A stretch of 46,783 nucleotides of DNA from NCBI GenBank assembly GCA_043822065.1, contig JBDRCC010000019.1:1-46783 (forward strand), given 5' to 3'. The position numbers and the translations under genes were made by a program. Positions 1 through 46,783 of the stretch are shown in pieces. The DNA is from JBDRCC01 sp043822065 [NCBI: archaeon] (lineage in GTDB: Archaea; Undinarchaeota; CAZHTU01). Below the pieces are notes generated by a model, which ran no database searches, was not told where the DNA came from, and saw nothing but the letters and a program-made list of their open reading frames with translations. Position 1 is the stretch's first letter, and every line of letters begins with the position of its first letter.

Positions 1-164
1 ACAAGCTCGCAGGCGCGCCCGAGCTCGGACGCCTGGAAGCCGAGGCGCTTGAACCTGCTGGCGTAGCCGCCAAGGAGGGTCGGGTCAAATCCTTTTATCT
101 TGTCCAGGCTGGCAATGTCTATGCTCCCGCTTGATTTTTTCCTCCGGAAGGACTGGTTTTTCAT
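1..164 (-). CDS. dys: Deoxyhypusine synthase, N-terminal part (cut by window edge)
   Basis: Reverse-strand translation from the ATG at 164 gives about 54 residues that run off the window. After a basic start (MKNQSFRRKK) comes a stretch containing GFDPTLLGGYASRF and GFQASELGRACEL. This resembles the start of deoxyhypusine synthases, where a phrase like GFQATNLGRA is conserved. The family transfers the aminobutyl group of spermidine to a lysine of initiation factor 5A, the first step of hypusine formation, in an NAD-dependent cytosolic reaction found in archaea and eukaryotes. The start lies 13 bases after the stop of the upstream gene, so it is probably the last gene of a KaiC-unknown-dys operon. 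The catalytic lysine and NAD site lie outside the window, so the call rests on the N-terminus only. Confidence 0.8.
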   Translation of the reverse strand, partial: MKNQSFRRKKSSGSIDIASLDKIKGFDPTLLGGYASRFKRLGFQASELGRACEL

Positions 165-177
165 GGATAGATTATCA

Positions 178-744
178 CTAAGGCGGTTTTAGTAGTTTCG
201 CTAACTCTTTGCCCCTCTCGCTGCCAGGGTAGGCTGAAATGAAGCCTGACGCGCCCTTGCCAAGTATGCGCAAGGACGCAAGGTAGAGGATTGCAATTGA
301 GTTTTCTATGCTTGATACTATGAGGTTTAAGATGTCGTAGTCGGATTTGTCAAAGAGCTCGTCGACTTCGCATGCAAGCTTCTGGTTTGCTGAAAACTCC
401 TCAAGCAGGGACAGCGGCTTCTGCTTCCTTTCCTTTTTTGAGAGCTCGGCAGAGAACCGGGTGAGGAAGGAAAGCGAGCTTTTTACGAGCTCTTCTAAGG
501 CAGATATCAGGTCTGCGGGCACAGTATACTGCTTAGAATATTTTTCCTTTTGCTTCATGCGCGGGACGGCAGCTTGCTGGAGCTTCACATACCGGTTGTC
601 CATGTAGTCGTGAGCCCTGCCAAGCTTTGCCTCTGCCATCTCAAGCAATGCGGAATCTTGGCTGATAGGTGGCGCCAAAGAGTCCTTGATAATCTGGATT
701 AGAAGCATAGTATCGACCTGTACAGTTGGTTTCCAGCGGTCCAT
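178..744 (-). CDS. Unknown 188-residue protein downstream of the KaiC-like ATPase
   Basis: I do not recognise a family. The protein is soluble, largely helical in appearance and lysine/glutamate-rich, with no signal peptide and one cysteine. A conserved-looking C-terminal stretch (GKGASGFISAYPGSERGKEL) precedes the end. The ATG is a single base beyond the TGA of the KaiC-like gene, so the two are very likely co-transcribed and translationally coupled. The tight coupling suggests a partner or regulator of that ATPase, but this is inference from position only. The middle region (residues ~90-150) alternates hydrophobic and charged residues and could form a small helical bundle. Confidence 0.7.
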   Translation of the reverse strand: MDRWKPTVQVDTMLLIQIIKDSLAPPISQDSALLEMAEAKLGRAHDYMDNRYVKLQQAAVPRMKQKEKYSKQYTVPADLISALEELVKSSLSFLTRFSAELSKKERKQKPLSLLEEFSANQKLACEVDELFDKSDYDILNLIVSSIENSIAILYLASLRILGKGASGFISAYPGSERGKELAKLLKPP

Positions 745-745
745 C

Positions 746-2539
746 TCAGATCTGCTCGAAGACCTCTGCGGAGGGGTAGACTTTTATCCCAGAGCCGGTG
801 TTGATTGTCATCGGGACAATCTTCTGCTTGTGCTCTGCGCCCCTCAGCTTCAGGATTTCTATCGCCCTTGAGCGGAGGTTGCCCTTCGTGACGTTGTACA
901 TGACAATCACGCCGTCGGCTAAGAACTCCTCGATTCCGGTCTTTGAGTAGGTGTGCTCGGTGAAGACGGTTTCCGATATGAGGAAGCTCGTGGAGCCGAT
1001 TTTCTTGAGGTAGTTGAACAGCTGCTCGACATAAATCCTGTACTCCGCGTCTTTTTCCGTGAAGGCTGCCGCCAGCGCAGAAATGGAGTCGATTATTATC
1101 CTGTCCGGCTTAATCCCGGAGGGTATCAGGTCGCCGATTTCGCCGATGTCTATGCGTATCTCGTTTCTTGCCTTGGCAAGCAGGCCGGCGATTGAGCGCG
1201 AGACTGAGAACGGGTCGATTTTGTGGATCGTCAGTTTACCCTGCTTTTCGTATTTCCGCGGATCCCAGCCGAAGTCCTCCATGTGCTGCCGGAGGCTATC
1301 AGGCGGCTCCTCGAGCGTGATGTAGAGGCAGGTTTCGCCGCTTTCAAGGCCGTGGTAGAGCGTCTGGAGGCAGAATATTGTCTTGCCAGAGCCGGGGCCT
1401 CCTGCGACAAGCATGGTCGAGCCTTTTGGTATGCCCTTCGTAGTGAGTTCATCGAAGCCGGGTATTCCAGTTGTAACCCATTTAGATGGCTCGGCTTTCA
1501 GCTTTCCTTTGGGTGCCTGGGCTGCTGCAAGCTGGCGGAGCTGGTTGGATGGTATCATTTCCTGGTCAGTGTCCTCCTTTTTTGTTTCGTGAACGTCCTC
1601 TGCGGATACGCCGTCCGTAGCCCGTGCCCTATATGCCTGCCGCTCTTTTATTTTTTGCTGTTTCGCCTTCTCCTTCTGCAGGCGCAGTTCCCCCTTCTTG
1701 CGGAGCTTCGCCGCTTTTGCCTCCCCGGCCAGGCGCGCCTTTTCTGCCTTTGCCATTTCCTTGAGGCGCCGTATCTCCACCTTCTTCTTTTCGGCAATAA
1801 ATTTCCTGTTCTGGCGCTCTGTTTTGCCCCTTTCAAGTGAGCGTGATATGCTCTTAAGGAGGGATGGCCTGCGCTTTTTTTCCATCTCCCGCTTAAGGCG
1901 CGTTTCTTCGGCCTGGGCCTGCTTTTTGCGCTGCTCCTCGGCTTTTTTCTTTTCCTCGGCAAGGCGGAACTTTTCCCGCTCGAGCCGCTTTCTTTCACGC
2001 TCGCGCGTGAGGGATGCGAAGAAGCCTTGCTTTTTCTCCTTTGCAAGCGCCTTCTGGCGGCGGAGCTCCTCCTTTTCACGGAGCCTGGCTTTTTTGGCTT
2101 CCTCTTTCACGCGGTGCTTTTCCTCTTTTTCACGGAGTTTCTCTTTTTTGAATTCTTCCTTGTGGCGGAGGTGCTCGGCCTTTTCCTCCTGCCTTGCCCG
2201 CTCTGCATGCCCCTTGAACTTGATTTTCTGCTGGAGCTCAAACCTCCTTTTTCGCTCTGCCTCGAGCTTTGCATTGCGCTTGGCTGCGGCTTCCCGCTTC
2301 CTTGCGAGCTCTGCCTTTTTTAGGGCGTCGGCTTTCTTGCGCTTCTGCAGCGCAGCTTTGCGCTCGGATTCGAGCCTCTTCTGCCTCTTTGCGTCAGCTG
2401 CCTGCTTCCGCTCGAGCTCGCGCTTCCGTTTCTCTGCTATTTTAGCCCTCTGGCGCTCAAGGCTCCTTTTTTTCAATGAGAGCGTTACACGCTTTAGAAA
2501 GGGCATCTTCTCCTTTTTTTCGCGCCGTCTTTTTGGCAT
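746..2539 (-). CDS. KaiC/RadA-type ATPase with a ~300-residue charged coiled coil
   Basis: A 597-residue fusion. Residues 1 to ~330 are almost entirely Lys, Arg, Glu, Ala and Gln, with no proline over long stretches, and read as one long coiled coil or single alpha-helix. From about residue 350 a single KaiC domain follows: entry WVTTGIPGFDEL, Walker A GGPGSGKT, ITLEEPPDSLRQ, and Walker B RIIIDSISAL. KaiC-family ATPases are RecA-fold proteins used in signalling, archaellum control (FlaH) and unknown archaeal processes; one domain plus a long coil is not the two-domain clock KaiC. A TATA-like GTATAAAAG lies near 2561-2571 on the minus strand, giving a short leader. The next gene starts one base after its stop. 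The ATPase call is firm; the process is unknown. Confidence 0.85.
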   Translation of the reverse strand: MPKRRREKKEKMPFLKRVTLSLKKRSLERQRAKIAEKRKRELERKQAADAKRQKRLESERKAALQKRKKADALKKAELARKREAAAKRNAKLEAERKRRFELQQKIKFKGHAERARQEEKAEHLRHKEEFKKEKLREKEEKHRVKEEAKKARLREKEELRRQKALAKEKKQGFFASLTRERERKRLEREKFRLAEEKKKAEEQRKKQAQAEETRLKREMEKKRRPSLLKSISRSLERGKTERQNRKFIAEKKKVEIRRLKEMAKAEKARLAGEAKAAKLRKKGELRLQKEKAKQQKIKERQAYRARATDGVSAEDVHETKKEDTDQEMIPSNQLRQLAAAQAPKGKLKAEPSKWVTTGIPGFDELTTKGIPKGSTMLVAGGPGSGKTIFCLQTLYHGLESGETCLYITLEEPPDSLRQHMEDFGWDPRKYEKQGKLTIHKIDPFSVSRSIAGLLAKARNEIRIDIGEIGDLIPSGIKPDRIIIDSISALAAAFTEKDAEYRIYVEQLFNYLKKIGSTSFLISETVFTEHTYSKTGIEEFLADGVIVMYNVTKGNLRSRAIEILKLRGAEHKQKIVPMTINTGSGIKVYPSAEVFEQI

Positions 2540-2624
2540 GGGATGGAAAGATAATTGGGGCGGCTTTTATACGTTTTTTTGTCCCTTAGATAACATTAAA
2601 TATGCCAAAAACGAAGAATTCTGC

Positions 2625-2837
2625 ATGGAAAGCCTAAACGCCAGGTTCGTGGACGCCCAGAAGGCTTTGGAGGAGTTCGCGGGCAAAAAGTGCTGGTTCT
2701 GCGCAGCTGAGCTTGAGAATGAGAACAAGTGGGAAAAGCACGGCCACGTTTGCACTGACTGCGGCAGAGAGGTTGGGGCGGAGCTTACGCTCGACTGCGG
2801 AAGGCTCGCCTTCAAGCCGGCACTCGACATAGAGTAA
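2625..2837 (+). CDS. Small zinc-ribbon-like protein (70 residues)
   Basis: The ATG at 2625 opens a 70-residue frame with two CxxC pairs, CWFC and CTDC, about 20 residues apart, the pattern of a one-zinc ribbon. The rest is acidic to neutral with no membrane segment. An AT-rich TATA-like element (ATTAAATATG, near 2595-2604) lies ~25 bases upstream, consistent with a leaderless transcript from this ATG. The same frame stays open far upstream across the antisense of the KaiC coiled coil, but that part has biased composition and is not credible coding. I cannot assign a function; a DNA/RNA-binding or protein-contact module is possible. Confidence 0.65.
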   Translation: MESLNARFVDAQKALEEFAGKKCWFCAAELENENKWEKHGHVCTDCGREVGAELTLDCGRLAFKPALDIE

Positions 2838-2869
2838 TCTTGATATATTAGTAGCCCGTTTTTGAATAC

Positions 2870-3604
2870 ATGGCTAGCCTACTCCTGACAATAATTGGTG
2901 CAAGCGTCATAATAAGCCTTATCTCTCTGGTCGGCGTCTTCGGGCTTGCGGTTAAGGATGACATTCTCAAGAAGCTCCTCCTCGTGCTCATTGGGCTTGC
3001 GAGCGGCGGCCTGCTGGGCGGGGCATTTTTCCACCTTCTTCCCGAGGTGATGGGCGCGGGCGAGATAATTTTTGTTTATCTGATGGTGGGCTTCGTCCTG
3101 TTTTTCATTACTGAGAAGTACCTGTACTGGAGGCACTGCCACGATGGCAAGTGCGAGATACACACGTTCACATACATGAACATGATAGGGGACATGATAC
3201 ACAATTTCATCGACGGGCTTGTAATCGCTGGGAGCTTCCTTGTGGGCACCCACGTCGGCTGGATAACCACGCTTGCGGTTGCGATGCACGAGATACCCCA
3301 GGAGCTCGGCGACTTTGCGGTTTTTGTATATGGCGGCTTCAGCAAGTCCAAAGCACTTGTCTACAACTTCCTCAGCGCGCTTACCGCCGTTGCCGGCGCG
3401 GTTTTCGGGTTTTACCTCGGCGGGCATGTTGAGGGCCTAACCGTATTCCTCCTCCCGTTTGCGGCGGGCGGGTTCATATACATCGCTAGCTCTGACCTAA
3501 TACCTGAGCTGCACAAGGAGCCAGACAAGAAGAAGAGCATGATTTCCTTCCTTATGTTCGTAGTCGGGCTGGTCCTCATGTGGGGGCTGACCCTCCTCGA
3601 GTAG
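2870..3604 (+). CDS. ZIP-family divalent metal transporter
   Basis: A 244-residue polytopic membrane protein with about eight hydrophobic helices. It carries the two metal-site helices of ZIP transporters: HNFIDG in the fourth and HEIPQELGD in the fifth. A short cytoplasmic loop containing HCHDGKCEIH lies between helices 3 and 4 and could bind metal. ZIP proteins move zinc, iron or manganese into the cytoplasm down their gradient; the substrate cannot be read from sequence. A TATA-like TTGATATATTAG at about 2840-2851 sits ~20 bases before the ATG, so the message is probably leaderless. It stands alone between the zinc-ribbon gene and the acl operon. Confidence 0.9.
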   Translation: MASLLLTIIGASVIISLISLVGVFGLAVKDDILKKLLLVLIGLASGGLLGGAFFHLLPEVMGAGEIIFVYLMVGFVLFFITEKYLYWRHCHDGKCEIHTFTYMNMIGDMIHNFIDGLVIAGSFLVGTHVGWITTLAVAMHEIPQELGDFAVFVYGGFSKSKALVYNFLSALTAVAGAVFGFYLGGHVEGLTVFLLPFAAGGFIYIASSDLIPELHKEPDKKKSMISFLMFVVGLVLMWGLTLLE

Positions 3605-3610
3605 CGCCTC

Positions 3611-3656
3611 ATAAATTATATAAATTATTCTAGGTTAGCTTAGAGACTTTAGGGGG
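3611..3656 (+). promoter_or_regulatory. Promoter and Shine-Dalgarno of the ATP-citrate lyase operon
   Basis: The 16-mer ATAAATTATATAAATT (3611-3626) is a strong archaeal TATA element ~36 bases before the aclB ATG. An AGGGGG Shine-Dalgarno sequence (about 3650-3655) lies just before the start. The identical 16-mer recurs before the triple-thioredoxin gene at 23045-23060. Confidence 0.65.
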
Positions 3657-3661
3657 TATCA

Positions 3662-4936
3662 ATGGCGCAAAGGGGTATTCGAGAGTATGACGGCAAGAGG
3701 CTTATGGCAAAGTTTGTCCCGGACTATTGGAAGGGCTTCAACTACCCGGGAAAGATAGTCTTCGTCGACCCGAAGACTGACATGAAAAAGCTGGCTGAAC
3801 AGAACAAGTGGCTCCAAAAAGACAAGCTCGTGGTAAAGCCTGACCAGCTGTTTGGAAAGCGGGGGAAGCACAAACTTCTTCTACTGAATGCGAACTATCC
3901 CGAGGCGCAGAAATGGATTAAAGAAAGGATGAACAAAAAGTTCACTGTCGGAAAGACCACTGGAATACTCACGGACTTCATGATAGAGCCGTTCGTCCCG
4001 CACGACGGGAACGAGGAGTACTACGTCGCGATAAAGACTGAGCGGGAGGGGGACACGGTTTACTTCTCCACCAAGGGCGGGATATTCGTAGAGGAAAACT
4101 GGGACAAGGTCTCTTCGGCAAGCATACCAATCGGTGGAAGCCTCGACCCGAAGACGCTTGAAAGCCTGGTATCCAAGGCTCCGCCGAAGCGGAGGGAAGA
4201 GATAAAGAGCTTCATAGGCGCGCTTTACAAGTTCTTTGCCGACCTGAACTTCACCTACCTGGAGATAAATCCGTTCACCTTTTCAGGAAAGGAGCTGATG
4301 CCCCTTGACCTGGTCGCAAGGGTGGACGACACGGCCGAATTCGAGAGCGGCTCGAAGTGGGGGAAGCTAGCCTTCCCGGCTCCATTCGGAAGGGTTCTCT
4401 CTGAAGAGGAGGCATACGTAAAGAGCCTTGACGAGAAGACTGGCGCAAGCCTGAAGCTTACTATCCTGAACAGGGATGGGAGGATATGGACCATGGTCGC
4501 CGGCGGAGGCGCAAGCGTGATATTCGCAGATACCGTCGCAGACCTCGGGTTCGCAGGCGAGCTCGCAAACTACGGCGAGTACTCAGGCGACCCGGACGAG
4601 GAGTTCACCTACCTTTATGCGAAGACCATACTCGACCTGATGACGATGAAGAAAGACCCGCGCGGTAAGGTGCTGATAATCGGCGGTGGAATTGCGAACT
4701 TCACCGACGTCGCGGCCACCTTCAAGGGGATAAACAGGGCCCTGCGGGAGCATGCGAAAAAGCTCAGGGAGAACAAGGTCAAGATATACGTCCGCAGGGG
4801 CGGACCAAACTACCAGGAGGGCCTGAAGCAGATTAAGGACGTCGCAGAGGAGTGCGGGCTCAACATGGAAGTCTACGGGCCGGAGATGCACATGACGCGT
4901 GTGGTTTCAATGGCGCTCAAAGGGGGTAAAAAATGA
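3662..4936 (+). CDS. aclB: ATP-citrate lyase, small (ATP-grasp/citrate-binding) subunit
   Basis: At 424 residues this matches the small subunit of two-gene ATP-citrate lyases (AclB in Chlorobium, ACLA in plants). It has the N-terminal ATP-grasp fold related to succinyl-CoA synthetase beta (KLVVKPDQLFGKRGK, then LEINPF near residue 200). The C-terminal citrate-binding domain contains GGGASVIFADT and GGGIANFTDVAATFKG. With the large subunit it makes acetyl-CoA and oxaloacetate from citrate, CoA and ATP in the cytosol. Its stop overlaps the next start in an ATGA junction (4933-4936), typical of 1:1 subunit expression. The enzyme is the hallmark of the reductive TCA cycle but also supplies acetyl-CoA for biosynthesis. 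Subunit letters differ between organisms. Confidence 0.93.
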   Translation: MAQRGIREYDGKRLMAKFVPDYWKGFNYPGKIVFVDPKTDMKKLAEQNKWLQKDKLVVKPDQLFGKRGKHKLLLLNANYPEAQKWIKERMNKKFTVGKTTGILTDFMIEPFVPHDGNEEYYVAIKTEREGDTVYFSTKGGIFVEENWDKVSSASIPIGGSLDPKTLESLVSKAPPKRREEIKSFIGALYKFFADLNFTYLEINPFTFSGKELMPLDLVARVDDTAEFESGSKWGKLAFPAPFGRVLSEEEAYVKSLDEKTGASLKLTILNRDGRIWTMVAGGGASVIFADTVADLGFAGELANYGEYSGDPDEEFTYLYAKTILDLMTMKKDPRGKVLIIGGGIANFTDVAATFKGINRALREHAKKLRENKVKIYVRRGGPNYQEGLKQIKDVAEECGLNMEVYGPEMHMTRVVSMALKGGKK

Positions 4937-6783
4937 GGGAATACGAGCTTTTCAGCAGGGACACCCAGGCGGTAATTTACAACAACCAGAGGAACGCGGT
5001 ACAGCGGATGCTCGACTTTGACGCACTGTGCGAGAGGAAGACCCCAAGCGTTGCGTGCATAGTGAACGAGACGCGCGGAGGGTTTGAGAAATTCTTCTTC
5101 GGCAGGAACGAGCTGCTCATACCGATGTACAGGACGCTGGAGGAAGCGCTGGAAAGGCACCCGAACGTAGACGTGATGATAAACTTCGCCTCGTTCAGGT
5201 CGGCCTACGCCACAAGCAAGAAGGCGCTCGAGTCGAAGAAAATCAGGACGGTCGCGATAATCGCCGAAGGCGTGCCGGAGAGGCGGGCAAGGGAGCTTGC
5301 GGCCCTGGCGCGGAAGAATGGCAAGGTCATAATAGGGCCTTCGACAGTCGGCGGGCTTACAGCAGGCGCATTCAAGATAGGCAACACAGCAGGGACGATT
5401 GAGAATATCTTCGCCTCCAGGCTTTACAGGCCGGGGTGCGTCGGCTTCGTCTCGAAGTCTGGCGGCATGCTGAACGAGGCGTTCAACATCATATCGCGGA
5501 ACTCGAACGGCGTTTACGAGGGGATAGCCATCGGCGGGGACAAGTACCCTGGCTCGACCCTTATGGACCACGTCGTGAGGTATGAGAAGAACCCGAACAT
5601 AAAGATGATAGTGGTCCTAGGGGAGCTCGGCGGCAAGGAGGAGTACAGGATTGTCGACGCCATGAAGGCTGGCAAGGTAAAGAAGCCCCTCGTCGCGTGG
5701 GTGACCGGGACTTGCGCAAAGGTCTTCCCGTCGGAAGTCCAGTTCGGGCACGCCGGGGCAAAGGCGGGCGCCCAGGAGGAGACTGCCGATGCAAAGAACG
5801 CAGCCCTCAAGGCGGCTGGCGCGATAGTGCCGAAGTCGTTCGACGACTTTGACGATGCAATAAGCAAGACGTACCAGTCCCTCAAGAAAAAGGGCATTGC
5901 CAAAGACATCCCTGACAAAGAGGGGCTCACTTTCCCGCTTGAGTTCAACAAGGCAGTGAAGGCAGGGGTTGTCAGAAAGCCCACGAGCTTCATCTGCACA
6001 ATTTCCGACGAGCGCGGGGACGAGCACGAGTATCTAGGCAAGCCGATAACCGAAATAATCGCGGAGAACCGCTCAATCGGGGACATCGTCGCGATGCTCT
6101 GGTTCGGGAGGGAGCTGCCGAAGTGGGCGACCAACTACATCGAGCTCATAGTGAAAATCGTCGCTGACCACGGGCCCGCGGTTTCGGGGGCGCACAATGC
6201 GATAGTCGCATCGAGAGCCGGCAAGGACGTAATATCCTGCCTCTGCTCAGGGCTGCTGACGATAGGCCCGCGGTTCGGAGGCGCAATCGACGGCGCTGCC
6301 AAGTACATGAAGGACGCCTGCGACGCCGGAATGACCCCGGAGCAGTTTGTCAGGGACATGAAGGACAAGGGGATACTCATCCCGGGGATAGGGCACAGGA
6401 TAAAGAGCCTTGAGAACCCTGACAAAAGGGTTGAACTCCTGAAGAACTACGTCAAGAAGAACTTCCCGAAGACGAAGTACCTCGACTATGCGATTGAGGT
6501 TGAGCAGGTTACGACCAAGAAGCGCAACACGCTGATACTGAACGTAGACGGCTGCGTCGGGGTGACGTTCGTCGATCTGATGAACAGCGTCGGCTTCAGC
6601 CAGGACGAGATAAGCAGGTTCATCGACATGGGCGTGCTTAACGCGCTGTTCGTCTGGGGAAGGAGCATCGGCTTCATCGGGCACATCCTCGACCAGAAGA
6701 GGCTGGACGCGGACCTTTACAGGCACCCGTGGGACGACATCCTCTTCATAAAGCCGGAAAAGAAATCCAAGGGCAAGAACTAA
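4933..6783 (+). CDS. aclA: ATP-citrate lyase, large (CoA-binding plus citrate synthase-like) subunit
   Basis: 616 residues, the usual size of the large subunit. The N-terminal half is the CoA-binding/CoA-ligase part. The phospho-accepting histidine is H273 in FGHAGAKAG. The C-terminal ~260 residues are the citrate synthase-like lyase domain, with H421 (SGAHNA), H488 (GIGHRIKS) and D539 (NVDGCVG) at the expected catalytic positions. No key residue is missing. It is translationally coupled to aclB. Its TAA overlaps the TAG of the convergent DUF6485 gene, so the two operons meet tail to tail with no spacer. Confidence 0.94.
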   Translation: MREYELFSRDTQAVIYNNQRNAVQRMLDFDALCERKTPSVACIVNETRGGFEKFFFGRNELLIPMYRTLEEALERHPNVDVMINFASFRSAYATSKKALESKKIRTVAIIAEGVPERRARELAALARKNGKVIIGPSTVGGLTAGAFKIGNTAGTIENIFASRLYRPGCVGFVSKSGGMLNEAFNIISRNSNGVYEGIAIGGDKYPGSTLMDHVVRYEKNPNIKMIVVLGELGGKEEYRIVDAMKAGKVKKPLVAWVTGTCAKVFPSEVQFGHAGAKAGAQEETADAKNAALKAAGAIVPKSFDDFDDAISKTYQSLKKKGIAKDIPDKEGLTFPLEFNKAVKAGVVRKPTSFICTISDERGDEHEYLGKPITEIIAENRSIGDIVAMLWFGRELPKWATNYIELIVKIVADHGPAVSGAHNAIVASRAGKDVISCLCSGLLTIGPRFGGAIDGAAKYMKDACDAGMTPEQFVRDMKDKGILIPGIGHRIKSLENPDKRVELLKNYVKKNFPKTKYLDYAIEVEQVTTKKRNTLILNVDGCVGVTFVDLMNSVGFSQDEISRFIDMGVLNALFVWGRSIGFIGHILDQKRLDADLYRHPWDDILFIKPEKKSKGKN

Positions 6784-6974
6784 AGCTTCTTGTCCCTTGC
6801 GAAATTTTCGAACGACCTGTCGTACGTGGCTTCAGCCGCAGGCGAGAAGCAGCAGGCAGGAAGCTCGTCACTTTTAATGTGGTATGCCAGGCAGTCGCAG
6901 CAGCGCCCCTTCCTCGGGCATGGCTCATACGTGCAGGGGCAGTTTGAGACGTTCTTATTTATGTTGCACTCCAT
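6780..6974 (-). CDS. DUF6485-type Cys-rich small protein
   Basis: A 64-residue protein with nine cysteines (C3, C12, C14, C19, C25, C26, C28, C41, C42), including CPCTYEPCPRKGRCCDC, followed by a YDRSFENF tail. This matches my memory of the DUF6485 family of small cysteine-rich archaeal and bacterial proteins, whose function is unknown; metal or Fe-S binding is likely. It starts inside the last codons of the Nudix gene (20-base overlap), so it is the third gene of a Tes-Nudix-DUF6485 operon. Its stop overlaps the aclA stop from the opposite strand. Confidence 0.8.
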   Translation of the reverse strand: MECNINKNVSNCPCTYEPCPRKGRCCDCLAYHIKSDELPACCFSPAAEATYDRSFENFARDKKL

Positions 6975-7368
6975 TTTTCCTCCTCTTGAAGTCTCTGAGT
7001 ATTATTGCGTGGTCGAACGCCAGCTTTGGAAGGCGTTCCAAGTCAAACCACTGCGGCTCGGTTTCGTTCGACTCCTTGAGCCTGCCGGAAACGATTCTTG
7101 CAGAATATGCGGCAGCGGCAGTGTGCCGCTTTGCATCGCGTTTCGGGTCGGAATATACCCCAAGAAGCCCGGTCAGCCTGACCTTGAGCCCTGTCTCCTC
7201 AAAGGCCTCACGGACGGCAGACTGCTCGGCAGTCTCGTGCGGCTCGACGAATCCGCCTGGAATGGCCCAGCAGCCCTTGTATGGCGGGAATTTCCTTTTG
7301 ACAAGGGCGACCCTGCTGCCTTTGGTTATGATAATGTCAACTGTCAGCGGGCGGGATTTCCTCTGCAT
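6955..7368 (-). CDS. Nudix hydrolase, ADP-ribose pyrophosphatase-like
   Basis: A 137-residue single-domain protein with a textbook Nudix box: GGFVEPHE, then seven residues, REAFEETGL. The GVYSDPKRD phrase after the box is like that of archaeal ADP-ribose pyrophosphatases such as Methanocaldococcus MJ1149. The family cleaves nucleoside diphosphates linked to another group, releasing for example AMP and ribose 5-phosphate. It starts 6 bases after the Tes-like gene's stop and overlaps DUF6485 at its end, so all three are probably one transcript. The exact substrate is not determinable. Confidence 0.88.
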   Translation of the reverse strand: MQRKSRPLTVDIIITKGSRVALVKRKFPPYKGCWAIPGGFVEPHETAEQSAVREAFEETGLKVRLTGLLGVYSDPKRDAKRHTAAAAYSARIVSGRLKESNETEPQWFDLERLPKLAFDHAIILRDFKRRKNGVQHK

Positions 7369-7374
7369 TTCTGA

Positions 7375-9099
7375 TTATTCTGCAAGCGAGCGCTGGTAGT
7401 AGCCCCTGACTTTTTTCTTGTCTTTTGCCGTAAGGCTCCTCTTGTAGAACTCTATCTTTTTGTCAGGGTTCTTCTTGTGCCATTCCGCCCAAGGAGTTGC
7501 AAATTTTGCCTGGACTTTGTCGCGGTATAGCGATGGAAGGACGTTGAACGCGCAGAACGGGACGCGCCTGCCGTCAGGCATTGCGTAATGGATGTTGCAC
7601 CGCTCCACCCTGTCGACATCGTAGTTGTAGAGGTCCATGAAGTGCATCATCCCGACGAATATGCTCTTGTGGTGGAATTCCCGGAGGCCATCATAGTCCC
7701 CTTTTACCATGGCGTCGTATAGCATCTTCCCTATTTTAAGGCCCTCCGGGACCTTTTCCTCGTCGACGAAGGACTTTATCTTGACAAGGAGCTTGGCAGT
7801 CGCCTTTGCTTTTGCTGTGTTGCCGCGCCCCCGCATCTCATTAGTGAGCGTGTCCAGGTATGCAAAGAATCCTTCGACGTCGAAGAACTGCGGAAGCGGG
7901 ATAAGCTCGCCGTTCTTGTCCCTGAACAGGTAGGTCGCCTTCCCGCAGGCAAAGTGGTTTGAGAACCTGTATCTCTGCCGCCCGGACAGCTCGTCCATGA
8001 AGTCAGAGACGCTCCGTACGCAGGGTATCGGGAAGAAGTCCTCCTTGCGTATTTTGCCCTTGCTCTGAATTTCTATTTTTTTTATGGCATCGGGTATTGT
8101 GATGCGCATCTGCCTGCGCTTCGCCCGCGGGGTCCTCCCGACGATGGATATCGGCTGGAAGTTTATTGCGCGGACTACGTCAACGTTTTTCCCGGCAAAG
8201 CGGATTATGTCCCAGAGCTCGTGGTCGTTCACGCCGTTGATGACCGTCGGGACCAGGGTCGCCATCAGCGGCAGGCCGCGCGGGCTTGCCGAAACGGACG
8301 CGCGCATGTTGTCAAGTATTCCTGGGATTTCCCAGTAGTTCTTCGGGTTGGACTCTGGGGAGACGCCGTCAAAGCTCAGGTAGACGGTGTTGACGTCTGC
8401 TGCGACGAGCGACTTTACAAAGGTCGGGTTCCGGTACATCTCTATCCCGTTGGTGTTGAACTGTATGTGGTCGTAGCCCTCCTCCTTTGCTATTTTCAGG
8501 ATTGCGATTATATCCTCCCTGACTGCAGGCTCTCCACCGGTGAACTGGACTGCGTTGCAGCCGACCGGCTTCTGGTTCTTCAGCTCCCGGAGCATTTTGC
8601 GTATCTGCTCAAGCGTCGGCTCGTATATTGCCTGGCCCTTCTTTGCATAGAAGAAGCAGTACCAGCAGTTTAGGTCGCAGCGGTTTGTTACGACGATATT
8701 TGCAAGCGCGGTCTGGGACTTGTGGTACGGGCACAGCCCGCAGTCCAGGGGGCAGTTGTGCTCTGATTCTGAAACGCGGACGCCTGGGGTCTCAATCTTT
8801 ATGCCCTTGTCCTGGAAGCGCTCGGCCCTGCGATACATGTCATAGTCGCCCCAGTAAAGCTCGTCGAATATCCCGTGCTTGGGGCATTTCTTTTTTATCA
8901 TGACGTTGTCTGCGTCGCGGTAAACCACTGCAAGAAGCTTCATTCTGGAGTATTTGCCCTCTTCTGCGCACTCGGGGCAGAGGCTCTGGGTAATCTTGAT
9001 TATGTCCGTTGTGTCATCTATAATCTCATGGACATTGCTCTCCCTAAGCTGTTTTGGCTTTATGTTGGGGCTTAGGTACTTCGAGAGGTTTTTTTTCAT
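7375..9099 (-). CDS. tes: Radical SAM enzyme of the tetraether lipid synthase (Tes/MJ0619) family
   Basis: 574 residues. The radical SAM cysteines are C141, C145 and C148 in RCDLNCWYC, followed by FTGGEPAVRED. Ahead of them lie CPEC (41-44), C72, and the family-specific CPLDCGLCPYHKSQTALAN (C116, C120, C123), which should hold additional metal or Fe-S centres. The C-terminal phrase VPFCAFNVLPSLYRDK also fits the MJ0619/Tes group. Tes couples two archaeol chains tail to tail to make tetraether (GDGT) membrane lipids; relatives may do other C-C couplings. Length and Cys layout look complete. It leads an operon with a Nudix hydrolase and DUF6485. Its promoter has a TATA element near 9147-9155 and an inverted repeat at the likely start site. 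Family membership is strong; the exact product is inferred. Confidence 0.85.
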   Translation of the reverse strand: MKKNLSKYLSPNIKPKQLRESNVHEIIDDTTDIIKITQSLCPECAEEGKYSRMKLLAVVYRDADNVMIKKKCPKHGIFDELYWGDYDMYRRAERFQDKGIKIETPGVRVSESEHNCPLDCGLCPYHKSQTALANIVVTNRCDLNCWYCFFYAKKGQAIYEPTLEQIRKMLRELKNQKPVGCNAVQFTGGEPAVREDIIAILKIAKEEGYDHIQFNTNGIEMYRNPTFVKSLVAADVNTVYLSFDGVSPESNPKNYWEIPGILDNMRASVSASPRGLPLMATLVPTVINGVNDHELWDIIRFAGKNVDVVRAINFQPISIVGRTPRAKRRQMRITIPDAIKKIEIQSKGKIRKEDFFPIPCVRSVSDFMDELSGRQRYRFSNHFACGKATYLFRDKNGELIPLPQFFDVEGFFAYLDTLTNEMRGRGNTAKAKATAKLLVKIKSFVDEEKVPEGLKIGKMLYDAMVKGDYDGLREFHHKSIFVGMMHFMDLYNYDVDRVERCNIHYAMPDGRRVPFCAFNVLPSLYRDKVQAKFATPWAEWHKKNPDKKIEFYKRSLTAKDKKKVRGYYQRSLAE

Positions 9100-9112
9100 G
9101 CTTAATCGCTAG

Positions 9113-9126
9113 AACTCCTTGGAGTT
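9113..9126 (-). promoter_or_regulatory. Inverted repeat AACTCC-TT-GGAGTT at the tes promoter
   Basis: Perfect 6-base arms separated by TT lie between the minus-strand TATA element (about 9147-9155) and the tes start codon at 9099, close to the expected transcription start. This is where an archaeal repressor would bind. No regulator can be named. Confidence 0.4.
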
Positions 9127-9176
9127 AGAGGTTGTAATAAGCCAAAGTTTATATGAATTTCCTTGATTTGCAGGAC

Positions 9177-10100
9177 TTACTTTTCCCCGCAGAGCCTGAG
9201 AAGCTCTTCCCAGTCGCGGTCGACCTTCTGCTTGAGCTTTTCGAGTATTTGCTTGTTCTCCGGGGCGAGGAGGTGCTTGAACCTGCCCTGCGGCTTGAGG
9301 AAGTCCTCGAGCGGCTTTTTCTGGGCTGGCTTGTAGTTGAGCTTGTACTTGCCGTTCTCTATCTCGTAAAGCGGCCAGAAGCATGTGTCTGCTGCGAGCT
9401 TGGTTATCTCAACAGTCATGTCAGTGGGTATCTTCCACATCAGGGTGCATGGCGAGTAGATGTTCAGGAACGCCGGACCGTCAGCATTGAATGCCTTCTC
9501 TGCCTTCTGGATTATGTCGCGGAAGTTGTGGACTGCGGACTGGCCGATGTATGGGATGTTGTGGGCTGCGACTATCTTGGTCAGGTCCTTCCGGAAGAGG
9601 TCCTTGCCCTTTTTGACAGCCCCGACCGGGGTCGTGGATGTCTCCGCGCCGAACTCGGTTGCGGATGAGCGCTGGTTTCCGGTGTTCATGTATGCCTGGT
9701 TGTTGTAGCAGACCAGGACGACGTTGTGGTTGCGCTCAAGCGTCCCGGAGAGGCTCTGGAGACCTATGTCGTAGGTGCCGCCGTCCCCTGCAAATGCAAC
9801 GAACTTGATGTCCTTGGTGACCTTGCCCTTTTTCTTGAGAGCCCTGAAGGCAGTTTCTACACCAGCCATCGTGGAGTGCGAGTTGCCGAAGCAGCTGTGG
9901 ACGAAAGGTATGTTCCACGCATTGTTAGGGTAGGTCGTGGATGTGACCTCAAGGCAGCCCGTCGCAGCTGCAGCAATTATTGGGTTTTTTGTCCCACGCA
10001 GGACGTTCCTGACGACTATCGGTATCCCGCAGCCGGAGCATGTCGCATGCCCTGGGACGAACTTCCTTTCCTGCTCTATGATTTTTTTTATGTCTTCCAT
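9177..10100 (-). CDS. porB: Pyruvate:ferredoxin oxidoreductase, beta subunit
   Basis: 307 residues with the TPP-binding features of 2-oxoacid:ferredoxin oxidoreductase beta chains: HATCSGCG near the start (Fe-S ligands), ATGCLEV, the TPP motif GDGGTYDIGLQ, and YNNQAYMNTGNQRSS. The last phrase is typical of pyruvate enzymes (PorB) rather than of 2-oxoglutarate enzymes. It is the last gene of a four-gene operon; its ATG shares one base with the porA TAA. The complex interconverts pyruvate and acetyl-CoA plus CO2 using ferredoxin. Confidence 0.92.
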   Translation of the reverse strand: MEDIKKIIEQERKFVPGHATCSGCGIPIVVRNVLRGTKNPIIAAAATGCLEVTSTTYPNNAWNIPFVHSCFGNSHSTMAGVETAFRALKKKGKVTKDIKFVAFAGDGGTYDIGLQSLSGTLERNHNVVLVCYNNQAYMNTGNQRSSATEFGAETSTTPVGAVKKGKDLFRKDLTKIVAAHNIPYIGQSAVHNFRDIIQKAEKAFNADGPAFLNIYSPCTLMWKIPTDMTVEITKLAADTCFWPLYEIENGKYKLNYKPAQKKPLEDFLKPQGRFKHLLAPENKQILEKLKQKVDRDWEELLRLCGEK

Positions 10101-11266
10101 TATCTCACACCTATGAACCTAAGATTGTCATCGACGCTGCCCTTGAGCATGTCGTCGAATACCTTCCGTATCTCTGTCTTGAATATGTCCCTTCCGCCTA
10201 TGCCGAAGATGTAGCTCTGCAGGTTCGGCTTGTCGGACTCGTTTGCAAGAGCTGCGCGAATGTCAGTGTATATCGGCGGATATGCGCCGTACGCCTCCGA
10301 CCTGTCAAGGACTGCGACATTCTGTATCGGCTTAAGCGCCTCAACTATCTCCTTGTATGGGAACGGCCGGTACAGCCTTGGCTTCAGCAGCCCGACTTTC
10401 TTGCCCTTTGCGCGGTACTCGTCGATGACGTCCTTTGTCATTCCGGCGGTTGAGTTTAGGACAACTATAGCCGCTTCGGCGTCGTCAAGCATGTATGATT
10501 CAAAGAGGGGGTGCTCATGGCCCGTGATTTTTGTGAGTTCGCTGGCAAGCTTCGGGTAGACCTTTAGGGCGTTCTCCATCGCGAGCGTCTGCTGCCTCTT
10601 GTTCTCGTAGCAGTACTCCTTGAGCTTCATAGGGCCGACGCACCAGCGCTTTTCCAGGTCAAACAGGGGGAACGGCGCGTTCCACTCGCCAACGTATTTC
10701 TTTATCTCGGCATCGTCAAATATTTCGACGGCAACCATGTTGTGGCTTGTGATGAATCCGTCCTGGCAGATCATTATTGGAAGGAGCACGTCCTTGTGCT
10801 CTGCGAGCCTTAGTCCGAGCAGGGTGCCCTCGTATGCCTCCTGCGGGTTCTCATTGTACAGCTGGAGCCAGCCAAGGTCGCGGCAGACCATTGAGTCCGT
10901 AGTGTCGCAGTGGATGTTGATTGGAGAGTTCAGCGCCCGGTTGCCCACGTGCATAAGTATCGGGAGCCTCAGGCCGGACGCGACCGGGAGGACCTCGTAC
11001 ATGTAAGCAACGCCCTGGGACGCCGACGCGGTCATCGCCCTTGCGCCTGCCGCAGCCGCGCCAACGCAGCCGCTCATTGCTGTGTGCTCTGATTCCGCTA
11101 GAAGCATTTCAGTGTCAACCTTTCCGTCAGCGACAAACTCGGCGAACGCCTCGACTATCGGGGAAGCCGGAGTCATGGGGTAGGCTGAGACAACGTCCGG
11201 GTTTATCTGCCTCATCGCCTCGGCTGCCGCACCATTTCCAGTCAGCGGCTTGATTGTCTTTTTCAT
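10100..11266 (-). CDS. porA: Pyruvate:ferredoxin oxidoreductase, alpha subunit
   Basis: About 388 residues from the ATG at 11266, which overlaps the porD stop as ATGA. An upstream in-frame ATG at 11317 lies inside porD and lacks homologous sequence, so the shorter start is preferred. It begins TGNGAAAEAMRQINPDVVSAYPMTP, the usual opening of PorA, and contains ESEHTAMSGCVGAAAAGAR and TASQGVAYMYEVL-like segments of the TPP pyrimidine-binding domain. The C-terminal third holds the transketolase C-like domain (VAVLDRSEAYGA). With porB, porC and porD it forms a complete archaeal heterotetramer. Confidence 0.93.
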   Translation of the reverse strand: MKKTIKPLTGNGAAAEAMRQINPDVVSAYPMTPASPIVEAFAEFVADGKVDTEMLLAESEHTAMSGCVGAAAAGARAMTASASQGVAYMYEVLPVASGLRLPILMHVGNRALNSPINIHCDTTDSMVCRDLGWLQLYNENPQEAYEGTLLGLRLAEHKDVLLPIMICQDGFITSHNMVAVEIFDDAEIKKYVGEWNAPFPLFDLEKRWCVGPMKLKEYCYENKRQQTLAMENALKVYPKLASELTKITGHEHPLFESYMLDDAEAAIVVLNSTAGMTKDVIDEYRAKGKKVGLLKPRLYRPFPYKEIVEALKPIQNVAVLDRSEAYGAYPPIYTDIRAALANESDKPNLQSYIFGIGGRDIFKTEIRKVFDDMLKGSVDDNLRFIGVR

Positions 11267-11535
11267 TTCAGCTCGCTCTCCATTGCTATGCATTTGACAG
11301 GGCAGATCTTCACGCATATGCCGCAGCCCTTGCAGTAATCGAAATCAGTTTCGGCACGCTTCCCGCCCTTGTACGGAATGCAGTCCTCTGGGCAGTAGTA
11401 GGAGCAAAGCGCGCAGTTGATGCACTTCTTTGAGTCCCAGACAGGGCGCTCGGATCTCCATGAGCCTGTTTTGTTCCTGAGCGAGGTCGCGGGTTCGTTC
11501 ACGCCGCCAATCCTCGTAGTCTCCCATTCGCTCAT
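11263..11535 (-). CDS. porD: Pyruvate:ferredoxin oxidoreductase, delta (ferredoxin) subunit
   Basis: 90 residues with two [4Fe-4S] motifs, CINCALCSYYCPEDC and CKGCGICVKICPVKC, the electron-transfer subunit of four-subunit Por. A 30-residue N-terminal arm precedes the clusters as in other PorD proteins. It overlaps porC upstream and porA downstream by four bases each. Confidence 0.93.
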   Translation of the reverse strand: MSEWETTRIGGVNEPATSLRNKTGSWRSERPVWDSKKCINCALCSYYCPEDCIPYKGGKRAETDFDYCKGCGICVKICPVKCIAMESELK

Positions 11536-12101
11536 TTTATCTGGTAGCCCTCCGCCATTGCCTTGAGGTTTGCCTCTACCAGCTCAGGCTTTAGCCTGCC
11601 TGCGTAGTTCTCCTTGAAGAGAGTCTGGAGAGTCTTCAGGCTTACCAAGCCGGTGAGCTTTGAAAGCGCACCGAGCATGATGACGTTCGGGAAGTTCTTC
11701 CCCATGAGCCTGAATGCGATTTCCGTGGCATCAACTGTGTGGATGTTGCCGCTGAAGCCGGTCTTCTTGCGTATAACGTCCGGCGCCTGGTTGGTGTTGA
11801 TTATGAACAGGCCGTCTTTCTTGAGCCCGTCTGCAACCTTTATCTTATCTAGCAGGGAGGAGTCAAGAACGAGGAGTACGTCCGGCTCGATTACCTGTTC
11901 AGTCGTCCTGATTTGTTTCTTGGAAATCCTGACAAATGTCCGCATCGGGGCGCCGGTCCGGTCCGCGCCGTATTCCGGGAAGGCCTGGATGTATTTTCCA
12001 TCGAGGAGCGCGCCTTCAACAAAGATGTTTGAGGCGACTTTTGCGCCCTGTCCTGCCCTCGCATGGAACCTAATCTCAACCGTCTCTTTGTCAAGAACCA
12101 T
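11532..12101 (-). CDS. porC: Pyruvate:ferredoxin oxidoreductase, gamma subunit
   Basis: 189 residues beginning VEIRFHARAGQGAK, the hallmark of gamma subunits, with FPEYGADRTGAPMRTF following. It is the first gene of porCDAB, the gene order seen in Pyrococcus. A minus-strand TATA-like ACTTTAAAACC at about 12124-12134 overlaps the end of the upstream endonuclease IV-like gene and puts the start of transcription just before the ATG, so the operon probably has its own promoter. Confidence 0.93.
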   Translation of the reverse strand: MVLDKETVEIRFHARAGQGAKVASNIFVEGALLDGKYIQAFPEYGADRTGAPMRTFVRISKKQIRTTEQVIEPDVLLVLDSSLLDKIKVADGLKKDGLFIINTNQAPDVIRKKTGFSGNIHTVDATEIAFRLMGKNFPNVIMLGALSKLTGLVSLKTLQTLFKENYAGRLKPELVEANLKAMAEGYQIK

Positions 12102-12127
12102 AGGCGGTAGTATTGGTATCGCAGGTT

Positions 12128-12958
12128 TTAAAGTTTTTGGTATAAACCGCGCATCAGCATGGCGTCGCCTTCAATATTCGGGCTTTCAGAGATTGCACAG
12201 CCGGAAATATTGAATTCCTTCCAGGCGGAGAGGAGTTCTTTGTACTTCAGGTCGGACTCTTCCAAAGTGAGATGGTTGAGTTCGCCCTTTTTGGAGTAGT
12301 TTATCCCGGAGAAGTGGATGTGCATGTTTTTGAGGGCTTCATGCCCGAGAGACTTCTCGATTTTTTCGAGAGTTGACCTGAACTCGGCAGCGGAGTTCTC
12401 CTTCCCGCCGCTCCGTGAATGGAGATGGGCAAAGTCAACGCAGGGGAGGACCTGGTCTATTTCGGAAGACAGCCGGAGTATCTCATCAAGGGAGCCGAAC
12501 TGCGAAGGCTTGCCTGTTGTTTCCGGCCGGAGCCATACGTCGTTTTTTTCTGACTTTAGGGTGGAAACAATGCCTTCGAGCTGCTTCTTGACCGCCAAGT
12601 AGACGTTCTCAGGCGGCATGCCAAGGTAAAAGGCGGCGTGGAACGTGCAGGACCAGCCGCCGCATTTTTTCAGGACCCTTGCAGTCTCCAGGATCCGGTT
12701 TGCGCTTGCCCTGAGCTTTTCCGGCTCCTTCGCATTGAGGTTTACGTAGTAAGGCCCGTGGGCAGTCATGGTTATGCCTGCCTTTTTCCGCGCGGAGCTG
12801 ACTTCGGACGCGGTTTCATCGCCCATCCTTACCCCATGGACGAATTCAAGCTCCATACAGCCGAGGCCAAGCTCGCCTACCCGTATTATTCCAGCCTGGC
12901 TTGAGTGCTCCTTGGCTGAAATTGGGACTCCGGCGGTTCCGAACAGAAGCTTTTCCAT
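12128..12958 (-). CDS. nfo: Endonuclease IV-like TIM-barrel protein (AP endonuclease family 2)
   Basis: 276 residues. The opening LLFGTAGVPISAK and segments MTAHGPYYVNLNA, FHAAFY, LRPETTGKPSQFG, CVDFAHLHSR and MHIHFSGI match the metal-binding strands of endonuclease IV. That enzyme cuts DNA at abasic sites with a trinuclear zinc centre, and most of the His, Glu and Asp ligands appear present. Archaeal members are sometimes annotated only as sugar phosphate isomerase/epimerase-like, so activity on DNA is inferred. An AT-rich TATA-like AAAGATTTATC at about 12985 drives it on the minus strand. Confidence 0.78.
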   Translation of the reverse strand: MEKLLFGTAGVPISAKEHSSQAGIIRVGELGLGCMELEFVHGVRMGDETASEVSSARKKAGITMTAHGPYYVNLNAKEPEKLRASANRILETARVLKKCGGWSCTFHAAFYLGMPPENVYLAVKKQLEGIVSTLKSEKNDVWLRPETTGKPSQFGSLDEILRLSSEIDQVLPCVDFAHLHSRSGGKENSAAEFRSTLEKIEKSLGHEALKNMHIHFSGINYSKKGELNHLTLEESDLKYKELLSAWKEFNISGCAISESPNIEGDAMLMRGLYQKL

Positions 12959-13029
12959 TGCCTACACTGAAAACAGCGATTTTGATAAATCTTTTGAAAT
13001 GAAAATTTTTCAGGTTTTTTGACAGACAG

Positions 13030-13074
13030 CTTTAAATAGTTTCAAGACTTTGGATTTCCCGCTATTTAGGGTGG
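13030..13074 (+). promoter_or_regulatory. nrdJ promoter and Shine-Dalgarno
   Basis: A TATA-like CTTTAAATAG (13030-13039) and an AGGGTGG Shine-Dalgarno sequence (13068-13074) stand before the ATG at 13083. The SD position argues for that start rather than the upstream in-frame codon at 13050. Confidence 0.55.
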
Positions 13075-13082
13075 TTGGTTGC

Positions 13083-15188
13083 ATGATAAAAACTAAAATC
13101 AAGAAGATTCAAAAGCGGGATGGGCGGATAGTCGATTTTGAGCAGCAAAAGATAACAAACGCCATATTCAAGGCGGCGCAGTCGGTCGGCGGGGAGGACA
13201 TTACTCGCGCAGAGGAGCTTTCTGACAAGGTAGTTGGGATACTTGACAAGCGGTTTGAAAAGAAAATGCCTACCGTTGAGGAGATTCAGGATGCAGTCGA
13301 GAAAGTCCTCATAGAGGAAGGGCACGCAAAGACCGCGAAGGCTTACATAATTTACAGGTACAAGCACACCGAGCTCAGGGAGGCGAAGTCCCTGCTTGGG
13401 GTGGAGGACGACGTAAAGCTTTCCTACAATGCAGTTAAGGTGCTGGAGAACAGGTACCTGAAAAAGGACGAGAACAGGAACGTCATCGAAACCCCGAGCG
13501 AAATGTTCAGGCGGGTCGCCTCGAACATAGCCAAGGCGGACAGGATATACCACAAGAAGGCGAACCTCAAGAAGGCGGAAGAGGAGTTCTACAACATGAT
13601 GGTCAACCTAGAGTTCATGCCGAACTCCCCGACGCTCATGAACGCCGGGACTGACATCCAGCAGCTTTCTGCCTGCTTCGTCCTGCCGGTTGAAGACAAC
13701 ATGGAGAGCATTTTTGAGACTCTCAAGAATACCGCCATAATACACAAGAGCGGGGGCGGGACCGGGTTCTCTTTCTCAAGGCTCAGGCCGAAGAGCGACG
13801 TGGTAAAGACTACAGGGGGCATTGCCTCCGGACCGATTTCATTCATGGGCGTTTATGACGCCGCGACAGAGGTTATAAAGCAGGGCGGAAAGAGGCGCGG
13901 CGCCAATATGGGCATACTCCGTGTCGACCACCCGAACATCATGGAGTTCATAACCGCAAAGGAGCGGAACGACGTCCTGAACAACTTCAACATATCAGTG
14001 GCCATAACTGACAAGTTCATGAGGGCTGTTGAAAAGAACGAATACTACGACCTGCTGAGCCCGCGCACAGGCAAGCCCTGCGGCAAGCTGCACGCCGGGA
14101 AGGTCTTCGCACTGATAGTCGCAATGGCGTGGAAAAACGGCGAGCCTGGCGTGGTATTCATCGACAGAATAAACAAGTTCAACCCGACGCCGCGCATCGG
14201 GCAGATAGAGAGCACAAACCCGTGCGGGGAGCAGCCGCTTCTGCCGTACGAGTCCTGCAACTTAGGCTCGATAAACCTTGTGAAGATGCTGAAGGGCAAG
14301 GACGGCAAGTACGAGATTGACTGGGAAAAGCTGAGGGGGACGATATGGAAGGCGGTGCACTTCCTTGACAACGTCATAGACATGAACAGGTACCCGCTCC
14401 AGAAGATAGAGAATATGACCAGGGCAAACAGGAAAATCGGGCTCGGGCTCATGGGCTTCGGGGACATGCTCATACTCCTTGGCATCCCGTATAACTCGGA
14501 GGGGGCGGTAAAGGCTGCCGAGAAGGTGATGAGATTCGTAGACGAGGAGTCGAAGAAGGCGTCGGTAGACCTTGCGAAGAAGAGGGGGGTATTCCCAAAC
14601 TTCAAGGGGAGTGTTTTCGACAAGCCGGGCGGGACGAGGATTAGGAACGCGACGACGACGACAATCGCCCCCACAGGGAGCATATCCATAATCTCGAACA
14701 CCTCAAGTGGGATAGAGCCGCTGTTTGCGATATCGTACGTAAGAAATGTGATGGATGGGACGGAGCTCATCGAGGTCAACCCGGTGTTTGAGCAGATAAG
14801 CAAGAGGGAGGGCATATACACCGAGGACCTCCTTAGAAGGATAACCAAGCGCGGCAGCATCCACGACTTTGAAGAGATACCTGAGCACATCAAGAAGGTC
14901 TTCGTGACTGCACACGACATCGAGCCGGAGTGGCACGTGAAGGTGCAGGCGGCTTTCCAGAGGTATGTCGACAACGCGGTTTCGAAGACGGTCAACTTCC
15001 CCAACACCGCAACAACCGCGGACGTTGAGGCGGTTTACCTGATGGCATACCGGCTGGGGTGCAAGGGCGTGACAATCTACCGGGACGGAAGCCGCGATGG
15101 CCAGGTCCTTAATATAGAGACGGTCAACAAGGATGCGAAGAAAGTTTCTGCGACCTACTCTGGCGGATGCCCGACCTGTGACCTATAA
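13083..15188 (+). CDS. nrdJ: Ribonucleotide reductase, class II (adenosylcobalamin-dependent)
   Basis: 701 residues. The N-terminal ~95 residues form an ATP-cone ([17 protein letters not shown]), suggesting allosteric activity control. The catalytic barrel shows [12 protein letters not shown] (C198), [18 protein letters not shown] with thiyl-radical cysteine C381 and redox partner C392, and the C-terminal CPTC pair that reloads the active site. The 11-residue C381-C392 spacing matches Lactobacillus class II C408-C419. No small subunit gene is nearby, and the next gene makes its B12 cofactor, so class II is favoured over class I. It makes deoxyribonucleotides for DNA synthesis. Its TAA shares one base with the cobO start. 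Confidence 0.92.
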
Positions 15189-15763
15189 TGGTTAGGAAAA
15201 TACAGAGGATACGGGAGAAGCTGGGCTTAGTACACGTTTATACCGGGACGGGCAAGGGGAAGACCACAATGTCCCTTGGCATTGCTTTCAGGGCGCTGGG
15301 CTACGGGCTGTCGGTGTGCATCATCCAGTTCATGAAAGGCCCCATAATCACGGGGGAGCTCAAGCTGCGGAGGAAGTTCCCGACGCGGCTGAGGGTCAGG
15401 AGCTACGGCACGAGGTGCACAAGCCATGAGCCAGACGTGACCTGCCCGAACTGCTTCGTGGAGAAGGAAGGGGATATGCGGGAGGCAAAGAGGGCGTTCG
15501 CATATGCGAAAGGGGTCCTGGAGTCCGGAAAGTTTGACGTGGTCATACTCGATGAGATAAACGTTGCCGTCGCAATGCGGCTCATCAAGCTGGAGCAGGT
15601 TGCCAGGCTGGTAAAAAACAAGATGCCGTGCACCGAGCTTGTCCTGACTGGCAGGGGGGCGCCAAAGACGCTCATAGACCTTGCAGATGTCGTGACCGAG
15701 ATGCGCGAGATAAAGCACCCGTTCGCAGACGGAGTCGTGGCTAGAAAGGGTATAGACTACTGA
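15188..15763 (+). CDS. cobO: ATP:cob(I)alamin adenosyltransferase (CobO/BtuR type)
   Basis: 191 residues with the CobO/BtuR P-loop GTGKGKTT (residues 20-27), followed by LGIAFRALGYG, IQFMKG, a VVILDEINVA Walker B-like strand, LTGRGAP, and a terminal KHPFADGVVARKGIDY. The enzyme puts the 5'-deoxyadenosyl group of ATP on cob(I)alamin. The TAATG junction with nrdJ indicates translational coupling, so cofactor activation is made alongside its user. A second, diverged copy of the last ten codons lies 40 bases beyond the stop. Confidence 0.92.
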   Translation: MVRKIQRIREKLGLVHVYTGTGKGKTTMSLGIAFRALGYGLSVCIIQFMKGPIITGELKLRRKFPTRLRVRSYGTRCTSHEPDVTCPNCFVEKEGDMREAKRAFAYAKGVLESGKFDVVILDEINVAVAMRLIKLEQVARLVKNKMPCTELVLTGRGAPKTLIDLADVVTEMREIKHPFADGVVARKGIDY

Positions 15764-15836
15764 CGCTTTCTTGGTGCAGCTTCTTTTGCAAAGAAGGTGC
15801 GGCGGCGTGGTCGCCAGAAAGGGGATAGACTACTAA
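15731..15836 (+). repeat. Duplicated cobO 3' end with an intervening hairpin
   Basis: The last codons of cobO (15731-15763, encoding GVVARKGIDY-stop) recur at 15804-15836 with the same peptide and a stop. Every difference between the copies is a synonymous third-base change, apart from TGA versus TAA. Between them lies a hairpin at 15776-15800 (seven perfect pairs around a TGC loop, one mismatch, then three more pairs). The second copy is in another frame relative to cobO, has no start of its own, and abuts the convergent Lrp gene. Confidence 0.75.
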
Positions 15837-16276
15837 ACCTCGTCCAGGACTATTATCGTGTTAGTGCTCTCGACGCCCTGAATTTTTCTGAGGGTGTGTA
15901 TCGTGAAGTCGTTCATTTCCCGGATGTTCCTGTACCTCGTCTTCAGGAGCAGGTCGCTTGTGCCGGTTATGATGTAGGCGCTTTCGACTGCGGGATATTT
16001 CCTAAGCTTTAGCGCGAGCTTTTTCTGGTCTACGACCCCGGCCTCGTCCTTGTATGCCGCGCTCATGAGTATGAATGCGCATATGCCCTTGTCAAGCTTC
16101 TCGTAGTCAAGCTCTACTGTGAACTTCTTTATGACGCCGGACTCGACAAGCCGCTTTATCCGGTTGTGGACTGTGGTTATGGGTATGCCCGTCTTTTTTG
16201 CAATCTGGTTGGTCGTCAGCCTGGCGTTTTCCTTCAGCGCCCCGAGGATTTTCAGGTCTTTTTCATCTACACCCAT
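15833..16276 (-). CDS. Lrp/AsnC-family transcription regulator
   Basis: 147 residues from the ATG at 16276. An upstream in-frame start at 16372 would add 32 non-homologous residues across the promoter, so it is rejected. The N-terminus is a winged helix-turn-helix (DEKDLKILGALKENARL, then TTNQIAKKTGIP, TTVHNRIKRL). It is followed by the alpha-beta RAM domain (VESAYIITGTSDLLLK) that binds amino acids and drives oligomerisation. It is divergent from asparagine synthetase A across a 96-base region that holds a palindrome at its own likely start site, so autoregulation and control of the neighbour are plausible. Confidence 0.88.
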   Translation of the reverse strand: MGVDEKDLKILGALKENARLTTNQIAKKTGIPITTVHNRIKRLVESGVIKKFTVELDYEKLDKGICAFILMSAAYKDEAGVVDQKKLALKLRKYPAVESAYIITGTSDLLLKTRYRNIREMNDFTIHTLRKIQGVESTNTIIVLDEV

Positions 16277-16280
16277 GATT

Positions 16281-16310
16281 TGGAATAATATTCCATATAG
16301 TATATAAAAG
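16281..16310 (-). promoter_or_regulatory. Lrp-gene promoter with palindromic operator
   Basis: A minus-strand TATA element CTTTTATATA (16301-16310) is followed by the inverted repeat TGGAAT-AAT-ATTCCA (16281-16295), which covers the expected transcription start just ahead of the ATG. This layout suits repression by the Lrp protein itself. Confidence 0.5.
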
Positions 16311-16372
16311 TTACTATTTTTTGCAATATATTTCATTTTTTTAGAGAAACGTATTTTAACCGGGACGGACAA

Positions 16373-17284
16373 ATGGTTGGCATGGAAAAGGAAAGGGCAT
16401 ACCAGCAGATTACGTCAGAAGTGCTAAGGCACTCCGTGGAATTTTTCCACCGGAAGGGGTTCACCCAGCTCCTGCCAGTCATGCTTTCGCCAGTCACTGA
16501 CCCGCTCGGGCCTGACCCGGGAAGCTCGGTGATAAAAACCGGGACGGTCGAATACCTCGGCCAGACGCTGTCCCTGACGCAGTCGATGGTACTCCACAAG
16601 CAGATTGCAGTCACGCGCGGGATTGAAAGGCTGTTTATCGTATCGCCGAACATAAGGCTTGAGCACCCGGACAGGGGAAAAAGCGGAAAGCACCTCTTTG
16701 AGTTCTCGCAAATAGACTTTGAGATTGCGCACGGCAAAATGGGGGATGTCTTCGGGCTTATGGAGGGGCTTTTGTGCTGGCTGATGGGGAGCATCAGGCT
16801 CAGCTGCGGAGATGAGCTGAAGCTTGTTGGAAGGGAGCTGCCTCACTTCAGGGCGCCGTTTAAGAGGCACACCACCCACGAGCTTGAAGAAAAATATGGA
16901 AAGGACTGGGAAATCACCGCGTCCCTTGGCGCGAAGGAGCCGTTCTGGGCATTGTGCCACAAAAGGGAGTTTTACGACAAGGAGGACCCGGCTGAGCCTG
17001 GGCATTACCTGAACTATGACCTGATTTACCCGGAAGGGTTCGGGGAGGCGCTGTCCGGTGCGGAAAGGGAGTACGAGTACTCCGCCCTGTTAAGGAGGAT
17101 AGGAAAGGACAGGCTTGACAAGGGGGATTACAGGCCGTACCTTGAAATGGCAAAAGCTGGCTTTGTGCCGTCTGCAGGCGCAGGCTTTGGCGTCGAGAGG
17201 CTTGTGAGGTACATAGCAGGCGCGAAGCATGTTGGCGAGGTTCAGCTGTTCAGCAGGGTGCCTGGAGTAGCTGTAGTCGTATAA
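16373..17284 (+). CDS. Archaeal asparagine synthetase A (AspRS-core paralogue)
   Basis: 303 residues (300 if the in-frame ATG at 16382 is used). It is a class II aminoacyl-tRNA synthetase catalytic core with no anticodon-binding domain. Motif 2 region: VSPNIRLEHPD followed by HLFEFSQIDFE. Motif 3: GAGFGVERLVRYI. Stand-alone AspRS/AsnRS cores of this type in archaea, characterised in Pyrococcus abyssi, make asparagine from aspartate, ATP and ammonia. It could in principle be another aaRS paralogue, but length and motifs fit this one best. It is divergent from an Lrp/AsnC-type regulator, which recalls the asnA-asnC pairing of enteric bacteria although that AsnA is a different protein. Confidence 0.8.
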   Translation: MVGMEKERAYQQITSEVLRHSVEFFHRKGFTQLLPVMLSPVTDPLGPDPGSSVIKTGTVEYLGQTLSLTQSMVLHKQIAVTRGIERLFIVSPNIRLEHPDRGKSGKHLFEFSQIDFEIAHGKMGDVFGLMEGLLCWLMGSIRLSCGDELKLVGRELPHFRAPFKRHTTHELEEKYGKDWEITASLGAKEPFWALCHKREFYDKEDPAEPGHYLNYDLIYPEGFGEALSGAEREYEYSALLRRIGKDRLDKGDYRPYLEMAKAGFVPSAGAGFGVERLVRYIAGAKHVGEVQLFSRVPGVAVVV

Positions 17285-17335
17285 GCCGGCAGTCTGCAGG
17301 GTAGTGAACTGAATATGGTGTGCCCGTTAATGGGA

Positions 17336-17515
17336 CTATTCAACCATGCTTATTGCTTCGGACGGGCAGACAGAGACGCACGCGCCGCATCCAATGCAGG
17401 CACCAGGGTCAACTTTTGCCTTGTTTTTGACCATGGATATCGCCTGGACGGGGCAGGTGTTTACGCATGCCTGGCATCCGGTGCATTTTTTTGGGTCAAC
17501 TTTTGCTTTTGCCAT
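17336..17515 (-). CDS. 2[4Fe-4S] ferredoxin
   Basis: A 59-residue reverse-strand protein from the ATG at 17515 to the TAG at 17336. It carries two cluster motifs, CTGCQACVNTCP and CIGCGACVSVCP, in the internally repeated arrangement of clostridial-type ferredoxins (each half ends in a phrase like AISMV). It is a likely electron carrier for pyruvate:ferredoxin oxidoreductase and other ferredoxin-linked enzymes. It follows a DUF1858 gene by 26 bases in the same direction, so both may be one transcript. Confidence 0.92.
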   Translation of the reverse strand: MAKAKVDPKKCTGCQACVNTCPVQAISMVKNKAKVDPGACIGCGACVSVCPSEAISMVE

Positions 17516-17541
17516 GTTATCCTGAGAGTAGTGCAGGGTAT

Positions 17542-17817
17542 TTATTCTTTTTGATTTGAGGCTCGCACAAGCTTTAGCTCTTCGTTGAGCTGGCTGAGGA
17601 GCTTTTTGGCGTCCGCGCCCTCGCCTGCGACGTCCGAGACGGTCTCAAACGCAGCCATGTGGCAGCCGAAGCAGTGCAGGCCGTGCTCGATGAATATTGG
17701 TATTGAGCTAGGGAGCGCCATTATTACGTCCCTGAGCTTCATGTCCGCAGTTATTCTTGCGGGGAGCTTTATCGCTTCTACAGACTCGTTTTTTGCTGGC
17801 AGTTTTTTCTTTGGCAT
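17542..17817 (-). CDS. DUF1858 redox-disulfide domain protein
   Basis: 91 residues. After a basic N-terminal arm comes TADMKLRDVIMALPSSIPIF and then HGLHCFGCHMAAFETV, the signature of the DUF1858 domain (described as a hybrid-cluster-protein-associated redox disulfide domain). The CxxC pair is intact. The family is thought to be a small redox or metal-binding module; no reaction is established. It precedes the ferredoxin gene. Confidence 0.85.
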   Translation of the reverse strand: MPKKKLPAKNESVEAIKLPARITADMKLRDVIMALPSSIPIFIEHGLHCFGCHMAAFETVSDVAGEGADAKKLLSQLNEELKLVRASNQKE

Positions 17818-17894
17818 GGAGGGGATATGGGGCTGCGGTTTTTAAAATTGGCGAATCGCGAAAAGGTTAAATAAGCTTGGCGGAAAATGGTAGC

Positions 17895-18128
17895 ATGGGT
17901 GCTTTTGAGTTACTTAGTCCTATCCTGCGGAGTGCAGTTGGCGGAAGGTTTAGGTCCGAGACTGGGGTCCAGAAGAAGGCGATTCCCGAGGTCCTGGGCG
18001 GGCAGAGGATAAACAGGAACGGATTCCTATGGCCTTACTCTAAGTACATATGCACGAAGGACGCCGAAGTCTACCTAACTGACGGGACGTTTTTTGGGGG
18101 GCTTGGCAGGCTTTCCGGAGAGCTCTGA
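17895..18128 (+). CDS. Small hypothetical protein (77 residues)
   Basis: The ATG at 17895 lies ~22 bases after a TATA-like GGTTAAATAAG (about 17865-17875), a leaderless layout. The frame encodes MGAFELLSPILRS at the start, a basic middle (VQKKAIPEVLGGQRINRNGF), and a Gly-rich end. I recognise no family. The 3' 54 bases overlap the tail of convergent iscU. Codon use is unremarkable and the promoter is good, but it could be chance; an RNA gene at this place is an alternative. Confidence 0.45.
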   Translation: MGAFELLSPILRSAVGGRFRSETGVQKKAIPEVLGGQRINRNGFLWPYSKYICTKDAEVYLTDGTFFGGLGRLSGEL

Positions 18129-18572
18129 CTCCTCGCTGCTTGCGGTCTCAGAATAAACTTCCTCGATTTTCGGTATCTCAAACGGCGGCTTCATGCCCTT
18201 TTTGTCGAAGTAGTTTTTCACCGCAGCACGCAGCCCGTCGGAAGCAAGGTTTGAGCAGTGCATCTTTATGGGCGGGAGGCCGCCGAGCTCGCCTGCAACG
18301 TCCTGCTTTGTGATTTTAACAGCCGCTTCAAGGGTTTTGCCCTTCGCAAGGTCGGTTATCATGCTTGATGTCGCAATCGCCGCTGCACAGCCGAATGTCT
18401 CGAACTTTATGTCGGCTATCTTGTTGTCTTTTACCTTGATGTAGATGAACATTACGTCTCCGCACACGGGGTTCCCGACCTTTCCTATCCCGTCCGGCTT
18501 CTCCATCCTGCCCATGTTGTGCGGCTTCCGGAAAAGGTCCATCACTTTTTCAGAGTAGAGTCCTGGCGTCAT
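18075..18572 (-). CDS. iscU: Iron-sulfur cluster scaffold protein IscU
   Basis: 165 residues. The IscU domain fills residues ~5-130 with the three cluster cysteines C37 (NPVCGD), C62 (FGCAAA) and C106 (HCSNLA), and the Asp after the first cysteine. A ~35-residue Ser/Glu/Lys/Pro-rich tail is additional and is probably disordered; part of it overlaps a small gene on the other strand. IscU assembles [2Fe-2S] or [4Fe-4S] clusters from sulfur delivered by IscS. The start overlaps the iscS stop in ATGA form. Confidence 0.93.
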   Translation of the reverse strand: MTPGLYSEKVMDLFRKPHNMGRMEKPDGIGKVGNPVCGDVMFIYIKVKDNKIADIKFETFGCAAAIATSSMITDLAKGKTLEAAVKITKQDVAGELGGLPPIKMHCSNLASDGLRAAVKNYFDKKGMKPPFEIPKIEEVYSETASSEESELSGKPAKPPKKRPVS

Positions 18573-19720
18573 TTCTTGAATGGGGAAAGCTCCCTGAGCT
18601 TATCCACGACCCCCTTTACGGATTTGATTGTGAAGTCAATTTGCTCTTTTGTGTTTTCCCTGCCAATGGTTAGCCTCAGCGAGCCGTGGGCTTCCACATG
18701 GCTCAGGCCGGTTGCGAGCAGCACGTGGCTCGGCTCAAGGGATTTTGTTGAGCATGCAGAGCCGGTTGAGGCGGAAATGCCGCGGTCGTCTAAGTGCAGT
18801 ATGAGCCCCTCCCCTTCGATGTACTTGAATCGGAAGTTGGCGTTCCCAGGAAGGCGCTTCTTTGGGTGCCCGTTCAGGTGCGAGTCCTCGATTTCAAGGA
18901 TGCCTTTTATCAGCCTGTCCCGGAGTAAAGTCTCAGTTTTGATCCTGCCATCCATTTCGTTGATTGCAAGCTCGCAGGCTTTTGCGTATCCGACGATTCC
19001 TGCGACGTTTTCAGTCCCGGAGCGGAGATTTCTCTCGTGCCCGCCGCCGTGGAGTATTGGCTCGAGCTTAACTCCGTTGCGGACATAGAGCGAGCCGACG
19101 CCCTTCGGCCCGTAGAGCTTATGAGCCGAGGAAGAAAGCAGGTCGAGGTTCAGTTTCTTTACGTCGATTGGAATGTGGCCTGTGGCCTGGACTGCATCGG
19201 TGTGGAACAAAACTCCGTGCTCTCGCGCGATTTTCCCGATTTCTGAAATGGGCTCGATTGTGCCGATTTCATTGTTTGCAAGCATCACCGAAATGAGGGT
19301 TGTCTTTGGGGTGATTGCCTTCTCGACGTCGGCAGGCGAGACCAAGCCGTATTTGTCGACCGGCAGGTAGGTGATCTTGAACCCATTTTTTTCGAGGTAC
19401 TGGCAGGTGTGGAGGACTGCATGGTGCTCGATTGCGGAAGTGATTATGTGGCTGCCTTTGCCGCGGTTGGCGTATGCCGCGCCTTTGACGGCGAGATTGT
19501 CGGACTCGGTTCCGCCTGAGGTGAAACAGATTTCCTCCTGTGCGCAGTTGATGAGCTTTGCAACTGTTTTCCTTGAGGACTCGAGTGCGCCCTTCGCCTC
19601 CGAGCCCATTGAGTATAGGCTTGAGGCGTTGCCGTATTTGCCTGAGAAGTAGGGAAGCATAGCCTCTGTTACCCGGCTGTCGACTGGGGTGGTTGCGGCG
19701 TGGTCGAGGTAAACATTCAT
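18569..19720 (-). CDS. iscS: Cysteine desulfurase (NifS/IscS)
   Basis: 383 residues from the ATG at 19720 (MNVYLDHAATTP, the classic start). The frame is open further upstream, but through promoter sequence. The PLP lysine is K201 in SSAHKLYGPKG, the cofactor-binding HTDAVQATG precedes it, and the sulfur-accepting cysteine is C323 in TGSACS. It removes sulfur from cysteine and passes it to IscU, whose gene overlaps its end. A palindrome overlying the promoter suggests regulation, possibly by cluster or oxidative status. Confidence 0.94.
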   Translation of the reverse strand: MNVYLDHAATTPVDSRVTEAMLPYFSGKYGNASSLYSMGSEAKGALESSRKTVAKLINCAQEEICFTSGGTESDNLAVKGAAYANRGKGSHIITSAIEHHAVLHTCQYLEKNGFKITYLPVDKYGLVSPADVEKAITPKTTLISVMLANNEIGTIEPISEIGKIAREHGVLFHTDAVQATGHIPIDVKKLNLDLLSSSAHKLYGPKGVGSLYVRNGVKLEPILHGGGHERNLRSGTENVAGIVGYAKACELAINEMDGRIKTETLLRDRLIKGILEIEDSHLNGHPKKRLPGNANFRFKYIEGEGLILHLDDRGISASTGSACSTKSLEPSHVLLATGLSHVEAHGSLRLTIGRENTKEQIDFTIKSVKGVVDKLRELSPFKK

Positions 19721-19729
19721 AGCTGTTTT

Positions 19730-19753
19730 TATAACTGAGTTATATTTATAACT
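19730..19753 (-). promoter_or_regulatory. isc operon operator: TATAACT half-sites over the TATA region
   Basis: TATAACT-G-AGTTATA (19730-19744) is a perfect inverted repeat, and a third TATAACT (19747-19753) follows in direct orientation. The array lies 10-33 bases upstream of the iscS ATG and coincides with the AT-rich element that must serve as its TATA box. A protein bound here would block transcription. Confidence 0.5.
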
Positions 19754-19808
19754 ATTGGTGGGCATTGCTAAGAGGAACGTATAAAAATTTGCGCAGGATA
19801 GGCTTGTT

Positions 19809-20225
19809 ATGAAGTACAAGCTTCTTGAGGGGCTGACCTCGGATGTGATGTTCGAGGCGTACGGAAGCGGCTTGAAGGAGCTTTTCGCTAATTGCGCCGA
19901 GGCGCTTTTCTCCATTATGTGCAGCATCGAGGATGTTGGCGGGGACAGGGAGGTTGAAGTGTCGGTGTCCGGGGATGACGAGGAGGCCCTCCTGCACAAC
20001 TGGCTGTCCGAGCTGCTGACGAGGGCGGATACTGAAGAGATATTTCTCAAGAGGTTTGAAGTGCGGGAAATCGGGGGCGAACCGCTGTCGCTGAAGGCGG
20101 TTTGTTACGGGGAGGCGGCGTCGGTTGAGAAGGGAAGGACGTACATAAAGGCGGTAACCTACTACAAGTTCAGGATTGAAAAGACTGCAAAGGGCTACAA
20201 GGCTACGGTGGCTCTCGACATCTGA
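19809..20225 (+). CDS. Archease, RtcB activator
   Basis: 138 residues with the archease fold signatures EAYGSGLKELFANCAEALFSIM, KAVTYYKFRIE and a C-terminal VALDI. Archease helps the tRNA ligase RtcB through its GTP-dependent guanylylation and multiple turnovers. The N-terminal metal-site phrase, usually HTAD or HLTSD, reads GLTSD here: the Asp is kept and the His is replaced by Gly. rtcB follows 29 bases later in the same direction, a common genomic pairing. A TATA-like CGTATAAAAATT lies near 19778-19789. Confidence 0.9.
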   Translation: MKYKLLEGLTSDVMFEAYGSGLKELFANCAEALFSIMCSIEDVGGDREVEVSVSGDDEEALLHNWLSELLTRADTEEIFLKRFEVREIGGEPLSLKAVCYGEAASVEKGRTYIKAVTYYKFRIEKTAKGYKATVALDI

Positions 20226-20254
20226 GGGGCACGCTTAAAAGATTTGTTGAGATA

Positions 20255-21709
20255 ATGGTTAGGATGAAGGAAAAACTGGAGTGGATTGACGATTTCAGGG
20301 CTAAGCTGCCGGCTGGCTCGCGCGACGGCATGCGCGTTTCTGCGGTTGCGTACGCCTCAAGGCAGCTCATGGAGGCTGCAGAGGATTCCGCAGTCGAGCA
20401 GCTGACGAACGTCGCCTGCCTGCAGGGGGTTGTCGAGCCGGTGCTCGGGATGCCTGACATGCACTGGGGGTACGGCCTGCCCATGGGCGCGGTCGGGGCG
20501 TTTGACGCGAAGGAGGGTATAATCTCCGCAGGCTGCACCGGCTTTGACATAAACTGCGGGATTCACATGCTCAGGACTGACCTCACAAAGGACGATATCA
20601 AGCCAAGGCTCAAGGAGCTTGTCGACCTGCTTTTCAGGAACGTCCCTTGCGGTGTCGGGTCAAAGGCGAAGGTCAGGCTGAACAGCTCTGAGCTGAATGA
20701 CGTCCTGCTCAACGGCGCAAGATGGGCGGTGGAGAAGGGGTACGGCACAGAGGACGACCTAAAGAGGATGGAGGAGAACGGGATGATAAAAGGCGCGGAC
20801 CCGTCAAAGGTTTCGCCGGAGGCATTGAAGCGCGGCGCGCCGCAGGTCGGGACGCTCGGCGCCGGGAACCACTTCCTTGAGGTCCAGGCCGTAAGCGACA
20901 TTTATGATGCTGAAACTGCGAAGGTCTTCGGCATCGGCAAGAAGGACCAGGTCACGATAATGGTGCACTGCGGCTCGAGGGGGTTCGGGCACCAGGTCGC
21001 ATCGGACTACCTTAAAATCCACCATGCTGCCTCGAAAAAATACGGGATAAAGCTCCCTGACCCGCAGCTTGTCTGCGCGCCTGTTGACTCTAAAGAGGGG
21101 CAGGACTATTTTGCCGCGATGAAGTGCGCGGTTAATTACGCATTTGCAAACAGGCAGATGATAGCGCACTGGATAAGGCTGAGCTTTGAGGAGATTTTCG
21201 GGAAGGACTGGGAGAGCCTCGGGATGCACACGATATACGACGTCTGCCACAACATCTGCAAGCTTGAGGAGCACACTGTCGGAGGGAAGAAACGGAAGCT
21301 TTACGTCCACAGGAAGGGCTCAACGCGGGCATTCGCCCCTGGGCACAAGGACGTGCCCGAGGTATACCGGAAGGCAGGCCAGCCCGTGCTGATAGCTGGC
21401 TCGATGGGGACTGCATCATACGTACTCAAGGGGACGGAAAGGGCGATGGAGGAGACGTTCGGCTCGACCTGCCACGGCGCCGGAAGGTGCATGAGCAGGA
21501 ACGAGGCGATGCGGAGATTCAAGGGGCAGGAAATAAAGGCGGACCTTGAAAGCAGGGGCGAGGTAATACGCGCGACGCACCCGTCAGTGCTCGCAGAGGA
21601 GTCGCCGGACGCCTACAAGGATGTTGACCTGGTCATAGAATCCGTGCACGGCGCAGGGATTTCAACCAAGGTCGCAAGGGTCGTGCCGCTCGGAGTGGCA
21701 AAGGGCTAG
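20255..21709 (+). CDS. rtcB: RNA-splicing ligase RtcB
   Basis: 484 residues. Counting from the second in-frame ATG (20264), the manganese ligands fall at D95 and C98 (FDINCG) and the guanylylated histidine at H404 (STCHGAGR), the same numbers as in Pyrococcus horikoshii RtcB; that ATG may be the true start. Other conserved blocks are MPDMHWGYGLP, GTLGAGNHFLEV, HCGSRGFGHQVASDY, HRKGSTRAFAPGH and GSMGTASYVL. RtcB joins 2',3'-cyclic phosphate and 5'-OH RNA ends during tRNA splicing and RNA repair. There is no intein. It is preceded by archease and abuts convergent mazG. Confidence 0.95.
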   Translation: MVRMKEKLEWIDDFRAKLPAGSRDGMRVSAVAYASRQLMEAAEDSAVEQLTNVACLQGVVEPVLGMPDMHWGYGLPMGAVGAFDAKEGIISAGCTGFDINCGIHMLRTDLTKDDIKPRLKELVDLLFRNVPCGVGSKAKVRLNSSELNDVLLNGARWAVEKGYGTEDDLKRMEENGMIKGADPSKVSPEALKRGAPQVGTLGAGNHFLEVQAVSDIYDAETAKVFGIGKKDQVTIMVHCGSRGFGHQVASDYLKIHHAASKKYGIKLPDPQLVCAPVDSKEGQDYFAAMKCAVNYAFANRQMIAHWIRLSFEEIFGKDWESLGMHTIYDVCHNICKLEEHTVGGKKRKLYVHRKGSTRAFAPGHKDVPEVYRKAGQPVLIAGSMGTASYVLKGTERAMEETFGSTCHGAGRCMSRNEAMRRFKGQEIKADLESRGEVIRATHPSVLAEESPDAYKDVDLVIESVHGAGISTKVARVVPLGVAKG

Positions 21710-21997
21710 CTACCTTGCGCAGGCGCAGGGATTTGAATCGCAGTAGGTGCATTTTCCCGGGTACTTTTTCTTCAGGAGCTCCTCAAGGTCCATATCCAAA
21801 AGGTTTGCAATGGTTGCGCTCCATGCGACAACATCGGCAAGCTCCTCCTTTATGGACTCCCTGTCCTTTTTGCGGATAGCCTCGGACAGCTCGCCAACCT
21901 CCTCGACAAGCCACATGTAGGAATGGTCGACCCCGCGCTTTTCGTCCCATTCCTGGTAGAGGTCTTTTATGAGCTTCTGGAATTCTCGTATTTCCAT
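21710..21997 (-). CDS. MazG-type nucleotide pyrophosphohydrolase with a Cys tail
   Basis: 95 residues. The all-alpha NTP-PPase motif is present: WLVEEVGELSEAI followed by KEELADVVAW, giving the EExxE and ExxD magnesium ligands. The last 15 residues carry CTYC and CAC, four cysteines that could bind zinc. Family members hydrolyse (d)NTPs to monophosphates for house-cleaning. Its stop codon sits directly against the rtcB stop. It follows the DUF2085 gene by three bases in the same direction. Confidence 0.85.
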   Translation of the reverse strand: MEIREFQKLIKDLYQEWDEKRGVDHSYMWLVEEVGELSEAIRKKDRESIKEELADVVAWSATIANLLDMDLEELLKKKYPGKCTYCDSNPCACAR

Positions 21998-22000
21998 GGG

Positions 22001-22579
22001 TTAGGTAGTTTTAGAAAGCTTATCTAGGTTTTCCCGGGTGGTGCTGATGAACTGCCTGAGATAAAGCCCTGCGGCAAGAATCGGGTAAAGGGCGATCAGC
22101 GGTATGGAAAGCCCGATTGCCCAGAAGAATATCCAGCCGAACGGGCTTGATGCCCCTTGTATGAATGGGAGCGTTATGAGGAACCCAGGGATGCATAGCG
22201 CAAGGCTGAGGAAAAGGTTGTAGGGGGACGGGACAGTAAAAGATGTGTCCTTTCGGATTATTGAGTTGAATGCATAAGCCATTCCTATCCCGAATATAAG
22301 GCCGGTCGCAACGCGGAGGTGGAAGCTGCTCTCGCGCAGACCGACTAATTGGGTGAAGCCGTCAATCCCAAGCGGCACGATAAATAGGAGGAGGTATTTT
22401 GTCGTCTTCCTGTACCTGTATTCCCCAGTGATATAAAGGGAGAACAGCCCGATTAGGAAGCCAAGGTGCATGCCGACCTGGCGGGCGCAGAGCGGGAACT
22501 GGAGCCCGTTGAAGAAGTGGGAGGAGGGTATCATCTGGTGGCAGATGAAGAATCCGAGGTTGTAGATTTGCTCTATCAC
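22001..22579 (-). CDS. DUF2085 membrane protein
   Basis: 192 residues, about five hydrophobic helices. The N-terminal FFICHQM and LCARQVGMHLGFLIGLF carry the Cys-His and CAR-x-x-G pattern of DUF2085, a membrane family of unknown function. A basic-acidic C-terminal tail is cytoplasmic by the positive-inside rule. It overlaps the preceding gene by ATGA (22576-22579) and is followed three bases later by mazG. Confidence 0.8.
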   Translation of the reverse strand: MIEQIYNLGFFICHQMIPSSHFFNGLQFPLCARQVGMHLGFLIGLFSLYITGEYRYRKTTKYLLLFIVPLGIDGFTQLVGLRESSFHLRVATGLIFGIGMAYAFNSIIRKDTSFTVPSPYNLFLSLALCIPGFLITLPFIQGASSPFGWIFFWAIGLSIPLIALYPILAAGLYLRQFISTTRENLDKLSKTT

Positions 22580-23025
22580 GCGTACACCTCAGAAGAGATT
22601 TCTGACATGCTGGCATCGTATGCGATGAACAGGACAGGTGCTGGCGGGTGGGGCGCTATGAAGCCGTCCCTGCTGGATTCGTGGGGGGAGACCATGACCA
22701 CCCAGATGGATGGAAGCTCGCCCTTGTCAACAGGAAGATCCAGAAGGAAATCCAAAAGCTGGTCAGAAGAGTACTTCGACATAAACTCAGCATCGCTTTG
22801 AAGGGAGCCGAGCGCCCAGAGCCCCTTGGGGGCTGGGTGAAGGACGGAGACGCGGGAGGAGGGGTATTTTTCCATGAATTGCCGGTATTCTGGAGTGGAC
22901 GCGGCATCAGCCTTCAGGTCTGAATAAAATGAGCCCAGGCGGACGGTTTCCAGGTAGGCAAGGGGGATAAAGGCAAGTATTAGGATAAGAACTGCAATTT
23001 CCTGCCAGTTTGAGTGGAACGCCAT
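22576..23025 (-). CDS. Hypothetical protein with one N-terminal membrane anchor
   Basis: 149 residues. Residues ~9-26 (IAVLILILAFIPLAYLET) form a single membrane helix; the rest is a hydrophilic domain with HPAPKGLWALGSL and IWVVMVSPHESSRDG. No family is recognised. It is coupled by ATGA to the DUF2085 gene and divergent from the triple-thioredoxin gene, so a membrane or envelope role is a fair guess and no more. Confidence 0.65.
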   Translation of the reverse strand: MAFHSNWQEIAVLILILAFIPLAYLETVRLGSFYSDLKADAASTPEYRQFMEKYPSSRVSVLHPAPKGLWALGSLQSDAEFMSKYSSDQLLDFLLDLPVDKGELPSIWVVMVSPHESSRDGFIAPHPPAPVLFIAYDASMSEISSEVYA

Positions 23026-23044
23026 CTGGTATTAAGGGATACAG

Positions 23045-23060
23045 ATAAATTATATAAATT
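23045..23060 (+). promoter_or_regulatory. Strong TATA promoter of the thioredoxin-fold operon
   Basis: ATAAATTATATAAATT is identical to the acl operon promoter element and lies 31 bases before the ATG. A G-run (GGGGG, about 23079-23083) close to the start may serve as the ribosome binding site. Confidence 0.6.
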
Positions 23061-23090
23061 GAGTGGTGATAGGATTTTGGGGGTTGGATT

Positions 23091-24701
23091 ATGACTAAGA
23101 GTTCAAAGAAAAGCAAAGACACTATAGAAAAGATAGAAACTGAGGTTCAGACCGCAGAAAAGAGGGGGATTAAGCTCCTGAAGTCTGGGGACACTGTCAA
23201 GCTCCTCTCATTTTTCCTTAATGCAATACTCATAGTTTCAATCCTGTTCATTGCGATGAGCCCGGGCGCCGCCCTTAGCGACGTCCTTAGCGGCGTTCGC
23301 GATGCCAGGCAAATGATAGAGAGCGGAGACTGCCAGGGCGCAGCAACCGCGCTTGCCGTCCTTGAGTCAAGGCTTTCACCCCCGACGGTCTCAGGCTCTG
23401 GGGAGGCGGTTGTAATGGAGGTTTATTCGGAATACCTCTGCCCGTACTGCAAGAGGTTCTCCGATGAGGTTATCGTTAAAGTGAGGGAAGACTACGCAGG
23501 CAGGGTTGAGGTTGAATACAAGAATTTCATAGTCCACCCACAGGCGCAGAAAGCCTCCGAGGCGGCTGAGTGCGCGCGAGACCAGAGCAAGTTCTGGGAG
23601 ATGCACGACATCATGTTTGAGAATCTCGGGACTGTCGATGTTGACAGCCTAAAGGGATATGCTAAGGACATCGGTCTTGATACCGAGGCGTTCAATTCCT
23701 GCCTTGACAGCGGAGAAAAGGCAGATGGGATAAACGTTGACACTGCAGAAGGCAGAAAAGCAGGAGTAAGCGGAACCCCCTCGACAGTCATAGCCGGGAA
23801 GACTATAGTCGGCGCGGTAGACTACGCGACGATAAAAGCTGAGTTGGACAAGGCGCTGACTGGAGAGGTTGAACCAGTAAAAGCGGACCCGGACTTTGAG
23901 CTGATTATACTAAATGACGCTGGATGCGAGCTGTGCGACACCACCCAGCTTGAGCAGGCGATAAAAGAACAGTTCTTCCCGACTGCGCAGATACGGACGG
24001 TCCAGTACGACTCCGCCGAGGGCAAGGCGCTTGCAGAGGAGATGGGCGTTATAGCCCTTCCGGCGCTGGTGTTCGGGGAAGAAGTCACAGAGACGCTGAA
24101 CTATGACAAGATAGCCTCCGCCATGGAAAAAGTCGGAAACAAGTACATCCTTGACCACGCCGCAGGCGGGGCAGTCATGTACCTAAACCCGCCGACCGCG
24201 GACGACGATGCGTTTGTAGGTCCGGAAGACGCAAAGGTCGTTGTGATTGAGTTCTCAGACTTCCAGTGCCCGTACTGCCAAAAGTTCAGGGCTGAAACAT
24301 TTGACCAGATAATAGCAGAGTATGGGGACCAGATTAAATTCGTATACCGGGACTTCCCGCTGAGCTTCCACGAGAACGCGCAGAAGGCTGCGGAAGCGGC
24401 GGAGTGCGCCCACGAACAGGGCAAGTTCTGGGAGATGCACGACAGCCTGTATGAGAACCAGGCGGCGCTTGCGGACGAAAACCTGAAGCAGTATGCGTCT
24501 GACATCGGGCTCGATACGGCAAAATTCAACGACTGCCTGGACACTGGCAAGTATGCTGAAGAGGTTGCTGGCGACGTGAAGGACGCCATCGCTGGCGGGA
24601 TAAGCGGAACTCCAGCATTCTTTGTGAACGGCATAAAGGTTACCGGAGCCCAGCCTTTCGAGAGCTTCAAGCAGGTAATAGACTCTGAACTTCAGAAATG
24701 A
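23091..24701 (+). CDS. Membrane-anchored protein with three thioredoxin folds
   Basis: 536 residues. A charged cytoplasmic N-terminus is followed by one membrane helix (residues ~38-58), so the bulk faces outward. Domain 1 (~105-255) is DsbA-like with CPYC at 117-120 and the cis-proline phrase GTPSTV. Domain 2 (~260-365) is a shorter glutaredoxin/thioredoxin-like unit with CELC at 279-282 and a cis-Pro in ALPALVFG. Domain 3 (~375-536) is again DsbA-like with CPYC at 393-396 and GTPAFFVNG. Such proteins form or rearrange disulfides in exported proteins. The fusion of three units is unusual. The next gene, another DsbA, overlaps it by ATGA. Confidence 0.88.
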   Translation: MTKSSKKSKDTIEKIETEVQTAEKRGIKLLKSGDTVKLLSFFLNAILIVSILFIAMSPGAALSDVLSGVRDARQMIESGDCQGAATALAVLESRLSPPTVSGSGEAVVMEVYSEYLCPYCKRFSDEVIVKVREDYAGRVEVEYKNFIVHPQAQKASEAAECARDQSKFWEMHDIMFENLGTVDVDSLKGYAKDIGLDTEAFNSCLDSGEKADGINVDTAEGRKAGVSGTPSTVIAGKTIVGAVDYATIKAELDKALTGEVEPVKADPDFELIILNDAGCELCDTTQLEQAIKEQFFPTAQIRTVQYDSAEGKALAEEMGVIALPALVFGEEVTETLNYDKIASAMEKVGNKYILDHAAGGAVMYLNPPTADDDAFVGPEDAKVVVIEFSDFQCPYCQKFRAETFDQIIAEYGDQIKFVYRDFPLSFHENAQKAAEAAECAHEQGKFWEMHDSLYENQAALADENLKQYASDIGLDTAKFNDCLDTGKYAEEVAGDVKDAIAGGISGTPAFFVNGIKVTGAQPFESFKQVIDSELQK

Positions 24702-25339
24702 AGCCGCCGCTGAAGGTTAGCAAGAACCGGCTTTATGCCATAGGGACGGTCATCGCCCTGTTTGTTGTGCTGATGCTGTTCCTGCTTAGGGAGCCGAACG
24801 GAGGGGCCGGAGTGTCCGTGGCAATAAATACGCTTGACGACCCTGCAAAGGGCCCTGCGGGCGCAAACGCGACCATCATTGTGTTCTCTGACTTTGAGTG
24901 CTCGGCATGCAGGAAGTTCTACATAGTGATGAAGAATGTTGACGCAGAGTATGGGGATAGCGTAAGAGTCGTGTTCAAGGACTTCCCCATTTTGGATATC
25001 CACCCCAGCTCAATGGCTGCGGCTGAAGCGGCAGAGTGTGCTGACGAACAGGGCAAGTTCTGGGATATGCACGACAGCCTGTATGAAAACCAGTTCGCGC
25101 TCGATATGGAAAGCCTTTACCAGCATGCAGAATTCGTCGGGCTCGACATGGACAGGTTTGATACCTGCATGAAGAGCGGGATAATGGCGGTTGAAGTAAG
25201 GGGCGACATCAAGGATGGGATTGCTGCTGGCGTAAGCGCAATCCCGACTTTTTTCATCAATGGCGCCAAGTACGTTGGCGTGTACGACTACGCCAAGGTG
25301 AAGGGGATTGTAGAGCGGGCGCTAAAGACTGCTAAATAG
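24698..25339 (+). CDS. DsbA-like thiol:disulfide oxidoreductase, membrane anchored
   Basis: 213 residues. An N-terminal helix (~11-30) anchors or exports a single DsbA-type domain with active site CSAC (68-71) in IVFSDFECSACRKF, and cis-Pro phrase VSAIPTFFING. The body is similar to domains 1 and 3 of the preceding protein (ECADEQGKFWDMHDSLYENQ recurs almost word for word), so it is probably a duplication product. It is coupled to the upstream gene by ATGA and ends against the convergent PQQ-propeller gene. Confidence 0.9.
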   Translation: MKPPLKVSKNRLYAIGTVIALFVVLMLFLLREPNGGAGVSVAINTLDDPAKGPAGANATIIVFSDFECSACRKFYIVMKNVDAEYGDSVRVVFKDFPILDIHPSSMAAAEAAECADEQGKFWDMHDSLYENQFALDMESLYQHAEFVGLDMDRFDTCMKSGIMAVEVRGDIKDGIAAGVSAIPTFFINGAKYVGVYDYAKVKGIVERALKTAK

Positions 25340-26602
25340 CTATTCGCCAGAAAATGCATACAGCCTGCCGTCCCTGGCAGGTATCACTAAGTAGTTGCCG
25401 AGCGATGCGGGCGAGATGCCCTTTCCGCCCAAGTCGTACTCCCAGACCTGCGTTCCGGTCGCCTTGTCTAAAAGGTATATCTTGCTGTCGTCTGTCCCAA
25501 AGGAGACATAGCCCCCCGCAGCTATTGGATCTGAGTTTATGAAATTCTTTACGTCGAACTGCCATTTCAGCGTACCTGTCTCAAAGTCAAGGGCGTAAAG
25601 CATCTTGTCCCGTGAGGGGGCGTAGACCATTGAGCCGTCCGTCGCAACCGCCCTTACGAGCCTCGGCTCGAGGTTGTAGTTAATCTGGACTGTAGAGTTA
25701 ACCGTTCCAGGGGGTGTTGTGGTGTATTTGCCCATTGTCCCAAAACCCGCATCGTACTTCCAGTTTTGAGCCCCTGAAGAGGCGTCCAAAGAGTATACGA
25801 ATCCGTCGCCTGCGCCAAATATGACAGAGCCGGAGTGGTATACTGGCGAGTGAATCTGCTGGCTCAGGCTGAACCTCCAGAGCTCGTTGCCGTTCAGGGG
25901 GTTCAGGGCAAGAAGCCCCTTGTAGTTTACCCCGATATATGCCCTGTCTTCGCCAAGGGCTGGGGAGGAGTACACATCAGAGCCGGCTTCGAACGCCCAC
26001 ACAAGCTGGCCTGTGTCGGCGTTAAGGCCGAATATCACGTCGGATGCTGCGTTTGCAGAGATTAAGATAGACTCGTAGAGGGCAGGTGCGGAGTGGACCT
26101 TTGCGCCGGAGTCGTGCTTCCATATCATCGTGCCAGTGCCCTTGTCAACTGCGTAAACATCCCCGCTTAGGGAGCCAACATAGACCTGGTTTTCAGTGAC
26201 GGTTGGCTTCGTAGTGAGCTTGTAATCGGTTGCAAACTCCCAGATAAGCTCGCCTGTTTCCAGGCTGTATGCCTGAAGCCGCCGGTAGTCCGAGGAGACA
26301 TAAACAACGCCGTCTTCTATCGTTGGAGGGTTTATCCAGCCGATTGAGGCAGACGGAAGGACTATCGCCATCCAGACAAGATTGAGCGGAGGAGTAAGGG
26401 CTTCGGGAATAGCCGCTTCGGGGGCTGACTCTGGCAGAGCTGGTGCCTCTGGCGGCTCTAACGCCTGATCTGATGGAAGGGTGCCGACGCCCTCTTCAGA
26501 TATTGCGTCCCCAGCTATATCCTCTGCAGTCTGCCCATCGGGAGGCTGCTGGACGCAGCCTAAGACAAGGAGGATGAGCAGAATCGGCAATAGTTTCCTC
26601 AT
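25340..26602 (-). CDS. PQQ-type beta-propeller lipoprotein
   Basis: About 420 residues from the ATG at 26602. An earlier in-frame ATG at 26701 would prefix non-signal sequence. The start is a signal peptide with lipobox LLVLGC (Cys16), then a Pro/Ala/Glu-rich linker to ~residue 80. Seven or eight propeller blades follow, each like AYSLETGELIWEF or YALDFETGTLKWQF. Such propellers occur in quinoprotein dehydrogenases and in non-enzymatic assembly proteins such as BamB; no PQQ ligands are clear, so a structural or binding role at the cell surface is more likely. The minus-strand TATA is TTTATTAAATACC (about 26619-26632). The lipobox resembles that of the lipoproteins at 38-45 kb. Confidence 0.88.
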   Translation of the reverse strand: MRKLLPILLILLVLGCVQQPPDGQTAEDIAGDAISEEGVGTLPSDQALEPPEAPALPESAPEAAIPEALTPPLNLVWMAIVLPSASIGWINPPTIEDGVVYVSSDYRRLQAYSLETGELIWEFATDYKLTTKPTVTENQVYVGSLSGDVYAVDKGTGTMIWKHDSGAKVHSAPALYESILISANAASDVIFGLNADTGQLVWAFEAGSDVYSSPALGEDRAYIGVNYKGLLALNPLNGNELWRFSLSQQIHSPVYHSGSVIFGAGDGFVYSLDASSGAQNWKYDAGFGTMGKYTTTPPGTVNSTVQINYNLEPRLVRAVATDGSMVYAPSRDKMLYALDFETGTLKWQFDVKNFINSDPIAAGGYVSFGTDDSKIYLLDKATGTQVWEYDLGGKGISPASLGNYLVIPARDGRLYAFSGE

Positions 26603-26721
26603 GGCATCAGTTAAGGGGCTGGTATTTAATAAATTTTCTAAGGGCAAAATAAGACGGGGCGTGAGGTAGGAAACGTTTTTATAGGGTAACCCCTTAAGCA
26701 TGAGACTTGGGGGTTTTTCAA

Positions 26722-27843
26722 ATGAAGACTACTGTTTCAATTATAAAGGCTGATGTGGGCTCTGTGGCTGGGCACATTGTCTGCCCGCCTGAGCTGCTGG
26801 ATATTGCTGACTGCAAGCTAAACGAGGCGCTTGACAAGGTAATCTCTGACTATTATGTCACTAGGTGCGGGGACGACCTTGAGCTTATAATGTGCCACTC
26901 GAACGGGGCAAACAGCCCGAAGGTCCACAAGCTTGCCTGGGACACCTTCACCGCCTGCACAGACGAGGCAAAGAAGTTAAAATTGTACGGCGCCGGGCAG
27001 GACCTGCTGAAGAATGCGTTTTCCGGAAACGTGAAGGGGATGGGCCCAGGAGTCGCCGAGCTCGAGTTCGAGGAGCGGAAATCAGACCCGATAGTGTGCT
27101 TCATGGCTGACAAGACAGACCCTGCGGCATTCAACCTCCCAATCTACAAGATTTTTGCAGACCCGTTCAACACTGCCGGGCTCGTAATAGACCCCAAAGC
27201 CCACTGCGGGTTCAAGTTTGAGGTCTACGACATCTACAAGTCCAAGAAGATAATGCTGTCGTGCCCGGAGGAAATGTACGACCTCCTGTCGCTTATAGGC
27301 ATAACGTCAAGGTATGTGGTCAAGCGCGTGTTCTCGAGGGAGAACGAGCCGGCGGCCACGATTTCGACTGACAAGCTGTCAAGGATAGCCGGCGAGTACG
27401 TCGGCAAGGACGACCCGGTCGCAATTGTAAGGGGCCAATCGGGCTTCCCCGCAATCGGGGAGGTTGTCGAGCCGTTTGCATTCCCGCACCTGGTTGCCGG
27501 ATGGATGCGCGGAAGCCACAGGGGGCCGCTGATGCCGGTCTCTGAGGAGGACGCAACCCCCAGCAGGTTCGACGGGCCGCCAAGGATAATGGCGCTCGGG
27601 TTCCAGGTGTCAAACGGCACGCTGATAGGGCCTGTTGACATTTTCGCTGACAAGTCTTTCGACAATGCCAGGCAGAAAGCCCTGGACATAGCGGATTACA
27701 TGAGGAGGCACGGCCCATTCCAGCCGCACCTTCTCGACATGGAAGACCTTGAATACACAACCGTCCCGGCGGTGCTGAAGAAGCTGGAGAAGCGGTTTGT
27801 CACATTGGGCAAAGAGGAGAGCCGGTCGTTTAGGAAGGGCTAA
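26722..27843 (+). CDS. fbp: Fructose 1,6-bisphosphate aldolase/phosphatase (archaeal, class V)
   Basis: 373 residues from the ATG at 26722, which has a GGGGG Shine-Dalgarno (26709-26713); an upstream TTG at 26707 is in frame but unneeded. The start KTTVSIIKADVGSVAGHIVCP, then the segments GPGVAELEFEERKSDPIV and FMADKTDPAAFNLPIYKIF, and FDGPPRIMALGFQVSNG are those of the archaeal bifunctional enzyme. It condenses triose phosphates to fructose 1,6-bisphosphate and dephosphorylates it, committing carbon to gluconeogenesis. Metal-binding and Schiff-base regions appear complete. A TATA-like TTTTTATA lies at 26676-26683. Confidence 0.94.
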   Translation: MKTTVSIIKADVGSVAGHIVCPPELLDIADCKLNEALDKVISDYYVTRCGDDLELIMCHSNGANSPKVHKLAWDTFTACTDEAKKLKLYGAGQDLLKNAFSGNVKGMGPGVAELEFEERKSDPIVCFMADKTDPAAFNLPIYKIFADPFNTAGLVIDPKAHCGFKFEVYDIYKSKKIMLSCPEEMYDLLSLIGITSRYVVKRVFSRENEPAATISTDKLSRIAGEYVGKDDPVAIVRGQSGFPAIGEVVEPFAFPHLVAGWMRGSHRGPLMPVSEEDATPSRFDGPPRIMALGFQVSNGTLIGPVDIFADKSFDNARQKALDIADYMRRHGPFQPHLLDMEDLEYTTVPAVLKKLEKRFVTLGKEESRSFRKG

Positions 27844-27967
27844 GCGGCAGATACTGCAAGGTTTCAGTTAAGCTAACATAATACCCAGCCGAAGGCAGCG
27901 AAGCAGCTTGCCCACAAGCCTGCGGAGTTAATAGTGGGCATAAGAAACACGGAATAAGCTGGAACTA
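27844..27967. other. Intergenic stretch with an inverted repeat
   Basis: No credible gene. TGCCCAC/GTGGGCA-type arms (about 27909-27915 and 27934-27940) can pair around an 18-base loop, and GCAGCGAAGCAGC is locally repetitive. It lies between the tail ends of two convergent genes, so a terminator or small RNA is possible. Confidence 0.3.
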
Positions 27968-29413
27968 TTAAGCCTCGGCAGGAGCGGTTTCTGCAACAGC
28001 AGTTCCAGAGGGAGTGGGCGGTGGCGACCGGAATGGCGCTTCCTGTTTGCTGTCCTCGCGCCGGAGGCCTGCAATATCCTCTGCCTCTAATGCCGGCTCT
28101 TTCTCCCCTGATTCTGATATTTTCCTTGTGAGCTTGTTCATCCGTGCAGCCTGGAACTTGCCTTTCCAAAGGTTGTAGGACGCTATCTGCTCGAACCCCT
28201 TGAGCAGCTCCTCCTTAAGCGCTTTGTCTGCCTCAGCCTCGAATTCGACACCCTTGAGCATGCCTGCTGTGTTTTCGGCGTAGTAGACGATTATCGCCAG
28301 CTGGTGGAACACCGAAAGCGCCTCTGCAAGCTTTGCGCGCTTTACAATCTCCTTTGCTGGAATCTTGTAGGCTTCACCCAGCTTGTCGGCGTACTTCCGC
28401 ACCAGGATTGACAGTATCTCAAGGTATATTGTGGTCACGAGGTTGTCCATGCCCCTCTTTACAAGGTTCAGGCTCTCCTTGTTCCCGGTTTTTATGAAAT
28501 CATCGTAAAGGTTGAGTATGTTCCTGCCCTCGACGCCCCAGAATGAGTTTCTGGTCGCCTCGTTCTCCATAAGGTCGCTGCACCGGTTCTGTGAAACCAG
28601 GTCAGCCGCAGATATGTGCATCTGGTGCCTAAGCCTGCGGAGCTCTAAGCTCTGGCCGGAGAGGGCCCCTTTGAACCCTACTGCCTGCTCGAATTTTGAG
28701 AGTGTGAAAAGCGCGTGCGGGCAGACGTAGGCGAGCGCCTGGATTGCGTATTTGCCCTCGGCGCGCAGGCCGCGCTTTATTATAGGCTCCTTGAACTCGA
28801 CGTCTTTGTTTAAAGTCTGCTCCATTTTGTCAAGGTATTCAAGGAACTGCTTTTGGCTCCCGTCCTTGCCGTGGTCTTTTTCGAGGTTCTTTAGCGCCTC
28901 GGAGTAGTGGGACTTTATCTCCTTGTCGAGCTTCATCAGCTTTTTTCTCGTCTCTATCTCGAATTTTAGCGTGCTTCGGGATGACCTCTCGCTGACGTTG
29001 CTGTATATTATCCTCTCAAGAAGGCGGTTTAGGATAAGGAGCTCGAGTGCAAGGTTGCCAAGGTACTCAAGCTCGAAGTCCTTGAGTATGCCAGCCTTGG
29101 ACAGGCTGTCCTTATCCTTCCTGAGCTTGTCATAATCTGAGTTTTCTGCAACGATTGTGCCAACGAGGGAGCAAAGCGGGAATGTGGTCTTCTGCTTTCC
29201 CTGTGCCTGCAGCTCGCGCCTGACGAATGGGCAGCCAAAAACGCGCTGGGTGTTCAGGACATCAAGCGGGTGGCCTATTGTCTCCATCGCAAGCGGGCAG
29301 GCGCACTTAATCTTGTCTACCTGGTTGTAGCCTTTGGTGTGCAGTTTTGTCTTTAAGTCGGTTATTTTCTTCTCTACGTAGCTGTTTACATGCCCAGTTA
29401 TGTCTTCGCCCAT
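27968..29413 (-). CDS. Large unrecognised protein with four N-terminal cysteines (481 residues)
   Basis: No family is recognised. Residues 1-90 hold four cysteines (C37, C39, C61, C81) in KCACPLAME, FGCPFVRRE and FPLCSLVG, a spacing that could bind a metal or Fe-S centre. Residues ~95-410 are helical and charged, with no membrane segment. The last ~35 residues are Pro/Ala/Ser-rich (SPPPTPSG and so on), probably disordered. Its start is 11 bases after the stop of a 500-residue orphan, which ends in a similar Pro/Ser/Ala tail, so the two are likely partners in one complex. Confidence 0.8.
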   Translation of the reverse strand: MGEDITGHVNSYVEKKITDLKTKLHTKGYNQVDKIKCACPLAMETIGHPLDVLNTQRVFGCPFVRRELQAQGKQKTTFPLCSLVGTIVAENSDYDKLRKDKDSLSKAGILKDFELEYLGNLALELLILNRLLERIIYSNVSERSSRSTLKFEIETRKKLMKLDKEIKSHYSEALKNLEKDHGKDGSQKQFLEYLDKMEQTLNKDVEFKEPIIKRGLRAEGKYAIQALAYVCPHALFTLSKFEQAVGFKGALSGQSLELRRLRHQMHISAADLVSQNRCSDLMENEATRNSFWGVEGRNILNLYDDFIKTGNKESLNLVKRGMDNLVTTIYLEILSILVRKYADKLGEAYKIPAKEIVKRAKLAEALSVFHQLAIIVYYAENTAGMLKGVEFEAEADKALKEELLKGFEQIASYNLWKGKFQAARMNKLTRKISESGEKEPALEAEDIAGLRREDSKQEAPFRSPPPTPSGTAVAETAPAEA

Positions 29414-29424
29414 TGTTCTTCAGT

Positions 29425-30927
29425 TCAGGCAGGTGAGGGCATTCCAGCCCTAAAGGCTGAGCCCTTTGAGGGAGTTGAAGGCTCGGACGGAGGTGCTGCC
29501 TCGCCAGCCGGCTCAAACCCGCTGTCAAATTTCACGCCCTGCTGCTCCATTTGCAGAAGGCTCGTGATTACGCCGTCTATCGGCTTCTTTGTAGTCTGCC
29601 CGGTTACAGTCTCGGTTATTGCCTTCGGCAGGTTTGCCACCGTGGCGACTATCCTCGAGACGAAGTTGATTCCGGTGCGGTAGCGCATGGTGTACTGCGC
29701 AAGCTGCGTCCGTATAAGCCTCTGTTTCAGCTCGTACTTCTTAGGAAGCGCAAGTACTGCATTTATGGTGTTTGCGCAGACGTTTATCATGCTGATTAGC
29801 ATTGAGGAGAAATCCTCGTAGGTCGTGAGGATTGCACTGCCAAGAAGTATCCTCTCGTTCTTCGAGAGTGAGGCTATGAGCCTCCGGACATTGCTGCTTC
29901 CGCTGAGAAGCCTTGCTGCGGAGCGGCATCCCTCGATGCTTATCTCCCCCGTGAACCTGACTTCAGAGAGCCTGCCCATGACGAAGTCAGAAACTTTTGT
30001 CGCCTCGTCTACGGTACAGTCAGCAAGGTTTACCCCCGCAAGCTCCTGGGACTCCTTTATCAGCTTAAGTATTGCGGCTATTGTGTGCAGGCCGCTGTCG
30101 TTGTACATGTTTACAACTGCCCTGGACTTCATCATTATGCTTCCGCCGGTGACGTAGTGGACAAACATTACCTGGTCGTCTATGTCCAATTTTGCGCCGC
30201 CGAAGCCAGCCCTTTCGGCAAGCCGCCTGGAAACCCCCGCATATTTCTTTGAGACCTCGCCCAAGACTACATCCTGCGATTTTACAGGCAGGCGGATGAC
30301 GCGCCCGATAACCTGGTTGTCGATTACCTGCAGGTACCTCAGCGTAGGCTTGAACTGGCTGCCCACGTCAAGAAGGCGGTTCATCCTCCTTGCGTCGAGG
30401 TTGATTGACTCGTCGTTGAGCCTGACCCACTCTCGCCACAGGTCGGCGATTAGGTAGGACATTATTACCCTCTCATGCTCTGGCCTAGACTGGAACTTGG
30501 CAGCCTCGCCCTTGTCAAGGAGTAGCTTCGAGATGAAAGCGAACATGCCGATGAAAGGCAGGTCGCCGTTGTCCTCGTATTTGTCTATTACCTTGAACAG
30601 GTATACGGTCTGGTCGTTTTTCGAGGAATAGTCAACATCTGCAGCTGTCTTGACCTTCTTGCCCTTTGGCATCCCCTTGTAGAACTCGGAGAGCATTTTC
30701 TGGTAAGTTTCAAAAAAGACGCGGTAGGCGCCCCAGAACTGGTCCACTACAAGCCTGTTTTGTTTTCCGCTGATTGGGAGGCCGAAATATATGCCCTCGG
30801 TCATCCGCATTAGGGCGCCAGCCTTGCCGCCAAGCGCCTGGGTCCTTCCCCAGAGGGAAAAGACATGGCTGCGCAAAAAATCCTGCGCGACTAATTCATC
30901 AAGCCGGTTTATTGGTCTGAGCCTCAT
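29425..30927 (-). CDS. Large unrecognised protein (500 residues) paired with the Cys-containing orphan
   Basis: No family is recognised. The protein is soluble and mixed in composition. It opens MRLRPINRLDELVAQDFLRSH and has segments such as LPFIGMFAFISKLLLDKGEA, DDQVMFVHYVTGGSIMMKS and KNERILLGSAILTTYEDFSSM, with helical character throughout. The last ~30 residues are Pro/Ser/Glu/Ala-rich, like those of the downstream partner. A clean minus-strand TATA CTTTTATATAC (about 30946-30956) lies ~20 bases before the ATG. The pair looks like a two-gene operon that is likely lineage-restricted. Confidence 0.8.
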   Translation of the reverse strand: MRLRPINRLDELVAQDFLRSHVFSLWGRTQALGGKAGALMRMTEGIYFGLPISGKQNRLVVDQFWGAYRVFFETYQKMLSEFYKGMPKGKKVKTAADVDYSSKNDQTVYLFKVIDKYEDNGDLPFIGMFAFISKLLLDKGEAAKFQSRPEHERVIMSYLIADLWREWVRLNDESINLDARRMNRLLDVGSQFKPTLRYLQVIDNQVIGRVIRLPVKSQDVVLGEVSKKYAGVSRRLAERAGFGGAKLDIDDQVMFVHYVTGGSIMMKSRAVVNMYNDSGLHTIAAILKLIKESQELAGVNLADCTVDEATKVSDFVMGRLSEVRFTGEISIEGCRSAARLLSGSSNVRRLIASLSKNERILLGSAILTTYEDFSSMLISMINVCANTINAVLALPKKYELKQRLIRTQLAQYTMRYRTGINFVSRIVATVANLPKAITETVTGQTTKKPIDGVITSLLQMEQQGVKFDSGFEPAGEAAPPSEPSTPSKGSAFRAGMPSPA

Positions 30928-30987
30928 AGTTAGGTATATCTACGCCAGTATATAAAAGCCTTTTCATCTGCTGCCAAGAGGGCAAAT

Positions 30988-31221
30988 TTATATGCCCAGG
31001 CGGATGAACGTCCTGTAAAACCAGACACAGAAGGCAGGCACGATTACAAACAAAAGTGTAAAGGGGCTACATTCGTTTACCATGCACCAGCCGGACTTGA
31101 CTATCTGGATGGGTATGGAATCAGTTTGGGTCTTCGCAACCGCCCTTGCGGCTAAGGAAAGGCCCTGCAGGAGGAGGATTCCAATGAGGGGCGAGTAGTT
31201 CCTAAGCCTCATTCGCATCAC
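30988..31221 (-). CDS. Small membrane protein (77 residues)
   Basis: Two hydrophobic segments, at ~10-28 (SPLIGILLLQGLSLAARAVA) and ~54-72 (FTLLFVIVPAFCVWFYRTF), are joined by a loop with two cysteines (WCMVNEC) that could form a disulfide outside the cell. No family is recognised. The ATG region overlaps the stop of the upstream membrane gene (31218-31221); a second ATG three codons on is an alternative start. Confidence 0.65.
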   Translation of the reverse strand: MMRMRLRNYSPLIGILLLQGLSLAARAVAKTQTDSIPIQIVKSGWCMVNECSPFTLLFVIVPAFCVWFYRTFIRLGI

Positions 31222-31589
31222 TTTTTTTTCTCAAGACCTTTTATCTGGGTCTCGCCAAGATATACCAGGATTATCCCTATCAGCAGGAGCACCAGTATTC
31301 CGACGATTGCCTGGGCAACTACGAAGATGTAGGCAACCCAGAGTATTCCCGCAGAAAGGCAGAATATCCCAGACAGGGAGAGCGCCTCCCAGATGAATCT
31401 GTGCTTCTTGTCGTGGTGCTCGGTCAGGATGAGCTCGCCGCCGACAGCCAGCACAAACCCGATTACTGCAAGTGCAACTGCGGCAAACCTAGACTCGATA
31501 AACGAAACGCCGAAGATAATTGTCAGTGCGGCAGCAAGGAAAACTAGCCACCAACCGGCAAAGGTAAAAACTCGCCATACTTTTTTCAT
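31218..31589 (-). CDS. Four-helix membrane protein (123 residues)
   Basis: Four hydrophobic segments are separated by a charged loop HHDKKHRF and end in a lysine-rich tail. No family is recognised. An AAGGTGAT Shine-Dalgarno (31593-31600) precedes the ATG at 31589, and TATATATTAAT around 31618-31628 is a fitting TATA element. It is divergent from the primase gene and coupled to the small membrane protein downstream. Confidence 0.7.
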   Translation of the reverse strand: MKKVWRVFTFAGWWLVFLAAALTIIFGVSFIESRFAAVALAVIGFVLAVGGELILTEHHDKKHRFIWEALSLSGIFCLSAGILWVAYIFVVAQAIVGILVLLLIGIILVYLGETQIKGLEKKK

Positions 31590-31638
31590 GATATCACCTT
31601 TTTAATGAAGAAGGGGGATTAATATATAAGTCTTTTTG

Positions 31639-32874
31639 ATGATGAACGGGGATGAAATTAGGGACTATTACAGCAGGGAAGTATGCGCGGCTATTTTTGA
31701 GTGTTCCAGGGATAGGGAGATAGGCTCGGTGCGGGAGGACGGCAAGTACGCATCCAGGCCTGCGGCGGTAAACTACCCGGAGGACATCCAGTCGATAGTC
31801 AGGAAGGGCGCGGTCTCATTCCACGGCTCGATAGAGAGGTGGAAGCAGCCGATGATGCTTTCCACGGGCCTGCCGAAAAGGGAGCTGGACGAGATGCGGC
31901 TTGGCTGGGACTTCGTCATAGACATAGACTGCGATTCCGGGCTGAAATTTGCGTCCCCTGCGGCGGAGGCGTTCATTGACGCGCTCGAGAAGCACGGGAT
32001 AAGGGACTGGTCGGTAAAATTCTCTGGGAACAGGGGGTTCCACATCGGCGTCCCGTTCGAAGTTTTCCCAAAGCACATAGATTTTGAGCCGACTGCGAAG
32101 AAGTATCCCGCCCTGCCGGCTAAGGTGGCAGAGTACCTGAAGGAGTACTGCAGGGAGGACATAAAGAAGAACATAAGGAAGCTTGTCGGGGATGGCCCGT
32201 TTGACCCGTACCAGTATATAGACATTGACATTGGGGTTTTCGCTTCAAGGCACCTGTTCAGGCTGCCGTACTGCCTCCACCAGAAAACCTGGCTTGCGAG
32301 CATCCCGATAAGCAGGGGAGAACTGAAGGATTTCGACAGGGAGAGCGCAAAGCCTGAGAACGTCGAGGTAAAGCTCAGGTTCCTTGAGAGGAGATCATCT
32401 TCCGACGCGTCGCGGCTTATACGGAAGGCGACGTACTGGGCTCCTGAGAAGGAGGCTTCGGAGGAGAGGGAGTTTGAGCCGATAGGCGAAAAGATTGACA
32501 GCGCCAATTTCCCCCCGTGCATCAAAAACATACTCAATGGAATAGAAGACGGGAAGAAGAGGAGCGTGTTCGTCCTGACCTGCTTCCTTCTGAACCTCGG
32601 CTGGAGCGCAGAAGACGTGAAAAAGGTGCTCCTCGAGTGGAACAAAAAGAACCAGGACCCGCTGAACGAGAACGTCCTGCTGTACACCCTCCGCGACCAA
32701 AAGAGGCGCGGCAAGCCGCTGATGTGCCCGAACTGCGACGCGGAAAATTATTATAAGGCATACGGCGTTTGCACTCCTGACAAGCTCTGCGGAAACATAA
32801 AGAACCCGGCAGGGTATGCGCTTGCGAGGCGGAAGGAAAAGAGGCAGGGCAAGAAGAAGGGGAAAAGCAAATGA
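31639..32874 (+). CDS. priS: Single-chain DNA primase: PriS fused to the PriL Fe-S domain
   Basis: 411 residues from ATG 31639. Residues 1 to ~280 are the PriS catalytic domain: D95 and D97 in FVIDIDCD, numbers identical to Pyrococcus PriS, and SGNRGFHIGV for primer/NTP binding. Residues ~290-400 are not PriS. They read FPPCIKNILNGI, FVLTCFLLNLGWSAEDV, LMCPNCD, GVCTPDKLCGNIKNP, which is the Fe-S C-terminal domain of PriL, with likely ligands C294, C363 or C366, C378 and C384. The protein thus resembles the monomeric primase of Nanoarchaeum and other DPANN archaea. It makes RNA/DNA primers at replication forks. GINS follows with an ATGA overlap. The start could also be the ATG at 31642. Confidence 0.9.
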   Translation: MMNGDEIRDYYSREVCAAIFECSRDREIGSVREDGKYASRPAAVNYPEDIQSIVRKGAVSFHGSIERWKQPMMLSTGLPKRELDEMRLGWDFVIDIDCDSGLKFASPAAEAFIDALEKHGIRDWSVKFSGNRGFHIGVPFEVFPKHIDFEPTAKKYPALPAKVAEYLKEYCREDIKKNIRKLVGDGPFDPYQYIDIDIGVFASRHLFRLPYCLHQKTWLASIPISRGELKDFDRESAKPENVEVKLRFLERRSSSDASRLIRKATYWAPEKEASEEREFEPIGEKIDSANFPPCIKNILNGIEDGKKRSVFVLTCFLLNLGWSAEDVKKVLLEWNKKNQDPLNENVLLYTLRDQKRRGKPLMCPNCDAENYYKAYGVCTPDKLCGNIKNPAGYALARRKEKRQGKKKGKSK

Positions 32875-33356
32875 TAACTTTTGAGGCTGTGAGAAATGTG
32901 AAGCGGGCTGAGGACGGGCCTTCGCTCTCGAAGCTTCCAGATGGATTTGAGGATGAGATTAAGGGCTATCTCAAGGGGCTTGACCCAAACGACACCGAGC
33001 TCAAGAACGCAAAGCGCGAGCTTGAGAAGATATACGAGAAGCGCACCCAGAAGATAGTCAGGATGGCGCTCATTGAGGACGGCGGCGGGGCTGCCGACAG
33101 GGGCAACATGACAGAGGGTGAGCGGCGCATGTTCGAGTCCATGGCTGATGCAATTGAGAAAAACAGGAAACGCTTCTTCGATGGGGAAAAGGATAAAAAG
33201 GAGGAGAAAGAATATCTAAAAGTTCTCTTTCTCGAGGACCTTCCAGCGTTCATAGGCCCGGATGGAAAGAGCTACGGACCATACAAGAAGGAAAAGGAAG
33301 CTGACCTCCCGATAGATGTCGCAACCCTTTTAATTAAGAAAAAGCTGGTGAAATAG
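32871..33356 (+). CDS. GINS subunit, Gins51/Gins15 type
   Basis: 161 residues. A helical A domain (residues 1 to ~95) is followed by an acidic/basic linker and the small B domain (KVLFLEDLPAFIGPDGKSYGPY, then DLPIDVATLLIKKKLV). A-then-B order is that of Sld5/Psf1, hence Gins51. GINS bridges MCM helicase and GAN/Cdc45 in the replisome and contacts primase. Coupling to the primase gene is a known archaeal arrangement. If no Gins23 exists in the genome, it would form a homotetramer. Confidence 0.9.
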   Translation: MITFEAVRNVKRAEDGPSLSKLPDGFEDEIKGYLKGLDPNDTELKNAKRELEKIYEKRTQKIVRMALIEDGGGAADRGNMTEGERRMFESMADAIEKNRKRFFDGEKDKKEEKEYLKVLFLEDLPAFIGPDGKSYGPYKKEKEADLPIDVATLLIKKKLVK

Positions 33357-33357
33357 C

Positions 33358-33636
33358 ATGAAGATAAAGAAAAACGTAAACCGGTACTGCCCGCACTGCA
33401 AGAAGCGCACAAAGCAGACAATCGAAGAAATAAAAAAGAGAAAGGCAAGCGAGATGAGGCAGGGGCAGAGGCGGTTCAGGCGGGTCACTGCAGGATACAG
33501 GGGGTTCCCGAGGCCGAAGCCTGACACGGGCAAGCAGACGAGGCGGAGAAACCTAGGGTACACCTGCACAGTCTGCAAGAAAATCAGCCAGCGCTCATTC
33601 CCAAGGGTAAAGAAGTTTGAGATTGTGAGGGATTAG
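33358..33636 (+). CDS. rpl44e: Ribosomal protein L44e
   Basis: 92 residues, very basic, with two CxxC pairs (CPHC near residue 11, CTVC near residue 71) that bind zinc, and RRVTAGYRGFPRPKPD between them. It sits in the large subunit near the E site. It starts two bases after the GINS stop and is followed by S27e, the usual archaeal order. Confidence 0.96.
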   Translation: MKIKKNVNRYCPHCKKRTKQTIEEIKKRKASEMRQGQRRFRRVTAGYRGFPRPKPDTGKQTRRRNLGYTCTVCKKISQRSFPRVKKFEIVRD

Positions 33637-33637
33637 A

Positions 33638-33808
33638 GTGGCAAAAGGCAGATTTATAAAAGTTGAATGCCCGGGCTGCGGCGGAAAGCAAGTCGTATTC
33701 GACAAGCCAGCCAGCACCGTAAAGTGCCAGTCGTGCGAAGAGGTCCTTGTCAAGCCGATGGGCGGCAAGGGAAAAATAATAGGAAAAGTTCTCCAAGAAT
33801 TAGGTTAA
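33638..33808 (+). CDS. rps27e: Ribosomal protein S27e
   Basis: A 56-residue protein starting with GTG at 33638, one base after the L44e stop. It encodes FIKVECPGCGGKQVVFD and VKCQSCEE, the two zinc-binding CxxC pairs of S27e, and ends in VLQELG. It is a small-subunit zinc-ribbon protein. Its TAA overlaps the aIF2-alpha ATG by one base (TAATG). Confidence 0.95.
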   Translation: MAKGRFIKVECPGCGGKQVVFDKPASTVKCQSCEEVLVKPMGGKGKIIGKVLQELG

Positions 33809-34560
33809 TGGCTAAGAAGATACCTGAAGTAGATGAGTTGGTTGTAGGCACCGTCACGAGAATTTTCCCTCACGGGGCTTTCGTGAAGATAGAAGGGTAC
33901 GACGTCGAGGGAATGGTCCACATCTCTGAGATTTCTCCCAAGTGGATAAAAAACATCACGGACTTCGTGCAGGAAGGCAAAAAAGTTGTTGCGAAGGTCC
34001 TGAAAATTGACCATGAGAAGGGGCACATAGACCTCTCAATGAAGAGGATAAGCGACAGCCTGAAGCGCGACAGGATGAAGCAGTGGAAGAATGAAGGCCG
34101 CGCCACTAAGCTGATGGAGCTTTGCGCAAAGAGCCTCAAGGGCGAGAAGTCCCTGGAGGAAATAAGCGACAAGCTTGCCGAGGCATTCGGGAGCAGGTTC
34201 GGCGCATTCGAGGACGCCGCTGCAAACGGCACTGTGAATATAGTAAAGGCAGGGGTGCCAAAAGAATGGGCCGCAGAGATAGAGAAAATGGCCAAGACGA
34301 ACATAAAGGTCAAGCGGGTGACTGTCGCGGGATATGTTGAGCTGCGCTCGAGCGCACCAAACGGCGTTGTGCTGATAAAAAAGGCGCTTGGCACTGGCTC
34401 AGACATACAGTATGCAGGCTCGCCGTATTACAGGATTAAGGTCGAGGACGCGAATTACAAGAACGCAGAGAAGCGGCTGAAGGCGGTTGCTGACGGAATA
34501 ATAGAGAAGATGTCCAAGTCCGGCGGGGAAGGCACGTTCCACCGCGAGCTGAAGCATTGA
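33808..34560 (+). CDS. eif2a: Translation initiation factor aIF2, alpha subunit
   Basis: 250 residues from the ATG at 33808. The N-terminal S1/OB domain holds VVGTVTRIFPHGAFVKI and EGMVHISEISPKWIKNI, followed by KVLKIDHEKGHIDLSMKR. A helical domain and the C-terminal alpha-beta domain come next (YYRIKVEDANYKNAEKRLK). As part of the aIF2 heterotrimer it helps carry initiator Met-tRNA to the ribosome. An in-frame extension upstream to 33667 reads the S27e gene in another frame and is not used. Confidence 0.96.
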   Translation: MAKKIPEVDELVVGTVTRIFPHGAFVKIEGYDVEGMVHISEISPKWIKNITDFVQEGKKVVAKVLKIDHEKGHIDLSMKRISDSLKRDRMKQWKNEGRATKLMELCAKSLKGEKSLEEISDKLAEAFGSRFGAFEDAAANGTVNIVKAGVPKEWAAEIEKMAKTNIKVKRVTVAGYVELRSSAPNGVVLIKKALGTGSDIQYAGSPYYRIKVEDANYKNAEKRLKAVADGIIEKMSKSGGEGTFHRELKH

Positions 34561-34609
34561 GCCGAAGCCATAATTACATAAACATTGGCGGCTTTCTGAA
34601 AATCCTGAG

Positions 34610-34792
34610 ATGAGCCATAATATACATAAATGCCCTACGTGTTATAGGTACACGTTAAAGGAGAAGTGCCCGGTTTGTGCTGCTGAGACGATAATCCCGG
34701 CTCCTGCAAGGTTTTCTCCGGATGACAAGTACGTCAAATACCGGCTCGAATGGAGGTTGAAAAATGGAGATACTGATAAAGATAACGGCTAA
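34610..34792 (+). CDS. nop10: Nop10, H/ACA RNP protein
   Basis: 60 residues: KCPTCYRYTLKEKCPVC (two CxxC pairs, one zinc) then PARFSPDDKYVKYRLEW, the standard Nop10 layout. It works with Cbf5, Gar1 and L7Ae in guide-RNA-directed pseudouridylation of rRNA. Its last 29 bases overlap the PAC2 gene in another frame. A TATA-like CATAATTACATAAAC lies ~30 bases upstream, so a secondary promoter is possible. Confidence 0.95.
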   Translation: MSHNIHKCPTCYRYTLKEKCPVCAAETIIPAPARFSPDDKYVKYRLEWRLKNGDTDKDNG

Positions 34793-35540
34793 GCCGAAAT
34801 TCAAGAAGAGCCCGATACTGATTGAGGGCCTCCCTGGATTTGGGCAGGTGGGAAGGGTCGCAGTCGAGCACCTCATAAGCGAGCTGAAAGCCAAGAAGTT
34901 TGCAGAGCTTATCTCCCCAAGCTTTCCGCCGGAGGTTTTTGTTGACAACACCGGCATGGTACGGAGGGTGAACAACGAGTTTTATTACTACTCCGGGAAG
35001 AAGAATGACCTTATACTCCTAATAGGCGAGACGCAGGCGTCCGACGTGCGCGGGCAGTACGAGCTGGTTGAGGCTATTGTGAAGCTATCGAAGAGGTACA
35101 AGGTCAAGGAGATGATAACCTTGGGCGGATACGCTACCGGCGCCTTGAAGGAAAAGCCCCAGGTGTACGGCGCTTCAACCTCAAAGAAGTTCATTGAGAA
35201 ATACGAGAAGCACGGCATAGTGTTCAAGAGCAAGACCGAGCGCGGCGGGATTGTGGGCGCGAGCGGCCTGCTCCTTGGGATAGGCCAGCTTTATGGGATT
35301 GAGGGCGTGTGCCTTATGGGTGAGACGCCAGGGCATCCGCTTTTTGTAGACGCAAAGTCGGCGGAAGCAGTCCTGAAGAAGCTGATGAAGATACTTGACA
35401 TGAAGCTAGACCTGAAAAAGCTTGACAAGCGTGTCAAGGAGATAGAAAAGTTCAGGACCACCATACAGCAGCTGATGCAGAAGGCTATGGAAAAGCCTGA
35501 AGAGAAGCCTGATTTGGAAAAGGTCAGATATATAGGGTAG
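34764..35540 (+). CDS. PAC2-family protein (proteasome assembly chaperone-like)
   Basis: 258 residues. PILIEGLPGFGQVGRVAVEHLI at the start, TLGGYATGAL and GIVGASGLLLGI in the middle, and MGETPGHPLFVDAKSA mark the archaeal PAC2/PbaB family. A C-terminal ~55 residues form a basic/acidic coiled coil (LDLKKLDKRVKEIEKF). Related proteins chaperone proteasome assembly or act as scaffold partners; the precise role in archaea is incompletely known. It is the usual neighbour of nop10. Confidence 0.92.
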   Translation: MEILIKITAKPKFKKSPILIEGLPGFGQVGRVAVEHLISELKAKKFAELISPSFPPEVFVDNTGMVRRVNNEFYYYSGKKNDLILLIGETQASDVRGQYELVEAIVKLSKRYKVKEMITLGGYATGALKEKPQVYGASTSKKFIEKYEKHGIVFKSKTERGGIVGASGLLLGIGQLYGIEGVCLMGETPGHPLFVDAKSAEAVLKKLMKILDMKLDLKKLDKRVKEIEKFRTTIQQLMQKAMEKPEEKPDLEKVRYIG

Positions 35541-35542
35541 TT

Positions 35543-38326
35543 ATGGGAAAGCGCCCCACTTTTGACGCAGACCTCCACCTCCACGGAAAGTACTCACGAG
35601 GGGTGTCGCACAGGATGGAAATCCCAGTAATTGCAGAACAGGCGATTTACAAGGGGCTTGACATTGTCGGCACGGCGGACTGCCTCCACGCAGGCTGGCT
35701 CCAGCACCTTGAGGCGAACCTTAAGGAGGTCGCGCCAGGGACGTACAAACATGGGGGCTTTGAGACAAGGTTCATCCTGCAGACTGAGGTTGAGGGGCTG
35801 CACAGAATACACCACCTTGTTTTCCTCCCAGACTTTGAAGCGGTCAGGCAGCTCAGGAAGGAATTCAGCAGGCATGGGAACTTGGACACTGACGGCAGGC
35901 CGAAGCTGAGGCTTACCGGTGAGGAGATAGCCGGAATGGTGCTTGAAGCCGGCGGGATGGTGGGGCCGGGGCATGCATTCACCCCGTACACCGCAGTCTA
36001 TTCAGCATTCAACTCGTTAAGCGATTGCTATGGAAAGCACATAGGCGACATTCATTTTCTTGAGCTCGGGCTTTCAGCAGACAGCGAGATTGCCTCCGGG
36101 ATAAGGGAGCTGGACAGGATAACTTTCCTTTCAAATAGTGACGGTCATTGTTTACATCCGGATACATCAATATTACTAAGTAATGGAATGCCAGTAGAAA
36201 TAAAAAATCTTGACGACCCCGAAGTATGTTCAATGGCATTTGATACTGATTTAAAACTTAAAAAAGCCACTCCGATTAAAATGATAAGACGTCCGGCTCC
36301 GCCATTTTTGTATAGTATAAAATCAAAATCACGGGCCATAAAAACTACGGAAGACCATAGATTTTTTGTTTTAGATGATGATAGAATAGTAGAAAAATTT
36401 GCTCATGAGTTGAAGAAAGGTGATTTAATAGCATGTCTACGTAATTTTCCTTTCGAAAATAAGCCTTTTATTCTACCGAAATTCGCTCTCAAACGATACT
36501 ACAGGATAAAGCCAGCTGGTTTGGTATATCTTTCTAAAAAACGGAAAAAAATCGCACTTACCCAAAAAGATGTCGCAACTCGCCTTAAAATCCATGAACT
36601 GCAGTACCATTTTATAGAGAAGGGACGAATAAAATGTGAAAAAAATATATTGAAAAAACTGTGTAGATGTTACAAGATTAGATTTAGAGATTTCAAAAAG
36701 AGATTCATAAGCAACGGATATCCTACATTCAAAAACACAAGATATGCCACTCAAAAGTTGTCCCAAATAGTTGGTTATGCCTTGGGAGATGGTAGTCGGG
36801 AGATAGGTAAAAAAGTAAGAGGATTTTCGATAGCAGATAAAGATAAAAAATTGTTGGAACTTTATCAGAAAAAAATTTACGACGTTTTCAATGTAAGGGG
36901 GTGCTTGGAGAAACGCAGCAAACAGAAATCCTACCGTTTGAGACTCCCATCATGCCTTTTAGACTATATAACGCTCATGGCGCCCGAAATTTTTGTATAT
37001 TCGCCGGATCGTAAGATTCCAGAATTTGTTTTTGATTTGCCTAGAAACCAAGTAGGTTCCTTTCTCAAGGGTTTTTTTGATGCTGAAGGGAGCGCAGAGC
37101 ACCATGGTATTTCTGTCTGTTCCTCCAGTCTTATACTATTAAAACAGATGCAAGCGCTATTGCTTAGGTTTGGTATAGTCTCCTATGTGTATCCATATAT
37201 TTTAGAGAAAAAGAAGAAGAGGTATAGACATAGGTTATACATTTATGGTAAGGATTCATTAGATATTTTTAAGAAGAGGATAGGCTTTGATTCTGAGAAA
37301 AAAATGCAGAAGTTACTTGAATATACTTCCTCAGTGAAACAAACATCAAAAGACGCATTTGTGGATTATCTCCCGTTAAAGAATACCATCCGGGAGTTGA
37401 TGGATTTGCTCGATATGCGAATCAGTCACTTCCCGAAGAGGTTGCAGTATCACATATACAAAGGCAGAACTTTGAGGCGCCGACATTTAAGGGATTTAAT
37501 AGAAATATTCCAAAAACACTCAAAAGATGAGAATGCAAATTCACTAATAAACAAATTAAAAAAATTTGTAGAGAGTGATATAATCTGGGAGATGGTAAAG
37601 GAGGTAAAGAAAATTGACTCGGATTGTGAGTATGTATATGATTTGACAATACCCACTTATGAGAATTATATTGCAGAAGGTATAATTGTACATAATTCGC
37701 CCTGGCCGGACAAATTGGGGCGCGAGTTCAACAGGCTGGAGATAAAGGAGCCAATTTACGCCGAAGTAATCAAGGCGCTGAAAAATGAGGGCGGCAGGAG
37801 GGTTGCGCTTAACGTAGGCGTGCCGTGCATTTACGGGAAGTACCACCTGACGCGATGCACGAAGTGTTTGGCGTTCTACTACTTGGAAGACGCAATCCGG
37901 TTCGGCTGGCGTTGCCAGAAGTGCAAGGGCATAATCAAGAAGGGGGTAAAGGACAGGATAGCTGAGATGGCCGGCGGAGGGGACAGGTCAAGGCACCCGC
38001 CGTATCTGTCGATAACCCCGCTTTCGGAAATAATCGCACTTTCGAAGGGCGTGTCAGGGACGCACACTGAAAAAGTCCAGGGCATCTGGCGCAAGTTCAT
38101 TGAGCTTGGAACTGAGATTGAGGTTCTTATTGACCTGCCTGTCGAAAGCCTGCGCAAGGTTGACGCGGACGTCGCAGGAATAATAGGCAGGTTCAGGCAG
38201 AAACAGCTGCATTACATCCCTGGCGGCGGAGGGGAATACGGCAAGCTCGTCCTTGAGAAGCCTAAGAAGCTTGATTTCTACGACTCGAAGCAGAAGACAT
38301 TGGGAAGCTGGGCTAAGACCCCTTGA
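35543..38326 (+). CDS. Endonuclease Q (PHP family) interrupted by an intein
   Basis: 927 residues as encoded. Exteins 1-202 and 719-927 together make ~411 residues, the size of EndoQ. The N-extein is a PHP domain (FDADLHLHGKYSRG, IVGTADCLHAGW, QTEVEG, GPGHAFTPYTAVYS, ELGLSADS) and ends at the metal-binding motif LSNSDGH. The C-extein resumes SPWPDKLGREFNRLE and has a zinc finger (C772, C775, C791, C794). EndoQ cuts DNA 5' of deaminated bases and abasic sites in archaea. The intein (residues 203-718) splits the active-site motif, so the precursor should be inactive until splicing. It starts two bases after the PAC2 stop. Confidence 0.92.
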   Translation: MGKRPTFDADLHLHGKYSRGVSHRMEIPVIAEQAIYKGLDIVGTADCLHAGWLQHLEANLKEVAPGTYKHGGFETRFILQTEVEGLHRIHHLVFLPDFEAVRQLRKEFSRHGNLDTDGRPKLRLTGEEIAGMVLEAGGMVGPGHAFTPYTAVYSAFNSLSDCYGKHIGDIHFLELGLSADSEIASGIRELDRITFLSNSDGHCLHPDTSILLSNGMPVEIKNLDDPEVCSMAFDTDLKLKKATPIKMIRRPAPPFLYSIKSKSRAIKTTEDHRFFVLDDDRIVEKFAHELKKGDLIACLRNFPFENKPFILPKFALKRYYRIKPAGLVYLSKKRKKIALTQKDVATRLKIHELQYHFIEKGRIKCEKNILKKLCRCYKIRFRDFKKRFISNGYPTFKNTRYATQKLSQIVGYALGDGSREIGKKVRGFSIADKDKKLLELYQKKIYDVFNVRGCLEKRSKQKSYRLRLPSCLLDYITLMAPEIFVYSPDRKIPEFVFDLPRNQVGSFLKGFFDAEGSAEHHGISVCSSSLILLKQMQALLLRFGIVSYVYPYILEKKKKRYRHRLYIYGKDSLDIFKKRIGFDSEKKMQKLLEYTSSVKQTSKDAFVDYLPLKNTIRELMDLLDMRISHFPKRLQYHIYKGRTLRRRHLRDLIEIFQKHSKDENANSLINKLKKFVESDIIWEMVKEVKKIDSDCEYVYDLTIPTYENYIAEGIIVHNSPWPDKLGREFNRLEIKEPIYAEVIKALKNEGGRRVALNVGVPCIYGKYHLTRCTKCLAFYYLEDAIRFGWRCQKCKGIIKKGVKDRIAEMAGGGDRSRHPPYLSITPLSEIIALSKGVSGTHTEKVQGIWRKFIELGTEIEVLIDLPVESLRKVDADVAGIIGRFRQKQLHYIPGGGGEYGKLVLEKPKKLDFYDSKQKTLGSWAKTP
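36149..37696 (+). mobile_element. LAGLIDADG intein with HTH insert in EndoQ
   Basis: 516 residues, in frame. Block A starts at Cys1 (CLHPDTSILLSNG) and block B is TTEDHRFFV. The homing endonuclease has two LAGLIDADG-type motifs, VGYALGDGS (~410-418 of the precursor) and LKGFFDAEGS (~508-517). Blocks F/G are VYDLTIPTYENYIAEG and IIVHN, with Ser as the +1 residue. All splicing residues (Cys1, His in block B, penultimate His, last Asn, Ser+1) are present. Between splicing block B and the first endonuclease motif lies an XRE-like helix-turn-helix (~327-380: ALTQKDVATRLKI and so on). Base composition is strikingly AT-rich with TTA, AGA and ATA/ATT codons, unlike both exteins, showing recent invasion. 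Confidence 0.92.
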
Positions 38327-39284
38327 TTGTCAGGGATGTGGAGGTTTCGGCGACGTAGACATAGTCTGCGGTTATCACAAAGTCAGGGTATATTTCGCTG
38401 CCTGCAGATAGGTCGGCAACCAGCTCGAAGGTGCAGGAGAGCTGCCTCTTCTGGTTTGAGTAGAGCTCGACGCATCCGAGTTCAAGCGTGCCAGTTCCAG
38501 CTGGACCAAAGGGGCACTCTTTACAGGCATTGCCATTGCAGACTGGTTCGACGACTGCAGAGTCATATTTTATCCTGAGGTAATCTATCCTGTTGAGGCC
38601 GCCATCGGCGCCGAGGTCATTCTTGCTGCAGGAGTTGATTTCGTTTACCATCACAAGGGTCCCGTCTGGATTAACAAGCCCGTCCGATTTAACATACCCT
38701 GGAACAGCTTTAGATAGCTCGAGCGTTATCGGTATCTCGCCCTCATAGACGAAGTTCGGGGTTAGCAGGTCAACCTTGACGGGGCCTATTGACGAGTCAA
38801 CAATTTTCGCAGGAATTGTGTTTTCCTGGACGTGCTCCTGGTAGGAGCCCTCGGTCAGGACTGGGACCTCGGCAGTTACGACGGTGCGGTAGCCGTATAT
38901 TACCCTTGCGCCGACGTCTGAGACGACCCTCTGGTTTTTCCCAGCTATAGTTGGCGCCGTAGCTCTGAGTATCGCCTCACCAGTCTGGCCAGGAAGGTTT
39001 GAGACTACGTCAGGCTTGTTTAGCTTTCCTATTTGGCTTGTGAGCGGAGTAATGACAAGATTAGATGGGCGGAATATTTCGACTCTTGTGTTCAGCGCGT
39101 CCGCCTCGCCGACGTTCTGGACCTGGACTCTGAGGTCAACTGCCTTACCTGAAAGGATTTCGCTTATTGCCGGCTCGAAAGACAGTATCTTGACGCCCTC
39201 CGGCGAGTAGGAAGTGACACCGCGGCCGCCTGCGACGCATCCAAGAATCAGAAGGACAAAGACGAAGGGAAAATATTTTTTCAT
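38313..39284 (-). CDS. Array lipoprotein 1 (323 residues, last gene of its operon)
   Basis: Signal peptide with lipobox LILGC (Cys16), then an immunoglobulin-like CARDB-type domain (VKILSFEPAISEILSG, VQVQNVGEADALNTRV). A linker with the family phrase IGPVKVDLLTPNFVYEG leads to a second beta domain with several cysteines (NSCSKND, VCNGNACKEC, LGCVEL, QLSCTFEL), probably paired as disulfides outside the cell. No enzymatic motif. It belongs to eight tandem relatives; it overlaps the preceding member by ATGA and the 3' end of EndoQ by 14 bases on the other strand. Confidence 0.85.
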   Translation of the reverse strand: MKKYFPFVFVLLILGCVAGGRGVTSYSPEGVKILSFEPAISEILSGKAVDLRVQVQNVGEADALNTRVEIFRPSNLVITPLTSQIGKLNKPDVVSNLPGQTGEAILRATAPTIAGKNQRVVSDVGARVIYGYRTVVTAEVPVLTEGSYQEHVQENTIPAKIVDSSIGPVKVDLLTPNFVYEGEIPITLELSKAVPGYVKSDGLVNPDGTLVMVNEINSCSKNDLGADGGLNRIDYLRIKYDSAVVEPVCNGNACKECPFGPAGTGTLELGCVELYSNQKRQLSCTFELVADLSAGSEIYPDFVITADYVYVAETSTSLTIKGS

Positions 39285-40243
39285 CTAGACACCACCAAGA
39301 CGCTGGTTGAGCCGCGGACATGATAGGTGTATGCGGCGTCCACCTTGACCAGAGGAAATACTTCATCAGTCGCTAGCGGCTTCATCTTGAGGGTGCACTT
39401 CAGCTGGGCGTAGGTGCCGTCAATAAGGTTAACGTTTGCTTTTGACCTGCGCGTAGCATCCGTGCCCGTAAAGTCGCACAATGTCGGGTCGCTCGCTATC
39501 TCAGCTGCGGTCGGGAATGTTAGCTCGGAGGGTATAACAAGGGTTACGCTGTCGACGCAATGCGTCCGGCTTTTGCCGCATTCGGACCCGATAGAGGGAT
39601 CGGCGCCCATTTGCACAAAACCCTGGTCGACCTTTTCTAGAAGAACGGTCAGTGTTACGGTATTAGTGTCTGCAGAGTATACCACCGGCTCGTAAACCTT
39701 TATGTCCATCATGAGCGGAGCAGGCTGGACTCCTGATTTGGAGGACGGGAGCTGCTGGCTTGACGCGCGGAGCTCGTTTACCCGTGACTGCTTGAGAATT
39801 GGAAACTCCTTCCAGGCTGAGGACGTGTAGTCGTAGCTGATGTCTGTAGAGAACGTGAACGGGTACTGCATCTCACCCTCGACAATGTCCGGCGCCTGGA
39901 GCTTCCAGACGAACTCGTGGGTTTCGCCCTGGGATTTTAGCTCGATGTTCGGCCCCCTGATGCTTACTTTATCACTAATATAGGTCGTGCCGGTCCCGGG
40001 GTAGGGCTTGAAGTTTCCGTGGAGGAAAAGGTCTGCCTGGACGTTTTCTGCCCGGAAGGCGCCGCTGTTCTGGACTATCAGGGAAAGGTCGACCCGGTCG
40101 TTTTCAGTGACCTGAGGGAGGGACGGGGTAAAGCTGACGATTTCGATTGCCGTCGCCTTCTGGATGACTGACCCGCCTCCAGTAAGGCATCCTAAGACAA
40201 GGACTACGAGCAGTGGCAGTGCGTATTTCATGCTGTTGTTCAT
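39281..40243 (-). CDS. Array lipoprotein 2 (320 residues)
   Basis: Lipobox LVLGC (Cys19; Cys15 if the ATG of MKYAL is used). The first domain reads IEIVSFTPSLPQVTENDRVD and LIVQNSGAFRAENVQADLF. The second has MMDIKVYEPVVYSAD, a cysteine-containing core (GSECGKSRTHC, LCDFTGTD), and ends LKCTLKM before a Tyr-rich strand (VDAAYTYHVRG). This is the same two-domain plan as its neighbours at low identity. ATGA junctions on both sides indicate strict co-translation. Confidence 0.85.
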   Translation of the reverse strand: MNNSMKYALPLLVVLVLGCLTGGGSVIQKATAIEIVSFTPSLPQVTENDRVDLSLIVQNSGAFRAENVQADLFLHGNFKPYPGTGTTYISDKVSIRGPNIELKSQGETHEFVWKLQAPDIVEGEMQYPFTFSTDISYDYTSSAWKEFPILKQSRVNELRASSQQLPSSKSGVQPAPLMMDIKVYEPVVYSADTNTVTLTVLLEKVDQGFVQMGADPSIGSECGKSRTHCVDSVTLVIPSELTFPTAAEIASDPTLCDFTGTDATRRSKANVNLIDGTYAQLKCTLKMKPLATDEVFPLVKVDAAYTYHVRGSTSVLVVSR

Positions 40244-41157
40244 GGCTCTACGTTAATATTAATGTTTTTGTTAATTGCGTAGCGGTAGTTCGCCTTCGCG
40301 ACGATGACTGGGAAGCCTTCGGTGTAGTTGCAGGATTTTATTGTTGGATCATATGTCATGTTTATGTCTAGTATACAGCTTACCCTTGCGTTCTGGCCTT
40401 TCCAAAGGGAAATAGAGCTGACGGTTACGGGAGCCCAAATAGTGCCTTTTTTCAAACCGCTGCAGTTGAATGTATTATTGTGCCAATCGCTTTGGAGCTC
40501 AACCTCGACGAAATCCACTACGTTGAGGCCTGCTGCGCCCTTTACCGAGCCGCCGCCGACATTGTTAAGGATTATCTCGAAAGCAGTTTGTGAACTGCAG
40601 TCCTGGTCGACCTGTATCGGATCCTCAATCTGGAGGTCGAGGGATATCGGGCCCATGGTTTTCTGGGTCGTCCCCTTCTTCGCCTCATAGGTGCTCTCCC
40701 TGAGCTCGTTGAGGCGGTCGATTGTGAAGACCGGGACTTCGCGCATTATCAGTGTGGAGTAGTCGTATGCCAGCTCGACATCAACGCTCTGCGCCTCCGG
40801 AAATTCGACGTCTGGAGCTTTCACTGAGAAGTAAGTCTGGGAGGTTCCGCCAGGCACCCTTGCGCGCTCGTCCGGGGCGAACAGGTCGGTCTCGCCCCCA
40901 GAGACTTTTGTGACGGTAAGGCGGCCTGCCCTCTTGCTTGCGACGCCTATATTCGCGGCATCCGAGCCGCCGACATTCTGGTATTGCAGGAAAAGCCCGA
41001 TTTCCTCGCCGGCGCGCATCGGGTTCTTGTCAAGCTCGAAAGAGACTACCCTAAGCCCCTCAGGAGATAAAGTGAATGTGTCTGCGCCGCCTCCCTGCTG
41101 GTTCAGGCAGCCTAAGGCAAGGACAATAAGGACCAATGCAAATGCGTGTCTGCGCAT
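40240..41157 (-). CDS. Array lipoprotein 3 (305 residues, first gene of its operon)
   Basis: Lipobox LALGC (Cys17). The first domain contains LRVVSFELDKNPMRAGEEIG and YQNVGGSDAANIGV, and the second starts MGPISLDLQIEDPIQV and includes DCSSQ, FNCSGLKKG and ARVSCILD. A minus-strand TATA CTTTATATTATC (about 41173-41184) stands ~20 bases before the ATG, so this gene begins a three-gene transcript (3, 2, 1). Confidence 0.85.
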   Translation of the reverse strand: MRRHAFALVLIVLALGCLNQQGGGADTFTLSPEGLRVVSFELDKNPMRAGEEIGLFLQYQNVGGSDAANIGVASKRAGRLTVTKVSGGETDLFAPDERARVPGGTSQTYFSVKAPDVEFPEAQSVDVELAYDYSTLIMREVPVFTIDRLNELRESTYEAKKGTTQKTMGPISLDLQIEDPIQVDQDCSSQTAFEIILNNVGGGSVKGAAGLNVVDFVEVELQSDWHNNTFNCSGLKKGTIWAPVTVSSISLWKGQNARVSCILDINMTYDPTIKSCNYTEGFPVIVAKANYRYAINKNININVEP

Positions 41158-41199
41158 GCTATCCCCTAAGGCGTTGATAATATAAAGATTTTCTTATGG

Positions 41200-42201
41200 C
41201 TAAGACGGCGCCAAACCGCCAGTGCCGACGACTTTTATGTTTGTCTTGCCCTCTATCTGGTAGTTGTAGGATGCAATGGCGTAGGCGCTGTACAGCCGCT
41301 CGAAGGAGGGGTCAACGTCGTCAGGCAGTGTCACGTTGAGGTTGCAGGTGACGTAGCCTGTCTCCGCGCCGACCATCTGAAGCTTGGGTATGTCTACGAC
41401 ATATTCGCTTCCAGATGATGTTGCCAGAACATCATTGCACTCCATGAGCGCGTAGTACTGTGGGTTTGGCTTTGTCATCCGGATAGTGACCTTGTCAATG
41501 CAGCCGAGCTCGTCGTGGCAGCCGGTGCCCTTGTCAATGGCTTTTACCACGCCGGTGCCGACGTCCTTGATGTTGATTGTTATCGGGACTATCCGCTCAG
41601 AGTAGGAGCCGGTCTCATCCTTCGAGACAACTATCTGCGACTGCGGGACGACTATCTCAACTGAGACAGGGCCTGCGCTGGAGGACGCGGAAGTGCCCTG
41701 CGGCTCGGTGCTCTGCTTCCGGTGCTCATAAAGCCGCTGCCTGGTCAGCATGACAAAATCAGCCCTGCCCTCGCTGATGTAGTTGTAGGTGACAATGCCG
41801 CGGATTTCATGCTCGCGCGTGCTGATGTCTGACGGCGCCAAAACCTCCCAGAAAACAAGCGCGGCGTCGCCAGGGAAGTTGTTCGTAACGTCCGGCGGGT
41901 CCATGTCGGATGGGGCGCCGCGCGGCCCTGCCTGGAGGGAGAAGCCGCCGGGGAGTGAAAGGCGCGGGCCTATCTGGCTCGCCTTTGCGTTCCCGACATT
42001 GAGCAGGTCCATTGATATTGTGAATACCTCGCTGGAGTAAATCTCCTCGAAGTCAGGCTGGAAGTAGTTAATCTTGATGCCATGCCCGTATTCAACAACT
42101 GCGTCGGAAGGCCGGACTGGAAGGTTGCCCCTGCTGGTTTCTGTGAGGCACCCTAGTACAAGGAATAGTGCAAGAATGCAAAGTGATGCTGTTTTCGTCA
42201 T
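41200..42201 (-). CDS. Array lipoprotein 4 (333 residues)
   Basis: The start at 42201 gives a compact signal peptide ending LVLGC (Cys18). A further ATG six codons upstream (42219) sits too near the TATA element ACATAAATACC to be transcribed as a leader. The first domain has INYFQPDFEEIYSSEV and LLNVGNAKASQIG, and the second has AGPVSVEIVVPQSQIVV with GCHDELGC, LMECND and GYVTCNLN. It forms its own short transcript between two other operons of the array. No enzymatic residues are recognised. Confidence 0.85.
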   Translation of the reverse strand: MTKTASLCILALFLVLGCLTETSRGNLPVRPSDAVVEYGHGIKINYFQPDFEEIYSSEVFTISMDLLNVGNAKASQIGPRLSLPGGFSLQAGPRGAPSDMDPPDVTNNFPGDAALVFWEVLAPSDISTREHEIRGIVTYNYISEGRADFVMLTRQRLYEHRKQSTEPQGTSASSSAGPVSVEIVVPQSQIVVSKDETGSYSERIVPITINIKDVGTGVVKAIDKGTGCHDELGCIDKVTIRMTKPNPQYYALMECNDVLATSSGSEYVVDIPKLQMVGAETGYVTCNLNVTLPDDVDPSFERLYSAYAIASYNYQIEGKTNIKVVGTGGLAPS

Positions 42202-42229
42202 AGGCAAGCTAAAGCGCATGGTATTTATG

Positions 42230-42286
42230 TTTTTTGCCCCAGGAGGGGATTAAGAAAATCCCCTCAGGAGAGGGCCCCGCAAAAAA
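42230..42286. terminator. Nested hairpin between two array operons
   Basis: GAGGGGATT-AAGAA-AATCCCCTC (42243-42265) is a perfect nine-pair stem with a five-base loop. It is enclosed by TTTTTTGC (42230-42237) and GCAAAAAA (42279-42286), which are also complementary. Read on the minus strand it follows array gene 5 and contains a T-run, so a terminator is likely, but the double stem is unusually elaborate. Confidence 0.5.
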
Positions 42287-42296
42287 TAAAAGGGGG

Positions 42297-43244
42297 CTAA
42301 ATTGTCTGTGTGCCGATTATTACAATCGTGGCGTACTCGTCTATCTGGTACCTGTACCTTGCGACCGCGGTGAACTCGTAGGTGTTCTCCGTGTCCTTGT
42401 TCAGCGCCCTGAGCCTGCAGGTCAGTGACCTGTGCTTGCCGCTTAGAAGCTGCAGCCTCTGCGGGTCAAGCTGGAGGGTCAGAAGGCCTCCGCCAGCGCC
42501 GAGCGTTCCTGAAAAGTCGCAGTACTCGCCAATCTCGAACCCTGCTGGAACTATTAGGTCCACGGCGTCCATTATGTCGTATCCGCCGTCAACGTACGAA
42601 TACTGCTGCGAGCGGACTGCGCCGTTGCCTATGTTCTCTATGTCGACCGAAATCGTAAAGGTGTCAAACCTGTCCGAAACGATGACCGGGTTCTTTGTCG
42701 ACTGGATGGTTACCAGCAGCGGACCCTCTGACGAGGACATCTCGAGCGGGTAGTTTGTCAGCCCGAGGTCCTTCTTCGCATCCCATTCGGCTTTGGGGAC
42801 TACGGGGACGTCGACTCTTCCAAAGGAGGTATAGTCGTACTGGATTCTTCCAGTAAGGGTTACAACGTCCCTAAGCCCTAGTTCCCGTTTGGGAATTGTG
42901 AAGATGAAGGAGTAGTCCTGGACTTCCCCTTCGCTCACGTCACTGGGCGGGTCAAGGCTTCCGAGTTCGGCAGTCGTTGTCCCGATGAAGTCCTCGAAGT
43001 TGAGGACCTCTGCGTGTATGTTCGAGGCAAGCGAATCGCCGACGTTCTGGAGCTCCAGGAAAACCTCGAACGTCTCCGTTCCTGTTCCCTGGAATTCCGA
43101 GGACTCGGGCTCAAACTGGGTTATCACTAACCCAGTCCTTGTCCCTGTATACTGCGGCCCGGAGGGTGCGGTTTCGATGCACCCGAGCACTAATACCAGC
43201 GCAAGCAGCGGTAGGTATTTCTTCAAGTTGTACACCTCGCTCAC
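42297..43244 (-). CDS. Array lipoprotein 5 (315 residues)
   Basis: Lipobox LVLGC (Cys22). The first domain includes LVITQFEPESSEFQG and LELQNVGDSLASNIHAE, with DYSFIFTIPKRELG. The second begins EGPLLVTIQSTKNPVIV, holds EYCDFSGTLG and RSLTCRLRAL, and ends with a Tyr-rich strand and the phrase ATIVIIG. Its start overlaps the end of the 479-residue member (ATGA at 43241-43244). A hairpin and T-rich run follow its stop. Confidence 0.85.
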   Translation of the reverse strand: MSEVYNLKKYLPLLALVLVLGCIETAPSGPQYTGTRTGLVITQFEPESSEFQGTGTETFEVFLELQNVGDSLASNIHAEVLNFEDFIGTTTAELGSLDPPSDVSEGEVQDYSFIFTIPKRELGLRDVVTLTGRIQYDYTSFGRVDVPVVPKAEWDAKKDLGLTNYPLEMSSSEGPLLVTIQSTKNPVIVSDRFDTFTISVDIENIGNGAVRSQQYSYVDGGYDIMDAVDLIVPAGFEIGEYCDFSGTLGAGGGLLTLQLDPQRLQLLSGKHRSLTCRLRALNKDTENTYEFTAVARYRYQIDEYATIVIIGTQTI

Positions 43245-44680
43245 TGGGCGTCGACTTCTATGCCGTCGACGGTCCTGGAAGCTGACTGCCCTTTGTACGA
43301 CACCTGCATGGTAAGCTTGTCCGGCTTGGCATATATCATGTCCGTTGAAGCCGGTACCTTGCCGAATGCGTCGACCGGGAAGTCGAGGTAGACCCTGAAC
43401 GGCCCAACATCGTCGGCGTTCATTCCGCCGGTAGTGCCAGCCGCCTCTTCAACCTTGTTTACCACAAGCTTGTAGGTCTTGCTGTCGTCGTTCCTTATGG
43501 TCGCTGACCACGGGGAGTTGGCGCAGTTTCCTGCAGTGCACTCGAAGAAGCTCGCGTTGGAGGAGCCGCTGTAAGCAGCGTCAACCGTCAATACGAGGTA
43601 GTTTCCGCTCGGGTCGCGGTTTGCGTCGCCTATTACCCACGGGTTTGCTGTCGAGCTCATCGGCAGGAGAGTGGATGTTGCTGCATCCCAGACCAGCACG
43701 GAGTAGTCGAACCCGTCCTGGATGTAGCCGAGTAGGTTGTCGACATGGTCACCCTGCGTGTCAAGGCTTACGTATGTCGCCTCGGAGAGGATGTCAAGGT
43801 TCGTTGTCTGCTCAAGCTCGTACCTGTAGTTGAGTATGGCGGTTATTGGGTACCTGCTCTCCCTGAGCGGCGCGTTTGACAGCTCAAGCCTGCAGGAGAA
43901 GTATTTCTCTCCGCCAATAAGCCTGAAGTTGTGTGCGCTCAGGATTGCACCGTTGGTCCTCGGGCCTGTGAAGTCACAGTCCGAAGTCCTGTGCAGGTCG
44001 TCCGGCAGGTCGATTGTTACTGAGTCGACGACGTCAATCTGGCCAGCGGCGTTCTTCACTATGCCCGTGCCGTCGTTGGAGACCAAAACCCTCAGGGTTA
44101 CGGTTCCGGAAGCTCCCGGGTCCGTCCTAAGCGGGTTCAGCGGCAGGACTGTGACCGCAATCGGCCCGTTCGAGCACTCCATGTTGGAGTCAAGCCCGAC
44201 GTCGCCGGTCTTCTGCCTCTGCCTCCATTCGTCGGATGGCATGTAGATTACATCTGCCTGGCCTGTCGAGACGAAGTCATAAGAAAGCCTGCCCCTTACG
44301 GTTGCAGTCTTTTTCTGGAGCGTCCCAATGTCTGAAGGCGCGTAAAGTACCCAGTCGGCTATGTCCGGTGCCGGGGCACCCTCGACGTATGCGTCTAGGT
44401 CAGATATGGTCTGCACTAACTCTTCGGTTCCCCTGTCAAGGCCGCCGAGGCTCGTCAGCTCTGCTGCGATTGACGATGCCGGCGAAGAGCCGAAATTTTC
44501 AACCTCCATTGTGAAGGTTATGCCCTCACCAATGTAGGCGCTTGGTATGCCAGCCGAGAAGGCATTTATCAGGACACCGTCCATGACTTCCGGCTCGCAT
44601 CTCTGTATTGTCCCGCCTCCGCTTGTGCCGCCTACGCAGCCCAAGACGAGAAGGGGCAATAGCAATAGTAGACGTTTCAT
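43241..44680 (-). CDS. Array lipoprotein 6, extended form (479 residues)
   Basis: Lipobox LVLGC (Cys15). Domains 1 and 2 follow the array plan (AGIPSAYIGEGITFTMEVENFG; NGPIAVTVLPLNPLRTD; SDCDFTGPRTNG; YFSCRLELS). About 165 extra residues at the C-terminus form another extracellular beta-rich unit (DNLLGYIQDGFDYSVLVWDA, FFECTAGNC, VGPFRVYLDFPVDAFG), not shared by the shorter members. It heads a two-gene transcript and has the best ribosome binding site in the array. Function unknown; adhesion or surface-layer support is a guess. Confidence 0.85.
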   Translation of the reverse strand: MKRLLLLLPLLVLGCVGGTSGGGTIQRCEPEVMDGVLINAFSAGIPSAYIGEGITFTMEVENFGSSPASSIAAELTSLGGLDRGTEELVQTISDLDAYVEGAPAPDIADWVLYAPSDIGTLQKKTATVRGRLSYDFVSTGQADVIYMPSDEWRQRQKTGDVGLDSNMECSNGPIAVTVLPLNPLRTDPGASGTVTLRVLVSNDGTGIVKNAAGQIDVVDSVTIDLPDDLHRTSDCDFTGPRTNGAILSAHNFRLIGGEKYFSCRLELSNAPLRESRYPITAILNYRYELEQTTNLDILSEATYVSLDTQGDHVDNLLGYIQDGFDYSVLVWDAATSTLLPMSSTANPWVIGDANRDPSGNYLVLTVDAAYSGSSNASFFECTAGNCANSPWSATIRNDDSKTYKLVVNKVEEAAGTTGGMNADDVGPFRVYLDFPVDAFGKVPASTDMIYAKPDKLTMQVSYKGQSASRTVDGIEVDAQ

Positions 44681-44687
44681 ATGCTAT

Positions 44688-44736
44688 ACCTCCTTTGGTA
44701 TTGGTATCATTATTCTTGCTTTTGGTCTATTTAAAC
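44688..44736 (-). promoter_or_regulatory. TATA box and consensus Shine-Dalgarno of array gene 6
   Basis: On the minus strand GTTTAAATAG (about 44727-44736) is followed by AAAGGAGGT (44688-44696), seven bases before the ATG at 44680. The 30-base leader and full SD contrast with the leaderless starts elsewhere in the window. Confidence 0.65.
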
Positions 44737-44764
44737 GTTGTTGTTACTGTTTGGGGACAATTTT

Positions 44765-46075
44765 TCAGCCAACTGCCTCTCCCCTGACAGTTACGAGGGT
44801 GTCCCTCGTGGCTGAATAGTAATAGTCCGCACCGGCGCGTATGCCGACGAGCTGCTGGAGGCTGACGGCATCCTTGTCGACGTTGAACCAGAGGACGTAG
44901 GTGTTGTACGTGCCTCCGCCGAGGAGGTCAAGGCTGTACCTCATATAGTTAAGGGCTTCGGCGTCACCAACAGGGGGCAGAGCCAGCAAAACCCATCCCT
45001 GTAGAGGTGGGGCTGGCCCTGGATCCGGAGTAGTGCCGGGGCTGGGGCTGACTTGAGTGGTAGATAACCCAACATACTTCCCTGCAGAGCAGGATAATAG
45101 ACTGGAACTAGGTAACATCGCTGGCTTGCAGAGCGTCTTTGTGAATATGTAGTACTCCGAATTTGAGGTGTCGTCGAACAGCCAGAGGTAGTCCCAGTTG
45201 ACCGAGCTTAGGGCATAGTCCGTTCCAGAAGCCGCGGAATTGTTGCAGTCCTTCTTGGCGCAGTACAGCATGCCAGCATCGGTGTCGGTCACGTTTGTGC
45301 CTGCCGGGATTACATACGCCTTCGGCACCTTCACCTGGATGGACTCAATCTTGTCAAGGTTCTGCTCGGCTACAGGGCCAGAGCCTTTGGCGGACATGAC
45401 CTTGCCCCCGCCGGAGTTTGTCAGGTCGATTCTTATTGGGAAAGAAGTGTCTGTGGCTGCCTGGAGGTCTGAGTAGTACATCACTGGCGCCGCCTTTATG
45501 TCGACGACCAGCGGGGCCTTGGTGTGCCCGCCGGAAGCCTGCGCCTGCCCGCCCTGCTCAGCCTGAACCTTCACTTCCTCTTTCTGGGTTATCAGGATGT
45601 CAGCCCAGCCCTCTGCCTTGTACCTGTAGTCGACACGGACGCCGAGGTTGTAACCCTGGGTGCCCATGAGGCCTTCAGGAGCCATAAGGTGCCACACCCA
45701 TTCGCGCTTGTCAGATGGGACTCCAGTTTCCAGGTCAAGCGGGTCAAGGTCGCTTGGAGCCCAAGAGGTGATGGTAGTTCCGCCAGCGCCCATTAGCTTG
45801 CCCATCCGGTAGAGGCTCGCAGTAACCTCCTTTGCAGGGTATTCCCCGTTGTTCGCAATCTCAAGGTTTACGCCGACGGTGTCCCCGGCGGCAATCTCCT
45901 TTTGGTCAGGGTAGAACTCTATTATCGCAAGCCCGGGCGCGGCAATGAGCGCCCCGCCCTTGCCAAGCTTGCTAGGCGAGAAGTTGAGCTTCCCTGACAT
46001 AACGAAGTAGAGCACGCCGGCTAGTATTAGTAATACTATTAGTGCGGCTGCTATGGGCGTCTTTTTATCCGACAT
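44765..46075 (-). CDS. Array protein 7, anchored by an N-terminal helix (436 residues)
   Basis: No lipobox; residues ~8-26 (IAAALIVLLILAGVLYFVM) are a single membrane anchor after a basic start. Domain 1 has LAIIEFYPDQKEIAAGDTVG and EIANNGEYPAKEVTASLY. Domain 2 contains LVVDIKAAPVMYYSDLQ, YCAKKDCNN, and CKPAMLPSSSLLSC. A Pro/Gly/Thr-rich linker (SPSPGTTPDPGPAPP) leads to a short C-terminal strand region. It overlaps the upstream partial gene by 11 bases. It shares the array plan but is tethered by a peptide helix instead of lipid. Confidence 0.82.
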   Translation of the reverse strand: MSDKKTPIAAALIVLLILAGVLYFVMSGKLNFSPSKLGKGGALIAAPGLAIIEFYPDQKEIAAGDTVGVNLEIANNGEYPAKEVTASLYRMGKLMGAGGTTITSWAPSDLDPLDLETGVPSDKREWVWHLMAPEGLMGTQGYNLGVRVDYRYKAEGWADILITQKEEVKVQAEQGGQAQASGGHTKAPLVVDIKAAPVMYYSDLQAATDTSFPIRIDLTNSGGGKVMSAKGSGPVAEQNLDKIESIQVKVPKAYVIPAGTNVTDTDAGMLYCAKKDCNNSAASGTDYALSSVNWDYLWLFDDTSNSEYYIFTKTLCKPAMLPSSSLLSCSAGKYVGLSTTQVSPSPGTTPDPGPAPPLQGWVLLALPPVGDAEALNYMRYSLDLLGGGTYNTYVLWFNVDKDAVSLQQLVGIRAGADYYYSATRDTLVTVRGEAVG

Positions 46076-46783
46076 TTGTTATCATCACCGGCTTTGTCTG
46101 GTAGACGACGTTCATCGTGTATTTTGCGTTGACAGTTACCTTGAAGCTGTCCTGTGTAAATGTTTGCGGATTTAGAGGGGAGTCTGTAGTCGTGTAATCT
46201 GGGTTAGGCGCAATCCATATGACGTACTGCTCCGGGCGGCTTGACATGGTGCTGATTTTTGCAGGGCGGAGCTTCATAATCTGGTAGTCTGGGTAGCTGG
46301 TGAACAATAAGCATTTCCCAGTATCCGGGTCGACGCCGTCGTCCCAGCACCCATGGCAGTTATCCGTCTGCTTGGTTCCTCCGCAGTATGCCCTCCCGCC
46401 TGCGATGTGCTCCTTTGGGACAAAGACAAAGCCGTCGTCAAGCTCTATCGTCAGTTCCTCGACGCAGTTCGGGATTATCCCCTGCGCCAGGCTGTTCGTC
46501 GCGTAGCCGCAGATGTCACGGATTTTTGATGCATCATCAGTATCAGCTAATGCCGTAAGAAGCGAACCTAGGGGTGGTTGCGTAACCGTGCCGTCGAAGT
46601 CTGCATCAATTTGGTCGGTGTTTACAACAGCAAACACCTCGCCGCTGAGGGCATATTCGAGGGTTATCTTGATTGGGATGATGTTCTGCTGGTCTTCCCA
46701 GCCGCCGTAGGTGCCTGACCCTGGCTTATAGTTGAGAATGACCGGGCGCGCCGGGACGTCGACCTTGACGCGGACCGGCGCTG
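46065..46783 (-). CDS. Array protein 8, C-terminal part (5' end outside window)
   Basis: The frame is open from the edge. The visible part starts APVRVKVDVPARPVILNYKPG, the phrase that opens domain 2 in every member of the array, so the first domain lies outside the window. It continues with IPIKITLEYALSGEV and cysteine-rich loops (RDICGYATNS, IPNCVEEL, YCGGTKQTDNCHGCWDDG, TGKCLLF) that probably form several disulfides. An internal GTG at 46637 is not the real start. It is probably co-transcribed with array protein 7, which it overlaps. Confidence 0.82.
   Translation of the reverse strand, partial: APVRVKVDVPARPVILNYKPGSGTYGGWEDQQNIIPIKITLEYALSGEVFAVVNTDQIDADFDGTVTQPPLGSLLTALADTDDASKIRDICGYATNSLAQGIIPNCVEELTIELDDGFVFVPKEHIAGGRAYCGGTKQTDNCHGCWDDGVDPDTGKCLLFTSYPDYQIMKLRPAKISTMSSRPEQYVIWIAPNPDYTTTDSPLNPQTFTQDSFKVTVNAKYTMNVVYQTKPVMITNVG

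What the first reader, a model, noticed from the sequence alone, without database searches (positions are those of the whole stretch)
36149..37696. Intein inside endonuclease Q, inserted at the PHP metal-binding motif
An intact 516-residue LAGLIDADG intein sits in an archaeal EndoQ directly after LSNSDGH and before Ser. All splicing residues are visible. I do not recall EndoQ among known intein hosts. Insertion in the active-site motif is typical of inteins and means repair activity requires splicing.
Basis: partly seen in the sequence, partly recalled or inferred. Interest (0 to 1): 0.8.

Follow-up and report, generated by a model that had tools for sequence, protein, structure and literature searches.

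The report
Mobile intein in archaeal endonuclease Q
A DNA-repair enzyme gene of an uncultured archaeon is interrupted, at its most invariant metal-binding motif, by a self-splicing mobile protein element (an intein) whose relatives sit at exactly the same spot in two other archaeal phyla, so this is an ordinary kind of element in a host protein for which I found no earlier report.

Summary
Window 36149-37696 encodes a 516-residue intein in frame inside a 927-residue endonuclease Q (EndoQ) precursor, between the invariant His and Ser of SD(A/G)H|S (PHP motif IV). Splicing blocks and both LAGLIDADG acidic residues are intact; a helix-turn-helix segment lies between the Hint and nuclease parts. 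Two more EndoQ inteins sit at the same junction, in a Diapherotrites and a Thermoplasmatota genome. The three inteins form one clade (100/99), while their EndoQ hosts do not (AU p about 7e-31) and two of the hosts have close intein-free sisters. The window intein is 34.9% G+C in a 55% G+C gene, with a possible donor-like patch just upstream. This fits cross-phylum homing. A fourth EndoQ (Thermococcus-like) carries a different intein at a second site, directly after another PHP histidine. The nearest non-EndoQ relatives found are GlmS inteins of the Methanocaldococcus phylum (35-36%). I found no EndoQ intein in print in the held library. By sequence it is a normal class 1 homing intein in a newly recognised host. 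Splicing and homing are inferred, not shown.

The parts
35543..38326 (+). EndoQ precursor gene (927 aa, one open frame)
   Evidence: TIGR00375 8.9e-86, below its curated cut-off because split; PfuEndoQ 5zb8 1.1e-101
35543..36148 (+). N-extein (202 aa): PHP domain through motif IV SDGH
36119..36148 (+). last 10 N-extein codons, G+C-poor third positions (2 of 10): possible co-conversion tract from an AT-rich donor
   Evidence: suggestive only
36149..37696 (+). intein, 516 aa
36149..36445 (+). Hint N-terminal part: Cys1 and block B TEDH (block B at 36347-36358)
36533..36691 (+). XRE/HTH_3-type helix-turn-helix between Hint and nuclease
   Evidence: Pfam HTH_3 0.002, below cut-off, here; 4.2e-6 and 7.3e-7, above cut-off, in the two sister inteins; profile matches repressor structures
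36773..36793 (+). LAGLIDADG motif 1, GYALGDG
37070..37090 (+). LAGLIDADG motif 2, GFFDAEG
37550..37696 (+). Hint C-terminal part ending ENYIAEGIIVHN
37697..38326 (+). C-extein (209 aa) beginning with the native Ser+1; contains the rest of EndoQ
37856..37924 (+). CxxC...CxxC zinc finger of EndoQ
   Evidence: four C-terminal cysteines are described for EndoQ in PMC4357722 (passages)

Best explanation
A class 1 homing intein. After translation the Hint domain excises the 516 residues (N-S acyl shift at Cys1, transfer to Ser+1, Asn cyclisation) and joins ...SDGH to SPWP..., which restores the EndoQ PHP active site. The XRE-like HTH plus two-motif LAGLIDADG nuclease cuts intein-free EndoQ genes at the codons for the invariant SDxHS motif, so the element is copied in by repair. 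One lineage of it has entered EndoQ in at least three archaeal phyla. Shown: anatomy, intact motifs, same site in three host lineages, intein clade against a non-clade of hosts, base-composition misfit. Inferred: splicing, DNA cleavage, direction and recency of transfer.
For: Exact in-frame insert with canonical C1, TxxH, penultimate H, terminal N and Ser+1, and both LAGLIDADG acids, in the window and two sister inteins. Insertion between H and S, each the same in 112 of 113 aligned EndoQ rows, the last row having X. Same junction occupied in G001 Diapherotrites and G477 Thermoplasmatota. The three inteins form one clade, 100/99. Their exteins held as one clade are rejected, p-AU 6.75e-31, three state changes; G001 and G477 each sit with intein-free sisters. 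Intein G+C 34.9% vs 55.0% in flanks, the largest deficit of 38 inteins; 422 overlapping 1548-bp windows elsewhere in the contig average 54.0%, minimum 50.3%. The last 10 N-extein codons are the lowest-GC3 10-codon window of 403 in the extein; 17 of 5775 such windows in 14 other window genes are as low, and 0 of 37 GC3-matched intein-free EndoQs are that low there.
Against: No splicing or cleavage data. The intein-to-extein divergence ratio does not separate horizontal from vertical descent: path lengths 1.38-1.81 vs 1.85-2.07, within the wide range of an aRF1 control (253 pairs, 5th-95th percentile 0.40-1.88). Inteins usually run below their flanks in G+C (37 of 38 rows at or below), so part of the deficit is generic. 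The co-conversion patch is 10 codons, upstream only; 10 was the most extreme of nine lengths tried (binomial 0.0027; the others 0.015-0.076) and the downstream side shows none. Intein identity among the three is only 38-41%, so these are not recent copies of each other. The window's own HTH_3 match is below cut-off. The window's phylum is only moderately supported (93/88).
Confidence: 0.93

Rival explanations
1. An old EndoQ intein inherited vertically from a deep archaeal ancestor and lost in nearly all lineages; the patchy pattern is loss, not homing.
For: Intein and extein divergences are similar (identity 38-41% vs 42-43%); the rate control cannot exclude it.
Against: It needs loss in nearly every EndoQ lineage sampled: no intein was seen in 15 Aenigmarchaeota-phylum genomes with a listed EndoQ (one of them, G239, not spanning the site), 23 Altiarchaeota and 21 Hadarchaeota (two seen in part). 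The window intein's 20-point G+C misfit and the intein-free sisters of G001 and G477 favour later entry.
Confidence: 0.08
2. A decayed or non-splicing intein: the precursor is made but EndoQ is inactive, a gene on its way out.
For: EndoQ is patchily distributed (PMC4357722, passages) and so may be dispensable; the Gly before the last His (G201) is unique among 113 rows.
Against: Single open frame through 927 codons, all splicing residues and both nuclease acids intact, extein still EndoQ-like end to end.
Confidence: 0.03
3. Conditional splicing: the intein keeps EndoQ off until a signal (temperature, redox, zinc, DNA damage) releases it.
For: Insertion directly after a metal-motif residue; a second, different intein in a Thermococcus-like EndoQ sits after another PHP histidine.
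Against: Both positions are also what homing to the most conserved codons would give (inteins prefer conserved sites, PMC2814812, passages); nothing here tests regulation.
Confidence: 0.08

Closest known systems
GlmS (glucosamine-fructose-6-phosphate aminotransferase) inteins of the Methanocaldococcus phylum (recalled name: Mja GF-6P intein)
   Same: 35-36% identity over nearly the full length, class 1 ends, inserted at a GH|S junction; GlmS identity and the HTH-like segment read by eye
   Different: other host protein and other target sequence; falls in its own clade
aRF1 GGQ-site inteins of Diapherotrites and Aenigmarchaeota
   Same: full-length similarity, 24-30% identity, found in the same host phyla, with an HTH-like segment
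   Different: inserted after GGQ (or GGW) of the release factor; separate group
PI-PfuI (1dq3), PI-PkoII (2cw7) and other solved archaeal inteins
   Same: Hint core and LAGLIDADG nuclease by sequence and profile match; the name PI-PfuI for 1dq3 is recalled
   Different: different hosts; only remote sequence similarity
Endonuclease Q of Pyrococcus furiosus (5zb8, 7k30)
   Same: both extein halves, PHP motifs and zinc finger
   Different: no intein; Ala in place of the window's Gly in SDxH
EndoQ intein of G407 (L180), phylum of a Thermococcus locus
   Same: an intein in EndoQ placed directly after a PHP histidine (H139 in Pfu numbering)
   Different: other site, 398 aa, Cys+1, only 21% over 152 residues to the window intein

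Membership tests
Class 1 intein | Hint splicing domain with blocks A, B, F, G | tested here: met
   Pfam PF14890 3.5e-28, TIGR01443 and TIGR01445 over cut-off; block residues read directly
Class 1 intein | nucleophile at position 1, TxxH, penultimate His, terminal Asn, C/S/T at +1 | tested here: met
   C1, TEDH, HN, Ser+1
Class 1 intein | in-frame insert absent from homologous hosts | tested here: met
   of 80 EndoQ loci, 79 cover the site and 78 of these are uninterrupted; the other is L071
Class 1 intein | self-excision and ligation | not testable with these tools
   needs expression
LAGLIDADG homing endonuclease | two LAGLIDADG motifs with catalytic acids | tested here: met
   GDG and DAEG motifs in all three EndoQ inteins; PF14528 3.3e-19
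LAGLIDADG homing endonuclease | cleavage of the intein-free allele and homing | not testable with these tools
   only indirect: phylogenetic mismatch and base composition
XRE-type HTH inside intein | HTH_3 over Pfam cut-off | tested here: inconclusive
   window 18.6 bits, cut-off 23; sister inteins 27.2 and 29.6 bits
Endonuclease Q | PHP motifs incl. SDAH and C-terminal four-Cys zinc finger | tested here: met
   features as given in PMC4357722 (passages)
Endonuclease Q | TIGR00375 over its curated cut-off | tested here: inconclusive
   intein-split precursor scores 288.6 of 326.6 bits in two stretches; the joined extein was not scored
Endonuclease Q | nicking 5' of deaminated bases | not testable with these tools
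   needs assay

The most novel reading that the evidence does not exclude
The PHP metal-ligand histidines of EndoQ are a recurrent intein hot spot because they offer a regulatory benefit: the repair nuclease is kept unassembled until the intein splices under a condition such as metal availability or heat. Two only remotely related inteins, each placed immediately after a different PHP histidine, would be convergent use of the same off-switch.
Probability: 0.08. Interest if true: 0.65.

Novelty: new member of a known kind. Interest (0 to 1): 0.4.

Why it matters
It adds EndoQ, a repair nuclease, to the intein hosts, with two insertion sites, both directly after PHP histidines. It gives a clean case of one intein lineage at one codon junction in three archaeal host lineages including DPANN, so intein traffic between small, probably host-dependent archaea and Thermoplasmatota becomes testable with a single PCR-sized target. 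A spliced-versus-precursor assay would also tell whether such an insertion controls deaminated-base repair.

Tried and rejected
Single-protein scan of genome contigs with the C-extein found no relative; the alignment-based scan did. Scans of viral contigs gave no relative of the intein or of EndoQ; phage records (12) and plasmid records (1) gave only remote partial matches, so no vector was identified. AlphaFold on the lone intein failed (mean pLDDT 36) and was not used. The comparison of intein and extein divergence with aRF1 as control was inconclusive. My first third-position control over other window genes read one of 14 genes out of frame (21 of 5730); repeated in frame it is 17 of 5775. 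Chance similarity, wrong frame and a chimeric gene were rejected: one open frame, exact junctions, same junction in two other genomes. A split gene in G001 was not assumed: its two contigs both end inside the intein and share only 12 bases, read as an assembly break, with about 70 residues of the window intein not represented.

Full report
Observation. One open frame, 35543-38326 on the + strand, encodes 927 residues. Residues 203-718 are an intein, exactly 36149-37696, 516 aa. Pfam gives Intein_splicing 3.5e-28 and LAGLIDADG_3 3.3e-19. NCBIfam gives the intein N- and C-terminal regions over their cut-offs, and TIGR00375 for the host at 8.9e-86, though the intein-split protein scores below that family's cut-off (288.6 of 326.6 bits). 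The host halves match P. furiosus EndoQ (5zb8) residues 3-199 and 195-382. In that numbering the insert lies after H195 of SDAH and before S196. PDB chain 7k30 has Asn at 193, read from the alignment; that this is a mutant of the catalytic Asp is recalled. PMC4357722 (passages) calls SDAH the most conserved motif of EndoQ, numbering it one lower. That H139 and H195 bind metal follows from the PHP fold and is recalled, not computed.

The site. In an alignment of 113 rows (112 distinct EndoQ sequences plus the window; 5 partial loci, L143, L115, L081, L053 and L071, were left out) S199 and D200 are the same in the 112 rows with a residue there, and H202 and S203 in 112 of 113, the last row having X. 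Only the window has Gly between D and H. The +1 Ser is therefore native. The ten residues round the junction rank 22nd of 412 positions for conservation.

The element. Cys1, TEDH, His515-Asn516 and Ser+1 are canonical, and both LAGLIDADG motifs keep their acids; the corresponding residues are present in the two sister inteins found below. Between the Hint N-part and the nuclease lies an XRE-type helix-turn-helix: below Pfam's cut-off in the window (18.6 of 23 bits), above it in both sisters (27.2 and 29.6 bits). A profile of the EndoQ inteins also matches repressor-type structures in the PDB at that place (E 3.6e-5 to 0.0075), 1dq3 in the nuclease, and many Hint domains.

Relatives at the same site. 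A scan of genome contigs with an EndoQ profile kept 80 loci (of 97 confirmed); 79 cover the site and one of them, L071 (Candidatus Diapherotrites), carries an intein C-terminus there. Another contig of the same genome, G001, holds the N-extein plus 401 intein residues at the identical junction. Of 87 genomes of that phylum, 54 have a listed EndoQ match (some, such as G034, do not span the site) and only G001 shows the intein. None was seen in 156 genomes of the Aenigmarchaeota-titled locus's phylum (15 with a listed EndoQ; the frame of one, G239, ends before the site), 29 of the Altiarchaeota phylum (23 with EndoQ) or 28 Hadarchaeota (21 with EndoQ, two seen in part). Of 389 genomes of the Thermoplasmatota locus's phylum, 5 matched at 1e-58 and one, G477, has a 945-residue open frame aligned over residues 8-908 of the window precursor at 42%, with a 519-aa intein at SDAH|S. 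Its order holds 3 genomes, 1 with a match at 1e-60. At these cut-offs many intein-free EndoQs are not counted, and the tool scored only a few candidates per genome in the large searches, so absence is provisional. A search of 392 genomes of the phylum of G280 found nothing at 1e-60 and has no positive control.

A second site. In the Thermococcus locus's phylum (115 genomes, 98 with a match; match list truncated) one EndoQ, G407, has an 819-aa frame with a different 398-aa intein after H139 of the PHP domain (GPAH|C...HN|C). A second search of the same 115 genomes with this precursor listed 85 genomes at 1e-135, one with the intein. It is only remotely like the window intein (21% over 152 aa). 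So EndoQ has at least two intein sites, each directly after a PHP histidine.

Descent. In a tree of 43 inteins (partial hits such as L119, L139, L174 and L175 left out) the three same-site EndoQ inteins are one clade, 100/99; GlmS inteins (including four from the Methanocaldococcus locus's phylum, 35-36% identical to the window's) and RadA inteins form their own clades, and the aRF1 inteins group at 85/77 (hosts read by eye from sequence). In a tree of 62 chosen EndoQ exteins G001 is sister to an intein-free Diapherotrites (100/95) and G477 to intein-free Thermoplasmatota-phylum rows (100/99). The window joins the Aenigmarchaeota group with moderate support (93/88) on a long branch, as in a wider quick tree of 111 rows (SH-aLRT 90), so its phylum is probable, not settled. 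Holding the three carriers together is rejected, p-AU 6.75e-31; three changes are needed. This is the pattern that PMC2814812 (passages) describes for inteins: same-site inteins share ancestry, with a phylogeny of their own.

Recency in the window lineage. The intein is 34.9% G+C against 55.0% in 600-base flanks, the largest deficit among 38 inteins measured (the rest run from 0.2 points above to 15.6 below). 422 overlapping windows of the same length elsewhere in the contig have mean 54.0%, minimum 50.3%. G001 contigs are about 30% and the G477 stretch 38% G+C. The last ten N-extein codons have 2 of 10 G/C third positions, the lowest of 403 ten-codon windows in the extein (binomial 0.0027, the most extreme of nine lengths tried; the others 0.015-0.076). 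In 14 other genes of the window 17 of 5775 such windows are as low, and 0 of 37 GC3-matched intein-free EndoQs (of 120) at the same place. I read this as a possible co-conversion tract; the downstream side shows nothing. Against a simple story: intein identity between carriers is only 38-41%, and an aRF1 rate control could not separate transfer from descent.

Literature. Terms 'endonuclease Q' + 'intein' give 2 papers, 'EndoQ' + 'intein' 1; in PMC7776575 the two words occur in unrelated passages, PMC10380557 was seen only in the listing. 'Intein' with 'PHP' or 'PHP domain' gave 212 papers at two of three terms, 20 listed, none of those on EndoQ by title. 'Intein' + 'Diapherotrites' gave one paper, on ARMAN archaea (listing); 'GF-6P' + 'intein' gave none, so that intein's name is recalled. 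A table of intein hosts in PMC5874633 (section read) does not list EndoQ; it is headed as a selection. InBase and subscription papers were not searchable, so 'not in print' means not found by these searches of this library.

Verdict. New member of a known kind.

Noticed in passing
L158, L159, L160, L164 (Aenigmarchaeota-phylum genomes G233, G199, G213, G201): aRF1-like release factors whose intein follows GGW instead of GGQ; L158 is TIGR03676 aRF1 over cut-off. The catalytic Gln appears replaced at the intein junction.
   Followed up: partly
L120-L129, L161-L169 and others: Frequent aRF1 inteins at the GGQ motif in Diapherotrites and Aenigmarchaeota genomes, plus inteins in RadA-, MCM-, Rad50-, VirB11/PilT-, HerA-, DHH/RecJ- and GlmS-like hosts (host names read by eye).
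   Followed up: partly
window 3662-6783: Adjacent ATP-citrate lyase-type genes (ATP-grasp/citrate-binding and CoA-ligase/citrate-synthase parts) in a DPANN-like archaeal contig.
   Followed up: no
window 31636-32874: One 412-aa protein matching both small- and large-subunit DNA primase domains, a fused primase.
   Followed up: no
L052, L053: Contigs titled Chloroflexi; the EndoQ of L052 nests inside Diapherotrites, so the bin is probably mislabelled. L053 was too short for the tree.
   Followed up: partly
window 33667-35540: aIF2-alpha, a short ORF (Nop10, name recalled), PAC2 and EndoQ in a row, the same order as in several Hadesarchaea and Thermococcus loci; in Diapherotrites loci PAC2 and aIF2-alpha lie on the other side of EndoQ.
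   Followed up: partly
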